Shown here: piece after piece, positions 1-64,000 of the stretch | Layout of the letters: every line of letters begins with the position of its first letter | Numbering within the stretch: the first letter of the stretch is position 1 | Assembly (NCBI RefSeq): GCF_005670685.2 | Contig: NZ_CP062008.1 | Coordinates: 2,790,001-2,854,000 of the forward strand | Source of the DNA: Mycolicibacterium mucogenicum DSM 44124 | Lineage (GTDB): Bacteria > Actinomycetota > Actinomycetes > Mycobacteriales > Mycobacteriaceae | Length of the DNA: 64,000 nucleotides | Reading direction: 5' to 3' | Position numbers and translations under genes: made by a program | The notes under the pieces: model-generated | What the model was told of the DNA's origin: nothing | The model's input: only the letters and a program-made list of their open reading frames with translations | The model's database searches: none

Positions 1-2
1 GC

Positions 3-47
3 TCGATCATCTACGCCGACGGTGGCGCCAGCACCCAGCTGCTGTGA
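3..47 (+). CDS. inhA: InhA enoyl-ACP reductase, C-terminal end only (partial)
   Basis: Only the last 14 codons and the TGA are present. They read [14 protein letters not shown], which closely matches the C-terminus I recall for mycobacterial InhA ([13 protein letters not shown]), the NADH-dependent enoyl-ACP reductase of the FAS-II mycolic-acid pathway. hemH begins 31 bases downstream on the same strand, the standard mycobacterial order fabG1-inhA-hemH, so the genes are probably co-transcribed. The identification rests on a short tail plus the neighbour, but both agree. Confidence 0.85.
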
Positions 48-78
48 TGAGCGCTTGCGCGAAGAACCAACAGCGCTG

Positions 79-1092
79 ATGGATTTCGACGCACTGCTGC
101 TGCTGTCGTTCGGCGGGCCCGACGGGCCCGCCGACGTCCGGCCGTTCCTGGAGAACGTGACGCGGGGACGTGGGGTGCCGCCGGAGCGCCTCGACGCCGT
201 CGCCGAGCACTACATGCACTTCGGGGGCGCGTCGCCGATCAACGCCATCAACCGGGCGCTGATGTCGGAGCTCGAGGCGGCGATGCCGCAGCTGCCGGTG
301 TACTTCGGGAACCGGAACTGGGACCCGTACATCGAAGACACGGTTACCGCCATGCGGGACAACGGGATTCGTCGCGCGGCAGTGTTCACGACGTCCGCCT
401 GGGGCGGGTACTCCAGCTGCCGGCAGTACATCGAGGACATCGCGCGCGGCCGGGTCGCGGCGGGCCCGCAGGCGCCCGAGCTGGTGAAGCTGCGCCAGTA
501 CTTCGACCATCCGCTGTTCGTCGAGATGTTCGCCGAGGCCATCGGCGAAGCCGCCGCCCAGCTGCCCGCCGACCTGCGTGACGCGGCCCGCCTCGTGTTC
601 ACCGCGCACTCGATTCCGGTCCGGGTCGACGAGCGCGACGGACCACGGCTCTACAGCCGTCAGGTCGGCTACGCCAGCCGGCTGGTCGCCGCGGCCGCCG
701 GCTACGACGAGTACGACCAGGTCTGGCAGTCGCGGTCCGGGCCGCCCCAAATCCCTTGGCTGGAACCGGATATCGGTGACCACCTGGCGGCGCTCGCGGC
801 CGCCGGCACCAAGGCCGTCATCGTCTGCCCCATCGGGTTCGTCGCCGATCACATCGAGGTGGTGTGGGACCTCGACAACGAGCTCGCCGAGCAGGCGGCC
901 GAGGCCGGAATCACGTTGGTGCGCACCACGACTCCCAACGCCGACCCGCGGTTCGCGCGGCTGGCCGCGTCGTTGGTCGACGAACTGCGCACGGGTGCGC
1001 CGCCGGCGCGGGTCGAGGGCCCGGACCCGGTGCCCGGGCACGGCTGCAGCATCAACGGGGTGTCCTGCCTGCCGGGCTGCTGCGGCGACTGA
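79..1092 (+). CDS. hemH: Ferrochelatase HemH
   Basis: Ferrochelatase inserts ferrous iron into a porphyrin in the last steps of haem synthesis; in actinobacteria the substrate is coproporphyrin III. The 337-residue protein (start [13 protein letters not shown]) follows mycobacterial HemH throughout: [16 protein letters not shown], the catalytic-His motif [16 protein letters not shown] and [14 protein letters not shown]. The tail carries Cys323, Cys330, Cys334 and Cys335, the region that binds a [2Fe-2S] cluster in mycobacterial enzymes. The ATG at 79 is chosen over an in-frame GTG at 22, which lies inside inhA and would add 19 residues unlike the family. Follows inhA, probably in one operon. 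Confidence 0.95.
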
Positions 1093-1098
1093 CCGGTC

Positions 1099-1935
1099 CT
1101 ACCGCTCCCAGGCCGAATGCAGGATGGCCGTCACGGCGGCCAGCCGGGCGGAGCGCACGATGTCGGACAGGGGCCGCATGGCCTCCGTCGCGATCTGCAT
1201 CTCCGATGCGCTCTGCAGGCCGATGGGCGCCAGCCCGGCGCTGACCGTGATGATCGCGTCGATGTGGGCCGCGGTCTCGAGCACCCGCACCGCACGGGTG
1301 GGGGCGTGGTCCGGCAGTTTGTGCAGATGCCCGGCCTCGAGCAGCTGTTCGACCATCTCGCGCGGATCCTCGATGTCCGAACCGGGTTCGGCACGCAGGC
1401 GGCCGAGGGCGTCGGCCGCGGACCGGACCGCGTCGCGCAGTCGGTACTCCTCTTCGCCGAGGTCGAAGTGGCCGGCCACGGGAGCGCTGGGCAGCGAGTA
1501 CACCGTCCAGGACAGGGCCTTGACCTCGGCGTCGTCGGTGTCGTCCTCGTATTCGAAATCGGGGACCAACCCGACGGCCTCGCCGTAGTTGGAGGTGATG
1601 ACGACGGCTTCGCCCATGTCGACGGCGTCCTGCTGGAACCGGGTGCCGGGGGTCAGGCCCCGGACATCCCCGGGTACGGGCAGTACCAGGTTCAACGCCG
1701 GCTCCGAGCGGGCAGCTCCGGCCGCGTGCCGCAGCGTCTGCAGCAACGTGACGCCGCCGTAGTTGGTCAGGTCGGGCCACGGCAGGCCCGTGCGGCTGGC
1801 CGCCACGGCGTCGTACGCGGCAATGGAATGTCTTGGCGCCCACGGCGATAGCGCATCCAGGACATCGTCGGGTGCGGCCAGGCCGGCATGCCAGGCATTG
1901 GCCCACACCGTCAGCGAAACACTTGGACACCACAT
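1099..1935 (-). CDS. Conserved mycobacterial hypothetical protein (Rv1486c-like by position)
   Basis: A 278-residue soluble protein with no domain I recognise. It lies convergent to hemH (6 bases apart) and divergent from nfeD, the position of Rv1486c in M. tuberculosis. The N-terminus [14 protein letters not shown] is followed by acidic, alanine-rich sequence; no membrane segment or signal peptide is visible. On the minus strand a TACACT hexamer (1950-1945) sits nine bases before the ATG, so the transcript may be nearly leaderless. Function unknown; its conservation beside hemH says nothing specific about its role. Confidence 0.8.
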
Positions 1936-1982
1936 GATGCACGCAGTGTAAAACGCTCCGGCCGATTAGGCCTGCAAGGCGC

Positions 1983-1988
1983 TACTCT
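1983..1988 (+). promoter_or_regulatory. Candidate -10 hexamer (TACTCT) for nfeD, leaderless start
   Basis: TACTCT fits the mycobacterial TANNNT -10 rule and ends six bases before the nfeD ATG at 1995, so transcription would begin on or next to the start codon. No Shine-Dalgarno sequence is visible. A divergent TACACT at 1950-1945 could serve the gene on the other strand. No good -35 was found. Confidence 0.45.
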
Positions 1989-1994
1989 GGTCGC

Positions 1995-2426
1995 ATGCCG
2001 GTGCCGTTGCTGTGGCTCATCGTGGCGATCGGGCTTGCCGGTGCCGAAGCGCTGACCGGTGACATGTTCCTGCTCATGCTGTCCGGCGGTGCCCTGGCGA
2101 CCGCAGGTCTGAGCTGGGCCACCGACTGGCCCATCTGGGCCGACGGCCTCTCCTTCCTCATCGTGTCGGTGCTGTTGCTGGTCCTGGTGCGGCCGGCGCT
2201 GCGCAAGCGGCTGGGTGCCGCGGGCCTGCCCGAACCGGTGAAGGCCTTGGAAGGCAAGTCGGCGCTGGTGCTGGAACGGGTGACCCGCCATGAAGGGCAG
2301 GTAAAACTCGACGGCGAAATCTGGACGGCGCGCCCGATGGCCGACGACGATGTCTTCGAGCCCGGCGATCACGTAACCGTGATGCGGATCGACGGTGCGA
2401 CCGCGGTGGTCTTCCGGGCCATCTGA
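1995..2426 (+). CDS. NfeD-like membrane protein
   Basis: A 143-residue short-form NfeD protein (Rv1487-like). Two or three hydrophobic helices fill roughly residues 3-65 (PLLWLIVAIGLAGAEAL, then FLIVSVLLLVLVRPAL), followed by an OB-fold C-terminal domain containing GKSALVLERVTRHEGQVKLD and FEPGDHVTVMRIDG. Short NfeD proteins are known to pair with SPFH/flotillin-type proteins, and the next gene, 18 bases downstream on the same strand, is one. The pair probably organises membrane microdomains or assists membrane protein quality control. The serine-protease domain of long NfeD proteins is absent. Confidence 0.88.
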   Translation: MPVPLLWLIVAIGLAGAEALTGDMFLLMLSGGALATAGLSWATDWPIWADGLSFLIVSVLLLVLVRPALRKRLGAAGLPEPVKALEGKSALVLERVTRHEGQVKLDGEIWTARPMADDDVFEPGDHVTVMRIDGATAVVFRAI

Positions 2427-2444
2427 ACGCAAGGGGAGCTGAAA

Positions 2445-3650
2445 TTGACTGGTGCACTTGTCCTTCTGCTGATCCTGGTGGCGTTTGCCATCGTGGTGGT
2501 GGTCAAATCGGTGGCGCTCATCCCGCAGGCCGAGGCAGCGGTCATCGAGCGGCTGGGCCGCTACAGCAAGACCGTCTCGGGCCAGCTGACGCTGCTGCTG
2601 CCGTTCATCGACAAGATCCGGGCCCGGGTGGATCTGCGTGAGCGGGTGGTGTCGTTCCCGCCGCAGCCCGTCATCACCGAGGACAACCTGACGGTCAACA
2701 TCGACACCGTCGTCTACTTCCAGGTGACCAGCCCGCAGGCCGCGGTGTACCAGATCAGCAACTACATCGTCGGCGTCGAACAGCTGACCACGACGACGCT
2801 GCGCAACGTCGTCGGCGGCATGACGCTGGAGCAGACGCTGACCTCACGTGACCAGATCAACGCCCAGCTGCGCGGCGTGCTCGACGAGGCCACCGGCCGG
2901 TGGGGCCTGCGCGTCGCGCGTGTCGAGCTGCGCAGCATCGATCCGCCGCCGTCGATCCAGGACTCGATGGAGAAGCAGATGCGCGCCGACCGCGAGAAGC
3001 GCGCCATGATCCTGACCGCCGAGGGCGCCCGGGAGGCGTCCATCAAGCAGGCGGAAGGGCAGAAGCAGTCGCAGATTCTGGCGGCCGAGGGCGCCAAGCA
3101 GGCGGCGATCCTGGCCGCCGAGGCAGACCGGCAGTCGCGCATCCTGCGCGCGCAGGGTGAGCGGGCCGCCCAGTACCTGAACGCCCAGGGCCAGGCCAAG
3201 GCCATCGAGAAGACGTTCGCGGCCATCAAGGCCGGCCGGCCGACGCCCGAGCTGCTGGCCTACCAGTACCTGCAGACGCTGCCGCAGATGGCCAAGGGTG
3301 AGGCCAACAAGGTGTGGGTGGTGCCCAGCGACTTCGGTTCGGCGCTACAGGGTTTCACCAAGCTGCTCGGGGCACCGGGGGAGGACGGGGTGTTCCGCTA
3401 CACGCCGTCGCCGGTCGACGAGGCCCCCGCCAAGGATGACGACGACGAGGTCGCCGACTGGTTCAACACCCAGACCGATCCGGCCATCGCGCAGGCCGTG
3501 GCCAAGGCCGAGGCCGAGGCCCGCACGCCGGTGCAGCAGCCCGGCTACGGCGCACCGTCGTTGCCCGTGCCGCCGGCACCCCCGACGCAGCCGCTCGAGC
3601 CGCGTCCGTTCCCGGAGATCGACCCGCCCGCCGGACAACACTCGAGGTGA
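2445..3650 (+). CDS. SPFH/band-7 (stomatin-like) membrane protein
   Basis: A 401-residue prohibitin/stomatin-type scaffold protein (Rv1488-like). It has one N-terminal membrane helix (about residues 4-25), then an SPFH domain (about 25-200: VIERLGRYSKTVSGQLTLLLP, ITEDNLTVNIDTVVYFQV), an Ala/Glu/Lys/Gln-rich coiled coil (about 200-265, repeats such as AAEGAKQAAILAAEADRQS) and an acidic, then proline-rich C-terminal tail. The TTG start at 2445 is supported by an AAGGGGAG ribosome site at 2431-2438; no better upstream codon exists after the nfeD stop. Forms an operon with nfeD and probably with the small membrane protein that follows. Confidence 0.9.
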   Translation: MTGALVLLLILVAFAIVVVVKSVALIPQAEAAVIERLGRYSKTVSGQLTLLLPFIDKIRARVDLRERVVSFPPQPVITEDNLTVNIDTVVYFQVTSPQAAVYQISNYIVGVEQLTTTTLRNVVGGMTLEQTLTSRDQINAQLRGVLDEATGRWGLRVARVELRSIDPPPSIQDSMEKQMRADREKRAMILTAEGAREASIKQAEGQKQSQILAAEGAKQAAILAAEADRQSRILRAQGERAAQYLNAQGQAKAIEKTFAAIKAGRPTPELLAYQYLQTLPQMAKGEANKVWVVPSDFGSALQGFTKLLGAPGEDGVFRYTPSPVDEAPAKDDDDEVADWFNTQTDPAIAQAVAKAEAEARTPVQQPGYGAPSLPVPPAPPTQPLEPRPFPEIDPPAGQHSR

Positions 3651-3652
3651 CC

Positions 3653-4015
3653 ATGAGCTGGTTGACGTCCCGCAGCACCTACACCGCGTTGGGGCTCCTG
3701 ATGGCCGGTGACGCGGCGGCGTGTGCCGTCCCCGTTGCCCCCATCGAGAAGGCGCTGAACGGCGTGAACTTCCCGCTGGAGTACCGGTGGATCCTCGTCG
3801 GCTCCAAAGCCGCGGCCGCCGTGGGTCTGCTTGCCGGACAACGCAATTCGGCCCTGGCCCGGCTGACCACCGCCATGCTGGCGCTGTACTTCACGCTGGC
3901 CGTCGGCGCGCACGTCAGGGCCCACGACAAGCCGGTGAACGCCGCGCCGGCGGTGCTGTTCCTGGCGCTGTTCACCGCGATGACGGCGAAGGGGCTGCCC
4001 GAGCGGGAGTCCTAG
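3653..4015 (+). CDS. Small DoxX-like membrane protein
   Basis: A 120-residue membrane protein (Rv1489-like by position) with about four hydrophobic segments: TALGLLMAGDAAACAVPV, ILVGSKAAAAVGLLAG, LARLTTAMLALYFTLAVGAHV and APAVLFLALFTAMTA. Length and helix layout resemble the DoxX-like family; no catalytic function can be assigned. The ATG at 3653 is three bases after the SPFH stop; a GTG at 3647 overlapping that stop is an alternative adding two residues. Probably the third gene of the nfeD operon. Its stop directly abuts the convergent TVP38-type gene at 4016. Confidence 0.75.
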   Translation: MSWLTSRSTYTALGLLMAGDAAACAVPVAPIEKALNGVNFPLEYRWILVGSKAAAAVGLLAGQRNSALARLTTAMLALYFTLAVGAHVRAHDKPVNAAPAVLFLALFTAMTAKGLPERES

Positions 4016-4768
4016 TCAGCTGTGCGCGTCGACCGGGTGCTGCGCGGCGTGGGCCCGGCGGTGCAGCCGGATCTCGTAGATCAGCCCGCAGATGCCGATG
4101 GTCGCGGTGCAGGCCGACACGACCAGCAGCGACGGGCGGATCTGACCGGTGAGGGCGTCGCCGAGGATGACGACGGCCGCGGTGCCGGGCAGCAGTCCGA
4201 AGAACGTCGCGAACGCGTACGGCACCACCCGGACCGATGACGCCCCGGCGGCGTAGTTGAGCACGGAGAACGGCACCGCCGGGATCATGCGCATCGACAG
4301 GATCGCCGCCCAGCCACGTTCCTTGAGCCGGGCGTCGAGGCTGTCGATGTGCTTGTGCGACAGCTTGCTCAACTGCCAGCCCAACACCCGGACGAGCCAG
4401 AGCGCGATCAATGCGCTCAGTGTGCTGGCGATGACGGCCAGTGTGACGCCGAGGGCGGAACCGAACAGGAGTCCTGCGGCGAGGGTGAACGCGGTACGCG
4501 GGAACGGCAGCACCGTGACCAGCGTGTGCGCGACCAGGAACGCCAACGGGAACCAGGGGCCGGCCGCGGCGGCCCAGTCGCGCATCTGCACCGCGCTGGG
4601 CAACGGCACCCAGATGGCGATTGCGACAAGAATCACAATTGCTGCCCCGATGCCGACGGCCCGGCGCAGCGGCATCTGAGCCGCAGTGGCTTGCACTGCA
4701 GACAGGACCGTGCGCAGCGCGCTGACAACGGAGTTCACGTGTTCCAAGGGTACGGGGCCATCGCCCAT
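4016..4768 (-). CDS. TVP38/TMEM64 (DedA-superfamily) membrane protein
   Basis: A 250-residue polytopic membrane protein of the VTT/TVP38 family (Rv1491c-like). Hydrophobic helices occur at about residues 35-53 and through the core; the family signature region reads PFPRTAFTLAAGLLFGSALG followed by RMIPAVPFSVLNYAAGAS. DedA-superfamily proteins are linked to lipid scrambling or transport and membrane-potential homeostasis. The open frame extends to 4930, but the ATG at 4768 gives the usual family length (about 250) and leaves room for promoters before the divergent mutA; a GTG at 4738 is another option. Confidence 0.85.
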   Translation of the reverse strand: MGDGPVPLEHVNSVVSALRTVLSAVQATAAQMPLRRAVGIGAAIVILVAIAIWVPLPSAVQMRDWAAAAGPWFPLAFLVAHTLVTVLPFPRTAFTLAAGLLFGSALGVTLAVIASTLSALIALWLVRVLGWQLSKLSHKHIDSLDARLKERGWAAILSMRMIPAVPFSVLNYAAGASSVRVVPYAFATFFGLLPGTAAVVILGDALTGQIRPSLLVVSACTATIGICGLIYEIRLHRRAHAAQHPVDAHS

Positions 4769-4962
4769 CGCCGACGTCCGGCGGGTGTCCGACCGATGGG
4801 CCGCGGCACTGGCCACAACCGGCACCGACGAGGCGGCCAGCCGGTGCGCCGTAGAGCTACTGGGTAGTAGCGACCTGCGTGATTTAGCCTGAAAGTCAGG
4901 TGTGATAGGCATTTCTGCATGCAGTGCCATATGTCCGATGGCCGAAAGATTGGGAGTCGCCG

Positions 4963-6833
4963 GTGACTGTCGACGTGTCCACTGTTCGGGACCGCTACGC
5001 GCGGTGGCAGACGAACGTCGCCGGTGTGCTCGCCAAGAGCACGCGCAAGGCTGTCGAGGATCTGCCGGCCGATCCCGAGCGGTTGCTCGATTCGCCCACG
5101 TACGACGGCTTCCCGGTCCGTCCCCTGTACACCAGCCTGGACGGCCTGGCCGAGCCCGCGCTGCCCGGACACTGGCCGTTCACCCGCGGCGGTGACGCCC
5201 ACCGCGACGTGCTCGCCGGCTGGAAGGTGGCCGAGTCCTTCCCGATCGCGAGCGATGCTGACGTCGCCACGGTCAACGGTGCCATCCTGCTCGCCCTGAC
5301 CGACGGCACGAGCGCGCTCGAGGTCCGGGTCGGTTCGGGCGGCGTGCCCGTCGACCAGCTCGACCGCGTGTTCGAGGGCGTCTTCCTGGATCTGGTTCCG
5401 GTGCTCCTGGATGCCGGTGCCGATCTGGCGGGTGCCGCCGATCAGCTGCTGACGCTGGTCAAGCCGTTCGACGCCGACCAGCGTGCCCGGCTGTCGATCG
5501 ACCTGGGCGCCGACCCGCTGACCGCGCCGCTGTCCGGCCGCACCGCGGCGACCGAGGCCGACGTCGTCGCCACCGCCGCGAAACTGACCGACTACGACGG
5601 GGGAGTGCGGGCCGTCACGGTCGACGCCGCCGCGCTGCACAACCTCGGCGCGAGTGCCTCGCTGGAGCTGGCGGGTGCCATCGCCGCCGGTGTCGCGTAC
5701 CTGCGTCTGCTCACCGAGAGCGGACTGTCGGCCGCCGACGCGCTGCGGCAGCTCAGCTTCCGCTACGCCGCCGACGACGACCAGTTCGCCACCATCGCCA
5801 AACTCCGTGCGGCACGCCAGCTTTGGGCCCGTGTGGCCGAGGTCGTCGGTGACCCCGCCGCCGGCGGAGCCGGCAATACAAAAGAAGCCGGTGCGGCAGT
5901 AATTCACGCCGTCACCTCGAAGGCCATGATGTCGCAGCGCGACCCGTGGGTGAACATGTTGCGCACCACCCTCGCGGCGTTCGCCGCCGGCGTGGGCGGC
6001 GCCGACACCGTGCTGGTCGAGACGTTCGACGCCGCCATCGACGGCGGATTACCCGGTACCGCAGTCACTTTCAGCCGCCGCATGGCACGCAACACGCAGC
6101 TGCTGCTGCTCGAGGAGTCGCACCTGGGCCGCGTCGTCGACCCGTCGGGCGGCTCGTGGTTCGTCGAGGACCTCACTGATCAGCTGGCGCAGCAGGCCTG
6201 GGCGAAGTTCCAGGAGCTGGAGTCGCTGGGCGGTTTCGTCGCCGCCCGTGATCACCTGAGTGCTCAGATCGCCGAGGTCGCGGCCCGTCGTGCCGACGAC
6301 ATCGCGCACCGCCGTACGGCGCTCACCGGTGTGAACGAGTTCCCGAACCTCGCGGAAACCCCGCTCGCGCAGACGGATTCGTTCCCCGGCGTGGTGCGCT
6401 ACGCCGCGGCTTTCGAGGCGCTGCGCAACCGCTCCGACGCGTACCTGGCCAAGACCGGCAAGCGCCCGCAGGCCGTGCTGCTGCCCGTCGGCCCGCTCGC
6501 CGAGCACAACATCCGCACCACGTTCGCCGCGAACCTGCTGGCTTCCGGTGGCATCGAGGCCGTCAACCCCGGCACCGTCGACGCAGCGGGTGTCGCGGCC
6601 GCTGCCGCGGGCCAGGTGGCCGCGGTGGTCTGTGGCACCGACGCCCGGTACGCCGAGGAGGCCAGCGATGTCGTCAAGGCCGCCCGCGCGGCCGGCGTCG
6701 CGCACGTCTACCTCGCCGGGCCGGAGAAGGCCGTTGAAAACACAGTGGATGCGTCCGCTCGACCGGACGAATACCTGACCATGAAAATCGATGCCGTCGA
6801 AGCGCTTTCGACCCTGCTCACCCGATTGGGGGC

Positions 6834-6837
<4 letters not shown>
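4963..6837 (+). CDS. mutA: Methylmalonyl-CoA mutase small (beta) subunit
   Basis: The 624-residue small subunit of the adenosylcobalamin-dependent enzyme interconverting methylmalonyl-CoA and succinyl-CoA. The mutase barrel is clear ([53 protein letters not shown]). The C-terminal cobalamin-type domain lacks the B12-ligating DxHxxG motif, normal for the non-catalytic subunit. The GTG at 4963 is chosen because GGGAG lies at 4952-4956; an in-frame start at 4924 would precede that site. mutB overlaps by four bases, so the subunits are translationally coupled. In mycobacteria this reaction detoxifies propionate and supplies methylmalonyl-CoA for methyl-branched lipids, such as the PKS product encoded about 6 kb downstream. 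Confidence 0.93.
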
Positions 6838-9089
<2,252 letters not shown>

Positions 9090-9099
9090 GGTGGCGGGC

Positions 9100-10074
9100 A
9101 TGACGACCCCGGTTCCTGAACTCGCAGCCAGGATCCGGGCCGGCGATCGAGCGGCGCTGTCACGTGCCATCACGCTGGTCGAGTCCACCCGGGCCGACCA
9201 TCGTGATGCCGCGCAGCAGTTGCTGCTCGAGCTGACCCCAGAAGCCGGCAGCGCGCTGCACGTCGGCATCACCGGCGTCCCCGGCGTCGGCAAGTCGACG
9301 ACGATCGAAGCGCTCGGCATGCACCTCATCGGGCGGGGCCACCGCGTCGCAGTGCTGGCCGTCGACCCGTCGTCGACCCGTACCGGTGGTTCGATCCTCG
9401 GCGACAAGACCCGGATGGCGCAGCTGGCCGTGCAGCCGGAGGCCTACATCCGGCCGTCACCGACGTCGGGCACGCTCGGCGGGGTCGCCAAGGCCACCCG
9501 CGAGACCATCGTGCTGCTGGAGGCGGCCGGCTACGACGTGGTCCTGGTCGAGACCGTCGGCGTCGGCCAGTCGGAGGTGACGGTGGCCAACATGGTCGAC
9601 ACCTTCGTCTTCCTGACGCTGGCCCGCACCGGTGACCAGTTGCAGGGAATCAAGAAGGGCGTGCTGGAGCTCGCCGACGTCATCGTCGTCAACAAGGCCG
9701 ACGGCGAGCACGCCATCGAAGCCAAGGCCGCGGCGCGGGAACTGTCCGGGGCGATCCGGTTGATCTATCCGCGCGACACGCTGTGGCGGCCCCCGGTGCT
9801 GACCATGAGCGCGCTGACCGGCGACGGTCTGGCCGCGATGTGGGACACCGTGCTCAAACATCGTGAAACCCTCAGCGCGGCAGGCGAATTCGAGGCCCGG
9901 CGGCGCGCCCAGCAGGTCGACTGGACCTGGACGATGGTGCGGGACACGGTCCTGGACCGGGTGCTGTCGAATCCTGCCGTCAAGGCCAATCGCGACGAGG
10001 TGGAACGTCAGGTGCGCGAGGGTGAGCTGACGCCGGCGTTGGCCGCGCAGCGCATCATCGACCTCGCGAACTGA
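9100..10074 (+). CDS. meaB: MeaB, G-protein chaperone of methylmalonyl-CoA mutase
   Basis: A 324-residue SIMIBI-class GTPase that gates cofactor loading and protects MutAB from inactivation. Visible motifs: P-loop GVPGVGKST, switch region VDPSSTRTGGSILGDKTRM, RPSPTSGTLGGV, ETVGVGQSE and the guanine-specificity motif NKAD. The ATG at 9100 is preferred over an in-frame GTG at 9091 because AGGTGG (9089-9094) then acts as ribosome site at normal spacing. Last gene of the mut operon. Confidence 0.95.
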   Translation: MTTPVPELAARIRAGDRAALSRAITLVESTRADHRDAAQQLLLELTPEAGSALHVGITGVPGVGKSTTIEALGMHLIGRGHRVAVLAVDPSSTRTGGSILGDKTRMAQLAVQPEAYIRPSPTSGTLGGVAKATRETIVLLEAAGYDVVLVETVGVGQSEVTVANMVDTFVFLTLARTGDQLQGIKKGVLELADVIVVNKADGEHAIEAKAAARELSGAIRLIYPRDTLWRPPVLTMSALTGDGLAAMWDTVLKHRETLSAAGEFEARRRAQQVDWTWTMVRDTVLDRVLSNPAVKANRDEVERQVREGELTPALAAQRIIDLAN

Positions 10075-10420
10075 CCGGCCCGAGATTGCCGGCAGGTTGG
10101 CCGGCGCAATAGGGGAACCGGCCCGGCGGGTATTCCGGCTAGGCGCTGGCGAAACCAATTTCGGGACGGTGCCGCGGCGTGCACGGACTGCGGAAGAAAA
10201 TGCGGTCGCGCGTTCCTGGCTATCTGACTGTTTCCTCGGGCATGCACGCTGACCTCTGAACTCGCCGGCATGACGATGCCTTCGCAAGCGGTTACGCCGG
10301 CGTAAGTGCGATCTTGAAGTGGAAATGCCGGTGGCGCCGAACCTGTGTATCCAGACTTTTTAGCTAACAGATTGATAACGTCGGAGATGATCGGCGGCAG
10401 GCGCACGTCATCATTTGGTA
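10075..10420 (+). other. Intergenic region between meaB and the lipL-like gene
   Basis: 346 bases without a credible gene. The first part is GC-rich with short CCGG-type inverted repeats; the last 80 bases become AT-rich (a TTTTTAGCTAACA stretch near 10357-10369). TAACGT at 10376-10381 fits a -10 hexamer for the downstream gene, but I see no convincing -35 and no strong terminator. Confidence 0.4.
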
Positions 10421-11713
10421 ATGACCAACGCTATTCGCCGGGAGCGCAACGTCGCGCCTCTCCGGTCCGCCGGCGGGCCTCTTCCGCAGGGCGTCCACGG
10501 TGCCGCTGACCCGAGTTTCGCAACGGTGGTGCGGGCCTTTTCCGCCATGTTCCCCAGTCGCTATCTGGGCGGCGGCGCCCTCTCGGTGTACCTCGACGGC
10601 GTTCCCGTCGTCGACGTGTGGACGGGGTGGGCCGACCGGTGGGGCACCCGGCCGTGGGACGCCGACACCGGCGCCATGGTGTTCTCGGCGACCAAGGGGT
10701 TGGCCTCGACCGTCATCCACCGCCTGGCCGACCGGGGCCTGATCGCCTACGACGCGCCCGTGGCCGAGTACTGGCCGGCCTTCGGGGCCAACGGCAAGGC
10801 CGGCGTGACCGTGCGGGAGCTGATGCGGCACCGCGCCGGGCTGTCGCAGCTGAACGGCGCCACGCGCGACGAGCTGATGGACCACCGCCTCATGGAACGG
10901 CGGCTGGCGGCGGCTCCGATGAGCTGGATGAAGGGCCGCCCGGCGTACCACGCCATCACCTACGGCTGGCTGTTGTCGGGCCTGGCCCGCGCGGTGACGG
11001 GTCAGAGCATGCGTGAACTGTTCCGCACCGAGCTGGCGGAGCCGCTCGGCACCGACGGCCTGCATCTCGGCCGCCCGGCCGCGGACGCGCCCACTCAGCC
11101 CGCGCAGATCATCGGCCCGCAGTTCCGCATCCGCAATCCGCTGTTCGACGCGGTGGCGCCGCACGTGGCGAAGTTGCCGTTCTCCGGCGGCTTCGGCTCG
11201 ATGTACTTCACCGGCATGCGGTCGATGGCGCAGGGCGACACGCCGCTGCTCGATTCCGAGATGCCGGGCGCCAACGGCGTGGCCACGGCTCGATCGCTGG
11301 GGCGCGTGTACGGCGCGATGGCCAACGGCGGCCAGATCGACGGCCTGCGCTTCCTGTCCGCGGGCACGGTGGCACAGCTGCGGGGGACCGGCAGCGTCTT
11401 TCCTGATCTGGGCCTCGGCCTGCCCATGGATTTCAACCTCGGATACCACGGCGTGCCGTTCCCCGGTGTCATGCCCGGCTTCGGTCACGTCGGTCTCGGC
11501 GGGTCGCTGGGATGGGCGGATCCGGACCGCGGTCTGGCTTTCGGCTTCGTGCACAACCGCCTGCTGACGCCGCTGATGCTGGCCGATCAGGCCGGTTTCG
11601 TGGCACTCGCGGCAATGGTGCGACACGGCGCGGCGCAGGCGCGCAGCAACGGCTTCTGCCGGGTCACGGAGTTCGGTGCGTCATACGCCGATCCGGCTCC
11701 GGTTGCGGGCTGA
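10421..11713 (+). CDS. lipL: Serine beta-lactamase/penicillin-binding-fold esterase (LipL-like)
   Basis: A 430-residue class C beta-lactamase-family (PF00144-type) hydrolase. The nucleophile motif SxxK is SATK with Ser89 and Lys92; downstream are RHRAGLSQL and an ITYGW region, and near the end GFGHVGLGGSLGWADPD, the usual beta3-strand glycine motif. Such proteins in mycobacteria act as lipases or esterases rather than true beta-lactamases. No signal peptide is evident. It follows meaB, the position of lipL (Rv1497) in M. tuberculosis. The ATG at 10421 is used; a TTG six bases earlier is in frame. Substrate cannot be read from sequence. Confidence 0.85.
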   Translation: MTNAIRRERNVAPLRSAGGPLPQGVHGAADPSFATVVRAFSAMFPSRYLGGGALSVYLDGVPVVDVWTGWADRWGTRPWDADTGAMVFSATKGLASTVIHRLADRGLIAYDAPVAEYWPAFGANGKAGVTVRELMRHRAGLSQLNGATRDELMDHRLMERRLAAAPMSWMKGRPAYHAITYGWLLSGLARAVTGQSMRELFRTELAEPLGTDGLHLGRPAADAPTQPAQIIGPQFRIRNPLFDAVAPHVAKLPFSGGFGSMYFTGMRSMAQGDTPLLDSEMPGANGVATARSLGRVYGAMANGGQIDGLRFLSAGTVAQLRGTGSVFPDLGLGLPMDFNLGYHGVPFPGVMPGFGHVGLGGSLGWADPDRGLAFGFVHNRLLTPLMLADQAGFVALAAMVRHGAAQARSNGFCRVTEFGASYADPAPVAG

Positions 11714-12336
11714 CGGAGTTTGCGCGCGCGAGATATGTGCCCGCATCGGAAGCGATGCGGACCGCCCTCAACACCGGACTTTCGAATACACGCAGATGTC
11801 CGGCATGTTGATTTTTTGCCCGTATCGAGCGGAGTTCGTCACAGTAGATATTTCGTACCATGCGTATTGACCATTGCCGACAATACGATTTTATGGCCGC
11901 AGCCTGTAGTTCTACGATTTTCGCTGCGTTGCTCGAATTTCAATAACGATATCCACGCAAACATTTGTGGTGTCGCAGCCCTCGCGTGGGTGCGGTGCTG
12001 GGGTGAACGATGTTCGCTACGGACCGCTATGCTTCCGCCCCGTGGCTGGTTCGAAATGGCTCCGAACCAAACCCCTGCGCAACGGCGCGCCGGGCGGGTT
12101 GGGCCTTCCGCAGCGAGTGTGCTGCGGATATCCGCTGCTGACGGTCGCCTGGTAGCGATTCGACCGAAACGGGTAGCCCCGAATCGGCGGATCAGTTAAT
12201 TTGACCCGGTAGGATTTCGAGCCAGTTTGTTTAACGCGGCAAAGACGATTTCGCAGAGATTTTGAGCGCGGTCTGCAAAGCCACCCGACACGGTGTGTCG
12301 GAATCCGGCCGGACTGCACGGAGAGGCGGTAGCTAA
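11714..12336 (+). other. Long AT-richer intergenic region upstream of the PKS operon
   Basis: 623 bases with no gene I accept. GC content falls clearly at about 11800-11960 and 12185-12260 (for example around ATTTTATGGCC and GTTAATTTGACC), in contrast to both flanks. It probably carries the promoter and leader of the PKS operon. The PKS ribosome site GGAGAGGCGG lies at 12320-12329. A 159-codon open frame (11720-12199) has no mycobacterial codon bias and looks random. No repeats or tRNA were found. Confidence 0.5.
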
Positions 12337-15300
12337 GTGGGTGGGTCACCGACGACACCCGTCGCGATCATCGGCATGGCATGCCGGCTTCCCGGCGGCA
12401 TCAGCTCGCCGGACGAGCTGTGGGAAGCCCTGCTGCGCGGTGACGACCTGGTTACCAAAGTTCCGTTGGAACGGTGGGACGCCGAGGAGTACTACGACCC
12501 GGAGCCCGGCGTGCCCGGCCGGTCGGTCTCCAAGTGGGGCGGTTTCCTGGATGACGTTGCCGGTTTCGACGCCGACTTCTTCAACATCAGCGACCGCGAA
12601 GCCACCGCGATCGACCCACAGCACCGCCTGATCCTCGAAACCTCTTGGGAGGCCGTGGAACACGCGGGCATCGATCCCGCCACCCTGGCCGGCTCACTCA
12701 CCGGCGTCTTCGTGGGCATGACCCACGGCGACTACCAGCTGCTGGCCGCCGACGCCCACGCCATCGAGGGCCCGTACGGCTTCACCGGTAACAACTTCAG
12801 CCTGGCCTCGGGTCGTGTGTCGTACCACCTCGGTGCCCACGGCCCGTCGTACACGGTCGACTCGGCCTGTTCGTCCAGCCTCCTCGCCATCCACAACGCC
12901 TGCCGCAGCCTGCACGACGGTGAGAGCGACGCCGCCCTCGCCGGCGGTGTCTCGATCATGCTGGAGCCGCGCAAGATGTCCTCGGGTTCGGCCCAGGGCA
13001 TGCTGTCGCCGACCGGCCACTGCCACGCCTTCGATGTCGCCGCCGACGGCTTCGTCTCCGCCGAGGCGTCGGTCATGTTCATGCTGAAGCGCCTGGACGA
13101 CGCGCAGCGTGACGGCGACCGCGTCCTCGCGGTCATCCGCGGCACGGCGAGCAACCAGGACGGCCACACCGTCAACATCGCGACCCCGGGCGCGGACGCC
13201 CAGGTCGCCGTCTACCGGCGCGCACTGGACCTCGCCGCCATCGACCCCGCCACCGTCGGCTACATCGAGGCGCACGGCACCGGAACGCCCGTCGGCGATC
13301 CGATCGAATACTCAAGTCTGGCAACGGTTTACGGCAAGCAAGGGCCCGTCGTGCTGGGCTCGGTCAAGACCAACGTCGGACATGCGCAGTCGGCGTCGGG
13401 TGCGGTCGGCCTGATGAAGACCGTCCTGGCCCTGCAGCACGGCGAGGTTCCGAAGAACCTCTACTTCAACGAGATGCCCGCCGAGATGGCGGCCATCAGC
13501 ACCGGGTTGTTCGTGCCGACGGACCTCGTACCGTGGCCCGCGACCGCCGACCACCCGCGCCGTGCCGCCGTGTCCGCCTACGGCCTGTCCGGCACCAACG
13601 TGCACGCCGTCGTCGAGCAGGCCCCGGCCGAGTCGTCGCCGCGCGTCGTGGAAGCGGATAGACAGGGCAGCCACAGCGCCGATGGCAAACTGCTGTTCCC
13701 GGTGTCGTCCACCTCGGCCGAGGAACTGCGCCGCACCGCCGGCAAACTGGCCGACTGGGCCGCGGCCCAGGGCGAGGCCCTCGACCTGGCCGACACCGCC
13801 TACACGCTGGCGCGCCGCCGCGCCCACCGACCGGTGCGCGCCGCCGTCCTCGCCGAGGACGCCGCCGGCCTGATCCACGCGCTACGTGAGGTCGCCGACA
13901 GCGAGACCCCGTACCAGGCCGCGGCCGGTAACGGAGACCGCGGTCCGGTGTGGGTGTTCTCGGGTCAGGGTTCGCAGTGGGCGGCCATGGGCGCCGGCCT
14001 GCTGGCCGCCGAGCCCGCATTCGCGGCCGCCATCGCCGAGATCGAACCGCTCATCGAGGCGGAGTCGGGCTTCTCGATCACCGAGGCCATCACCGCCGGT
14101 GAGACGGTGACCGGCATCGACCGCATCCAGCCCGCCGTGTTCGCGATCCAGGTGGCGCTGGCCGCCACCCTGCGGTCCTACGGTGTGCAGCCCGGCGCGG
14201 TCATCGGCCACTCGATGGGTGAGTCCGCCGCCGCCGTCGTCTCCGGCGCGCTGTCGCTCGAAGATGGCGTGAAGGTGATCTGCCGCCGGTCGAACCTGAT
14301 GCTCAAGGTGTCCGGCTCGGGCGCCATGGCGTCGGTGGAGCTGCCCGCTCAGCAGGTGCTCTCCGAGCTCGGCGCCCGCGGCGTCAGCGACGTCGTGCTC
14401 GCGGTGGTCGCCTCGCCGCAGTCGACCGGTGGTGACAAGGACGCCATCCGCGCGCTGGTCAAGGAATGGGACGAGCGGGGCGTCATGGCCCGCGAGGTCG
14501 CCGTCGACGTCGCGTCGCACACCCCGCAGGTCGACCCGATCCTGGACGAGCTCGCCGACGCCCTCGAGGACCTCGAGCCCGACGAGCCGGCGGTGCCGTA
14601 CTACTCGGCCACGCAGTACGACCCGCGCGACCCCGCGGACTACGACGCCGACTACTGGGTGGACAACCTGCGCCACACCGTGCGCTTCGGTGCTGCCGTG
14701 CAGGCCGCGCTCGACGACGGTTTCCGGGTGTTCATCGAGCTGGCCCCGCATCCGCTGCTGGTGCACGCGGTCAACCAGAACGCCGCGCACCAGGACATCG
14801 GCATCGCCGCGCTGGCCGCGATGCGTCGCGAACAGGACGTGCCGAACGGTCTGCGCGACGTCGTCGCCGATCTGCACACCGCCGGCGCGGCCATCGACTT
14901 CTCGGTGATCTACCCGGACGGCGTGCTCGTCGACGTGCCGTTGCCGACGTGGACCCGTAACCACCTGATCCTGACGCGTGATCCGCACGAGCAGGCCCCC
15001 GGCGGGGCATCGCTCGCGGTGCACCCGCTGCTCGGCGCGCACGTGCGGCTCCCGGAGGAGCCCGAGCGGCACGTCTGGCAGTCCGACGTGGGTACCGGCG
15101 TCCAGCCCTGGCTGGGTGACCACCAGGTGCACAACGTCGCGGCGCTGCCGGGTGCGGCGTACTGCGAGATGGCGCTCGGCGCGGCCCGCGAGGTGCTGGG
15201 CGAGGCCTCCGAGGTCCGCAACGTGACGTTCGAGGCCATGCTGCTGCTCGAGGAGGAGACCGCCGTGTCGGCGGTGGCCACCGCGGTGCCGTCGGGCGAC

Positions 15301-18300
15301 ATCGACTTCCTCGTCGAGACCTACCAGGACGGCGAGCAGGTGCGCCGTGCCGCTGCGACGCTGCATGCCATCGAGGACGACGCCTCCCGGCCGAGCTACA
15401 ACCTGGCCAGGCTGGTCGCCGCCCACACCGAAGACGTCGACGGTGGCGACCTGCGTACCTGGTTCGGCGAGCGCGGCATCCAGTACGGCCCGGCGTTCTC
15501 GGGCCTGACGGCGGCCCACACGACCGCGGGCACCACGGTGCTCGCCGCGGTTGCGCTGCCGGGTGCCATCCGGTCGCAGCAGAGTGCCTACACCGTGCAC
15601 CCGGCGCTGCTCGACGCCTGCTTCCAGGCGGTGGCCGCGCATCCCGAGCTGCACGGCGACACCACCGGCGCGCTGATGCTGCCGCTGGGTGTCGGCAAGC
15701 TGCGGGCCTACGAGTCGACCCGCAACGCGCACTACTGCTACGTCAAGCTCGTCAGCCTCTCGCCGACCGCGGTCGAAGCCGACATCGATGTGCTCGACGA
15801 GCACGGCGCGGTGCTGCTCGCGGTGAGCGGCCTGCGGCTCGGCACCGGCGTGTCCGAGGAGGGCCAGCGTGAGCGGCTGCTCAACGAGCGGCTGCTGAAC
15901 ATCGAGTGGCGCAGCCAGGACGCGCCCGTCGCCAACGTGGTCGATCCGGGTCGCTGGCTGCTGATCTCGGCCGCCGCCGACGCGGACAGCCTGACCGAGA
16001 AGCTGTCCGAGGTGCTGCAGTCCGACGAGGCCGACGTGTCCACCATGGCGTGGCCGGCCGACGCCGACCATGCGTCGAACCTCGAGTCGCTGCAGGCGAC
16101 GCTGACGGCCAAGCCGTTCAAGGGCGTCGTCATCGTCACGGGTGCGCCCGAGGACTCGGCCGCTTCCGCATCGGTGGCCACCGCACAGCGCGGCGTGACG
16201 CAGGTCGAGCAGCTCGTCCACATCGTGCGGGGCCTGCCCGACGTCCCGGGCCAGCCGGCGCGGCTGTACGTGCTCACCCGGGGTGCCCGCACCGTGCTGT
16301 CTGCCGATGTGGCCAACCTGGAGCAGGGCGGCATCCGCGGCCTCATCCGGGCGATCGGCATGGAGTACCCGGCGATGCGGCCGACGCAGATCGACCTGGA
16401 CGTGCAGGCCGACGTGGCGCACGTCGCCGCCGAACTGCTGTCCGGCTCCGAAGAGGACGAGACGGCCTGGCGGTCGGGCGAGTGGTTCACCGCACGCCTG
16501 AACCTCAGCCAGCTGCAGCCCGAGGAGCGTCGCACCACCGTCGTGCGGCCGGAAACCGACGGTGTGCAGCTGCAGATCCGGACCCCCGGAGACCTGTCGT
16601 CGGCCGAGCTGGCGGCGTACGAGCGCGTCGCTCCGGGACCGGGCCAGATCGAGGTCTCGGTCGCGGCGTCGAACCTCAACTTCGCCGACGTGCTGGTCGC
16701 CTACGGCCGGTACCCGAGCTTCGAGGGCCGGCTGCCGCAGCCGGGCGCGGACTTCGCCGGTGTGGTCACCGCGGTCGGCCCGGGCGTCACCGATCATCAG
16801 ATCGGCGACCGGGTCGCGGGCATCTCGCTGACCGGTGCCTGGAAGACGTTCGTCACCTGCGACGCCAACCTGGCCGTGAAGATTCCGGACGACCTGCCCG
16901 AGGGCAGCGCGGCGGCGGTGCCCAGTGCGCACGCCACCGCCTGGTACGGCCTGCACAACCTGGCCCGTATCCAGGCCGGCGACAAGGTGCTGATCCACTC
17001 CGCCACCGGTGGTGTTGGCCAGGCCGCCATCGCCATCGCGCGGGCCGCGGGCGCCGACATCTACGCCACCGCCGGTAGTGACGATCGTCGAAACCTGTTG
17101 CGCAGCTGGGGAATCCAGCATGTCTACGACTCGCGCAGCACCGCCTTCGCCGAGGAGATTCGCCGCGACACCGACGGCTACGGCGTCGACGTCGTGCTGA
17201 ACTCGCTGCCCGGTGCGGCGCAGAAGGCCGGTGTCGAGCTGCTGACCTTCGGCGGCCGGTTCGTCGAGATCGGTAAGCGCGACATCTACGGCGACACCCG
17301 GATGGGCCTGTTCCCGTTCCGCCGGAACCTGTCGTTCTACGCGCTCGACCTGGCGCTGCTGACGCTGACCAACCCCGACGTCACGCGCGGCATGCTCGAG
17401 ACGATCTTCGGACAGATCGCCGACGGCGTGCTGCCGGTGCCGGACACCACGCACTACCCGCTGGCCGAGGCCGCCACCGCCATCCGCGTGATGGGCGCGG
17501 CGGGCCACACCGGCAAGCTCGTTCTCGACATCCCGCACACCGGGGAGTTCGAGGCGGTGCTGTCGCCGGAGAACGCTCCCGTGTACCGGGCCGACGGCTC
17601 CTACATCGTCACCGGTGGTCTGAGCGGCCTGGGCCTGTTCCTGGCCGAGAAGCTGGCCGCCGGTGGTTGCGGACGCATCGTGCTCAACGCGCGTTCGGAG
17701 CCGAGTGCCGCGACCACGAAGGCCATCGAGGCCGTCCGGAGCAAGGGTGCCGAGGTCGAGGTGGTGCTGGGTGACATCGCTGCCACCGACACCGCCGCGC
17801 GCCTGGTCGCCGCGGCCGAGTCGACCGGCAAGCCGCTGCGCGGCGTGCTGCACGGCGCCGCCGTGGTCGAGGACGCGACGTTGCCGAACATCACCGACGA
17901 GCTGATCGAACGCGACTGGGCTCCCAAGGTGTACGGCGCATGGCACCTGCACGAGGCGACGGCCGGGTCCGAGCTGGACTGGTTCAGCTCGTTCTCGTCG
18001 GCAGCCGCCATGGTGGGCTCACCCGGACAGGGTGCGTACGCCGCGGCAAACAGCTGGCTGGACGCGTTCACCCAGTGGCGCCGTTCGCAGGGTTTGCCGG
18101 CGACGGTCATCGCCTGGGGTGCGTGGGCCAAGATCGGCGCCGGGCAGGGCATGGCGGCCGACGAGGCCATGGCGATCGATCCGGAGGACGGCGCGTACGC
18201 GTTCGACGCGATCATCCGCCACGACCGCGCCTACGCCGGCTACGCGCCGGTGGCCGGCGCCGACTGGCTGGTGGCTTTCGCGCAGACCAGCAAGTTTGCG

Positions 18301-18615
18301 GAGTCGTTCGCCAACATCGGGCGGGGCGGTGCGGGCACCAGCGAATTCCTCGCGGAGTTCCACGCACTGTCGGAGGAGGAGCGGCCGGCTCGTCTGAGGC
18401 GCCTGATCACCGACGCTATGTCTATGATACTTAGGCGATCTGTCGACCCCGACCGTCCGTTGGCCGAGTACGGCCTCGATTCACTCGGGGCGCTGGAACT
18501 GCGGACCCGTATCGAAGCTGAGACGGGTGTCCGGATCGGTTCGTCGGACATCACGAATGTCCGAGCACTGGCAGAACGCCTGGGGGAGGCGATTTCGACG
18601 GCGATTTCGACATGA
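12337..18615 (+). CDS. pks5: Mas-type iterative type I polyketide synthase (Pks5-like)
   Basis: A 2092-residue PKS with order KS-AT-DH-ER-KR-ACP, the single-module layout and length of mycobacterial Mas/Pks5 enzymes (about 2100), which elongate fatty acyl starters with methylmalonyl-CoA to make methyl-branched acids. KS: active Cys178 in [13 protein letters not shown], then [12 protein letters not shown] and [21 protein letters not shown] with Ser626. DH: His929 in [12 protein letters not shown] and [12 protein letters not shown]: nucleotide site near residue 1555 ([10 protein letters not shown]). [10 protein letters not shown] near 1757. ACP: Ser2049 in [13 protein letters not shown] start at 12337 has GGAGAGGCGG upstream. 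No thioesterase, so release should need the adjacent acyltransferases. In M. smegmatis a Pks5-type enzyme of such a locus makes lipooligosaccharide acyl chains; that role here is inferred. Confidence 0.93.
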
Positions 18616-18678
18616 CGGGTCAGAGTAGGGCGTCACAGAAGCCGCGCGCTGAATTCACCGAAGCACAGGAGAGTGAAC

Positions 18679-20151
18679 ATGGTTGCGATTAGGACCATCC
18701 ATGACTGGATGGGTTCCTCGGGTGTTCTGACTTCCTGGAACCCTTCGTCTGCGTCGCTTGCCAAGCTGCGCAACGCACCGGTCAGCTCGGTACCGGTCAG
18801 CTACCAGCAGAGCCAGCACATCCGCGCGTTCCGTTCGCACGAGCGCAACGGCACGGACATGGCCCGGCTGAACATCGCCGCATGGGACATGCCGGGTAAG
18901 TGCGATGTCCGGGCGATGACGCACGTCATCAACGCTTACGTCCGCCGCCACGACACGTTCCACAGCTGGTTCGAGTTGCTCGACGACGATTCGGTGGTGC
19001 GCCGGACGGCGAAGAGCCCGCGGGACATCAAGCTGGTGGCCACCGAGCACGGCGAGATGAACGCGCAGCAGTGGCGTGACCACGTGCTCGCGACGCCCGA
19101 TCCGCTGCAGTGGGACTGCTTCCACTTCGGCATCATCCAGCGCGACGACCACTTCACCTTCTACTTCAGCATCGACCACGTGCACACCGATGCACTGCTG
19201 ATGGGACTGGTGCTCGTCGAGATCCACCTGATGTACGCGGCTCTCGTGAGTGGCGCCCCGCCGATCCCGCTGGCCGACGCCGGCAGCTACGACGACTACT
19301 GCGTCAAGCAGGCGGAGTTCACGTCGGCGCTGACGCTGGAGTCCCCGGAGGTCAAGGACTGGATCAAGTTCGCCGAGGCCAACGACGGCACGCTGCCGTG
19401 CTTCCCGCTGCCGCTCGGCGACCCGTCGGTGCCCTGCGGCGGTGAGATGCTGACCGTCCGGTTGATGGACAAGCATCAGTCGGAGCGGTTCGAGTCGGCC
19501 TGCCTGTCCGCGGGTGCCCGCGTGATCGGTGGCGTCATCGCGTGCGCGGCGCTCGCCGAGCACGAGCTGACGGGCCGGCCGATCTACAACGTCATCACCC
19601 CGACCACGACGCGCCGCACCCCGGCCGAGTTCATGACGACGGGCTGGTTCACCGGCGTCGTGCCGATCAGCGTCCCGGTGGTGCCGGAGTCGTTCGGCGA
19701 CACCGCCCGCGCCATGCAGAAGGCGTTCGACGCCGGCATGGACCTCGCGCACGTCCCGTTCGAGCGCGTGCTGGAACTGGCCGAGGGCAAGGTCGCCTCG
19801 ATCCGCAAGGCGGACCCGGGCGTGCCGATGGTGTCGTACCTCGACACCAACCTGCCGCCGCTGTCGCCGGCGATCATGAACGAGTGGGAACGGCTCAACG
19901 GCCGCGTGTACAGCGATGCCCGCTCGGCGTACCAGATCGGCATCTGGGTGAACCGTTCCGAGAAGGAAACCTCGGTCACCATCGCCTACCCGGACAACCC
20001 GATCGCCCGCGAATCGGTGGACAAGTACCTGCACGCGATGCGTGCGGTGTACCTGCGTGTCGCCGACGGTGCCGGTTCTGGTTCGGGGCGCTCAGATGCC
20101 TTGCGCCACAACGGCTGCCGCAGCGAACTGATTCGAGCTGTGAAGGGCTGA
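18679..20151 (+). CDS. PapA-type polyketide-associated acyltransferase
   Basis: A 490-residue acyltransferase of the mycobacterial Pap family (condensation-domain superfamily), which moves acyl chains from a PKS or acyl-CoA to a sugar or diol hydroxyl. The catalytic HxxxD is His167-Asp171 in SIDHVHTDAL; GWFTGVVPI near residue 325 resembles the second conserved region. No signal peptide. The ATG at 18679 follows AGGAGAG (18667-18673). It lies 63 bases after the PKS, and the next gene starts four bases after its stop, so all are in one operon. Closest by feel to PapA3/PapA4-like proteins; the acceptor, probably trehalose or a trehalose-based oligosaccharide, is inferred from context. Confidence 0.88.
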   Translation: MVAIRTIHDWMGSSGVLTSWNPSSASLAKLRNAPVSSVPVSYQQSQHIRAFRSHERNGTDMARLNIAAWDMPGKCDVRAMTHVINAYVRRHDTFHSWFELLDDDSVVRRTAKSPRDIKLVATEHGEMNAQQWRDHVLATPDPLQWDCFHFGIIQRDDHFTFYFSIDHVHTDALLMGLVLVEIHLMYAALVSGAPPIPLADAGSYDDYCVKQAEFTSALTLESPEVKDWIKFAEANDGTLPCFPLPLGDPSVPCGGEMLTVRLMDKHQSERFESACLSAGARVIGGVIACAALAEHELTGRPIYNVITPTTTRRTPAEFMTTGWFTGVVPISVPVVPESFGDTARAMQKAFDAGMDLAHVPFERVLELAEGKVASIRKADPGVPMVSYLDTNLPPLSPAIMNEWERLNGRVYSDARSAYQIGIWVNRSEKETSVTIAYPDNPIARESVDKYLHAMRAVYLRVADGAGSGSGRSDALRHNGCRSELIRAVKG

Positions 20152-20154
20152 GTT

Positions 20155-21564
20155 GTGACGACCTCCACGCGCCCGTCGCGTGTGCCTTTGTTGCGCCGCT
20201 GGTTGGCAGACAACGACGGTGACGAGAGCCGCGTGCTCGACTACGTCGACCAGGCGATGTTCCTGGGTCTGCGGGCCACCGGACAGGCCGCTGTCATGCA
20301 GTTCGGCTGGGTTTACGAGCACCCGGTCGACATGGATGGTCTGCGCCGGTTCCACTACAACTTCGGTCACGGTCTCGGCGGGCGGCAGATCGAGCCGTCG
20401 ATCCTGCCGTTCGGCCGGCACCGGTGGGTCTCGGCGCTCGGGCCGCCCGCGCCGATCCGGATGTACGAGACCGTGCGTCCCCGGTCGGAACTCGGCGACT
20501 TCCTCGACGAGCACGCCCAGATCCCGGTCGACCCCGAGTTCGGACCGACGTGGCACATGGGTGTGCAGCCGCTCGACGACGGCGCCACGGTGGTCAGCCT
20601 GGTCGGTTCGCACTGCATCGCCGACGGTGGCGGCGCGATGCTGACGGTGTTCGAATCGGTGACGGGCCAGCGGCGCGACCTCGGCCTGCCGCAACCACAC
20701 TCCCGGTCCCGTTGGGGCGCGGTGCGCGCCGATCTGCGCCAGACCTTCCGCGATCTGCCCGAACTCGGCCGTTCGATCAAATCGGCGGCGAAGCAGGCCT
20801 ATCAGAAGCGCAGCGAGCTGCGACGCTCCGGGAAGTCGCCTGCGGCCCATCTGGATTCGGACAGTGCCAAGCAAAATCTCGTGGTACCGGCGATCTTTGC
20901 GTTCATCGACGCCGCCGAGTTCGAAGCGCGGGCCAAGGCGCTCGGTGGAAACAGCTATGCGCTGATCGCCGGATTCGCCGCCCGGTTGTCCGAGCGGATG
21001 GGCCGGTTCAGCGAGGCCGAGGGCGTGGTGCCGCTGGTCGTGCCGATCAACGACCGCACGCTGGAGGACACCCGTGCCAACGCGGTGCTGATCGGTGATG
21101 CCCGGGTCAATCCGAAGGGTGTCGCCGACGATCTGACGGAGACGCGGGCGGTCATCAAGGAAGCCCTGCGCAAGATGCGTGAGGAGCCCGACGAGAAGTT
21201 GGAGCTGCTGCCGCTGACGCCGTTCATCCCCAAGCGGGCCGTCACGCAGGCCGCTGATATCGCGGTCGGGTTCGGCGAGTTGCCGGTCTTCTGCTCGAAC
21301 CTCGGTGTGCTGCCGGACGATCTGGCTCGCGTCGACGGAACTCAGGCCGAATACGTCATGGCACGCGGCGTCGACGGTCAGGTTCCGCGCGGCGTGCTGG
21401 AGCACCGCAAAGGCATTCTCACCGTCATCTCGATGCAGATGATCGGGCGGGTATCGATGGCCGTCATCGGCTACCAGCCGGGCGCCGAGAACACCAAGGC
21501 GACGCTGCGCGCGCACGTGGAAGCGACGCTGGCCGAGTTCGGCCTGTCCGCGGTCTACGAATAA
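20155..21564 (+). CDS. WS/DGAT-like acyltransferase (condensation-domain fold), first of a tandem pair
   Basis: A 469-residue protein of the wax-ester-synthase/diacylglycerol-acyltransferase-like group. The motif HxxxDG is present as HCIADG (His153, Asp157), and DYVDQAMFLGL near the N-terminus matches the family opening. It is clearly paralogous to the next gene: both have VDxDGLRRFHxNFG, LPFGRxRWV, RPRSEL and ELLPLTPFIP-type blocks. The GTG start at 20155 has AAGGG at 20143-20147. Within the PKS operon it probably transfers a second fatty acid to the glycolipid, but it could also act in storage-lipid synthesis; the operon setting favours the former. Confidence 0.82.
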   Translation: MTTSTRPSRVPLLRRWLADNDGDESRVLDYVDQAMFLGLRATGQAAVMQFGWVYEHPVDMDGLRRFHYNFGHGLGGRQIEPSILPFGRHRWVSALGPPAPIRMYETVRPRSELGDFLDEHAQIPVDPEFGPTWHMGVQPLDDGATVVSLVGSHCIADGGGAMLTVFESVTGQRRDLGLPQPHSRSRWGAVRADLRQTFRDLPELGRSIKSAAKQAYQKRSELRRSGKSPAAHLDSDSAKQNLVVPAIFAFIDAAEFEARAKALGGNSYALIAGFAARLSERMGRFSEAEGVVPLVVPINDRTLEDTRANAVLIGDARVNPKGVADDLTETRAVIKEALRKMREEPDEKLELLPLTPFIPKRAVTQAADIAVGFGELPVFCSNLGVLPDDLARVDGTQAEYVMARGVDGQVPRGVLEHRKGILTVISMQMIGRVSMAVIGYQPGAENTKATLRAHVEATLAEFGLSAVYE

Positions 21565-21620
21565 TCCGCGTAATCCCAAGTTCGACAACCGAATAACCGA
21601 CGTGAAGGGCCAGGTCTATT

Positions 21621-23033
21621 TTGTCCACTGATACCCGGTCGAACGGAACCGGCCGCGGCCGGTTCGCCAAGCTGCCCCCGGAGCTGGACCGTCCGCAGGA
21701 CCGTCTGGACTACATGGACGAGGCGACCTTCCTGTCGTACCGGGCCAGTGGCCGGGTCCAGGTCATGCTGGCGCTGTGGTTCTACGAAGGGCCCGTCGAC
21801 CTCGACGGCCTGCGCCGTTTCCACGCGAACTTCGGCCGGAGCCTGGCGGCCCGGCGCATCGAGCGCTCGCCGCTGCCGTTCGGCCGGGCCCGCTGGGTGG
21901 CCGCGCCGGCCGTCGAGCGCCCGCTGGACATCGTCGAAACCGCCCGCCCGCGTTCGGAACTGACCGACTGGCTGGAGGAGCGCTCGCAGATCCCGATCGA
22001 TCCCGAGCACGGCCCCGGCTGGCACCTGGGTGTCCAGAAGTTCAGCGACGGTTCGACGGGCGTGGCGCTGGCGCTGTCGCACTGCCTGATCGACGGCACC
22101 GGCGCGGTGGCCGCGATCATGGAGTCGGTGCTCGGACAGGGCCGCGACCTGGGCTACGCCCAGCCGGGCTCCCGGACCCGCTGGCAGGGTCTGCGCGCCG
22201 ACCTGCGCCAGGCCCGGCGCGATTGGCCCGAGGTCCGGCGGACCGTGGTGGCCGCCGCCAAGATGCTGCACCGCAGGCGGCATGAAATCTCCAAGTCCGG
22301 TGACACCCGGCCCGCGCCGACGGCGGCCAACCCTGACGAGTACGTGCTGCTGCCGTTCGCCGGTACCCACATCGACGTCGAGCAGTGGGACGCCAAGTGC
22401 GCCACCCTCGGCGGCAACACCTACTCGCTGGCCGCGGCGTTCGCCGCCCGGCTGGGGGTGCGGATGGAACGGCATCGCAAGCACGACAACAACATTGCGC
22501 TCATGGTCGCGGTCAACGACCGGACGTCGATGGAGGACACGCGCGCCAACGCCATGGCGTTCGCCAATCTCACCGTCGACCCGACGCACGTCGCCAAGGA
22601 CCTGACGGATCTGCGTGGCGCACTGCGCACGTCGCTGTCCACGGCCAAGGAACAGCCGGACGAGTCGTTCATCCTGCTGCCGCTGACGCCGTTCATCCCG
22701 CTGCGCGCGGTGAACAAGACGGCCGACCTGGTGCTCGGCGACATGCCGGTGACGTGCTCCAACTTCGCCGAGCTGCCGGACCTGATGTGCCGCCCCGACG
22801 GCGTCAACCAGGCGACGTTCCTGAACTGCTGGGGCGTCGAGCAGAAGGTCAAGCGGGCCGACATCGAGCGGCCCGGCGGCCTGCTGGTGGTCGCGTCCGG
22901 TCGCTACAACGGCCGGGTGAATCTCGGCATCGTCGGCTACCAGGTGGGCGCCGAGAACAACCGGGTCATGCTGCGCGAACTCGTCCGCGAGACGCTCGAG
23001 GAATTCGACCTCACGCCGCTGACCATCTACTGA
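21621..23033 (+). CDS. WS/DGAT-like acyltransferase, second of a tandem pair
   Basis: A 470-residue paralogue of the preceding gene with catalytic HCLIDG (His154, Asp158) and the same block order (DYMDEATFLSYRASG, LRRFHANFGRSLAARR, RWVAAP, RPRSEL, PLTPFIPLRAV). The start is TTG at 21621, weakly supported by AAGGG at 21605-21609; no ATG or GTG gives a full N-terminus. The 56-base gap after the previous gene has no terminator, and a strong hairpin follows the stop, so this is probably the last gene of the PKS operon. Retention of both catalytic motifs argues that the copies have separate acyl or site specificities. Confidence 0.82.
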   Translation: MSTDTRSNGTGRGRFAKLPPELDRPQDRLDYMDEATFLSYRASGRVQVMLALWFYEGPVDLDGLRRFHANFGRSLAARRIERSPLPFGRARWVAAPAVERPLDIVETARPRSELTDWLEERSQIPIDPEHGPGWHLGVQKFSDGSTGVALALSHCLIDGTGAVAAIMESVLGQGRDLGYAQPGSRTRWQGLRADLRQARRDWPEVRRTVVAAAKMLHRRRHEISKSGDTRPAPTAANPDEYVLLPFAGTHIDVEQWDAKCATLGGNTYSLAAAFAARLGVRMERHRKHDNNIALMVAVNDRTSMEDTRANAMAFANLTVDPTHVAKDLTDLRGALRTSLSTAKEQPDESFILLPLTPFIPLRAVNKTADLVLGDMPVTCSNFAELPDLMCRPDGVNQATFLNCWGVEQKVKRADIERPGGLLVVASGRYNGRVNLGIVGYQVGAENNRVMLRELVRETLEEFDLTPLTIY

Positions 23034-23042
23034 CGGGCGGTC

Positions 23043-23077
23043 CCGCCCAGGCCCCTAACGGGCCTGGGCGGCCTTTT
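23043..23077 (+). terminator. Intrinsic terminator of the PKS-acyltransferase operon
   Basis: A 12-bp perfect inverted repeat (arms 23043-23054 and 23060-23071, core CGCCCAGGCCC/GGGCCTGGGCG, five-base loop) is followed by TTTT at 23074-23077. It begins ten bases after the acyltransferase stop and overlaps the 3' end of the convergent glycosyltransferase, whose stop codon falls in the loop region. On the minus strand no T-tract follows, so it should terminate mainly plus-strand transcription. Confidence 0.8.
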
Positions 23078-24293
23078 CCAATAGGTCCGCGGTGCGTGCG
23101 ACGCTGTCCGCGGGCTTCGTCATGCGGGCGGCAGCGGCCCGGACCCGGTCCGCGCACTCCGGCTGCAGCGCGGTGCGCAGGGCGGCCTTCAGCGACGCCG
23201 GCGTGGTCTTCGAGAACCGGCGCGACGCGCCCAGCTGCAGCTTCTTGACCTGCCCGGCCCACACCGGCTGATCGGCACTGACCCACAGCACCACCGTTGG
23301 CACCCCGGCGCGCAGCCCGGCCGCGGTGGTGCCGGCGCCGCCGTGGTGGACCAGGGCCCGGCACAGCGGGAACACCGCAGCGTGGTTGACCGCACCGACC
23401 AGCTTCACGTGGTCGCCCAGCGTGGTGTCCGGCAGATCCCAGACGCCCGAGCTGATCAACGCCCGCTCGCCGAGTTCGGCGCACACCGTGTCGATCATTG
23501 CGACGGCCTCGGCGGGGGATTCGACCGGCATGCTGCCGAAGCCGAAATAGATGGGCGGCTTGCCATTTGCGATCCACGCCATCACGTCGGAGTCGGTGTC
23601 GGTCTGCAACTCCATCGACATCGACCCGACGAGGGGCTTGGCGTCGCCGTATTCGGCCGCCAGGCCGGGGAACAGCACCTCGTCGTAGGCCTGGATTTCC
23701 AGGGCGCCGCGGTCCTCGATGCGCCGGACCGCCCGCACGGTGGCCGGCGGCAGGCCCAGGGTGCGCCGCTGGATGTCCTCGGCCTCCTTGAGCATGCGCC
23801 AGTGGAACCACTCGCCGACCGCGAAGCCGCGGCGGATCAGCGGCAGCGGCAGCGGGACCGGCAGCACCTGGCTGTTGGGGCGGAACGGGAAATAGTGCAG
23901 CGCGGCCAACGGGATGTCGAAATGCTCGGCGACATTGGCGGCCACCTCCTGATAGGTGGTCCCCGCGAGCAGCAGATCCGCGTTCGCGGCGACCTCCGTG
24001 AGGGTGGCACTCATGTCCTGCCAGCCCTGCGTCATGTAGTCCCGAAGTTCGCGGACGACGCTCACGGGGTTCTTGATGCTCAAGTGGTCACGAAAGATGT
24101 CCGCATCCAGTTGCTGCTGAGAATCCACGCCGTAGCTGGCAGGCTCGGGAAGGCCCGCCGAGGCGACGAACGAAACCAGATTCGGCGGCACGGCCATGCG
24201 TACTTCGTGGCCGCGGCGCAGCAATTCTCGGGCCACGGCGCCGCTGGGCTCGATGTCTCCGCGCGTGCCATGAATGGCGATAGCAAACTTCAC
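23055..24293 (-). CDS. GT1-family glycosyltransferase (UGT/rhamnosyltransferase type)
   Basis: A 412-residue GT-B enzyme of family GT1. The N-terminus KFAIAIHGTRGDIEPSGAVA is the typical acceptor-side start, and the C-terminal donor-site signature reads ALVHHGGAGTTAAGLRAGVP then WVSADQPVWAGQV. Mycobacterial relatives transfer glucose or deoxysugars in glycopeptidolipid, phenolic glycolipid or LOS synthesis. The GTG at 24293 places the conserved strand right at the N-terminus; the frame runs upstream to 24332 with non-family residues. It is alone on the minus strand between two plus-strand units of the same locus. The donor sugar cannot be told from sequence. Confidence 0.85.
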   Translation of the reverse strand: MKFAIAIHGTRGDIEPSGAVARELLRRGHEVRMAVPPNLVSFVASAGLPEPASYGVDSQQQLDADIFRDHLSIKNPVSVVRELRDYMTQGWQDMSATLTEVAANADLLLAGTTYQEVAANVAEHFDIPLAALHYFPFRPNSQVLPVPLPLPLIRRGFAVGEWFHWRMLKEAEDIQRRTLGLPPATVRAVRRIEDRGALEIQAYDEVLFPGLAAEYGDAKPLVGSMSMELQTDTDSDVMAWIANGKPPIYFGFGSMPVESPAEAVAMIDTVCAELGERALISSGVWDLPDTTLGDHVKLVGAVNHAAVFPLCRALVHHGGAGTTAAGLRAGVPTVVLWVSADQPVWAGQVKKLQLGASRRFSKTTPASLKAALRTALQPECADRVRAAAARMTKPADSVARTADLLEKAAQAR

Positions 24294-24512
24294 AGAATTC
24301 CACACATATCGGTCTGCCGCTGATCTCCGCATTGCTGGGGCATGAATGGCAACGGGAACGCCGGATGCCCGGAGGCACGGCGGGGGATGGGTGACTTCAT
24401 CAGTGGCACACCCGATTACAGCATGGCGACAGCAATGCGGCTCTTTGACGGCGTCGATATTGCGCTGCCGGTCGGTGCATCAGATCCGTTTGCGGCGTGT
24501 AGCCTGTCGGGG

Positions 24513-27500
24513 ATGCTGAAACGTGCCAGGCCAAGCGGTGCTTTGGCACATGCGGGTTTCGCCGCACTCGGCAAGTTCGTGGTGCGGCGTCCCGTCGTGG
24601 TCTTGGCAGCCTGGGTAGGCATGGCGGCCGTTCTTTTTCTGGCGCTTCCGACGTTGGTCGACGTTGCCGGCCGCCGCCCGCCGCCATTCCTGCCGGACGA
24701 CGCGTCGACGCTGATCGCCAGCAACGCGATGAAGAACGCGTTCCGAGAGGCCGACGCCGGTAACATCGCGGTCGTCCTGCTGACCAACGACAAGGGCTTC
24801 AGCAAGGAAGACGAAGAGGTCTACCGGCGCCTTGTCGACAAGCTGAATGCCGACAAGACGAATGTCCGGTCGACGCAGGACTTCATCCACATTCCCGAGC
24901 TGCGCCAGGTGATGGCCAGCAAGGACGGGAAGGCGGTGCAGCTGCCCGTCAGCCTCGTGGGCAGTATGGGCACCGGGCCGGGCCAGTTGGCATACCGCAA
25001 TGCCCAGAAGACTATTCAAGAAGTGGTCAAGGGCAGCGACCTGACGCTGAACATCGTGGGCGCGTCGGCCACCTTCCAGGACATCAACGACATCGGCGCG
25101 CGCGATCAGCACATGATCGAAGCGGCGACGGGCATCATGGTCTTCTCGATCCTGATGATCGTGTATCGCAGCCTGATCGCGATGCTGTTGCCTCTGGTCA
25201 CCATCGGCGTCTCGCTGGTCGTGGCACAGCAACTGGTGGCGGGTCTGGGTCTGCTGGGGCTCGCGGTGGGCCCGCAGACCCTCGTGCTGATGACCGGCAT
25301 GATGCTGGGCGCCGGCACCGACTACGCCATATTCCTGTTCAGCCGATATCAGGAGTTCATCCGACGCGGCGTCGCGAGCGATCAGGCGCTGATCTCGGCC
25401 CTGACGTCGATCGGTGAAGTCATCGCGGGCTCGGCCGGCACCGTCGCCATCACCTTCCTGGCGCTGTCCTTCGCCACCCTCGGCGTGTTCGCCACGATCG
25501 GTCCGGCGCTCGCCGTGACGATCCTGGTCGGTTTCTTCGCGTCGGTGACGATGCTGCCCGCGCTGATCGTTCTGGTCGGTCGGCGTGGCTGGATCAAGCC
25601 GCGCAAGGACATGACGGGCCGGTTCTGGCGGCGTTCGGGTGTCAACATCGTGCGCCGCCCGGTGACCCACCTGGCCGGCAGCCTGGCGGTGCTGTTGGCG
25701 CTTGCCGGCTGCGCGACGATGGTCCGCTACAACTACGACAACCGCAAAGACCTCGATCCGGATGCGGCCAGCAACATTGCGTACGAGGCCCTGAACAAGC
25801 ACTTCCCGGTCAGTACGACGATGCAGCAGTTCATCCTGATCCAGTCGCCGCGCGACCTGCGCGCCCCCAAGTCGCTCGCTGACATGGAGCAGATGGCGCA
25901 GCGCGTCGCCCAGCTGCCGCACATCGACGCCGTCCGCGGCATCACGCGTCCCACCGGTGACGTGCTGGAACAGGCCAAGGCGACCTACCAGGCCGGTGAG
26001 GTCGGCAGCAAGCTCAAGGACGCCTCGAACCTCATCAACGGCAATGACGCGCTGCTGCAGAAGCTGGTCGACGGCGAGTACCAGCTCGCGGACGCGCTGA
26101 ACCAGATCCGCACGCAGGTGCTCGGTGGGATCGGCCCGGTGCGGCAGATGCTGACCCAGATGTCGGCGCTGCAGAAGCAGTACGGCGGGTCGAAGACGCT
26201 GGACGACCTCGACAAGTCGGCCAAGATGGTGTCCCAGATGACGTCATTGGGCGACGCCGTCGGCGGGCAGCTGGTCCGCGTCGGCGACGTCTACAAGTGG
26301 TCCGGGAAGGCCCTCGAGACGCTGAACGCGACGCCGTTCTGCAACTACTACCCGGCGTGCAACGACCTGAAGATCGGTCTGCAGAACGTCAACGACGGCA
26401 ACGACCCCGAGACGGTGCAGAAGGTCATCAACCTCGGCCACATGCTGCAGCAGTACAAGAGCGACCCCGGGATGGACGACAAGGTCCGCGGGATGGGCAC
26501 CAACATCGAGAGCATCACCAGCCTGCTCAAGCAGCTGCGCCTGTACGACACCGCGGACCTGGAGCGGCGGCTGCAGCAGGCGGTCGACGGCGTCAACCTG
26601 CTGGCCGATTCGAGCAAGCAGCTCGCCGACGGTGTGAAGCTGCTGGTCGACCAGGTCCGGGGCATGGGCGGCGGTCTGAACCAGGCCTCGTCGTTCCTGC
26701 TCGGTATGCGCCGCGACGCCAACACGCCGCAGATGGCCGGTTTCTACGTGCCACCGGAGATCCTGAGCCGCAACGAGTTCGAGAAGGCCGCGACGCTGTT
26801 CGTGTCGCCGGACGGCCACACGGTGCGCTACCTGGTGCAGACGGCGCTGAACCCGTTCGGCACCGAGGCCATGGACCAGACCAACGCGATCGTCAAGGCG
26901 GCCCAGACGGCACTGCCCAACACGACGCTGTCCGATGCGAAGGTGTCGATGGTCGGTCTGTCCGCGGTGAACCGCGACATTCGCGACTACTACAACAGTG
27001 ACATCCAGTACATCGTCATCGTGACGCTGATCGTGGTGTTCCTGATCCTGGTGCAGCTGCTGCGGTCGGTTGTGGCGCCGCTCTACCTGGTGCTGTCGGT
27101 GGTGCTGTCGTACGGTTCGGCGCTGGGCATCGGCGTGGTGTTCTTCCAGTTCATATTGGGCTACGACATCTCCTGGAGTGTGCCGGGTATCGCCTTCCTG
27201 GTGTTGGTGGCGGTCGGCGCCGACTACAACCTGCTGCTGATATCCCGAATACGTGACGAGGCGAAATGGGGCGTGCGCTCGGCGATCGTGAAAACGGTCG
27301 CCGCGACGGGCGGCGTCATCACCTCTGCCGGCCTGATCTTCGCGGCGTCGATGCTCGCGATGACCGTCAGTAGCATCCTGGGCGCCGTGCAGCTCGGTTT
27401 CATCATCGGTGTCGGCCTGCTGCTGGACACGTTCATCGTGCGTACGGTGACCGTGCCGGCGACCGCGGCACTGCTCGGTGACGCCAACTGGTGGCCGTCG

Positions 27501-27710
27501 AAGTCGCCGCGGCGCAAGCGGGAAGAGGCCGAGGAGGCCGAAGCCGCGGCCGCCACCGAACGGCTGCTGGCCGAGCGCAAGGCCCGCCGGGAGTCCGACG
27601 AGGTCGAGCCGTGCCCGGAGTGCGGTTACGCGGCCACGTGTGACGCCTGCCAGATGACGACGGCCTTCGAGGCCGCCGGAGCGGTCCAGCACCGCGGCTT
27701 CTTCGGCTGA
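24513..27710 (+). CDS. MmpL-family RND lipid exporter with cysteine-rich tail
   Basis: A 1065-residue RND transporter of the MmpL family, placing finished glycolipids or precursors across the inner membrane. First helix at about 23-48; the two proton-relay Asp-Tyr pairs are Asp270-Tyr271 (GAGTDYAIFLFSRY) and Asp904-Tyr905 (VGADYNLLLISRIRDE), each in a cluster of helices. The second extracytoplasmic region is long and rich in coiled-coil sequence, as in MmpL10/12-like proteins. The cytoplasmic tail has a Glu/Ala/Arg helix and then C1034-x2-C1037-x5-C1043-x2-C1046, a possible metal site. Start chosen at ATG 24513, seven bases after a TAGCCT -10-like hexamer (24500-24505); earlier in-frame ATGs at 24342, 24387 and 24423 cannot be excluded. 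Confidence 0.92.
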   Translation: MLKRARPSGALAHAGFAALGKFVVRRPVVVLAAWVGMAAVLFLALPTLVDVAGRRPPPFLPDDASTLIASNAMKNAFREADAGNIAVVLLTNDKGFSKEDEEVYRRLVDKLNADKTNVRSTQDFIHIPELRQVMASKDGKAVQLPVSLVGSMGTGPGQLAYRNAQKTIQEVVKGSDLTLNIVGASATFQDINDIGARDQHMIEAATGIMVFSILMIVYRSLIAMLLPLVTIGVSLVVAQQLVAGLGLLGLAVGPQTLVLMTGMMLGAGTDYAIFLFSRYQEFIRRGVASDQALISALTSIGEVIAGSAGTVAITFLALSFATLGVFATIGPALAVTILVGFFASVTMLPALIVLVGRRGWIKPRKDMTGRFWRRSGVNIVRRPVTHLAGSLAVLLALAGCATMVRYNYDNRKDLDPDAASNIAYEALNKHFPVSTTMQQFILIQSPRDLRAPKSLADMEQMAQRVAQLPHIDAVRGITRPTGDVLEQAKATYQAGEVGSKLKDASNLINGNDALLQKLVDGEYQLADALNQIRTQVLGGIGPVRQMLTQMSALQKQYGGSKTLDDLDKSAKMVSQMTSLGDAVGGQLVRVGDVYKWSGKALETLNATPFCNYYPACNDLKIGLQNVNDGNDPETVQKVINLGHMLQQYKSDPGMDDKVRGMGTNIESITSLLKQLRLYDTADLERRLQQAVDGVNLLADSSKQLADGVKLLVDQVRGMGGGLNQASSFLLGMRRDANTPQMAGFYVPPEILSRNEFEKAATLFVSPDGHTVRYLVQTALNPFGTEAMDQTNAIVKAAQTALPNTTLSDAKVSMVGLSAVNRDIRDYYNSDIQYIVIVTLIVVFLILVQLLRSVVAPLYLVLSVVLSYGSALGIGVVFFQFILGYDISWSVPGIAFLVLVAVGADYNLLLISRIRDEAKWGVRSAIVKTVAATGGVITSAGLIFAASMLAMTVSSILGAVQLGFIIGVGLLLDTFIVRTVTVPATAALLGDANWWPSKSPRRKREEAEEAEAAAATERLLAERKARRESDEVEPCPECGYAATCDACQMTTAFEAAGAVQHRGFFG

Positions 27711-27726
27711 GCGGATATCGAATTTC

Positions 27727-27746
27727 CGAGAAATTGAACTTTCTCG
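27727..27746 (+). repeat. Inverted repeat between mmpL and the methyltransferase gene
   Basis: CGAGAAA and TTTCTCG form a 7-bp perfect inverted repeat with a six-base loop, 17 bases after the mmpL stop. There is no T-run after it, so it may be an operator or processing hairpin rather than a terminator. The surrounding 150 bases are AT-richer than the flanking genes. Confidence 0.4.
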
Positions 27747-27861
27747 TCAATAAACCTGGTTGAATTCCTGGCGTCCGGCGGGGGATTCAGGGGTCGATGT
27801 TTTGTGCGGCGACCAGATGCGCCCGCACCGCGACTCTGAAGAACAGGACATTCGATCACCG

Positions 27862-28701
27862 ATGGATCTCCGGAAATTCGCTGACGCATTGCGGCCACTC
27901 CCAGGATGGATCGGGGGTGGCATTCTCGACTGGTATCAACTCGGGCTCAGAAAGCCGCGCGACGCGACCACCTATTACGGGGCGACCATTCATTGCGACC
28001 CCGTCGACTCGATTCAGCGGAGCATCATCTATTACGGCGTGTGGGAACCCGCCATTTCGCGCATCATCGAAAACAGTCTCGCGCCGGGAGATCTGTTCGT
28101 CGACATCGGCGCGAACATCGGCTACGACGCCATGCTCGCGGCCACCCGGGCCGACGTCGTCGCGATCGAGGCGGCACCCCACATCTACCGAAAGATGTTG
28201 CGCAATCTGGAAATCAACCGCGATCTCGCCGACCACATCCGCCCGGTGAATGTTGCGGTGTCCGACCATGCGGGCGAACTCGACCTGTATGACTTCGGCC
28301 CCCGCAACATCGGTGCCACCACGACGTTGCCGTCCCGGAAGGGAAAGAAATGCGCGACGGTCGCAGCGGCGCCGTTGCTGGATATTCTCTCGCCGGAGGA
28401 ATTGGCACGTGTGCGCCTGATCAAGATGGATGTCGAAGGTGCTGAAACGACAATTCTCAACGACATTTTCGACCACATCGATGCGTTTCCCGAGAATATG
28501 AGCATCATCTTCGAGGCCAATCCGGAAGACGACCAAGCCGCGTTCGATGTCATGTTCAAGCGAATTCAGCAAAACTTCGCCGCCTACGAAGTGGAGAACG
28601 GCTACAGCAATGCGTGGTATCTCAAATGGAAAGGCGGTCCGCTCAATGAACTGCAGACAGCGCCGAAGCGGCGAACCGATATTCTCCTGACGCGCGCCTA
28701 G
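27862..28701 (+). CDS. FkbM-family SAM-dependent O-methyltransferase
   Basis: A 279-residue FkbM-type methyltransferase. The SAM-binding motif is FVDIGANIGYDAMLAA, followed by acidic VAIEAAPH and the family motif RLIKMDVEGAETTIL. FkbM enzymes methylate sugar hydroxyls of mycobacterial glycopeptidolipids and LOS. The ATG at 27862 is taken since the fold starts shortly after it; AGGA at 27845-27848 is rather far upstream. In-frame alternatives lie at 27817 (ATG) and 27760 (TTG). It follows mmpL on the same strand after 151 bases and shares family, not close sequence, with the gene at 49271-50059. Confidence 0.85.
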   Translation: MDLRKFADALRPLPGWIGGGILDWYQLGLRKPRDATTYYGATIHCDPVDSIQRSIIYYGVWEPAISRIIENSLAPGDLFVDIGANIGYDAMLAATRADVVAIEAAPHIYRKMLRNLEINRDLADHIRPVNVAVSDHAGELDLYDFGPRNIGATTTLPSRKGKKCATVAAAPLLDILSPEELARVRLIKMDVEGAETTILNDIFDHIDAFPENMSIIFEANPEDDQAAFDVMFKRIQQNFAAYEVENGYSNAWYLKWKGGPLNELQTAPKRRTDILLTRA

Positions 28702-28718
28702 CGCCGTCAGCCGCCCCG

Positions 28719-28747
28719 GACCAGGCTGCGCGGTGCGCAGCCTGGTC
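28719..28747. terminator. Strong hairpin between convergent genes, probably a bidirectional transcription stop
   Basis: A 13-bp perfect inverted repeat (28719-28731 GACCAGGCTGCGC, 28735-28747 GCGCAGCCTGGTC) with a three-base loop lies in the 66 bases between the convergent methyltransferase and fadD genes. There is no T-tract on either strand. Stable hairpins without U-tails have been proposed as terminators in mycobacteria; the position supports this. Confidence 0.65.
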
Positions 28748-28767
28748 GCGGCGGCGGATCAGGCGGA

Positions 28768-30507
28768 TCAGGCGTCGAGACGCGCCAGGGCACCCTTGCG
28801 GTACAGCTCGGTGCAGGCCTGGCGGCGAATCTTGCCGCTCGTGGTGATCGGGATCGAGCCGCGGCCGACCAGCACGAGGTCGGCGGCGTTCACGCCGTGC
28901 ACCTGCGAGATGGCGGAGGTGATGTCGTGCTTGACCTGGGCCAGGTTCTCGCGGACCTCGTCCTCGGTCTCGCCGCGCTTCTTCATCTCGATGACGACGG
29001 CGAACTGCTCGACACCGTCCTCCTCGAAGCCGACGGCGGCGGTGCGGCCGCCCGAGACCGCGCTGACGGTGGCCTCGATGTCGTCGGGGTACAGGTTGCG
29101 GCCGCGGATGATCAGCAGGTCCTTGATGCGGCCGATGATGAACAGCGAGCCTTCGGAGATGAAGCCGAGGTCGCCGGTACGCAGCCAGGTGTCCGACGGG
29201 GTGCCCTCGGGGGCGTCCTCGAGCACGCCGCGGAAGGTCTTCTCGGTTTCTTCGGGCTTGTTCCAGTACCCGGCACACACGTTCTCGCCGTGCGTCCAGA
29301 TTTCGCCGACGGTGCCCTCGGGGGCCTCGCGGCGGGTCTCCGGGTCGACGATGCGAACCAGGGGCGACGGCGAGAAGCCGTAGCTCACCAGCGGGCTGCC
29401 GGATTCGACGCGCTCGACGATGCCGTCGGCCAGCTTCTCGGTGTCGAATTCCACGACCGTCGGCGGCTCGCCGGATTCGCGGGACGCCACGTAGAGGGTG
29501 GCCTCGGCCAGGCCGTAGCTGGGCCGGACGGACTTGCCCGGCAGGCCGAACTTGGCGAAGCGCTGGATGTAGCGCTTGACGGTGGTCGGCTGCACGCGCT
29601 CGGCGCCGCTGAAGACCGTCAGGACGGTGCTCAGATCCTTGCCGGCCATGTCCTCGTCGGTGGTCCGCGCGGCGGCCAGGTCGAAGGCGAAGTTCGGCGC
29701 GGCGGTGATGACGTTCTTGTGGCTGCCCATCAGCTGCATCCAGCGGGCGGGCTTGACCAGGAACGAGATGGGGCTGGTCATCACGGTGTGCCAGCCGCCG
29801 AGTATCGGCGTGCACACGCCGAGCAGCAGGCCCATGTCGTGGTACAGCGGCAGCCACGTCACGACGGTGCTTCCGGGAGGCGCGACCTTGCCCCACTCGG
29901 AGAAGAAGACCGCGATCATCTGCTCGTAGTTGGCCGAGACGTTGCGGTGCGACACCATGACGCCGGCGGCCGTGCGGGTCGAGCCGGAGGTGTACTGCAG
30001 GTACGCGGTCTCGGGGCGAACTTCGCGGCGCGAGAACGGCTTACGACGGGTCTCGAGGTCCAGCTCGTCGACCGCGAGGACGACGGGGCTGCGGCCGTCG
30101 TCGTTCGGCGTCGCGTACTGCGCGACGGCGTCCTTGCTGGCCGCGGTCGTCAGGGCGACGACCGGCTGCGCATCCTTCATGACGGAGATGACGCGCTCGT
30201 CGTGGTGACCCATGATCGGCTGGGTCAGCGGGACGGCGATCATGCCGGCCTCGAGGGCGCCGAGGAAGCCGACGACGTATTCGAGGCACTGCGGAGCGAC
30301 GATCACCACACGGTCACCGATCTCACCGTGCTGGCGCAGTTCGTGGGCCACCGCGACGCTCTGCTGGTACAGCTGAGCCCAGGTGAGCGTCTTCGCCACA
30401 CCGTCGGGGTCGGTGTCGTAGTCCATGAACGTGAAAGCCAGGTCGTTGGGTTGCAGGCTGGCGCGCTCGCGCAGGACGGCCGGCAGAGACGACTCGATCA
30501 CGGACAC
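28768..30507 (-). CDS. Fatty-acyl-AMP ligase (FAAL), FadD23/FadD24-like
   Basis: A 579-residue adenylating enzyme of the FAAL type, which activates fatty acids as acyl-adenylates and loads them onto a PKS. The ATP motif is YTSGSTRTAAGVMVSHRN; WLPLYHDMGLLLG, SYGLAEATLYVA, LRTGDLGF and the C-terminal IPITTSGKIRRQAC follow FadD23/24 closely. It should supply the starter for the Mas-type PKS 10 kb away, as fadD24 does beside pks5 in M. tuberculosis. GTG start at 30507; GGAGGAA lies only a few bases before it, so the GTG at 30501 (optimal spacing) may be the real start. The 166-base upstream gap suggests its own promoter. Confidence 0.9.
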   Translation of the reverse strand: MSVIESSLPAVLRERASLQPNDLAFTFMDYDTDPDGVAKTLTWAQLYQQSVAVAHELRQHGEIGDRVVIVAPQCLEYVVGFLGALEAGMIAVPLTQPIMGHHDERVISVMKDAQPVVALTTAASKDAVAQYATPNDDGRSPVVLAVDELDLETRRKPFSRREVRPETAYLQYTSGSTRTAAGVMVSHRNVSANYEQMIAVFFSEWGKVAPPGSTVVTWLPLYHDMGLLLGVCTPILGGWHTVMTSPISFLVKPARWMQLMGSHKNVITAAPNFAFDLAAARTTDEDMAGKDLSTVLTVFSGAERVQPTTVKRYIQRFAKFGLPGKSVRPSYGLAEATLYVASRESGEPPTVVEFDTEKLADGIVERVESGSPLVSYGFSPSPLVRIVDPETRREAPEGTVGEIWTHGENVCAGYWNKPEETEKTFRGVLEDAPEGTPSDTWLRTGDLGFISEGSLFIIGRIKDLLIIRGRNLYPDDIEATVSAVSGGRTAAVGFEEDGVEQFAVVIEMKKRGETEDEVRENLAQVKHDITSAISQVHGVNAADLVLVGRGSIPITTSGKIRRQACTELYRKGALARLDA

Positions 30508-30673
30508 TTCCTCCTCGGGGGTATACGGGCAGGGGTGAAGGCCGGGTGTCGTCGAAGACGGTGAAACACAGTCAAACTGACACCGGGTGCCGGATAGCAG
30601 AGTAAGGCATACGCGCAGATTTTGACGTATCAGGCTTTTTGCTGACGAGTCTCCGGCGGTGGGTGACGGAGGG

Positions 30674-31408
30674 TCAGCGGGCGGCCTTCGAGAACCACTT
30701 GGTCTTGATCAGCCACGAGTGCGCGGACGCCAGTGCGAAGACCCCGCCGCACATGCAGGCGAAGACCCACACGAACTTGCCGTCCTCGAGTGGCTGCAGC
30801 TCCGGTACGAGCGATGTCAGGATGCGGGTGGCGCAAGCCAGGATGCCGCTGCCGGTGGCGAACAGGTAGATGTTGGCGATGCGCCGCGAGTCTTCGTTCT
30901 TGCGCAGCACCAGCAGGGCGCGCGCACCGAACACCAGCAGGTAGGTCAGCGTGCCGCACAGCACGAGCCAGTAGGCGGCCAGCCAGCCGTCGGTGGGCAT
31001 GGTGAACAGGTCGGGGGAGTACTCGCGTCCGGCGACGCTCATCGAGAACAGCGCCAGCAGGATCGGGATGCACAGGGTGGCGGGCCGCTCGATGTACTGC
31101 GTGAACATCTTCTGCATCGCCGAGTCGTCGGCGAGGCGGCCGATGGCGTTGTAGACGATGGCCGACGCGGCCACGATGTAGCAGTCGTGGCCCAGGTAGG
31201 CGGGCAGGTTCCAGACGCCGGTCATCGAGTGGATGGCACGGCCCAGCGTGTCGGCGGCCATCGGGGACATCAGGGCGACGGCCGCGGCCTGCAGCGCGAT
31301 GTTGAGGGTCGCCGCGACTTCCCAGCGGCAGGACCACGTGACGCGACGGATCCAGAGACTCCACGCCATGCAGGCGAGAGTGATCGTGATGAGAAATGTG
31401 AGAGCCAT
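30674..31408 (-). CDS. Seven-helix integral membrane protein of unknown function
   Basis: A 244-residue protein that is almost wholly membrane: about seven hydrophobic segments beginning MALTFLITITLACMAWSLWI and ending GGVFALASAHSWLI. I recognise no family motif. It lies 57 bases downstream of the small HTH gene on the same strand and is probably co-transcribed with it, suggesting the regulator controls or senses through this protein. An ATG at 31408 starts directly before the first helix. Alternatives such as a transporter or anti-sigma-like sensor cannot be judged from sequence. Confidence 0.7.
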   Translation of the reverse strand: MALTFLITITLACMAWSLWIRRVTWSCRWEVAATLNIALQAAAVALMSPMAADTLGRAIHSMTGVWNLPAYLGHDCYIVAASAIVYNAIGRLADDSAMQKMFTQYIERPATLCIPILLALFSMSVAGREYSPDLFTMPTDGWLAAYWLVLCGTLTYLLVFGARALLVLRKNEDSRRIANIYLFATGSGILACATRILTSLVPELQPLEDGKFVWVFACMCGGVFALASAHSWLIKTKWFSKAAR

Positions 31409-31465
31409 GGTTGAAGCCTTTTGGAAGCCCGTGTCAGCGCTTTGTGACTGCTCAGATTTTACTTG

Positions 31466-31819
31466 TCAGAGCGGCGGTGCATCAGCACGTCGCGTCATTT
31501 CCGACAATTTCGTGGCGCGTTTGGGGACCGCCGGCGCCGCCGTGGCAACCGCGAGGGGTGCCGACTGGATGTAGCTGATGACCTCGTCGTGGCTCATCAG
31601 ACCGAACCGAACTTGCAGGTCGGGGTAGCTCAACCGGAAGTGATCGGCCACCAGGCGGAGCTCTTCCGCGTTGGGATAGTCGGCCTCTTTGATCCGCCGG
31701 TAGTACGTACTGCTCGACGTTCCGAGCGCACCGTAGATCTCCCTCGCTTCGACATCGCCGTCGAAGATGTAGTCGAGCAGCGCCTTGAGCTGTCTGCCGT
31801 TCTGGTCTGTTCGGGGCAC
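31466..31819 (-). CDS. Small helix-turn-helix regulator
   Basis: A 117-residue protein with a compact helical N-terminal domain: REIYGALGTSSSTYYRRI looks like the helix-turn-helix, and the following AEELRLVADHFRLSYPDLQV resembles the last helices of XRE/phage-repressor-like domains common in mycobacteria. The C-terminal third is Ala/Pro-rich and probably disordered. The GTG start at 31819 lies six bases after a TATCGT -10 hexamer on the same strand, so the mRNA is probably leaderless. A perfect palindrome begins at its -35 position, consistent with autoregulation. Ligand and regulon unknown. Confidence 0.7.
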   Translation of the reverse strand: MPRTDQNGRQLKALLDYIFDGDVEAREIYGALGTSSSTYYRRIKEADYPNAEELRLVADHFRLSYPDLQVRFGLMSHDEVISYIQSAPLAVATAAPAVPKRATKLSEMTRRADAPPL

Positions 31820-31825
31820 TCTGCC

Positions 31826-31860
31826 ACGATAGACCCTTCCCCCCTTTGGTTGCTAGCAAC
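31826..31860 (-). promoter_or_regulatory. Promoter and palindromic operator of the HTH regulator gene
   Basis: On the minus strand TATCGT (31831-31826) is a TANNNT -10 element six bases from the GTG start. Seventeen bases further upstream begins the perfect 12-bp palindrome GTTGCTAGCAAC (31849-31860), covering the -35 position. The layout is that of a repressor site. Sequence features are seen; binding is inferred. Confidence 0.55.
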
Positions 31861-31917
31861 TGTTTTTGCGACACATAAGCCGTAATTGACATGGGCGTCA
31901 CAGTTTCGGGAGCTATG

Positions 31918-31946
31918 TCCCAAATTTGGGAATCGTGTTGTAGTGT
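31918..31946 (+). promoter_or_regulatory. Promoter and palindromic operator of the condensation-like gene
   Basis: The perfect 14-bp palindrome TCCCAAATTTGGGA (31918-31931) covers the -35 position of a plus-strand promoter whose -10 is TAGTGT (31941-31946), 17 bases from the palindrome's left end. The ATG at 31954 follows the -10 by seven bases, so the transcript is probably leaderless. The palindrome sequence differs from that at 31849-31860 on the divergent side. Confidence 0.6.
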
Positions 31947-31953
31947 GCATCAC

Positions 31954-32598
31954 ATGACTGTTGCGTACGCCGGTGAGATCGGTGCCGTTCTCCCTTCTGC
32001 TGCTGCGGCGACGATGCACGTCGCCGACTACGAGTTCGGCGGTTACGACACCGCCGGTACTGCGGTCGACATGCGGCGCCTCGAGGCCCCGCTGTCGCCG
32101 GTGATCACGGCCGAGCTCGAGGGCGCGGTCGAATACCTGGGAGTCGATGCCGAGGTGCTGCTGATCGCGGCGCTCGGCCGCGCGATCGAGCGCGTGATCG
32201 GACCCGGCCGAGCTGCTGTCGACGTCGCCGCAGCGAAGGAACGCTCCGGTGGCGGACTCGCCGTGATCCGCCGGGTCGAGGTCGACGCGGTCTCGGCATC
32301 GGACGTCGACGCCACCGCGATGGTGCAGACGGTGCGCGGCGCCCTGGCGGCCGCCACCGCCGAGCCGAAGGACGTTGCCGACGTGTTGCTCAGTTACGGC
32401 ATGGCCGCGATCGACGGCGAGCACCCGGGCCCGGCGCACACGCTCGAGGTCCGCGCGTTCCACGCCGACGATGCCTTGCACGTCGACTGGTGGTACGCCC
32501 GCCATCAGTTCGAGCCCTACACCGTCGAGGAACTCGCCGAGCAGTTCTCCTACGCCGTCATCGAGCTCGCCTCGGAGGCCATGCCGGTCGCGGAGTAG
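31954..32598 (+). CDS. Orphan C-terminal half of an NRPS condensation-type domain
   Basis: A 214-residue protein resembling only the second half of a condensation domain: LSPVITAELEGAV and EVLLIAALGRAIERVIG match the donor-side helix-strand region, and LSYGMAAIDG, HTLEVRAFHADDALHVDWWYA and YTVEELAEQFSYAVIEL match the closing segment. The first half with HHxxxDG is missing and is not encoded in the upstream DNA, so it should not be a condensing enzyme by itself. The ATG at 31954 is fixed by the promoter position; a frame opening at 31891 would run through the operator. Divergent from the HTH gene, upstream of the ileS T-box. It may be a partner or scaffold of an acyltransferase; function unknown. 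Confidence 0.65.
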   Translation: MTVAYAGEIGAVLPSAAAATMHVADYEFGGYDTAGTAVDMRRLEAPLSPVITAELEGAVEYLGVDAEVLLIAALGRAIERVIGPGRAAVDVAAAKERSGGGLAVIRRVEVDAVSASDVDATAMVQTVRGALAAATAEPKDVADVLLSYGMAAIDGEHPGPAHTLEVRAFHADDALHVDWWYARHQFEPYTVEELAEQFSYAVIELASEAMPVAE

Positions 32599-32605
32599 TC
32601 CGGCG

Positions 32606-32635
32606 TTATCCGCAGCGGTCCGCGCCCGTTAGAAT
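32606..32635 (+). promoter_or_regulatory. Candidate promoter of the ileS T-box leader
   Basis: TTATCC (32606-32611) and TAGAAT (32630-32635) are separated by 18 bases and would start transcription near 32642, just before the T-box elements. It lies eight bases after the stop of the preceding gene, so ileS is expected to have its own transcript. Confidence 0.5.
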
Positions 32636-32641
32636 CGCTGC

Positions 32642-32873
32642 ATTCGCATCGATCCGGCCATCACCGGGGAGCATTCGGAAGAACGGCTGCGGCTCAGTAG
32701 AACCGAACGGGTAGGCCCGTCATCGCCTGTAGTTGAGCGGCGCACACGTGCGACCTTCCGGGGTCGGCTGCGCGCAAGCGGGGTGGTACCGCGGCGCTCG
32801 CGTCCAGACGCGAGATCGTCGTCCCCGTGCCTGGACTGAGCACCTGTTGGTGCTGACGGCACTGGAGACCGAC
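32642..32873 (+). ncRNA. T-box riboswitch of ileS, ultrashort Stem I, translational type
   Basis: The leader carries the T-box GGGTGGTACCGCGG (32781-32794), the sequence that pairs with the uncharged tRNA acceptor end. Near the 5' end a small hairpin, CCGG-CCATCA-CCGG (32654-32667), presents ATC, an isoleucine codon, in its loop: the expected specifier in the ultrashort Stem I of actinobacterial ileS T-boxes. Further helices: 32797-32814 (CTCGCGT/ACGCGAG) and a two-part hairpin 32827-32862 (GTGCC/GGCAC outside, AGCACC/GGTGCT inside) just before the ribosome site GGAG (32864-32867). No terminator is seen, so control is probably at translation: uncharged tRNA-Ile should free the ribosome site. 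Exact pairing of the sequestering helix was not resolved. Confidence 0.88.
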
Positions 32874-35800
32874 GTGAGCGCGTACCCCAAGACCGCAAGC
32901 GGCACACCGAACTTTCCCGACCTCGAAACCGAGGTCCTGGAGTTCTGGGCCCGCGACGACACCTTCCGCGCCAGCATCGCGCGCCGAGACGGCGCACCTG
33001 AGTACGTCTTCTACGACGGTCCGCCGTTCGCCAACGGCCTGCCGCACTACGGCCACCTGCTGACCGGCTACGTCAAGGACATCGTTCCCCGTTACCGCAC
33101 CATGCGCGGCTACAAGGTCGAGCGCCGCTTCGGCTGGGACACGCACGGCCTGCCCGCCGAGCTCGAGGTGCAGCGTCAGCTCGGCATTTCCGACAAGGCC
33201 CAGATCGAGGCCATGGGTATCGGCGCGTTCAACGACGCCTGCCGGGCCTCGGTCATGAAGTACTCGAACGAGTGGCAGTCCTACGTCACGCGCCAGGCCC
33301 GCTGGGTCGACTTCGACAACGACTACAAGACCCTGGATCTGACCTTCATGGAGTCGGTGATCTGGGCGTTCAAGCAGTTGTGGGACAAGGGCCTGGCCTA
33401 TGAGGGCAACCGCGTGCTGCCGTACTGCTGGAACGACGAGACGCCGCTGTCCAACCACGAGCTGCGCATGGACGACGACGTCTACCAGAGCCGGCAGGAC
33501 CCGGCGCTGACCGTCGGCTTCGTCGCGACCGACGGCCCGGTGGCCGGTGCCCGCCTGCTGGTCTGGACCACGACGCCGTGGACCCTGCCGTCCAACCAGG
33601 CGGTCGCCGTCAACCCCGAGGTCACCTACGTGCAGGTGGTGGGTCCCGACGAGCAGAACTACGTGCTGGCAGAGCCCCGGCTGGCCGCCTACGCCCGTGA
33701 GTTCGGCGAGGAGCCGGTGATCGTCGGCAGCTACCTCGGCGCCGAGCTGCTGGGCACGCACTACCTGCCGCCGTTCGCGTTCTTCGTCGACAGCGACAAG
33801 GCGCAGAACGCCTTTCAGGTACTGCAGGGTGATTTCGTCACCACCGAGGACGGCACCGGCATCGTGCACATGGCGCCGGCCTACGGCGAGGACGACAAGG
33901 CCACGTGTGACGCCGCCGGGATCGTGGCGGTCACGCCGGTCGACTCGACCGGGCGCTTCGACTCGACCGTGCCCGACTACCAGGGGCAGCAGGTCTTCGA
34001 GGCCAACCCGCAGATCATCAAGGACCTGAAGAACGGCACCGGCCCGGCCGCGGTCAATGCGCCGGTGCTGCTGCGCCATGAGACCTACGAGCACTCGTAC
34101 CCGCACTGCTGGCGGTGCCGCAATCCGCTGATCTATCGCGCGGTGTCGTCGTGGTTCGTCAAGGTCACCGAGTTCCGGGACCGGATGGTCGAGCTCAACC
34201 AGCAGATCACCTGGTACCCCGAGCATGTGAAGGACGGCCAGTTCGGCAAGTGGCTGTCCAATGCCCGCGACTGGTCGATCTCGCGAAACCGCTACTGGGG
34301 CAGCCCGATTCCGGTGTGGAAGTCGGATGATCCGGCGTATCCGCGCATCGACGTCTACGGCAGCCTCGACGAGCTCGAGCGTGACTTCGGCGTCCGTCCG
34401 GACAATCTGCACCGGCCCTACATCGACGAGCTGACCCGGCCCAACCCCGACGACCCGACCGGCAAGTCGACCATGCGCCGCATCGAGGACGTCTTCGACG
34501 TCTGGTTCGACTCGGGGTCGATGCCCTACGCGCAGGTGCATTACCCGTTCGAGAATCAGGACTGGTTCGACGGTTCGGCGAGCGAAGAAGCCCACTTCCC
34601 GGGCGATTTCATCGTCGAGTATATCGGCCAGACGCGCGGCTGGTTCTACACCATGCACGTGCTGGCGACGGCGTTGTTCGACCGTCCGGCGTTCAAAACC
34701 TGTGTGGCACACGGCATCGTGCTCGGCAACGACGGCCAGAAGATGAGCAAGTCGCTGCGCAACTACCCGGACGTGTCCGAGGTGTTCGACCGCGACGGCT
34801 CGGACGCCATGCGCTGGTTCCTGATGGCCTCGCCGATCCTGCGCGGCGGCAACCTGATCGTCACCGAGCAGGGCATCCGCGACGGTGTCCGCCAGGTGCT
34901 GCTCCCGGTCTGGAACGCGTACTCCTTCTTGGCGTTGTACGCGCCGAAAAAGGGCACCTGGCGCACGGATTCGACGAATGTGCTGGACCGCTACATCCTG
35001 GCCAAGCTCGCCGATCTGCGGGACACCCTGACCGAATCGCTGGATGCCTGCGACATCTCGGGCGCCTGCGAGCAGCTGCGCCAGTTCGCCGAGGCGCTCA
35101 CCAATTGGTATGTGCGACGGTCGCGTTCGCGGTTCTGGGAAGAGGACGCCGACGCCATCGACACGCTGCACACCGTGCTGGAGGTGACGTGCCGCCTGGC
35201 CGCGCCGCTGCTGCCGCTGGCTACCGAGAAGATGTGGCAGGGACTGACCGACGAGCGCTCGGTCCACCTGACCGACTGGCCCGAGGCCGGCGTGGTCCCG
35301 GCCGACCCGGAGCTGGTCGCCGCCATGGACCGCGTGCGCGAGGTGTGCTCGGCGGGCTCGTCGCTGCGCAAGGCCAAGAAGCTGCGCGTGCGGCTGCCGT
35401 TGCCGAAACTGACCGTGGCCGTGGACAACCCGGAGGCGTTGCGGCCGTTCACCGATCTCATCGCCGACGAACTCAACGTCAAGGCCGTCGAGCTGACCGA
35501 TGACATCGACGCCTACGGCAAGTTCGAGCTGGCCGTCAACGCGCGCGTTGCGGGTCCGCGCATCGGTAAGGACGTGCAGGCCGCGATCAAGGCGGTCAAG
35601 GCCGGGGAGGGCGTCGTCAACCCCGACGGCACGCTGACCGCCGGGCCCGCCGTGCTGCTGCCTGCGGAGTACAGCTCGAAACTCGTTGCCGCGGAACCGG
35701 ATTTCACCGCGGCGCTGCCCGAGGGTGCGGGTCTGGTGGTGCTCGATGCCACCGTCACCCCCGAGCTGGAGGCCGAGGGCTGGGCCAAGGACCGCATCCG

Positions 35801-36020
35801 CGAACTGCAGGACCTGCGCAAGTCCACCGGGCTGGACGTGTCCGACCGGATCACCGTGACGTTCGCGGTGCCGGCCGACAAGCGGGCGTGGGCCACCACG
35901 CATGCCGACCTGATCGCCGGCGAGATCCTGGCGACGGCGTTCAACGTCGTCGATGCGGGCGAGCTGGCCGACGGCTCAGATGTCGGTGACGGCGTCCGGG
36001 CCGCGATCGCGAAAGCGTAA
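32874..36020 (+). CDS. ileS: Isoleucyl-tRNA synthetase
   Basis: A 1048-residue class I synthetase that charges tRNA-Ile. The HIGH-type motif is HYGH (from His58, in [16 protein letters not shown]), the KMSKS loop is KMSKS (623-627), and the editing insertion [20 protein letters not shown] lies between. [11 protein letters not shown] and the anticodon-binding C-terminal domain are present. Length and motifs fit the eukaryote-like IleS2 type known in mycobacteria. The GTG start at 32874 is set by GGAG at 32864-32867 and by the T-box leader; the frame is open to 32733 but that part is leader RNA. Regulated by the T-box. Confidence 0.96.
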
Positions 36021-36023
36021 GCC

Positions 36024-37250
36024 TCACCACCGGTTTTTGGTGACCGGCTGGTGGCCGGCGGGCGCCTGACCCACCGAGTGCAGGCGTCGGCCGGTCACCG
36101 CCAGCCAGGCGAGGGTCGCCGTGGCGGCGCCGATGTAAGCCAGCCCGGCCCACGCCAGATACCAGGGCCGGCTGATCTGCCAGAGGCTCGGTTCGGCCAT
36201 GGCCAGGATGCTGGGGACGCTGACGAACGTCAGCACGATCCATGCCCAGCCGACGACCCGTGCTCCGGGTTCGTCGCGCCAGGGTCCGCGGAACGCCCAC
36301 ATGATCAGCGGTGCGACCCAAATCCAGTGGTGCACCCAGGAGATCGGTGACACGAGCAGGCCGGCCAGCTGGACGACCAACAGTGATCCCAATTGATCGC
36401 GGGTGCCTGAACGGCCGCCGAGCGCCCTCCAGGCCAGGCCGGCCAGCACCGCGGTCGCGACGATCGCGGTGAGCACCAGCGTGCCTTCGCCGGCGTCGTG
36501 GCCCACAATTCGTGAGATTCCGCCCCGCCACGATTGGTTCAGCGCGATGCCGATCGGGTTGATGCTGGTATCGCCCATCACCGCGGTGAAGTAGTGCCGA
36601 ACCTGATCGCCCACGACCAGCCAGGACAGCGCGACCGTCGCGAAGAACACTGCCGCCGCGAAAGCTGCTGCGGCCCAACGTCGGACCCCGATGAAGTACA
36701 GCCCGGTAACGGCCGGTGTCAGTTTCACCCCGGCGGCCAGGCCGACGAGCAGGCCGGAGATCCACCACCGCGTGCTGTACGCCGCGTACAGGACCGCCAG
36801 GGTCAGGAAGATCCCGACCTGCCCGAGGTTGATGCTGACCCGTGCCGGCTCCAGCCAGATCAGCGCGGCGGTCCACAGCATGGCCTCGCGCGCGTCACCC
36901 CTGCCCAGCATCCGCTGGGTGATGCGGACGATGGCGTACATCGCCGCGATCATGGCGACCTGCCACAGCAGCCCGGCGGCGGCGAAGGGCAGGAAGTGCA
37001 ACGGGTAGAACAGGATTGCCGCAAACGGCGGATAGACGAAGGGAAGCGGCTGGGTGGGGGACTGATCGGCATAGGCGAAGGTGTACAGGGTGCCCGGGTG
37101 CTCGAGTGCGGCACCGCCGAGCACATACACGTGGAAGTCGACGAGATCGGGCTGGCTGGGAATGGTCAGTGCCAGTAGCGTCGCCGCACTTGCCAGGAGC
37201 AGCACGGGCGCCAGCCGCTGCAGTCGATCACGCCCGATGAGTGACTTCAC
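36024..37250 (-). CDS. GT87-family polyprenyl-phosphate mannosyltransferase (PimE-like), copy A
   Basis: A 408-residue integral membrane GT-C glycosyltransferase of family GT87, which uses polyprenyl-phosphate-mannose outside the membrane to extend mannosides such as PIMs or lipomannan. The signature Asp38 lies in [20 protein letters not shown], followed by [15 protein letters not shown], and about ten hydrophobic segments follow. GTG at 37250 has AGGG seven bases upstream and overlaps the upstream gene's 3' end by 23 bases. It is the last of three tandem paralogues. The acceptor is unknown; a role in a surface glycan is inferred from the neighbouring GAP-like gene. Confidence 0.82.
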
Positions 37251-38442
37251 CACGACGCCCTGTCCAGGTGATCCAGGCCATGGTCGCCACCGCCGCGACG
37301 ATGTAGACCAGCTCACCCCAAGCCAGGTACCACGGGCGGCTGATCTGCCAGATGTTCGGCTGCGCGAACGACAGCAGGCTGGGCACACTGAGCACCATCA
37401 GCACCGTCCAGCCCCAGCCCAGGAACCGGGCACCGGGCCGCTCGCGCCAGGACCCGTAGAGCAGCCAGATGATCAGCGGCAGTACCCAGACCCAGTGATG
37501 TGTCCATGACACGGGTTCGGCCAACAGCCCGAACAGTTGCACCACGAGCAGTGACCCGAGCCGGTCGTGCTCGCCCCCGAGCGCCCGGAAGGCCAGCACC
37601 GCGAGCACGGCGGTGCCCACGATCGCGCCGACGACCAAGGGCGACATGCCGACGTCATGACCGGCGATCCGGGAGAGCCCGCCCTGCCAGGACTGGTTCC
37701 AGGCCGAGCCCACCGGCAGCGTCTTGCCGGCCTCGGCCATCTGGTGCGGGAAGTAGCGCCGGGTCTCGTCGGGCAGCAACAGATACGCCAATCCGACGGT
37801 CCCGAAGAACACAACGGCAGAGAACAGTGCAGTACCCCAACGTCGTACTCCCACGAAGTAGAAGCCGGTGATCGCGGGCGTCAGCTTGATGCCGGCGCCC
37901 ACGCCGATCAGCAGACCGGACAGCCACCACCGCGAGTCGTAGGCGGCGTACAGCACGGCCAGCATGAGGAAGATGCCGATCTGTCCCGATTGGATGCTGC
38001 TGCCGGGTGCCTCCATCCAGATCGCCCCCGCCGTCCACAGCATCGCAACGCGCGCGCTGCCGCCGCCGATGAATCTCTGGCACAGGCGCACCGTGGCGTA
38101 GACGGCCGCGATCAGCGCGACCTGCCACGCGAACGCGACCACACCGAACGGGGCGAAATGCAAGGGCGCGAACACGATTGCCGCGAACGGGGGATAGGTG
38201 AACGGCAGGTGTTCGCCCTTCGTCGGGTCGACGTAGAAGAAGTCGTACAAGCTGCCGGGGTGCGTGAGCGCCGACCCGCCCAGGACGTACACCCGCAGAT
38301 CGAAGAACGCATCGCCCTTGACGACGTAATAGCCCATCGTCGAGGCCACCCGCAGGATTGCGCTGACGGCGAGGATCAGCGGAGCCCGAGTTTGCCAGCG
38401 TGACAATGCCGGACGCGTGATGGAGGCAGGCCCGGCGGTCAC
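37228..38442 (-). CDS. GT87-family mannosyltransferase (PimE-like), copy B
   Basis: A 404-residue paralogue of copy [58 protein letters not shown] and [15 protein letters not shown] repeat the same blocks in the same order. The GTG at 38442 overlaps the stop of copy C in a GTGA arrangement, so translation is coupled and the start is secure; the longer frame to 38787 is read-through of copy C antisense composition. About ten membrane helices. Conserved catalytic-region Asp is retained, so the copy should be active. Confidence 0.82.
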
Positions 38443-39713
38443 CGGCCGACTATATCGGTCGGGTATCCGGTCTTCCGGGTGAAGTTGCCGGGGCCCGTCG
38501 TACCCGTCGGCGGGTGCTGTCGCCGGCGCGCAGCCAGACCGGTGGCAACCAGCCACGCCAGGGTGGCCAGCGTGAGGATCGGATAGATCAGTCCGGCCCA
38601 CGCCTCGTACCAGGGGCGGCTGATCTCCCAACGGTTGACCTGCAGTTGCGCCAGCATGTTCGGTACGGCCGCCAGCGTGGTGACCGCCCACGCCCACCAC
38701 AACCACCGGGCGCCAGGTGCCTCTCGCCATGGGCCGTGCAGTAACCAAATCAGCAGTGGCACAAGCCACACCCAATGGGCGGTCCACGACACCGGGGAGG
38801 CCACCAGCGCGACGAGCATCACCACCAGCAGGCGGCCCAGCCGGTCCGGGGCTGATCCCGCGTCACCCAACGCCCACCAGGCACATGCCGCAAGGAGGGC
38901 CGTGGCGGCGATCGCAGTCCACACCAGAGGCCCCATCCCCGGGTCGTGGCCCACGATGCGGGCAATCCCGCCCCGCCATGACTGGTTGTACACGTTGCCG
39001 TAGGTGAAAAGCTTGTCCTGCCCGATGAAGTCGGTGAAGAAATAGCGCACCCTGTCGCCGGCAACCAGAGACGAAACCGCAAGCGTGGCAATGAAAACCG
39101 TCGCAGCGAAACCTGCCGTCGCCGGGCGCCGCATGCCGGCGCAGTACAGCCCGCCGGCTGCGGGGGTCAGCTTGATGCCCGTCCCCAATCCGAGCAGCAG
39201 CCCTGACAGCCACCATCGAGAACCACTGGCAGCCGCCATGACGAGAATCATCAGAAAGACGCCGATCGTGGCGTGCTTGATGTTGCCGACGATGGGCTCG
39301 AGCCAGATTGCTCCCGCCGACCACAGCATGGCGACTCGGTCGTCGACGACGCCGATCATCTTCTGGGACAGCCGGATCACCACGAACAGCGCGGCGATGA
39401 TGCCGAGCCGCCAGGCGGTGACGGCCAGGCCGAACGGCACGAAATGGAGTGGGTAGAACACCATGGCCGCGAAGGGTGGGTAAACAAAGGGCATCGTTTC
39501 GTGGTGAGCGGGATCGAGATACGCCGTGTGATAGAGCGAGCCCGGCTGCTCGAGCGCGGCACCGCCGAGGACGTAGATGTGAAAGTCGATCGGATCGGTG
39601 GCCGAATTGACGATGACGGACACCACCACGCTGCCGAGCATCACGACCGGCGCCAGTGCGCGCCAACCGTCGGTTCTGCCCAGCGCCTGCCCAAGACGTC
39701 CACCGGTCCCCAC
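38439..39713 (-). CDS. GT87-family mannosyltransferase (PimE-like), copy C
   Basis: A 424-residue paralogue of copies A and B with [36 protein letters not shown] and [15 protein letters not shown]. The GTG at 39713 is chosen because it gives an N-terminus like the paralogues and has GGGGG just upstream; an in-frame ATG at 39818, twelve bases after the GAP-like gene's stop, would add 35 residues without a clear ribosome site. First of the three GT87 genes, transcribed after the GAP-like gene. Copies share about the same helix layout and probably arose by tandem duplication. Confidence 0.8.
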   Translation of the reverse strand: MGTGGRLGQALGRTDGWRALAPVVMLGSVVVSVIVNSATDPIDFHIYVLGGAALEQPGSLYHTAYLDPAHHETMPFVYPPFAAMVFYPLHFVPFGLAVTAWRLGIIAALFVVIRLSQKMIGVVDDRVAMLWSAGAIWLEPIVGNIKHATIGVFLMILVMAAASGSRWWLSGLLLGLGTGIKLTPAAGGLYCAGMRRPATAGFAATVFIATLAVSSLVAGDRVRYFFTDFIGQDKLFTYGNVYNQSWRGGIARIVGHDPGMGPLVWTAIAATALLAACAWWALGDAGSAPDRLGRLLVVMLVALVASPVSWTAHWVWLVPLLIWLLHGPWREAPGARWLWWAWAVTTLAAVPNMLAQLQVNRWEISRPWYEAWAGLIYPILTLATLAWLVATGLAARRRQHPPTGTTGPGNFTRKTGYPTDIVGR

Positions 39714-39830
39714 GCTGCCCCCAAGAGTTGCGACCTCCCGACCGAAGGTCAGCGTAGGCACAGCAGTGGACGGGGCACCGCGATTCTCAGGAAATTCAAT
39801 GTTGCCGCACAGCAACATGATTCGCTTCGG

Positions 39831-40592
39831 CTACGACAGCGTGCCGGTGACCACGAGGTACAGGCCCAACAGGGTCAGTGCGGTGGCCATCACCCAGATG
39901 CGCCGCGCTCGTAGCCAATTCGGCACCAGGCTCAGGTACTGCTGTGTCTTCGCGGGCGCCACCAAGTAGCACAGCAGTGGGATTTCGGCGAACGCGAACG
40001 ATACGACGGCATACATGACAACCGCAGCGATCTGCGTCGACTTGCACTGGCCGGACGCGAGGATCACCCCGAGCGCGCCGACCAATTCGACGTGCGGCCC
40101 TGGGCCGGCCCAGAGTCCGGCCAGGAACGACATCCACAGCGACTGGCTCCGCATCAGCTGTCGGGCCCAGGTCGTCAACCGCGCCGTCAGGGACGACGTC
40201 GGCGCCTCCGGCGGGTCCTCCGGCTCGAGCTCCCCGGCTGTGCCGGCACCTCCTGCCGCCACCGGCACCGGTACCGGCACCGGGGTCTTGGTGCCGGCCC
40301 GGAACAGCAGTGCCACCGCGACCAGGAGCACCAGGCCGCCGATCGCCAGTTTGGCATCAGCCGGATCGATGGAATCGGTCGTCGAATTCATGTCCGCGAT
40401 GAGGCGTTTGGTGGTGCCGTGCAACAGGTACACGGCACTGAGGCCCACGAGCAGGCTCGAGGTGAGACCGCCGAGGCAGAACACGAACAGCGCAGGGATG
40501 GGGCGGTTGCGCATCACGACGAAGACCGCCACCCCGAGTCGGACTGGATCCCACATCGCCATGACGGCGAACATCAATACGGTGGCCCACAC
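39831..40592 (-). CDS. GAP-like (Sap/GAP, LysE-superfamily) membrane protein
   Basis: A 253-residue membrane protein opening [20 protein letters not shown], the typical start of mycobacterial GAP proteins (glycolipid-addressing proteins needed to export glycopeptidolipid; relatives serve other glycolipids). About six helices in two halves are split by a hydrophilic loop with the low-complexity run PVPVPVPV and acidic sequence near the middle. The GTG at 40592 matches family N-termini, eleven bases after the S4 gene's stop; the upstream frame is rich in Arg and not plausible. Its place directly before three GT87 genes suggests that a mannosylated lipid is moved to the surface. Confidence 0.78.
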
Positions 40593-40603
40593 GGGCCGGG
40601 ACG

Positions 40604-40822
40604 CTACTGGTCGTAGCTGGCAACCCTCGCCTGGTTTCCTGCGAAACCAACCACATCGCCGCGCTTCAGTTGCCGGCCGCGGCGGGTTTCGATCTCGCCG
40701 TTGACTTCGACCATGCCTTCGGCGATCACCGCCTTGGCGTCGGCGCCGCTGTCGATCAGCGAGGCCAGCTTGAGGAATTGGCCCAGCCGGATCGACTCGT
40801 CGCGGATCGGCACGTCGTTCAT
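40604..40822 (-). CDS. Small S4-domain RNA-binding protein (YbcJ-like)
   Basis: A 72-residue protein consisting of one S4 domain: [40 protein letters not shown] and LKRGDVVGF are the usual strand-loop elements. Such stand-alone proteins bind structured RNA, with possible roles in ribosome assembly. The ATG at 40822 is preferred because the domain starts at once after it; a GTG at 40840 in frame adds six residues. It is first on the minus strand, divergent from dinB, and ends eleven bases before the GAP-like start, so the five genes may be one operon. Confidence 0.8.
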
Positions 40823-40841
40823 GTGGAGAAGGGTAGCCACC

Positions 40842-40847
40842 TAGCAT
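40842..40847 (+). promoter_or_regulatory. Candidate -10 hexamer (TAGCAT) for dinB
   Basis: TAGCAT fits TANNNT and lies eight bases before the dinB GTG at 40856, again suggesting a leaderless mRNA. It sits inside the short divergent space with the S4 gene. No SOS-box (LexA site) was noticed here. Confidence 0.35.
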
Positions 40848-40855
40848 TGGCCACT

Positions 40856-42220
40856 GTGGATCGCTGGGTCGTACACCTCGATATGGACGCCTTTTTCGCG
40901 TCCGTCGAGCAGCTGACCCGGCCTACGCTGCGGGACCGTCCGGTGTTGGTCGGCGGTCTCGGTGGTCGTGGCGTGGTGGCGGGCGCCAGTTATCAGGCCC
41001 GCAAGTTCGGCGCCCGCTCGGCGATGCCGATGCATCAGGCGCGGCGGATGGTCGGTGCCGGCGCCGTCGTGTTGCCGCCGCGCGGTGCGGTGTATTCGGT
41101 GGCCAGTCGACGGGCGCTCGACGCGGTGCGTGCCGTGGTGCCGGTGCTGGAGCAGTTGTCGTTCGACGAGGCCTTCGGTGAGCCGGCCGAACTGGTCGGT
41201 GCCGAGCCCGACGAGGTCCGGCGGTTCTGCGAAGACCTGCGGGCTGCCGTGCGGTCCGAGACGGGGTTGGTGGCCTCGGTCGGCGCCGGCTCGGGCAAGC
41301 AGGTCGCCAAGATCGCGTCGGGCCTGGCCAAGCCCGACGGGGTCCGGATCATCAGCGGCGACGAGCAGGGCTCGCTCTTGGCGGCGTTGCCGGTCCGGAA
41401 GTTGTGGGGGATCGGGCCGGTTGCCGAGGAGAAGCTGCACCGGCTGGGCATCGAGACGGTCGGCGCGCTGGCGGCGCTCAGCGATGCCGAAGCCGCCGAC
41501 GTCCTCGGCGGGACTGTCGGCCCGGCGTTGCACCGGCTGGCGCGCGGCATCGATGACCGGCCGGTGGTCGAGCGTGCCGAGGCCAAACAGATCAGCGCGG
41601 AGTCCACGTTCCAGGTCGACCTGACCACCCTGGAGCAGTTGCGCGAGAAGATCGGGCCCATCGCCGAGCACGCGCACCGCCGGCTGCAGCGCGACGGGCG
41701 CGGTGCCCGCACCGTCACGGTCAAACTGAAGAAGTCCGACATGAGTACCTTGACCCGTTCGGCGACGTTGCCGTACGCGACCACTGATCCGTCGACCCTG
41801 GCGGCGACGGCCCGCCGGCTGCTGCTCGATCCTGTTGAGATCGGCCCGATTCGTCTTGTGGGCGTTGGTTTTTCGGGCCTGACGGATGCCCGTCAGGAGT
41901 CCTTGTTCCCGGAGCTCGAGCTGGCGGACGATGGCGAGGTCGCGACGTCGGCTGATCAGGCCGGGCCGCTGAGCGCCGCGCCGATCGAATCCCCGTGGCG
42001 CGTCGGCGACGACGTCCAGCATCCGGACCACGGCCACGGGTGGGTGCAGGGCGCCGGGCACGGTGTCATGACGGTGCGGTTCGAGACCCGGGCCAGCGGT
42101 CCCGGGGTGGCCCGCACCGTCGCGGCCGACGATCCGCGGATCACCCGCGCCGACCCCGTCGACAGCCTGGACTGGCAGGACTACCTGGCGCAGTTGCCGA
42201 CCGACGACGGCGCGGCCTGA
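40856..42220 (+). CDS. dinB: Y-family DNA polymerase IV (DinB1/DinX)
   Basis: A 454-residue translesion polymerase, closely matching mycobacterial DinX (Rv1537). Catalytic acidic residues: Asp9 in [14 protein letters not shown] and Asp104-Glu105 in [27 protein letters not shown] and the helix-hairpin-helix [17 protein letters not shown] follow, then the little-finger domain. The clamp-binding motif QESLF starts at Gln347. The tail after it ([20 protein letters not shown]) is the extra C-terminal domain typical of the DinB1 type. The GTG at 40856 equals the M. tuberculosis start region; the frame is open to 40670 but lies over the S4 gene. Stop is two bases from the convergent acyltransferase. 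Confidence 0.93.
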
Positions 42221-42222
42221 CG

Positions 42223-44280
42223 CTAGTCCCGGTGGGGATGAAGGCCGCGGGCCGGAGTGTCCGCGTTGGCGGGCTTGCCTTCCGGTGTGAGGAGCGACAG
42301 CACGTCTGCGCCGATGATCGGGGCGAGCGCGGTGCTCATGTTCACCGTGAGGTGATGGCCGTCGCGGTAGACCAGGGTGTCCCCGATGATGCTTGGGCAG
42401 ACGGTGTCGTTGCACAGGTAGTCGCTGTAATCGAGGTAGTCGAATGTGCGCCGGGAGGCCAGGTCGGTCTCGGCGCGGCGGACGGCCTGGTTCAGTGCCC
42501 GGTCGCGAGGCAGTGCGCAGCGCTGGGTGTCGTCGGGGTACAGGCCCAGACAGAAGGTGGGCGCCACCCCGATCGACGGAGTGTCGGCGAGCACCGCGAC
42601 GCGCGATTGCGCCGGGAGCTCACTGATGGTGTCTGTCAGTGCCTTCCGCCAGTGCGCTGTCGGGTCGGCATCGTTCAGCAGGTAGCTGGAGCCCCAGGCG
42701 CCGAGAAGGATCAGCGCCGGTTTGGCCGTGGCAAGGCTGTCGAGCACGTTTTCGCGCCATTCGGCACACCGCGGGTAGGTGGCGATATGAATATGGGCCG
42801 ACGGGCAGTGGCTCTTGGTGCGGTTGTCGAGCCGGATCAGGCCCTGGTCGGCGAGGGCGGACAGGGCCGGATACCAGTGCGCCGCATGGGAATCCCCGAA
42901 CAGGACGACGAGCGGCGCCTGCGGGTTGGACCCCACCGTGCAGCCGGCCGGGTCGGTGGCCCACTGGCCGCGGTGGCAGCCGTTCGCGTAGATGACCGGC
43001 TCACCGCCGGCACCGTCGGAGAGCTCCGGCGTGAGGTTGCTCGGCACATACGGAGTGCCGGCGGGTTTCACGCTCAGTGCCGTGTGAACCGCGGGGCGGC
43101 CGGCATCCCGCCGGGGGGACTGCACGACGGCGACGGTGAGCACCACGGCGCAGACGGCGGCCATGACGCCCGCGGTCGCGGTGAGTGTGCGGCGCGGGCG
43201 GGCCGCGTTGAGCCACGTCAGGTGCTGGCCCGGTTGCTCGACGTACCGGTAGAGCAGCCACGCCAACGGGACGCAGGCCGCGACGATCGCGACGCGCAGC
43301 CACATCGGCGAGGTGTGCATGTAGCCGGTGGCGGCGACGGGCAACACGAGCAGGGGCCAGTGCACGAGATACAGCGAGTACGAGATGTCACCGATCCAGG
43401 TGAGCGGCCGTAGGCTCAGGAGTGCCGCGGGACCCCAGCGCACGGGGCCGGCCGCGATCAGCAGCGCCGTGCCGAGCACCGGCACCGCCACCGCGTCGCC
43501 GGGGTACTCGGTGGCGGTGGAGAACAGCACGCCGCTGCCCACGATCGCCGCCAGCCCGGCCCAGCCGGCGACGGCGCCGATCCGGTCGCCGAAGACGCGG
43601 CCGCGGGTCAGCAGGACGAGTGCGACGAGGCCGCCCACGCCGAACTCCCAGATCCGCGCGAACAGGATGAAGAACGCGTTCGGTTGCGAGAAACCGGTCA
43701 ACCACACGCACAGCGCGAACGATGCCGCGACGACGGCGCCGATGGCCGCCACCCGGCGGGTGCGCAGCTTGAACAGCCCGAACAGCCCGACGAGCAATGC
43801 GGGCCACAGCAGGTAGAACTGTTCCTCCACGCCGAGAGACCAGTAGTGCATGAACAGCGACGGCGTCTTGTCCGCGAGGTAGTCGGTCGCGCGGTAGGCG
43901 AACAGGACGTTCGGCACGTAGAACGTCGCCGCGATGGCGTCCTTGACGACGTACCCGAACTGCAGGGGCGATACCCAGTAGGCGGCCGCTGCCACCGTGG
44001 CCACGACGACGGTCAGGGCGGCCGGCAGCAGCCGTCGAACCCGCCGGGCGTAGAACGCGCCGTACCTGATGTGCCCGCGCTGGTCGAGCTCGCTCAGCAG
44101 GTGCGTGCTGATCAGGAATCCGGAGATCACGAAGAAGACGTCGACGCCGACGTAGCCGCCGCCGAATCCGGGGATCTCCGCGTGGAACAGCACGACGAGG
44201 GCCACCGCGATCGCGCGCATGCCCTGAATGTCGAGACGCTTCTGCTGTTTGTGTCGGCTATCGAGCGCCGTCGATTCCAC
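42223..44280 (-). CDS. Acyltransferase-3 membrane protein with C-terminal SGNH domain (OafA-like)
   Basis: A 685-residue fusion. The first 370 residues or so form the acyltransferase-3 membrane domain (DIQGMRAIAVALVVLFHAEI, GGYVGVDVFFVISGFLIS, FMHYWSLGVEEQFYLLWP); after a linker with one helix comes an extracytoplasmic SGNH domain with VVLFGDSHAAHW (Ser nucleophile) and YRDGHHLTVNMS (Asp/His). OafA-type enzymes O-acetylate or O-acylate surface polysaccharides and lipids. The GTG at 44280 is chosen because GGGGAG lies six bases upstream; the ATG at 44286 directly abuts that site. An AT-rich stretch with TAATTT upstream is a likely promoter. Its substrate may be a glycan from the neighbouring loci, an inference only. 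Confidence 0.88.
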   Translation of the reverse strand: MESTALDSRHKQQKRLDIQGMRAIAVALVVLFHAEIPGFGGGYVGVDVFFVISGFLISTHLLSELDQRGHIRYGAFYARRVRRLLPAALTVVVATVAAAAYWVSPLQFGYVVKDAIAATFYVPNVLFAYRATDYLADKTPSLFMHYWSLGVEEQFYLLWPALLVGLFGLFKLRTRRVAAIGAVVAASFALCVWLTGFSQPNAFFILFARIWEFGVGGLVALVLLTRGRVFGDRIGAVAGWAGLAAIVGSGVLFSTATEYPGDAVAVPVLGTALLIAAGPVRWGPAALLSLRPLTWIGDISYSLYLVHWPLLVLPVAATGYMHTSPMWLRVAIVAACVPLAWLLYRYVEQPGQHLTWLNAARPRRTLTATAGVMAAVCAVVLTVAVVQSPRRDAGRPAVHTALSVKPAGTPYVPSNLTPELSDGAGGEPVIYANGCHRGQWATDPAGCTVGSNPQAPLVVLFGDSHAAHWYPALSALADQGLIRLDNRTKSHCPSAHIHIATYPRCAEWRENVLDSLATAKPALILLGAWGSSYLLNDADPTAHWRKALTDTISELPAQSRVAVLADTPSIGVAPTFCLGLYPDDTQRCALPRDRALNQAVRRAETDLASRRTFDYLDYSDYLCNDTVCPSIIGDTLVYRDGHHLTVNMSTALAPIIGADVLSLLTPEGKPANADTPARGLHPHRD

Positions 44281-44379
44281 TCTCATCTCCCCGGAAGTTG
44301 GGCGTGGGGGAAATTATCATTGGATCGTCAATTCGGTGCGCGTCGAACGACAACTCGTCCACCCAGTGGGACGGTTTCG

Positions 44380-45303
44380 CTAAACCCACTCAGCGAACAG
44401 ATCGGCGACCGGTATGTCGGCGGCGAGCGCCGCCATCAGCAATACCCGGGCCTGGGCGGCGCGCAACCCGCCCGCCGACACCGCCCCGGCGTCCAGCAAT
44501 GCCCGTCCGGGACCGTAGCCCGATGTGACGCGCGCACCGGGCACCCGTGTCGCAATCGCCACCGCGACGCCGGCAGCGCACAGCCGCTGCACACCGGCGA
44601 GCACCCGGGACCCGGCATTGCCCGAACCGAGTGACTCGAGCACGAGTCCGCCGGCACCGGCCGCGGCAAAGGCGTCCATGGCCACCGCGTCGCTGCCGGC
44701 ATACGCCGCGACGATGTCCACCCGGGGTGTGGACGCCGCCGACAACGCGCCGAGCCGGGGCCGCTGTTTGACCGCGCCGGGGACGAACGAGCCGTCGTCG
44801 ACCGACCCGACGGCGGTGCCGAGCAAACCGTGCCCGGACTTGGTCAGGCCCAGGGGCTGCCACACCTGGCCGGCCATGCTGACCAGCACCCCGAGATCGC
44901 GAGCGGATGCACTGGCGGCCACCGTGATGGCGTCCCGCAGGTTGGCCGGGCCGTCGGCATCGGGTGCGTCGCTGCTGCGCATGGCGCCGGTCAGGACCAC
45001 CGGCACAGCACCGTCGTACGTCATGTCGAGCCACAACGAGGTTTCTTCCATGGTGTCGGTGCCGTGCGTGACGACTATGCCGTCGGCATCACCGGCAGCC
45101 CGTACCGCGGCGCCGATCCGGTCCCAGTCGGCCGGGGTCAGCTCGGAGCTGTCGACCGACATGAGGTCGACGGTGTCGACCTGGACGCCGGCGCCCAGGT
45201 CGTGGACCAGGTCGGTGGCGCTGCGTGTCGGCCGGGCTATTCCGTGTTGGTCGGTGCTGGTGGCGATGGTGCCTCCGGTGGCGATCACGACGACGCGAGT
45301 CAT
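44380..45303 (-). CDS. ansA: L-asparaginase (type I/II family)
   Basis: A 307-residue asparaginase hydrolysing asparagine to aspartate and ammonia. The N-terminal ATGGTIA motif contains catalytic Thr12; the second signature [10 protein letters not shown] contains Thr82 and Asp83; [19 protein letters not shown] is also characteristic. In M. tuberculosis AnsA links nitrogen assimilation to acid resistance. No signal peptide is visible. ATG at 45303, divergent from lspA, with 42 bases between the start codons, so promoters must overlap. Same order as Rv1538c-Rv1539. Confidence 0.93.
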
Positions 45304-45345
45304 GGGCGAAATTGTTCCTCACGGCGTCTTTGGGATGATGGGGGA

Positions 45346-46032
45346 GTGACTGATGAATCCACGGAGCCTGACGCGACCTCGGGCACCGGGCCGGAGACGG
45401 CGGAGAAGGCCGAATCGCCGGTGACGGCCCCGCCGCAGGCCCAGCCCGTCGCGCGGCGGCTGCGGCTGTTGCTGATGGTCGCGGCGCTGGTGCTGGGGCT
45501 GGATGTGTCGACCAAGGTGCTGGCGGTGAAGCTGCTGGTGCCCGGTCAGCCGGTCGAGATCATCGGCGACACCATCACCTGGACGCTGGTCCGCAATTCC
45601 GGGGCGGCCTTCTCGATGGCGACCGGTTACACCTGGGTGCTGACGTTGATCGCCACCGGCGTGGTGCTGGGCATCATCTGGATGGGGCGACGGCTGGTCT
45701 CGCTGTGGTGGGCGCTGGGCCTGGGGATGATCCTCGGCGGTGCGGTGGGCAATCTGATGGACCGGTTCTTCCGTTCGCCGGGGCCGTTGCGCGGGCACGT
45801 GGTCGATTTCCTCTCGGTCGGCTGGTGGCCGGTGTTCAACGTCGCCGATTCCGCGGTGGTGTGTGGCGCGGTGTTGCTGGTCGGGCTGTCGATGTTCGGC
45901 ATCGATTTCGACACCGAGGGCAAGCAGCCGCCGGCCGCGGATTCCGCGGAAGCCACTGATACGCAACAGGATTCGTCGGCAGAGCCGGAACCGGCCGCCG
46001 CGGCCGCCGACGACGCTGACACCGGCCGATGA
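45346..46032 (+). CDS. lspA: Lipoprotein signal peptidase
   Basis: A 228-residue signal peptidase II that cleaves diacylglyceryl-modified prolipoproteins. Four membrane helices occur from about residue 39; the catalytic aspartates are Asp139 (GNLMDRFF) and Asp168 (FNVADSAVV), with [11 protein letters not shown] conserved. The N-terminal 35 residues and the C-terminal 40 are acidic, Ala/Pro-rich extensions, a little longer than in M. tuberculosis (202 residues). GTG at 45346; the G-rich run just before it is close for a ribosome site. The next gene overlaps by four bases, coupling translation. Confidence 0.94.
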
Positions 46033-46952
46033 GTAGCCGTTCGATGCCGGTCCCCGAAGGACTGGCCGGGATGCGGGTGGACGCTGGCCTGGCTCGCCTG
46101 CTGGGGTTGTCGCGCACCGCGGTCGCCACGATCGCCGAAGACGGCGGGGTCGATATCGACGGCGCGCCGGCGGCGAAATCGGACAAGCTGGTGGCGGGTT
46201 CCTGGCTGGAGGTTCGGTTGCCGGAGGCGCCGGCGCCGGTGGAGAACACCCCGCAGGAAATCGAGGGCATGGCGATCCTCTACTCCGACGACGACATCGT
46301 CGCCGTGGACAAGCCGGCCGGGGTCGCGGCACACGCCTCGTTGGGCTGGACCGGCCCGACGGTCCTCGGCGGGCTCGCCGCGGCCGGCTTCCGGATCAGC
46401 ACGTCGGGCATCCATGAGCGGCAGGGCATCGTGCACCGTCTCGATGCCGGCACGTCCGGCGTCATGGTGGTGGCGTTGTCCGAGCGGGCGTACACGGTGC
46501 TCAAGCGGGCGTTCAAGCACCGCACCGTCGACAAGCGCTACCACGCGCTGGTGCAGGGCCACCCGGATCCGTCGAGCGGCACCATCGACGCGCCGATCGG
46601 CCGGGCCCGGGGCAACGACTGGAAGTTCGCCGTAACCGAGGGCGGCCGGCACAGCATCACGCACTACGACACCATCGAGGCGTTCGTGGCGGCAAGCCTG
46701 CTCGATGTGCATCTGGAGACCGGCCGGACCCACCAGATTCGGGTGCATTTCTCCGCGCTGCACCACCCGTGTTGCGGCGACCTGACCTACGGTGCCGATC
46801 CGACGCTGGCGAAGAAGCTGGGGCTCGAGCGGCAGTGGCTGCATGCGCGCTCGCTGGGGTTCGCCCATCCGGCCGACGGCCGGTGGATCGAGATCACCAG
46901 TGAGTACCCGGCGGAATTGCAGCACGCTCTGGATGTGTTGCATCGGCAGTGA
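46029..46952 (+). CDS. RluA/RluD-family pseudouridine synthase
   Basis: A 307-residue large-ribosomal-RNA pseudouridine synthase (Rv1540-like). An N-terminal S4-like region (about 20-70: [20 protein letters not shown]) precedes the catalytic domain with HRLDAGTSG, Asp139 being the nucleophile, and [19 protein letters not shown]. By type it should modify 23S rRNA. The ATG overlaps the lspA stop (ATGA) and rarD overlaps its own stop by GTGA, so lspA, this gene and rarD form one tightly coupled operon. Confidence 0.93.
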
Positions 46953-47881
46953 CCACTACCGCGACGGCCACTTCGAAACAGAACCGGGGATTGCTGCTCG
47001 GGCTCGGCGCCTACGGCTCGTGGGGTTTGTTTCCCGCGTTCTTCCCGCTGTTGAAGCCGGCGAGTGCCTTCGAGGTGCTGGCCCACCGCATCGTGTGGAC
47101 CGTGCTGCTGATGTTCGTGGTGCTGGCCGTCGGCCGCCGCCTCGGTGACCTGCGCCGGCTGTCGGGCCGCACCTGGGGTCTGCTGGTGTGCGCGTCGGCG
47201 TTGATCTCGCTGAACTGGGGCATCTACATCTACGCGGTCAACAACGGCCACGTCGTCGACGCGGCACTGGGCTACTTCATCAATCCGCTGGTGAGTGTGG
47301 CGCTGGGCGTCGCGCTGTTCGGCGAGCGGCTCAATCGCGCGCAGGCGGCGGCGCTGGCCATCGCCGCGACCGCGGTGGTAGTGCTGGCGGTGCAGGCCGG
47401 TGAAATCCCGGTGATCGGCCTCGGCGTGGCGGTGTCGTTCGGGGTGTATGGCGCGGTCAAGAAGGTGGTGCGCGCCGACCCGCGGGTCAGCGTCGGTGTC
47501 GAGGCCGGGGTGGCCGCCCCGTTCGCGGTGGCGTATCTCGTCGTACTCGCGGTTGCGGGGCAGGCGACGGTTCCCGCACTGGGCGCGGGCCACACGCTCC
47601 TGATGATGTTGTGCGGCCCGGTGACGGCGCTGCCGCTGTTGATGTTTGCCGGTGCGGCGCAACGGCTTCCGTTGGTCACGATGGGTCTTCTGCAGTATCT
47701 GACGCCGGCGCTGCAGATGGCGTGGGGTGTCGTCGTCGGGCATGAGCCCATGCCGGTCGGCCGGTGGGCCGGCTTCGTCCTGATCTGGCTGGCGCTCGCG
47801 GTGTTCACCGGTGACGCGGTGGCGCGCAGTCGTCGGGCGCCGGCGCCGGATGCCCCGGAGAAGGATCCGGTCGCGACGTAG
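46949..47881 (+). CDS. rarD: RarD-like EamA-family transporter
   Basis: A 310-residue drug/metabolite transporter with ten hydrophobic helices in two EamA repeats. The start [20 protein letters not shown] and [20 protein letters not shown] are typical of RarD, named from a chloramphenicol-sensitivity phenotype in other bacteria; physiological substrates are unknown. GTG at 46949 overlaps the previous stop. Convergent to the pyruvyltransferase, whose stop begins six bases beyond its own. A short charged, Pro/Ala-rich tail ends the protein. Confidence 0.88.
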
Positions 47882-47887
47882 GCGGCG

Positions 47888-49045
47888 CTAGGACGCCGCG
47901 GCGTGGCGGAATTCGTAGGGCAGGGGTTCGGCGGTACCCGGGTCGCTGACCGGGCGGCCACCGACGAAACTGCGCAGCGTATTGCGGAGCTGGTCCAGGT
48001 GGGTGCGCGCTGTGACGATGCGGCGACTGACGGATGTCGCGTCGCCGAGCATGGTGTCGAGATAGTTGTTGATGGCGGCAGGCTGGTCCGCCGGCAGGTC
48101 GAAGCCTCCGGGTTTGAGGGTGCGGAGTGCCTTCTCGGTCGACCCGCTCGAAACGGCCAGCGGGACGGCGCCTTCGGTCGCGCCCACGATCAACGCATGA
48201 ATCCGGTCGCTGGCGACGATGGCCGATTCCCGGTGCAGCGCGCGCACCTTCTTCTCCCACTCGGCGTGCGACTCCTCACCGAACAGCAGCGGTTCGGTGC
48301 CCGGATGCAGCACCCAGGCGAGTTTCTCCATCGCCTCGCGATCACGCCGGACCTGGCTGTACACCTGGATGCGCAGGCCACGGGACTTGGCGATGTCCCG
48401 CAGGAGGCGAATCTTGTTCTCGTCGAGCGGGTCCCGGTTCCCGCGCGTGGTGACGGCGAGGATCGTGCGTTCGCCGGCCGGCGTGCCCAGGCCTTCGCGC
48501 AGGGGGTCGGGGCCTTCCCCGAACGCCCAGTCGGGCGCGACGTCGCCGACGCCGAACGCGGCGGCCGTTCGGGGATCTCGCCAGGCGACGAGCGACATCT
48601 TGCGCCGGGCATAGCGCTCCATCGGCGGCGCGGTGACGGCGGTGTCCGACGACATCCGGACCCCGGCGCCGACCTGGACGGTGGTGCCGCCGCGGGGTCG
48701 TGACAGCAGCGCACAGATCGCCGTCCACCAACCCCAGAAGCGTCCGGCGCGTTCGGGCAGGACCAGTTCGCCCGCCGGCATCACCATGAGGGTCCGGCCG
48801 GTCAGTGCGCTCGTGGCGTAGCGGCTGAACCAGCCGATCGCGGTGTCGTGCACCACTTCGTCACCGCGCAGCTGTAGCGCCGTGAGGTAGCGCTCGTCAT
48901 TCGTATCCGGCATCAGCTTGCGGCCGACGTGGACGTGCACCCGGGCGTCGTCGATTCCGTGAAAAGTCCGGAGCAGGCCGCGTCTGAGGATTGAGTCGCC
49001 GATGTTGTCGCTCTGTCCCCAGGTGGATAGAAAAACGCGTGCCAA
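47888..49045 (-). CDS. Polysaccharide pyruvyltransferase family protein
   Basis: A 385-residue member of the polysaccharide pyruvyltransferase family (PF04230 type), which transfers the enolpyruvyl group of PEP to form a cyclic ketal on a sugar. The N-terminal WGQSDNIGDSILRRGLL, a Rossmann-like core and the C-terminal IVASDRIHALIVGATEGAVPLAVSSG are diagnostic. Pyruvylated sugars occur in M. smegmatis-type glycolipids. The TTG at 49045 is chosen for GAAGGGGG seven bases upstream; the in-frame GTG at 49111 falls inside a TAGTGT hexamer that may be the promoter -10. Stands alone on the minus strand after a 225-base gap. Confidence 0.85.
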   Translation of the reverse strand: MARVFLSTWGQSDNIGDSILRRGLLRTFHGIDDARVHVHVGRKLMPDTNDERYLTALQLRGDEVVHDTAIGWFSRYATSALTGRTLMVMPAGELVLPERAGRFWGWWTAICALLSRPRGGTTVQVGAGVRMSSDTAVTAPPMERYARRKMSLVAWRDPRTAAAFGVGDVAPDWAFGEGPDPLREGLGTPAGERTILAVTTRGNRDPLDENKIRLLRDIAKSRGLRIQVYSQVRRDREAMEKLAWVLHPGTEPLLFGEESHAEWEKKVRALHRESAIVASDRIHALIVGATEGAVPLAVSSGSTEKALRTLKPGGFDLPADQPAAINNYLDTMLGDATSVSRRIVTARTHLDQLRNTLRSFVGGRPVSDPGTAEPLPYEFRHAAAS

Positions 49046-49270
49046 TCCACTGCCCCCTTCGACATCCCCGGTACCGGAAATTTCTCGTCCCTGTGAGGAT
49101 GTCCAGGACACTAACAGGTAGCTACCAGCTTCGGAGACCAGACGGGACGCCTATTTGGTGTTAGCTGGCCGCAGGCGGATCGGCGCCGGCGGCACCGCCG
49201 CTATTGACGAATCCGTCGATTCGTGTCGTGAGCGGGGGTGATGCCGGGGGGACTCGACCGCGAGCCGGCG
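49046..49270 (-). other. Spacer between methyltransferase and pyruvyltransferase genes
   Basis: 225 bases, AT-rich near the pyruvyltransferase. On the minus strand TAGTGT spans about 49114-49109, a possible -10. A 7-bp inverted repeat ACGAATC/GATTCGT with a four-base loop (49207-49224) lies 47 bases after the methyltransferase stop and may be a weak terminator. No ORF is supported. Confidence 0.4.
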
Positions 49271-50059
49271 TCAGCGGCCGCTGAACACCTGACGAATGCC
49301 CGCCAGCTGCGCCGCGTTGTCCGGGTGGATGAAGATGAAGTTGTTCACATAGTCGGGCGAGCGTTTTCCGCCGACCGACTTCGCGGCCTCGGGCCGCTGC
49401 AATGCCGTGGTGTCGAATTCGGCCACGTGCCGGAGCGCGCCGCGGTGCAGGAAATAGCCCTGGTAGCCCATCGTGTCGAAAAACGCGAAGGTCTGTGCGA
49501 CGCCCCCGGCGTTATGCCGTTCCTCGCATTCGACGATGCACGTCGGCTTCGCTGTTTGCAGAGTTCGCACGCCGCCGCGGAGAACGGCCGATTCGTGGCC
49601 TTCCACATCGATCTTGAGCACGCCGAGCTGATTCAGACCGAGCTCGTCGATGGTCGTGGTCGGCACGGTGATGGTGCGCAGATCGAAACCCGGATTGGCG
49701 TCTTCCTGTAATGAACTCCTGGTGAGGACATCACGGCCGCGGCGGGTGGGGATATGAAATGTCGTCTCACCAATTCGGTCGGACAATGCCACCGGCAGAA
49801 CCCGATTATCCGGCTTGATGATCCGGCGCAAGCTGGACGCCATGACCGGATGCGCTTCTACGGCAATTACTTTGCGGAAGCGGTTCAGTGCGTAGTACGA
49901 ATAGACGCCCGCATTCGCGCCGACATCGAGAAAGTCGTGGCTTGAATCCTTGAGTACCGCAAGGAGTCTGAGCTCGGGCTCACCTTTGCGCAACTCCCAG
50001 TTGACGAGTTGGCGGGCGCGGAGTGCTGATGCGGAGAACATATTTGCTATTCGTTGCAT
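49271..50059 (-). CDS. FkbM-family SAM-dependent methyltransferase
   Basis: A 262-residue FkbM methyltransferase with SAM motif DFLDVGANAGVYSYYALN, acidic VIAVEAHP and LGVLKIDVEGHESAVLRGG. Such enzymes O-methylate sugars in mycobacterial glycolipids. The ATG at 50059 starts a short lead-in before the fold; AAGGA is immediately before it, too close, so the in-frame ATG at 50041 is also possible. The glycosyltransferase stop is 25 bases upstream on the same strand, so they form an operon. Similar in family to the gene at 27862-28701 but with different flanking sequence, so specificity may differ. Confidence 0.85.
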   Translation of the reverse strand: MQRIANMFSASALRARQLVNWELRKGEPELRLLAVLKDSSHDFLDVGANAGVYSYYALNRFRKVIAVEAHPVMASSLRRIIKPDNRVLPVALSDRIGETTFHIPTRRGRDVLTRSSLQEDANPGFDLRTITVPTTTIDELGLNQLGVLKIDVEGHESAVLRGGVRTLQTAKPTCIVECEERHNAGGVAQTFAFFDTMGYQGYFLHRGALRHVAEFDTTALQRPEAAKSVGGKRSPDYVNNFIFIHPDNAAQLAGIRQVFSGR

Positions 50060-50084
50060 TCCTTGACGGGATCGAGAACGTGTT

Positions 50085-51188
50085 TCAGTGGCCGTAGATG
50101 CGGTCGCGGAAGACCGCTGCGGTGCGGGCGGCGGCCTCGCGCCAGTTGCTGTAGTTGCCCGCCCAGTTGCGCATCGACTCGCGGTCGACGCTGCCGGCCT
50201 TCTCGCGTGCTTCGGCGAGGCCCGCGGCCAGTCCGTCGACTCCGAGCTCGATCGGGTACAGGCGTTGCCCACCGGCCAGGTCGACGAGGTGGTTGACCTC
50301 GGGGCCGATCACGGGGCAGCCCATGCTCAGTGCCAGCAGCGCGCTGCCCGAGGTGAAGAAGCCCCGGTGGGCGATGACGGCGCCGTCGGCCGCGGCGAAG
50401 TACAGCGGAACCTCTGACTTCGGAATGCGTTTGGCGCACACGAGGATTCGCGGGTCTTCCCGCGCGAGGGCGAGATCCGCCGAGACGTCACCCTGTGGAT
50501 TGCCGGCCAGGATCAGCCGGTCCTGGTCTCTGGCGACCTTCTGGAAGGCGTGGATGATGTCGCTGATGCCCTTGTAGGGGCGCAGCAGTCCGAAGGACAG
50601 CGCGACGAAGCCGTCGGCGGGCAGGCCGAGTTTGGCGCGCGCCTCAAGCTGCGACGGCGGTGCCGGATGTGAGTCGATGTAGTGCGGGTGTCGAACCACG
50701 GTGCACGGCCCCGTGTAGCCGAATTCCCGCGCGAGCGTCTCCTGGGCGCTGGGGAAGTGGATGAACACGTGGTCGACGAGCGCGAGCAGGTCCTTGCGGA
50801 TGCTGCGGCCCAGGTCGGGGTGCGGATCATCGTGTGGCACGAGGTTGTGCGCCGTCCAGGCGATGCGCACGCCGCGCCGTTTCAGTATTTGCAATTGCCG
50901 GTTGAATGCCGCGGCCCGCGCTTCGTATATCCACCGCACGTGGCTGGTGTGCGCTTCGGTGGACCAATGCAGGTGCAGCCAATCGCCACTGTGCAGTCGC
51001 GCGGATTCGATACTCAGAATATGTGGCGCGGAAACTTCCAGGCCTTCCGCGCGTAACCCATCGATCATGTTGGGCAAATAGGGGTTGTCCAACCAGTGTG
51101 GCCATACCGCGACCCGAATCGGGTTTGTTTCCTTGGCGGCAGGGGCATCAAGAGTTGGCTGTGCAGGCCGGGTGAGCGAACGCGCCAT
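50085..51188 (-). CDS. GT4-like (GT-B) glycosyltransferase
   Basis: A 367-residue glycosyltransferase. The N-terminal half includes VAVWPHWLDNPYLPNMIDGL and DWLHLHW, IAWTAHNLVPHDD; the donor half has VVRHPHYIDSH, ALSFGLLRPYKGISDIIHAF, RLILAGNP and the E-rich end SALLALSMGCPVIGPEV. This matches retaining GT4-type enzymes. A short N-terminal lead rich in Pro/Ala has no signal. First gene of the minus-strand unit, divergent across a 633-base gap from the UDP-glucose dehydrogenase. Donor could be UDP-glucose or UDP-glucuronate given its neighbours, but that is inference. Confidence 0.82.
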   Translation of the reverse strand: MARSLTRPAQPTLDAPAAKETNPIRVAVWPHWLDNPYLPNMIDGLRAEGLEVSAPHILSIESARLHSGDWLHLHWSTEAHTSHVRWIYEARAAAFNRQLQILKRRGVRIAWTAHNLVPHDDPHPDLGRSIRKDLLALVDHVFIHFPSAQETLAREFGYTGPCTVVRHPHYIDSHPAPPSQLEARAKLGLPADGFVALSFGLLRPYKGISDIIHAFQKVARDQDRLILAGNPQGDVSADLALAREDPRILVCAKRIPKSEVPLYFAAADGAVIAHRGFFTSGSALLALSMGCPVIGPEVNHLVDLAGGQRLYPIELGVDGLAAGLAEAREKAGSVDRESMRNWAGNYSNWREAAARTAAVFRDRIYGH

Positions 51189-51821
51189 GCAGCGGACTCT
51201 ACAGTTACCCGCCGCAAATCTGCCATATATGTGGGAATTACCGGGACGCCCGGGAATTTCGTTTGTTTACCAATGCAAACGGCCGTCCCAACTCCGGCCG
51301 GACTTCAAGAGATTGCGTGGTCGGAGGGGGTTTCGGGCCGCAATTCTGACGTCGACTACAATTGCGTTGCCTCGCATATCTCTGGCAAATAACGGTTCGC
51401 ATGGTCAATTGTCGTGGACACCGCCGACCGGCAATCAAGTGCCGCCAAATAGTGTGCATTTCGGGCCTGTAATCGGCACAATCGCATTTGCGGCACCGTC
51501 ACAGCAACGTCATAGGAACCGGATTGACGTCCGGCGGCGTCGATCGAGCAAAGGGTGGTGCGGCATGCCCGGATTCCAGGACCTGGCGGCGGCCGCAACG
51601 CCGCCAGCTGCGCGCGCCACCGTCGGGACGGCCGGACCTCAGTTCGCGGCGTCTCACCGAAGCCCCGGCGGCACAGTGTGGTGTACTTAGCTGCGACGGC
51701 TGCTGCTCTCGAATAATCCCGGGTCCGTGCGTCCCGACCGTGCGTGGAGCGCGCTGAAATGATCGACCGGCGACCCCTCGGGTGGCCGGAAAGTAACTGC
51801 GACGACGTGGAGTTCGGCTAT
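51189..51821. other. Long AT-richer divergent intergenic region
   Basis: 633 bases between the GT4 gene and the UDP-glucose dehydrogenase. GC falls around 51220-51420, with CATATATGTGGG and a CGTTTG/CAAACG inverted repeat (51260-51265, 51276-51281, ten-base loop). The last 250 bases are GC-rich without a convincing gene. It presumably holds the divergent promoters of both units. The dehydrogenase ribosome site GGAG is at 51809-51812. Confidence 0.45.
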
Positions 51822-53138
51822 ATGAGATTGAGCGTGATTGGAACGGGCTATCTGGGTGCCGTTCACGCCGCTTGCATGGCACATATCGGGCACGAGGTCG
51901 TCGCGTACGACACCGACGCGTCGAAGATCGCCGCCTTGTCGGCCGGTACCTCGCCGTTCTACGAGCCCGGGTTCGACGAACTGCTCGCCACGGTGCTCGC
52001 CACCGGCCGGCTGCGTTTCACCCAGTCGGTGCAGGAAGCGGTGTCCGGCGCTTCGGTGCATTTCGTCTGTGTCGGTACCCCGCAGATGGCCGGCTCCGAC
52101 GCCGCGAACATCGAGTACGTCAACAGCGCCTTCCGCGCAGTGGCCGCCAACGCCGACTGTGCGGGGCTGGTCGTCGGTAAGTCGACCGTTCCGGTCGGCA
52201 CGGCCCAGCGCCTTGCCGACGAGGTGGCGAAGACCTCGACGGATCTCGAAGTGGCGTGGAATCCGGAGTTCCTCCGCGAGGGCAAGGCCATCGAGGACAC
52301 GTTGCAGCCCGACCGCCTGGTGTTCGGGGTCACCTCCGAGTACGCCGAGAAGACGCTGCAAGAGGTGTACGGCTCTTTGCTCGACGGCGGCACGCCCTAT
52401 CTGACGGCGGACCTCCCGACGTCCGAACTGGTGAAGGTCGCCGCGAATGCTTTTCTGGCGACCAAGATTTCGTTCATCAACGCCATGGCCGAGGTGTGCG
52501 AGATCGTCGACGCCGACGTCACGGTGCTCAGCCGCGCGCTCGGGTACGACGACCGCATCGGCAAGCGCTTCCTGAACGCGGGCCTGGGCTTCGGCGGCGG
52601 CTGCCTGCCCAAGGACATCCGGGCGTTCAGCGCCCGGGCCGGCGAGCTGGGCGCCTCGGACGCGCTGCGGTTCCTGCACGAGGTCGACAAGATCAACCTG
52701 CGCCGCCGGGAGAAGGCCGTGTCGGTCGCGCGTGCGGTCGTCGGTGGGGAGTTCCTCGGCCAGAGCATCGCCGTCCTGGGTGCCGCGTTCAAGCCCAACA
52801 GCGACGACGTCCGTGACTCGCCGGCGCTGAACGTGGCTGCCGCGATGCACTTGAAGGGCGCCGACGTCCGCGTCCACGATCCGAAGGCGATCGACAACGC
52901 CAAGGCCCGGTTCCCGACGCTCGGCTACTTCGACAGCGCCGAGGAGGCCTGCCGGAACGCGGATCTCATCGTGCTGGCGACGGAGTGGGACGAGTACACC
53001 AACATCGACCCGGAGGCGTTCCGCTCGGTGGTGAAGGAGCCACGCCTGCTGGACACCCGGAACGTCATCGACCGCGAGAGCTGGTCGCGGGCCGGGTGGC
53101 AGGTGTACTCCCTCGGTCGTGGCGGATTGCACGTCTAG
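51822..53138 (+). CDS. UDP-glucose 6-dehydrogenase
   Basis: A 438-residue UDP-sugar dehydrogenase making UDP-glucuronate from UDP-glucose with two NAD. The N-terminal Rossmann motif is VIGTGYLGAVHA; VAWNPEFLREGKAI and the active-site Cys261 in GFGGGCLPKDIRAF are diagnostic, and AFKPNSDDVRDSPAL opens the C-terminal domain. The ATG at 51822 starts directly at the first strand and has GGAG at 51809-51812; the open frame to 51744 is not needed. The GT2 gene follows after 16 bases. Product UDP-glucuronate would give an acidic surface glycan together with the pyruvyltransferase. Confidence 0.92.
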   Translation: MRLSVIGTGYLGAVHAACMAHIGHEVVAYDTDASKIAALSAGTSPFYEPGFDELLATVLATGRLRFTQSVQEAVSGASVHFVCVGTPQMAGSDAANIEYVNSAFRAVAANADCAGLVVGKSTVPVGTAQRLADEVAKTSTDLEVAWNPEFLREGKAIEDTLQPDRLVFGVTSEYAEKTLQEVYGSLLDGGTPYLTADLPTSELVKVAANAFLATKISFINAMAEVCEIVDADVTVLSRALGYDDRIGKRFLNAGLGFGGGCLPKDIRAFSARAGELGASDALRFLHEVDKINLRRREKAVSVARAVVGGEFLGQSIAVLGAAFKPNSDDVRDSPALNVAAAMHLKGADVRVHDPKAIDNAKARFPTLGYFDSAEEACRNADLIVLATEWDEYTNIDPEAFRSVVKEPRLLDTRNVIDRESWSRAGWQVYSLGRGGLHV

Positions 53139-53154
53139 TAGAGGAGATTGATCC

Positions 53155-54081
53155 ATGGCGGGTCAGACGATCGACGTGATCATTCCGGTCCGCGACATGG
53201 CCGATCACCTTCCGGGCCTGTTGCGGCCGTTGCTCGATCAGCTGTCCGACGGTGACCGGGTCACCGTCGTCGACGACGCATCGGTCGACGAGACCGCGGC
53301 GGTCGCGCGCTCGTTGGGCGCGCGCGTCGTGACGCTGACGAACAGCCGGGGTCCGTACTACGCGCGCCAGGTCGCCGCGAGCCGGTCGGACGCCGACATC
53401 CTGCTCTTCATCGACGGCCGCTGCCGGCCGCTGCCCGGTCTGCTCGACGCGCACCGGGCGCTGCAGGCACAGCCGGGAGTTGCGTTGTCCTGCACCAACG
53501 TTCGCACGTTGTCGGGGCCGACGGTGGCTGCCCGGATGGCGGCAAAGATGCAGCCGTTCATGCTGCCCCGCGGCGGCGGCGCGATGAAGGCCGTCGTCGG
53601 CATGGTGCCGCCACGGCCCGACTACTACCCGACCTGCAATCTCGGTATCGACCGGATCGCATTCGAGAAGGTGGACGGGTTCCGGGCGATGCGCGGTGGC
53701 GGCGATCTCGATATCTGCTGGCGGATCCAGGACCAGTCGCTCGGCACCATCGCCACCGACACGCGGGTGCTGATGGAGTGGGAGCCGCGGACGGCGATCC
53801 GCGATCTGGCCAGCCAGTGGAAGCGCTACGGCAACAGCAACGCGTACATCCGCTGGGCGCACCGCAATGACTCGGTCAGCAAGGGCACCCATGCGCCCGC
53901 ACGTGTCTCACCCGCGGAAGCGTGGACGACGATGCGTGCCGAGCTGCGCCGCCCGGTGTCGGAGCTGGCGGCGACCGCGATCCTCGGAATCGCTTTCCAG
54001 TACGGCTATTTCGCGGCGCAGCTGAAGCGCAAGGAGTTCGAGATGCCGGTCCATTTCGACGTGTCCCGGGACACGGACTAG
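53155..54081 (+). CDS. GT2-family glycosyltransferase
   Basis: A 308-residue GT-A enzyme. The start IDVIIPVRDMADHL and VTVVDDASVDETAAVA form the nucleotide fold; the metal site is replaced by LLFIDGRCRP (D-G-R rather than plain DxD), and GGGDLDICWRIQ is the acceptor/catalytic-base region. GAGGAG at 53142-53147 precedes the ATG. It is coupled to the UDP-glucose dehydrogenase and may use its product. Convergent to the ABC-transporter operon, ending 22 bases from it. A terminal TM-like helix (LAATAILGIAFQYGYFAAQ) suggests membrane contact. Confidence 0.85.
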   Translation: MAGQTIDVIIPVRDMADHLPGLLRPLLDQLSDGDRVTVVDDASVDETAAVARSLGARVVTLTNSRGPYYARQVAASRSDADILLFIDGRCRPLPGLLDAHRALQAQPGVALSCTNVRTLSGPTVAARMAAKMQPFMLPRGGGAMKAVVGMVPPRPDYYPTCNLGIDRIAFEKVDGFRAMRGGGDLDICWRIQDQSLGTIATDTRVLMEWEPRTAIRDLASQWKRYGNSNAYIRWAHRNDSVSKGTHAPARVSPAEAWTTMRAELRRPVSELAATAILGIAFQYGYFAAQLKRKEFEMPVHFDVSRDTD

Positions 54082-54103
54082 GCCTGGGCCGAGTCCGGCG
54101 GGC

Positions 54104-54898
54104 TCAGCCGTCGACCTTGCCGCCCTCGACTGCCGCGCGGTACGAACGCACCGCCAGCGGCACGACGACTGCCGCGATCACCACGAGCCAGAGCGTCGCC
54201 ACGGCGAGGGGCTGCCAGAACGCACCGCCGTTCGACAGAGCCCGCATGGCGGCGGCCGCCGGTGCGATCGGCTGGTAGTCGGCGATCGGGCGCAGCGCGG
54301 CCGGAATCTTCGCCGGCGGGATCAGCGTCGCGAACGCCAGGCCCATGCACGCGGTGTTGGTCCAGGTGAGGATCATCCGGCCCTGGGGTCGCAGGGCCAG
54401 CGTGATCACGATGGTGGCGAACACCACCACGATGGCGACGGGGATCAACAGATAGACCACCAGCGCGATCCAGCTGCCCGAGAACCGGAAGCCCATCAGA
54501 TAACCGGCCGCCACCACGAATGCCGATGCGGCAAAGGTGCGCAGCGCCTCGGCGAGCAGCGCGCCGGTCAGGGGAGACGTCCGCCGGACCGGCATGATCC
54601 ACAGCCGCGTCAGCAGACCGCTGTCGCGGTCGTGGGGGACGGCCAGACCGGCGCCGATGGCGCCCGACATGGCACCGGCCAGCGTGCACACGGGGATCAG
54701 GACATCCAGTCCGCTGTTGCCGGTGAGGCGGACCATCGACTTGCCGACCAGGATGCCGTAGATGAGCAGCAGCAGGGTCGGGAACACCAGGGCCTGCACG
54801 GGCACCATCGGGTACCGGCGCCACTGGATGAACAGCCGGCTCGCGAATATCCAGCTCTCGGTGAGGCGCGAATGTTGGTGCTGTTTGGTCGGATTCAC
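54104..54898 (-). CDS. ABC-2 type permease (DrrC-like)
   Basis: A 264-residue ABC-2 membrane protein with six hydrophobic segments (MVPVQALVFPTLLLLIYGIL, LDVLIPVCTLAGAMSGAIGA, FAASAFVVAAGYLMGF and others) and GLLTRLWIMPV before the third. The GTG at 54898 overlaps the upstream permease stop by four bases (GTGA), fixing the start. Together with the next two genes it forms a DrrABC-like exporter, a type that moves lipids such as phthiocerol dimycocerosates or glycolipids in mycobacteria. Confidence 0.85.
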   Translation of the reverse strand: MNPTKQHQHSRLTESWIFASRLFIQWRRYPMVPVQALVFPTLLLLIYGILVGKSMVRLTGNSGLDVLIPVCTLAGAMSGAIGAGLAVPHDRDSGLLTRLWIMPVRRTSPLTGALLAEALRTFAASAFVVAAGYLMGFRFSGSWIALVVYLLIPVAIVVVFATIVITLALRPQGRMILTWTNTACMGLAFATLIPPAKIPAALRPIADYQPIAPAAAAMRALSNGGAFWQPLAVATLWLVVIAAVVVPLAVRSYRAAVEGGKVDG

Positions 54899-55632
54899 GA
54901 TGAGCGCTCCTGAAGTCGAACCGCGACAGCGCCGAAGACGACCAACAGCCCGACGGTCCACGCGATGCTGGCGCCGAGGATGCCCGTGTCGATGTGACCG
55001 CTGGTGAATCCGCGCAGCGCGTCGGTGATCAGCGAAACCGGTTGGTAGCGCACGAAAGAATGCAGCCACGTGGGAAACGCTTCGACGGGCGCCAGGCCGG
55101 TCGACAGCATCACCAGGAACAGCTGGGGGATCAGCAGCAGCTGGCTGGCCACTTCGGCACGTCCGGCCTTGGAGCCGGTGGCGTCGGCGCCGAAGGACAC
55201 GGCCAGGGTCAACGTCAGCGCCAGCACGATGAAGGCGGCCGCATAGCCGAAACCTGTCGTCAGGCGGAATCCGAACAGGTACGCGGCCAGCACCGAGGCG
55301 ACCAATGCCAGTAGTCCGCGGATCAGGCAGTAGGCCATGCGGGCCAGGAACGGCGCATAGGGAGAGATGGGGAGCGTGCGCATGCGGGCGCCGAGTCCGC
55401 TGGCCTTCTCCCCGGCGGCCCGGTCGGTCGTGGTCAGGGCGCCGAACAACATCGCCTGGACGACGACCGCGGGCAGGATGTACTGCACGTAGCTCATGTC
55501 GCCGGTGGCGATGACGTCACCGAGCATGAAGGTGAGGCCGATCAGCGTGGATACCGGCACCAGTACGGCGAAGACGAGGTCCAGCCAGCCCTTGCGGAGG
55601 ATGCGGGCCGTCAGGAGTCCGAACGCCGTCAC
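54895..55632 (-). CDS. ABC-2 type permease (DrrB-like)
   Basis: A 245-residue ABC-2 permease paralogous to its downstream neighbour: LDLVFAVLVPVSTLIGLTFM, YVQYILPAVVVQAMLFGALT, SGLGARMRTLPISPYAPF and PVEAFPTWLHSFVRYQPVS. Six helices. The start codon overlaps the ATPase gene's stop by four bases. With DrrC-like and DrrA-like it makes the transmembrane part of one exporter. Confidence 0.86.
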   Translation of the reverse strand: MTAFGLLTARILRKGWLDLVFAVLVPVSTLIGLTFMLGDVIATGDMSYVQYILPAVVVQAMLFGALTTTDRAAGEKASGLGARMRTLPISPYAPFLARMAYCLIRGLLALVASVLAAYLFGFRLTTGFGYAAAFIVLALTLTLAVSFGADATGSKAGRAEVASQLLLIPQLFLVMLSTGLAPVEAFPTWLHSFVRYQPVSLITDALRGFTSGHIDTGILGASIAWTVGLLVVFGAVAVRLQERSS

Positions 55633-56561
55633 TTCGACTTGACCGGGGTGGTGAGGTGGAGGAACACCTCGTCGAGTGAGGGGCGGCGCAGAGAGATGTC
55701 GATGAGTTCGACGCCGATCTCGTCCATCCGGCGGAAGACCTCGGTCAGGGTCGCGACGCCGCCCGGCGCCGGTACCGACACCGTCGTCGCGTCCGTGTCG
55801 ACCTCGATCTCGTCGAAGTCCGCCAGGGCCGTCGCGATGCGCGGCAGGTCATCCGGGTTGAGGGGCGTCATCTCGCAGTAGCTCGAGCCCGTCTGGCGCT
55901 TGAGCTCGTCGGCCGTCCCGCGGGCGACGATCTGCCCGCCGTTGAGGATGACGATGGAATCGCTGAGGATGTCGGCTTCCTCCAGGTACTGCGTCGTCAG
56001 CAGGACCGTGATGCCCTGGGCCTTCATCGAGGACACCAGATTCCAGACGTCGCGGCGGCTGCGCGGGTCGAGGCCGGTGGTCGGCTCATCGAGGAACAGC
56101 ACCTTCGGCGGGACGACGAGCGAGACCGCGATGTCGATCCGGCGGCGCATACCGCCGGAGTACCCGCTCACCTGACGGTCCGCGGCGTGTCCCATGTCGA
56201 ATTGGGTGATCAGTTCGTCGGCCCGGCTGCGGGCTTCGCCGCGCCGCAGGCCGCGCAGGCGTCCGAACAGGACGAGGTTCTCCCGTCCGGTCAGCCGGAG
56301 GTCGAGGGCGGCGTCCTGTCCGGTGACGCCGATGGACTGCCGGACCTTCGCGGGTTCCTTTGCCACGTCGTAGCCGGCGACGATGGCCTGGCCCGAGCTC
56401 GGCTTGAGCAAGGTGGACAGGATCTTGACCGTCGTCGTCTTGCCGGCGCCGTTGTGTCCCAGCAACGCACACACAGAGCCCGTGGGGACGGAAAAGCTCA
56501 CGTCGCGGAGTGCGGGAACGGACCCGCCAAAAGTCTTGGCGACGTTAATGAGCTCGATCAC
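55629..56561 (-). CDS. ABC transporter ATPase (DrrA-like)
   Basis: A 310-residue ATPase with Walker A GHNGAGKTTT (about 35-44), GYSGGMRRRIDIAVSL as signature and Walker B VLFLDEPTTGLDPRS, plus the DrrA-type C-terminal domain ending SLDEVFLHLTTP. It energises the two permeases that follow. The GTG at 56561 lies eight bases after a TATCGT -10 (56575-56570), giving a leaderless start; the frame is open to 56633 but that includes the promoter. First gene of the exporter operon. Substrate probably the glycolipid from the flanking GT/pyruvyl/methyltransferase genes, an inference from position. Confidence 0.9.
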   Translation of the reverse strand: MIELINVAKTFGGSVPALRDVSFSVPTGSVCALLGHNGAGKTTTVKILSTLLKPSSGQAIVAGYDVAKEPAKVRQSIGVTGQDAALDLRLTGRENLVLFGRLRGLRRGEARSRADELITQFDMGHAADRQVSGYSGGMRRRIDIAVSLVVPPKVLFLDEPTTGLDPRSRRDVWNLVSSMKAQGITVLLTTQYLEEADILSDSIVILNGGQIVARGTADELKRQTGSSYCEMTPLNPDDLPRIATALADFDEIEVDTDATTVSVPAPGGVATLTEVFRRMDEIGVELIDISLRRPSLDEVFLHLTTPVKSK

Positions 56562-56569
56562 GGACTCAT

Positions 56570-56597
56570 ACGATACAGAGAGCGACCGGGCATTCAA
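56570..56597 (-). promoter_or_regulatory. Promoter of the DrrABC-like operon
   Basis: On the minus strand TTGAAT (56597-56592) and TATCGT (56575-56570) are 16 bases apart; the start would fall at or next to the GTG at 56561, giving a leaderless mRNA. Confidence 0.55.
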
Positions 56598-56857
56598 TTC
56601 GCACAGCGCCCGCCGCGATGTGGACATCATCACTATGTGTCGCCGGGCGAGGGCCGCATCCGGGCCGCGATTCGGTTGCCGAATCTCTACGTCGGCGACA
56701 AATTTTCGGGCAAATGAATAGCGGTACTCGTTGCCGCCGCGGAATGTGTCGCCGCTCGACCGCCGGACACGACGCCGTCTGTGCCGGTCACCGGACTGAA
56801 TCGACCACGCGGGCGGGTCGCACGGGGCAAGCCGGTCGACGGTTGGCGAGGTTGCGG

Positions 56858-56886
56858 TTGACCATGTATCAGCTATGTCTTAGAGT
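56858..56886 (+). promoter_or_regulatory. Sigma-A-type promoter of the TetR regulator gene
   Basis: TTGACC (56858-56863), 17-base spacer, TAGAGT (56881-56886): the best consensus match seen in the window. Transcription would begin near 56893, leaving a leader of about 36 bases with GCGAGGACG (56916-56924) as ribosome site before the ATG at 56929. Confidence 0.7.
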
Positions 56887-56928
56887 TTGCTGAATTCGTA
56901 AATATCCCTTTCTGTGCGAGGACGTGGC

Positions 56929-57627
56929 ATGGTGCATCTCGATGTTCTCCCAGTGAAGGCAACACGCCGTCGGGGTCGCCCGGCGGGCACCGATTCGGCA
57001 CAGACCCGGGCGCGCATCCTGGGCGCCGCACGCGAGGTGATCGCGGTCCGTGGCTACCACGCCACCACCATCCAGGCCATCGCCGAGATCGCCGAGTTGA
57101 GCCGTCCTACGCTGCATTACCACTTCCAGACGCGCGAGGACATCTACCACTGCCTGCTGAACGAGATCGCCACGACGATCGACCTCTGCATCGCCCGTGC
57201 CGGCGCGGAATCCACTCTTCCAGCACAGATTTCGGTGCTCGTCACCGAATTTCGCAACGCCGGTGTCCATGAACCGGGCAGTGTGGCGCTGCTGGTCAGT
57301 TCGTATCTGGAGGCCGACCGGCTACCGGCGCCGCGGCGGGACGCGAAGGCCGCCGTCCGCAAATTCATGGACCAGGCTGTGCGGGACGCGGTCGCGCGCG
57401 GCGAGTTGCCTGCCGGGACGGCTGTGGCCCCTGTTGCCGACCTGCTGTACACCATGGTGTGGGGGCTCGGGTTCTATGCCGGGCTGGTGGCCGACCGGGA
57501 TCGTGTCGAGGCGGTAACTAAGCAACTGCAACAGGTGTTGCACAAGGGGTTGCTGGTGGGTTCCGTGGCAACGGCAGCCGGGCCCGCCGGAGAGCCCGCG
57601 CCCGCGGCCGCCACGGCGTCGTCGTAG
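56929..57627 (+). CDS. TetR-family transcriptional regulator
   Basis: A 232-residue one-domain repressor type. The helix-turn-helix lies at about 20-65: ARILGAAREVIAVRGYHATT, IQAIAEIAELSRPTLHYHF and TREDIYHCLLNEIA. The rest is helical ligand-binding domain; the C-terminal 20 residues are Ala/Pro-rich and disordered. ATG at 56929 with GAGGACG upstream; the in-frame GTG at 56914 adds five residues. Divergent from the ABC exporter across 367 bases, so it may control that operon, or itself. Ligand unknown. Confidence 0.88.
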   Translation: MVHLDVLPVKATRRRGRPAGTDSAQTRARILGAAREVIAVRGYHATTIQAIAEIAELSRPTLHYHFQTREDIYHCLLNEIATTIDLCIARAGAESTLPAQISVLVTEFRNAGVHEPGSVALLVSSYLEADRLPAPRRDAKAAVRKFMDQAVRDAVARGELPAGTAVAPVADLLYTMVWGLGFYAGLVADRDRVEAVTKQLQQVLHKGLLVGSVATAAGPAGEPAPAAATASS

Positions 57628-57647
57628 TCCCGCCGACGACACAGAGC

Positions 57648-57679
57648 CCGACACGCCGAGACGTGTCGGTGGCCCGTTT
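57648..57679 (+). terminator. Terminator of tetR overlapping the dnaE1 promoter region
   Basis: CCGACACG (57648-57655) and CGTGTCGG (57662-57669) form an 8-bp perfect stem with a six-base loop, followed after seven bases by TTTT. It lies 21 bases after the tetR stop. The U-run is short and offset, so efficiency is uncertain. The TTTT leads into TAGACT (57680-57685), a -10-like hexamer for dnaE1. Confidence 0.6.
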
Positions 57680-57694
57680 TAGACTGGCAGCCCT

Positions 57695-61228
<3,534 letters not shown>

Positions 61229-61291
61229 CTGGAACCATCCCGAGGTGGGCCCGGCTGTGCTTCGATCATGGGGCCGAACGAGGAGGCTCCC

Positions 61292-63115
61292 ATGTCCGCA
61301 GCGCAGTGTCCGACCACCTTGTGTGAAGCCTTCCAACTGACGGCGTCGATCGATCCGGACGCCGTCGCATTGCGCACCGCCGGCGGCGGGCCGACGCTCA
61401 CCTGGGCGCAGTACTCCGCACAGGTGCGCGCCGTTGCTGCCGGGCTCAGCGGGCTCGGGGTGGCCCGCGGCGACACGGTGTCGCTGATGATGGCCAACCG
61501 GGTTGAGTTCTATCCGCTCGAGGTCGGCGCGCAGCACGTGGGAGCCACGTCGTTCTCGGTGTACAACACGTTGCCCCCGGCGGACCTGGCGCATGTCTTC
61601 GGCAACGCCGGCACGAAAGTCGTGATGTGCGAGGCACAATTCGTCGACCGAATTCGCGCCAGCGGCGCACCGATCGAACACATCGTCGTCATCGACGGAG
61701 CGGTCGACGGTGCGTTGAGCGTCGACGAGCTGCTGGCCGCCGCGCCCGCGGACTTCGACTTCGAGGCCACCTGGCGCGCGGTCCGCGCCGACGACGTCGT
61801 CACGCTCATCTACACCTCGGGTACCACCGGCAAGCCGAAGGGCGTGGAGATGACGCACGCCAACATCCTGTTCGAGGCGTTCGCGGTGGACGACGTGCTG
61901 GGCATCCGATTCGGCGACCGTGGCACGTCCTACCTGCCGACGGCCCACATCGCTGATCGCCTGACCGGGCTGTATTTCCAGGAGGTGTTCGGCACGCAGC
62001 TCACCTGTGTCGCGGACGTCCGCGCGATCGCCGCGGCGTTGCCCGAGGTCCGGCCGACGGTGTGGGGCGGGGTGCCGCGCGTGTGGGAAAAGCTCAAGGC
62101 CGCAGTCGAATTCGCGGTCGCCAATGAGCGCGATGAGATGAAGCGGGCGGCGCTGCAGTGGGCCCTGTCGATCGGCGCCAAGAAGGCCGCGGCGCTGCTC
62201 GCGCACCAGCCGGTGCCCGACGAGATCGCCGCCGAGTGGGCCACCGCCGACGACCTGGTGCTGTCCAAACTGCGCGAACGACTGGGCCTGGACCAGGTGC
62301 GGTGGGCGGTTTCCGGCGCGGCGCCGATCCCGGTGCAGACCCTCGGTTTCTTCGTCGGACTCGGGCTCCCGATGACCGAGCTGTGGGGTATGTCGGAGCT
62401 GAGTTGTGTTGCCACGGTGAGTCATCCGCGCGACACCAAACTCGGTACCGTCGGCAGGCCCCTGCCCGGAGTCGAATGCCGGCTGGCCGATGACGGCGAG
62501 CTGCTGGTGCGGGCGCCGCTGGTCATGAAGGGTTACCGGAAAGAACCGGCCAAGACGGCCGAGGCGCTCGACGCGGACGGCTGGTTGCACACCGGCGACG
62601 TCGCCCAGATCGACGACGAGGGTTACCTGACCATCGTCGACCGCAAGAAGGAACTGATCATCAACGCGGCCGGCAAGAACATGTCGCCCGCCAACATCGA
62701 GAAATCCATCAAGGCCGCGTGCCCGCTGATCGGCGTGGTGATGGCCATCGGCGACGCGCGGCCGTACAACACCGCGCTCATCGTGCTCGACGCCGAGTCC
62801 GCCGGCCCCTATGCCGCGCAGCGTGGACTCGCCGACGCGTCACCCGAGGCGCTGGCCGCCGACTCCGAACTGATCGCGCAGATCGCCGCCGGTGTGGCCC
62901 AGGGCAATACCGAGTTGTCGCGCGTCGAGCAGATCAAGCGGTTCTCGGTGTTGCCGACGTTCTGGGAGCCCGGGGGAGACGAGATCACGTTGACCATGAA
63001 GCTCAAGCGGCGTCCCGTCGTCGAGAAGTACGCCGCCGAGATCGAGGCCCTCTACGCGGCGGACCCGGGTCCGACCGTCCATGAACCGAAAGTGACTGCC
63101 GCCGCGGCGAATTAA
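61292..63115 (+). CDS. fadD11: Long-chain fatty-acyl-CoA ligase (FadD11-like)
   Basis: A 607-residue long-chain acyl-CoA synthetase. ATP motif YTSGTTGKPKGVEMTHAN, then YLPTAHIADR, PTVWGGVPRVWEKLKAAVEF, SGAAPIPVQTLGFF, ELWGMSELSC and GWLHTGDVAQIDDEGYLTIVDRKKELIINAAGKNMSP. The ATG at 61292 has GAGGAGG just upstream; an in-frame ATG at 61268 is inside the leader. It lies directly downstream of dnaE1, as fadD11 does within a few genes in M. tuberculosis, where as I recall the gene is split in two; here it is intact. Unlike the FAAL at 28768-30507 it should make acyl-CoA for general lipid metabolism. Confidence 0.9.
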   Translation: MSAAQCPTTLCEAFQLTASIDPDAVALRTAGGGPTLTWAQYSAQVRAVAAGLSGLGVARGDTVSLMMANRVEFYPLEVGAQHVGATSFSVYNTLPPADLAHVFGNAGTKVVMCEAQFVDRIRASGAPIEHIVVIDGAVDGALSVDELLAAAPADFDFEATWRAVRADDVVTLIYTSGTTGKPKGVEMTHANILFEAFAVDDVLGIRFGDRGTSYLPTAHIADRLTGLYFQEVFGTQLTCVADVRAIAAALPEVRPTVWGGVPRVWEKLKAAVEFAVANERDEMKRAALQWALSIGAKKAAALLAHQPVPDEIAAEWATADDLVLSKLRERLGLDQVRWAVSGAAPIPVQTLGFFVGLGLPMTELWGMSELSCVATVSHPRDTKLGTVGRPLPGVECRLADDGELLVRAPLVMKGYRKEPAKTAEALDADGWLHTGDVAQIDDEGYLTIVDRKKELIINAAGKNMSPANIEKSIKAACPLIGVVMAIGDARPYNTALIVLDAESAGPYAAQRGLADASPEALAADSELIAQIAAGVAQGNTELSRVEQIKRFSVLPTFWEPGGDEITLTMKLKRRPVVEKYAAEIEALYAADPGPTVHEPKVTAAAAN

Positions 63116-63118
63116 CCG

Positions 63119-63817
63119 TCAGGTCGTCGTGCAGGCGAACTTCAGTCCGACACCTTCGGGTGCCGGGAGCACCGGCGTCAGGCAGCCGAAGGTCTGAATG
63201 CCGGCGTCGCTGAACCGGACCGCGGTGCGGCGCGCGTAGTTCACGCAGACCGGCCCGGTGGCGTCGGCGCGGCACTGGTAGTCGCCGAACCGCAGGCTCT
63301 GCCCGTCTTTGAGCTTGGGGCCGCTGCCCTTGTTGAATCGTCCCGGATCTCCGTGCACCGAGCCGACTTCCGCTGTCGGCCCCTCGAAATCGACCCAGCC
63401 GCCCACCCAGTGGCCATAGGTGTCGGCCGGTTGCGGCGGCGGGGACTTCAGGTGCGTCAGGCATGCCAGCGTGCCGTTGAAACTCTTGTCGGTCATGCAG
63501 TTGGCGCCCGACGCCGTGGTGAACGCGATGTCGGTACCCAGATCTGTGGGCGTGCCGTCACGTCTCGCGGTGTGGAAGCCCGCCGGGTCGGCCGGGGTAC
63601 CGGCCTCCACCCAGGCGATCACATCGGCGACGGGTGCGCCCGCCGGCGGCGGCGTGGTGGGTGCGGCTTTCGGCGTCGGAGCCGGGGGACGACTCGATGG
63701 TGCGGTGGCCGACAGTGACGGCTCCGAGATCGCCACGCCGGGCCGTCCGTGCTGGTCCGACGTGGCGGCACAACCCGCAACCAGGGCACATGCCGCGAGG
63801 ACCACCGGAAGTCGCAT
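63119..63817 (-). CDS. Secreted lipoprotein of unknown function
   Basis: A 232-residue protein with a signal peptide MRLPVVLAACALVAGC whose lipobox LVAGC makes the Cys at position 16 the acylation site, matched to the LspA encoded in this window. A Ser/Pro/Ala-rich spacer (about 30-60) follows, then a compact domain with several Cys (NCMTDKSFNGTLACLTHL, YQCRADATGPVCVNYARR, FGCLTPVL, FACTT), likely disulphide-linked. I do not recognise the fold. The ATG at 63817 begins the signal peptide; the frame to 63952 would run through the divergent promoter. Convergent to the fadD11-like gene, three bases apart. Confidence 0.82.
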   Translation of the reverse strand: MRLPVVLAACALVAGCAATSDQHGRPGVAISEPSLSATAPSSRPPAPTPKAAPTTPPPAGAPVADVIAWVEAGTPADPAGFHTARRDGTPTDLGTDIAFTTASGANCMTDKSFNGTLACLTHLKSPPPQPADTYGHWVGGWVDFEGPTAEVGSVHGDPGRFNKGSGPKLKDGQSLRFGDYQCRADATGPVCVNYARRTAVRFSDAGIQTFGCLTPVLPAPEGVGLKFACTTT

Positions 63818-63884
63818 GCCCGCCAGGGTAACCGGCAGGGGTGCAACACGCGGCTCAGGCACCCCGGTGATTACAGATTTTCGA

Positions 63885-63890
63885 TAGTGT
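63885..63890 (+). promoter_or_regulatory. Candidate -10 hexamer (TAGTGT) of the terminal esterase gene
   Basis: TAGTGT ends six bases before the ATG at 63897 and fits TANNNT, so the transcript is probably leaderless. No clear -35. The same hexamer in the same setting occurs at 31941-31946. Confidence 0.45.
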
Positions 63891-63896
63891 CCATTT

Positions 63897-64000
63897 ATGC
63901 ACGAACGTACCGTCCGCGTGACGATCGACAGCGGAACCATCGAGGGCTTCACCCGCGACGGCGTGCACCGCTGGCGTTCCGTGCCCTACGCGCGGCCGCC
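63897..64000 (+). CDS. Type-B carboxylesterase, N-terminus only (runs off the window)
   Basis: The first 34 codons read to the window edge: an N-terminal strand VRVTIDSGTIEGF, then TRDGVHRWRSVPYARPP. The G-x-x-R-x-G-V-x-x-W-x-x-x-P-Y-A-x-P-P pattern is the usual opening of PF00135 carboxylesterases and lipases. No signal peptide. The catalytic Ser region is outside the window, so activity cannot be judged. Divergent from the lipoprotein gene. Confidence 0.75.
   Translation, partial: MHERTVRVTIDSGTIEGFTRDGVHRWRSVPYARP

What the first reader, a model, noticed from the sequence alone, without database searches (positions are those of the whole stretch)
31820..31953. Two different perfect palindromes, each on the -35 of a divergent leaderless promoter
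Between the HTH gene and the orphan condensation-like gene, GTTGCTAGCAAC (31849-31860) and TCCCAAATTTGGGA (31918-31931) are seen directly. Each starts 17 bases upstream of a TANNNT -10 that itself lies 6 or 7 bases before a start codon. The symmetry of the layout with unrelated operator sequences suggests two regulators, or one regulator with two site types, controlling a switch between the divergent genes. The HTH protein is the obvious candidate for one site. I know of no description of this circuit.
Basis: partly seen in the sequence, partly recalled or inferred. Interest (0 to 1): 0.72.

Follow-up and report, generated by a model that had tools for sequence, protein, structure and literature searches.

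The report
Chromosomal phage immunity switch in mycobacteria
The two palindromes sit in a control region that resembles the lysis/lysogeny switch of viruses of mycobacteria; here it is kept as a normal chromosomal part and probably controls a host gene instead of viral genes.

Summary
In detail: GTTGCTAGCAAC (31849-31860) and TCCCAAATTTGGGA (31918-31931) lie where stated, on divergent promoters with TANNNT 6 or 7 nt before a start codon. The interpretation changes. The HTH protein belongs to a mycobacteriophage immunity-repressor family (phrog_1746), and the gene behind it encodes a membrane protein of phage family phrog_950 that lies beside such repressors in phages. Of 9 phage control regions, 6 carry a 14-bp site of like geometry 9-10 nt before a leaderless -10. 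In 75 distinct orthologous regions TCCCA-N4-TGGGA is exact in 73; 54 have a weaker TCCC-N5-TGG at the HTH promoter, at fixed spacing where scored; GTTGCTAGCAAC is in 8, one clade. So one repressor with two sites of one type is likelier than two unrelated operators. The divergent gene has no phage match: it is half of a condensation/epimerization fold, under purifying selection. HTH, condensation-like gene and ileS stay together in 64 of 65 loci. Binding, promoters and phage-to-host direction are inferred.

The parts
31918..31931 (.). O1, operator TCCCAAATTTGGGA over the -35 of the condensation-like gene (family form TCCCA-N4-TGGGA)
   Evidence: exact TCCCA-N4-TGGGA in 73 of 75 distinct orthologous regions; the other two differ at one arm position
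31838..31851 (.). O2, degenerate copy of the same operator type at the HTH promoter (TCCCCCCTTTGGTT; family form TCCC-N5-TGG)
   Evidence: pattern in 54 of 75; O2-to-O3 start distance 48 in 50 of 50 regions where both patterns matched
31849..31860 (.). clade-specific palindrome GTTGCTAGCAAC overlapping the end of O2
   Evidence: 8 of 75 regions; 12/12 kept in L041 with diverged flanks; single copy in the own genome
31885..31911 (.). O3, third conserved block ATTGACA-N5-GTCACAGTTTCGGGA; binder unknown
   Evidence: pattern in 70 of 75; O3-to-O1 start distance 32 in 68 of 69; column profile, after 4 rows without O3 at the expected place were dropped
31826..31831 (-). predicted -10 (TATCGT) of the HTH gene, 6 nt before GTG
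   Evidence: sequence; TANNNT 5-9 nt before the start in 66 of 66 loci
31941..31946 (+). predicted -10 (TAGTGT) of the condensation-like gene, 7 nt before ATG
   Evidence: sequence; a TANNNT and a start codon at allowed spacing follow O1 in 72 of the 73 regions with exact O1
31466..31819 (-). HTH gene, immunity-repressor family, 117 aa
   Evidence: phrog_1746 E 7.6e-16; phage repressors by tblastn; best predicted viral folds include Gaia regulator and MalagasyRose immunity repressor
30674..31408 (-). membrane protein gene, 244 aa, phage family phrog_950
   Evidence: phrog_950 E 4.9e-74; 433 mycobacteriophage records; MalagasyRose gp43 52%, prophiGD03-1 gp5 56%, Nebkiss gp67 60%
31954..32598 (+). 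condensation-like gene, 214 aa: C-terminal half of a condensation/epimerization fold, no phage match
   Evidence: purifying selection

Best explanation
The locus is a chromosomally fixed copy of a mycobacteriophage immunity control region: membrane protein and repressor on one side, a leaderless P_R-type promoter on the other. The HTH protein, probably as a dimer, binds O1 over the -35 of the P_R-like promoter and keeps the condensation-like gene low. It binds the weaker O2 at its own promoter and limits its own operon (HTH plus membrane protein). In place of phage early genes (cro, excise) stands a host gene, half of a condensation/epimerization domain. SHOWN by comparison: family membership, gene order, operator conservation and spacing, lack of a nearby tyrosine integrase, purifying selection. 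INFERRED: binding, repression, autoregulation, the inducing signal, and phage-to-host direction. GTTGCTAGCAAC is a clade-specific addition next to a decayed O2.
For: Repressor family: phrog_1746 E 7.6e-16; relatives in 197 phage records, all of mycobacteriophages; viral fold hits Gaia E 7.6e-8 and MalagasyRose E 1.6e-6. Membrane partner. Phage control regions: of 9 examined, 6 have a 14-mer with at least 4 of 5 arm pairs (4 of them 5 of 5) 9-10 nt before a TANNNT that lies 7-8 nt before a start codon; 8 of 9 repressors have a start with TANNNT 6-7 nt upstream (not all at annotated starts, see evidence against). CrimD TTTGGCAGATGTTCCCGATTTCGGGAC...TAGCGT closely resembles chromosomal L008 TTTTGGCAGATGTGTCCCATTTCTGGGAC...TAGCGT. 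Family members carry different 14-mers of like geometry: TCCGG arms in L105, TCCAA in L032, TCCAC in Nebkiss, TTCCA in L034, TCGCA in MalagasyRose. Conservation and fixed spacing. The HTH (E 1e-40 or better) and a condensation-like frame under 400 codons mark the same 19 of the 37 same-genus genomes.
Against: No binding or expression data. O2 in the window is poor (TCCCCCCTTTGGTT), and 21 of 75 regions lack the O2 pattern. Three of 9 phage regions (prophiGD03-1, Toto, Baudelaire) gave no qualifying P_R site, and CrimD gave no leaderless repressor start. The scan allowed several gaps and starts; the P_R start equals the annotated start in 3 of the 6 (Fionnbharth, CrimD, Nebkiss), and the repressor start in 4 of the 8 (Phrappuccino, Nebkiss, Toto, Baudelaire). 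The paralog sites were picked by eye by position, among other palindromes, and most paralogs show no convincing one (for example L104, L106, L130, L027, L028). O3 is nearly as conserved as O1 and is unexplained. The membrane-protein tree does not resolve phage-to-host direction. Membrane protein not detected in 3 of 65 loci (L063, L064, L098; L098 is cut by a contig end).
Confidence: 0.75

Rival explanations
1. Two regulators: the HTH protein acts at O1, and a second, unrelated protein acts at GTTGCTAGCAAC at the HTH promoter, in the window's clade only.
For: 12/12 kept in L041 with flanks 6/20 and 12/30 identical; in L042 19/30 after it, though 20/20 before it. It does not resemble TCCCA-N4-TGGGA.
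Against: Absent from 67 of 75 regions; one copy in 6.1 Mb; its right arm GCAAC falls on columns where 13 of the other 65 scored regions also have GCAAC (19 of 71 with the palindrome's own 6), and it overlaps O2.
Confidence: 0.25
2. Host-to-phage direction: an old chromosomal regulator/membrane pair was captured by phages as their immunity cassette.
For: Membrane-protein tree leaves chromosomal and phage rows in one unresolved fork; 147 of 297 same-genus genomes carry the HTH gene at E 1e-30 or better.
Against: Phage members sit on longer branches and occur in several phage genera; an integrase is annotated in 13 of the 17 fetched stretches; the condensation-like gene has no phage match.
Confidence: 0.2
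3. Toxin-antitoxin-like pair: the HTH is an Xre-type antitoxin and the membrane protein a toxin.
For: 22 of 39 family members match Pfam Xre-like-HTH weakly, best E 0.00087; Adephagia repressor gp43 and 7-TM gp42 are listed as toxic or inhibitory in M. smegmatis (PMC11373665, passages).
Against: In that paper both overproduced proteins inhibit, the would-be antitoxin included; no PADLOC match; the best conserved operator faces the condensation-like gene.
Confidence: 0.07
4. Chance palindromes without function.
For: 52 perfect palindromes of 12 bp or more in the window, 39.05 expected.
Against: 73 of 75 conservation of O1 and fixed spacing.
Confidence: 0.02

Closest known systems
Cluster K-type and related mycobacteriophage immunity regions (Fionnbharth gp46-gp47, CrimD gp42-gp43, MalagasyRose gp43-gp44, Nebkiss gp67-gp68)
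   Same: repressor family, adjacent membrane protein, divergent leaderless-looking promoters, 14-bp site at P_R in 6 of 9 regions examined
   Different: no tyrosine integrase within about 170 kb; condensation-like gene in place of cro/excise; beside ileS in 64 of 65 loci
Mycobacteriophage BPs gp33 / P_R-P_rep switch (PMC4557955, passages read)
   Same: divergent promoters; one good palindrome and a variant half site; operators at both the early and the repressor promoter
   Different: BPs sites are 12-bp CGACATATGTCG and O_R lies between -10 and -35; attP lies inside the repressor gene; sequence homology to BPs gp33 was not tested
NRPS epimerization/condensation domains, and the C-terminal domain of a roughly 1500-codon frame beside a DrrA-type ABC ATPase
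   Same: fold of the C-terminal half (Foldseek E 4.3e-10 to a tyrocidine epimerization domain); relatives in long frames of the same genus
   Different: stand-alone half; the N-terminal half, where the HHxxxDG motif lies (recalled), is missing; M. aurum L089 has a 425-aa version

Membership tests
Mycobacteriophage immunity cassette | repressor of the mycobacteriophage immunity-repressor family | tested here: met
   phrog_1746 E 7.6e-16
Mycobacteriophage immunity cassette | membrane protein of phrog_950 next to the repressor | tested here: met
   E 4.9e-74
Mycobacteriophage immunity cassette | divergent leaderless promoters with operator at P_R | tested here: met
   by sequence only; no transcript mapped
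Mycobacteriophage immunity cassette | divergent cro/early lytic gene | tested here: not met
   condensation-like gene instead, no phage match at E up to 1
Mycobacteriophage immunity cassette | integrase/attP nearby | tested here: not met
   nearest PF00589 match is about 170 kb away; no tRNA in the window; serine integrases and attP not searched
Mycobacteriophage immunity cassette | confers superinfection immunity | not testable with these tools
   needs plating
Known anti-phage defence systems (PADLOC) | match to a defence-system model | tested here: not met
   0 matches for the three proteins at E up to 0.1
Complete condensation/epimerization domain | both halves of the fold | tested here: not met
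   214-aa half

The most novel reading that the evidence does not exclude
Mycobacteria have domesticated a temperate-phage immunity switch as a resident host device: the chromosomal repressor still reads phage-style operators, so an infecting phage with matching operators is silenced, or titrates the repressor and thereby turns on the condensation-like gene and changes the cell envelope. The repressor's C-terminal tail may link it to the membrane protein as a sensor.
Probability: 0.2. Interest if true: 0.85.

Novelty: new variant of a known kind. Interest (0 to 1): 0.6.

Why it matters
It would show a phage decision switch (repressor, partner membrane protein, both promoters and operators) held as a normal chromosomal part and rewired to a host gene; the HTH gene is in 147 of 297 sampled genomes of the genus. 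It gives a testable operator for a repressor family in which, for Adephagia, SigA-like promoters were said not to be readily identified bioinformatically in the repressor/early-gene gap (PMC11373665, passage), and a ready system to ask whether domesticated repressors protect against phages.

Full report
Observation. Palindromes of this size are common in the window (52 seen, 39.05 expected), but two, one of them 14 bp, in this 134-bp gap are not (0.0003 by simulation).

Neighbours. The HTH gene (31466-31819, -) is followed by a membrane-protein gene (30674-31408, -); the divergent gene (31954-32598, +) precedes ileS. Pfam and NCBIfam give nothing for the HTH and membrane proteins and a weak condensation/NRPS-para261 match at the C-terminus of the divergent one.

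Orthologs. A search of 61 genomes gave 18 close relatives of the HTH besides the window, and a scan of named genomes gave 65 loci, all with Mycobacteriaceae titles. The condensation-like gene was detected in 65 of 65, ileS in 64 of 65 (the miss, L047, is a 5.5-kb contig), the membrane gene in 62 of 65, and a relative of the window's acyl-AMP ligase somewhere in the fetched flank in 27 of 65, one of them at only 26% identity. In an even sample of the genus 147 of 297 genomes have the HTH at E 1e-30 or better. Among the 37 same-genus genomes (own included), the 19 with the HTH at E 1e-40 or better are the same 19 that have a condensation-like match in a frame under 400 codons.

Operators. From these loci 84 regions gave 75 distinct ones (recounted). 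O1, TCCCA-N4-TGGGA, is exact in 73 of 75; L062 and L063 each differ at one arm position. O2, [TC]CCC-N5-TGG near the HTH promoter, is in 54 of 75. O3, a block ATTGACA-N5-GTCACAGTTTTGGGA, lies between and its core pattern is in 70 of 75. O2 to O3 is 48 bases in 50 of 50 scored and O3 to O1 is 32 in 68 of 69; the exception is L024, whose HTH gene is broken. The sequence between O2 and O3 is poorly conserved. GTTGCTAGCAAC occurs in 8 of 75, all among the loci nearest the window by HTH (L006, L036-L042; 87% or more). There it is kept in L041 while flanks are 6/20 and 12/30 identical, so it may matter in that clade; I cannot say to which protein.

Phage link. The HTH matches phrog_1746, and tblastn finds relatives in 197 phage records, all of mycobacteriophages, 23 of them over at least 80% of the query and all under 60% identity. 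The membrane protein matches phrog_950 and 433 mycobacteriophage records, 3 of them at 60-80% identity. I fetched 17 phage regions. Six were chosen by the repressor match (L157-L162), and all six hold a relative of the membrane protein beside it, on the same or the opposite strand. Eleven were chosen by the membrane match (L163-L165, L201-L208), and each has an upstream gene on the same strand, annotated as repressor or immunity protein in 10 of 11. An integrase is annotated in 13 of the 17 stretches. Of 9 phage control regions scanned, 6 show a 14-bp site with at least 4 of 5 arm pairs 9-10 nt before a TANNNT that is 7-8 nt before a start codon, and 8 of 9 repressors have a start with TANNNT 6-7 nt upstream. 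The P_R start equals the annotated one in 3 of the 6, the repressor start in 4 of the 8. Phrappuccino has two 5-of-5 sites, 17 and 104 nt from the repressor start; chromosomal O1 lies at 101-103 nt in the three orthologs listed.

Family-wide operators. Some chromosomal paralogs and phage members carry other 14-mers of the same geometry (L032 TCCAATTAATTGGA, L034 TTCCATTTTTGGAA, L105 TCCGGTTTTCCGGA and TCCGGAAAACCGGA; CrimD TCCCGATTTCGGGA). I picked these by eye, by position; most paralogs show no convincing site. This pattern, with the conservation, is why I assign O1 to the HTH protein; it is not a binding test.

Not an intact prophage. The nearest PF00589 match is about 170 kb away, there is no tRNA in the window, and the membrane protein has a single copy in the genome. 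The condensation-like gene has no phage match; pairwise dN/dS is 0.085-0.264 in 16 pairs, and 0.023-0.046 for the HTH in 7 pairs.

Condensation-like protein. The model (pLDDT 84.0) matches the C-terminal half of NRPS epimerization and condensation domains. Its wider relatives lie in long open frames, many of about 1500 codons. In L197 the part read has carrier and condensation domains above Pfam's cut-offs and a weak acyltransferase match, and a DrrA-type ATPase frame follows. I recall PpsE-drrA as a similar arrangement; no call names it. M. aurum (L089) has a 425-aa version. Its role is unknown; a protein-protein or carrier-binding role is the likeliest for half a domain (inference).

Literature. 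Passages read: BPs repressor, operators in a divergent region (PMC4557955); cluster K phages (PMC3203893); Yasnaya_Polyana (PMC12699233); tRNA-dependent lysogeny, nothing on the operator (PMC10865867); Adephagia repressor 43 and adjacent 7-TM gene 42, both expressed at low levels in a lysogen, with no SigA-like promoter readily identified (PMC11373665). The listings of searches showed nothing on this chromosomal locus; they were word searches of an open-access library only.

Mechanism. I commit to one repressor with a strong site at P_R and a weak site at its own promoter. Binding, repression, signal and direction of transfer are not shown.

Noticed in passing
L158 (CrimD) and other phage loci L157, L159, L160, L162, L163: Predicted 14-bp operators and leaderless P_R promoters for phage repressors of this family (for example TCCCGATTTCGGGA in CrimD).
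   Followed up: partly
window 31466-31500 (C-terminus of the HTH) and L157-L165, L201-L208: A short tail such as DAPPL ends 64 of 64 complete chromosomal orthologs and, strictly, 7 of 17 phage repressors beside the membrane protein.
   Followed up: partly
window 31885-31911: O3 block ATTGACA-N5-GTCACAG is nearly as conserved as O1 and unexplained; ATTGAC also appears in several phage control regions.
   Followed up: partly
L131, L132, L133, L034, L152-L154: Distant HTH relatives face other divergent genes (secreted-looking or PE-like by eye) with their own near-palindromes at a similar distance.
   Followed up: no
L024 (G002): The HTH ortholog has stops inside and an altered control region in a 4.0-Mb genome.
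   Followed up: no
L089: M. aurum carries a longer, 425-aa condensation-like protein behind the same promoter.
   Followed up: no
window 32640-32870: Leader before ileS looks T-box-like (recalled); no Rfam match at gathering score.
   Followed up: no
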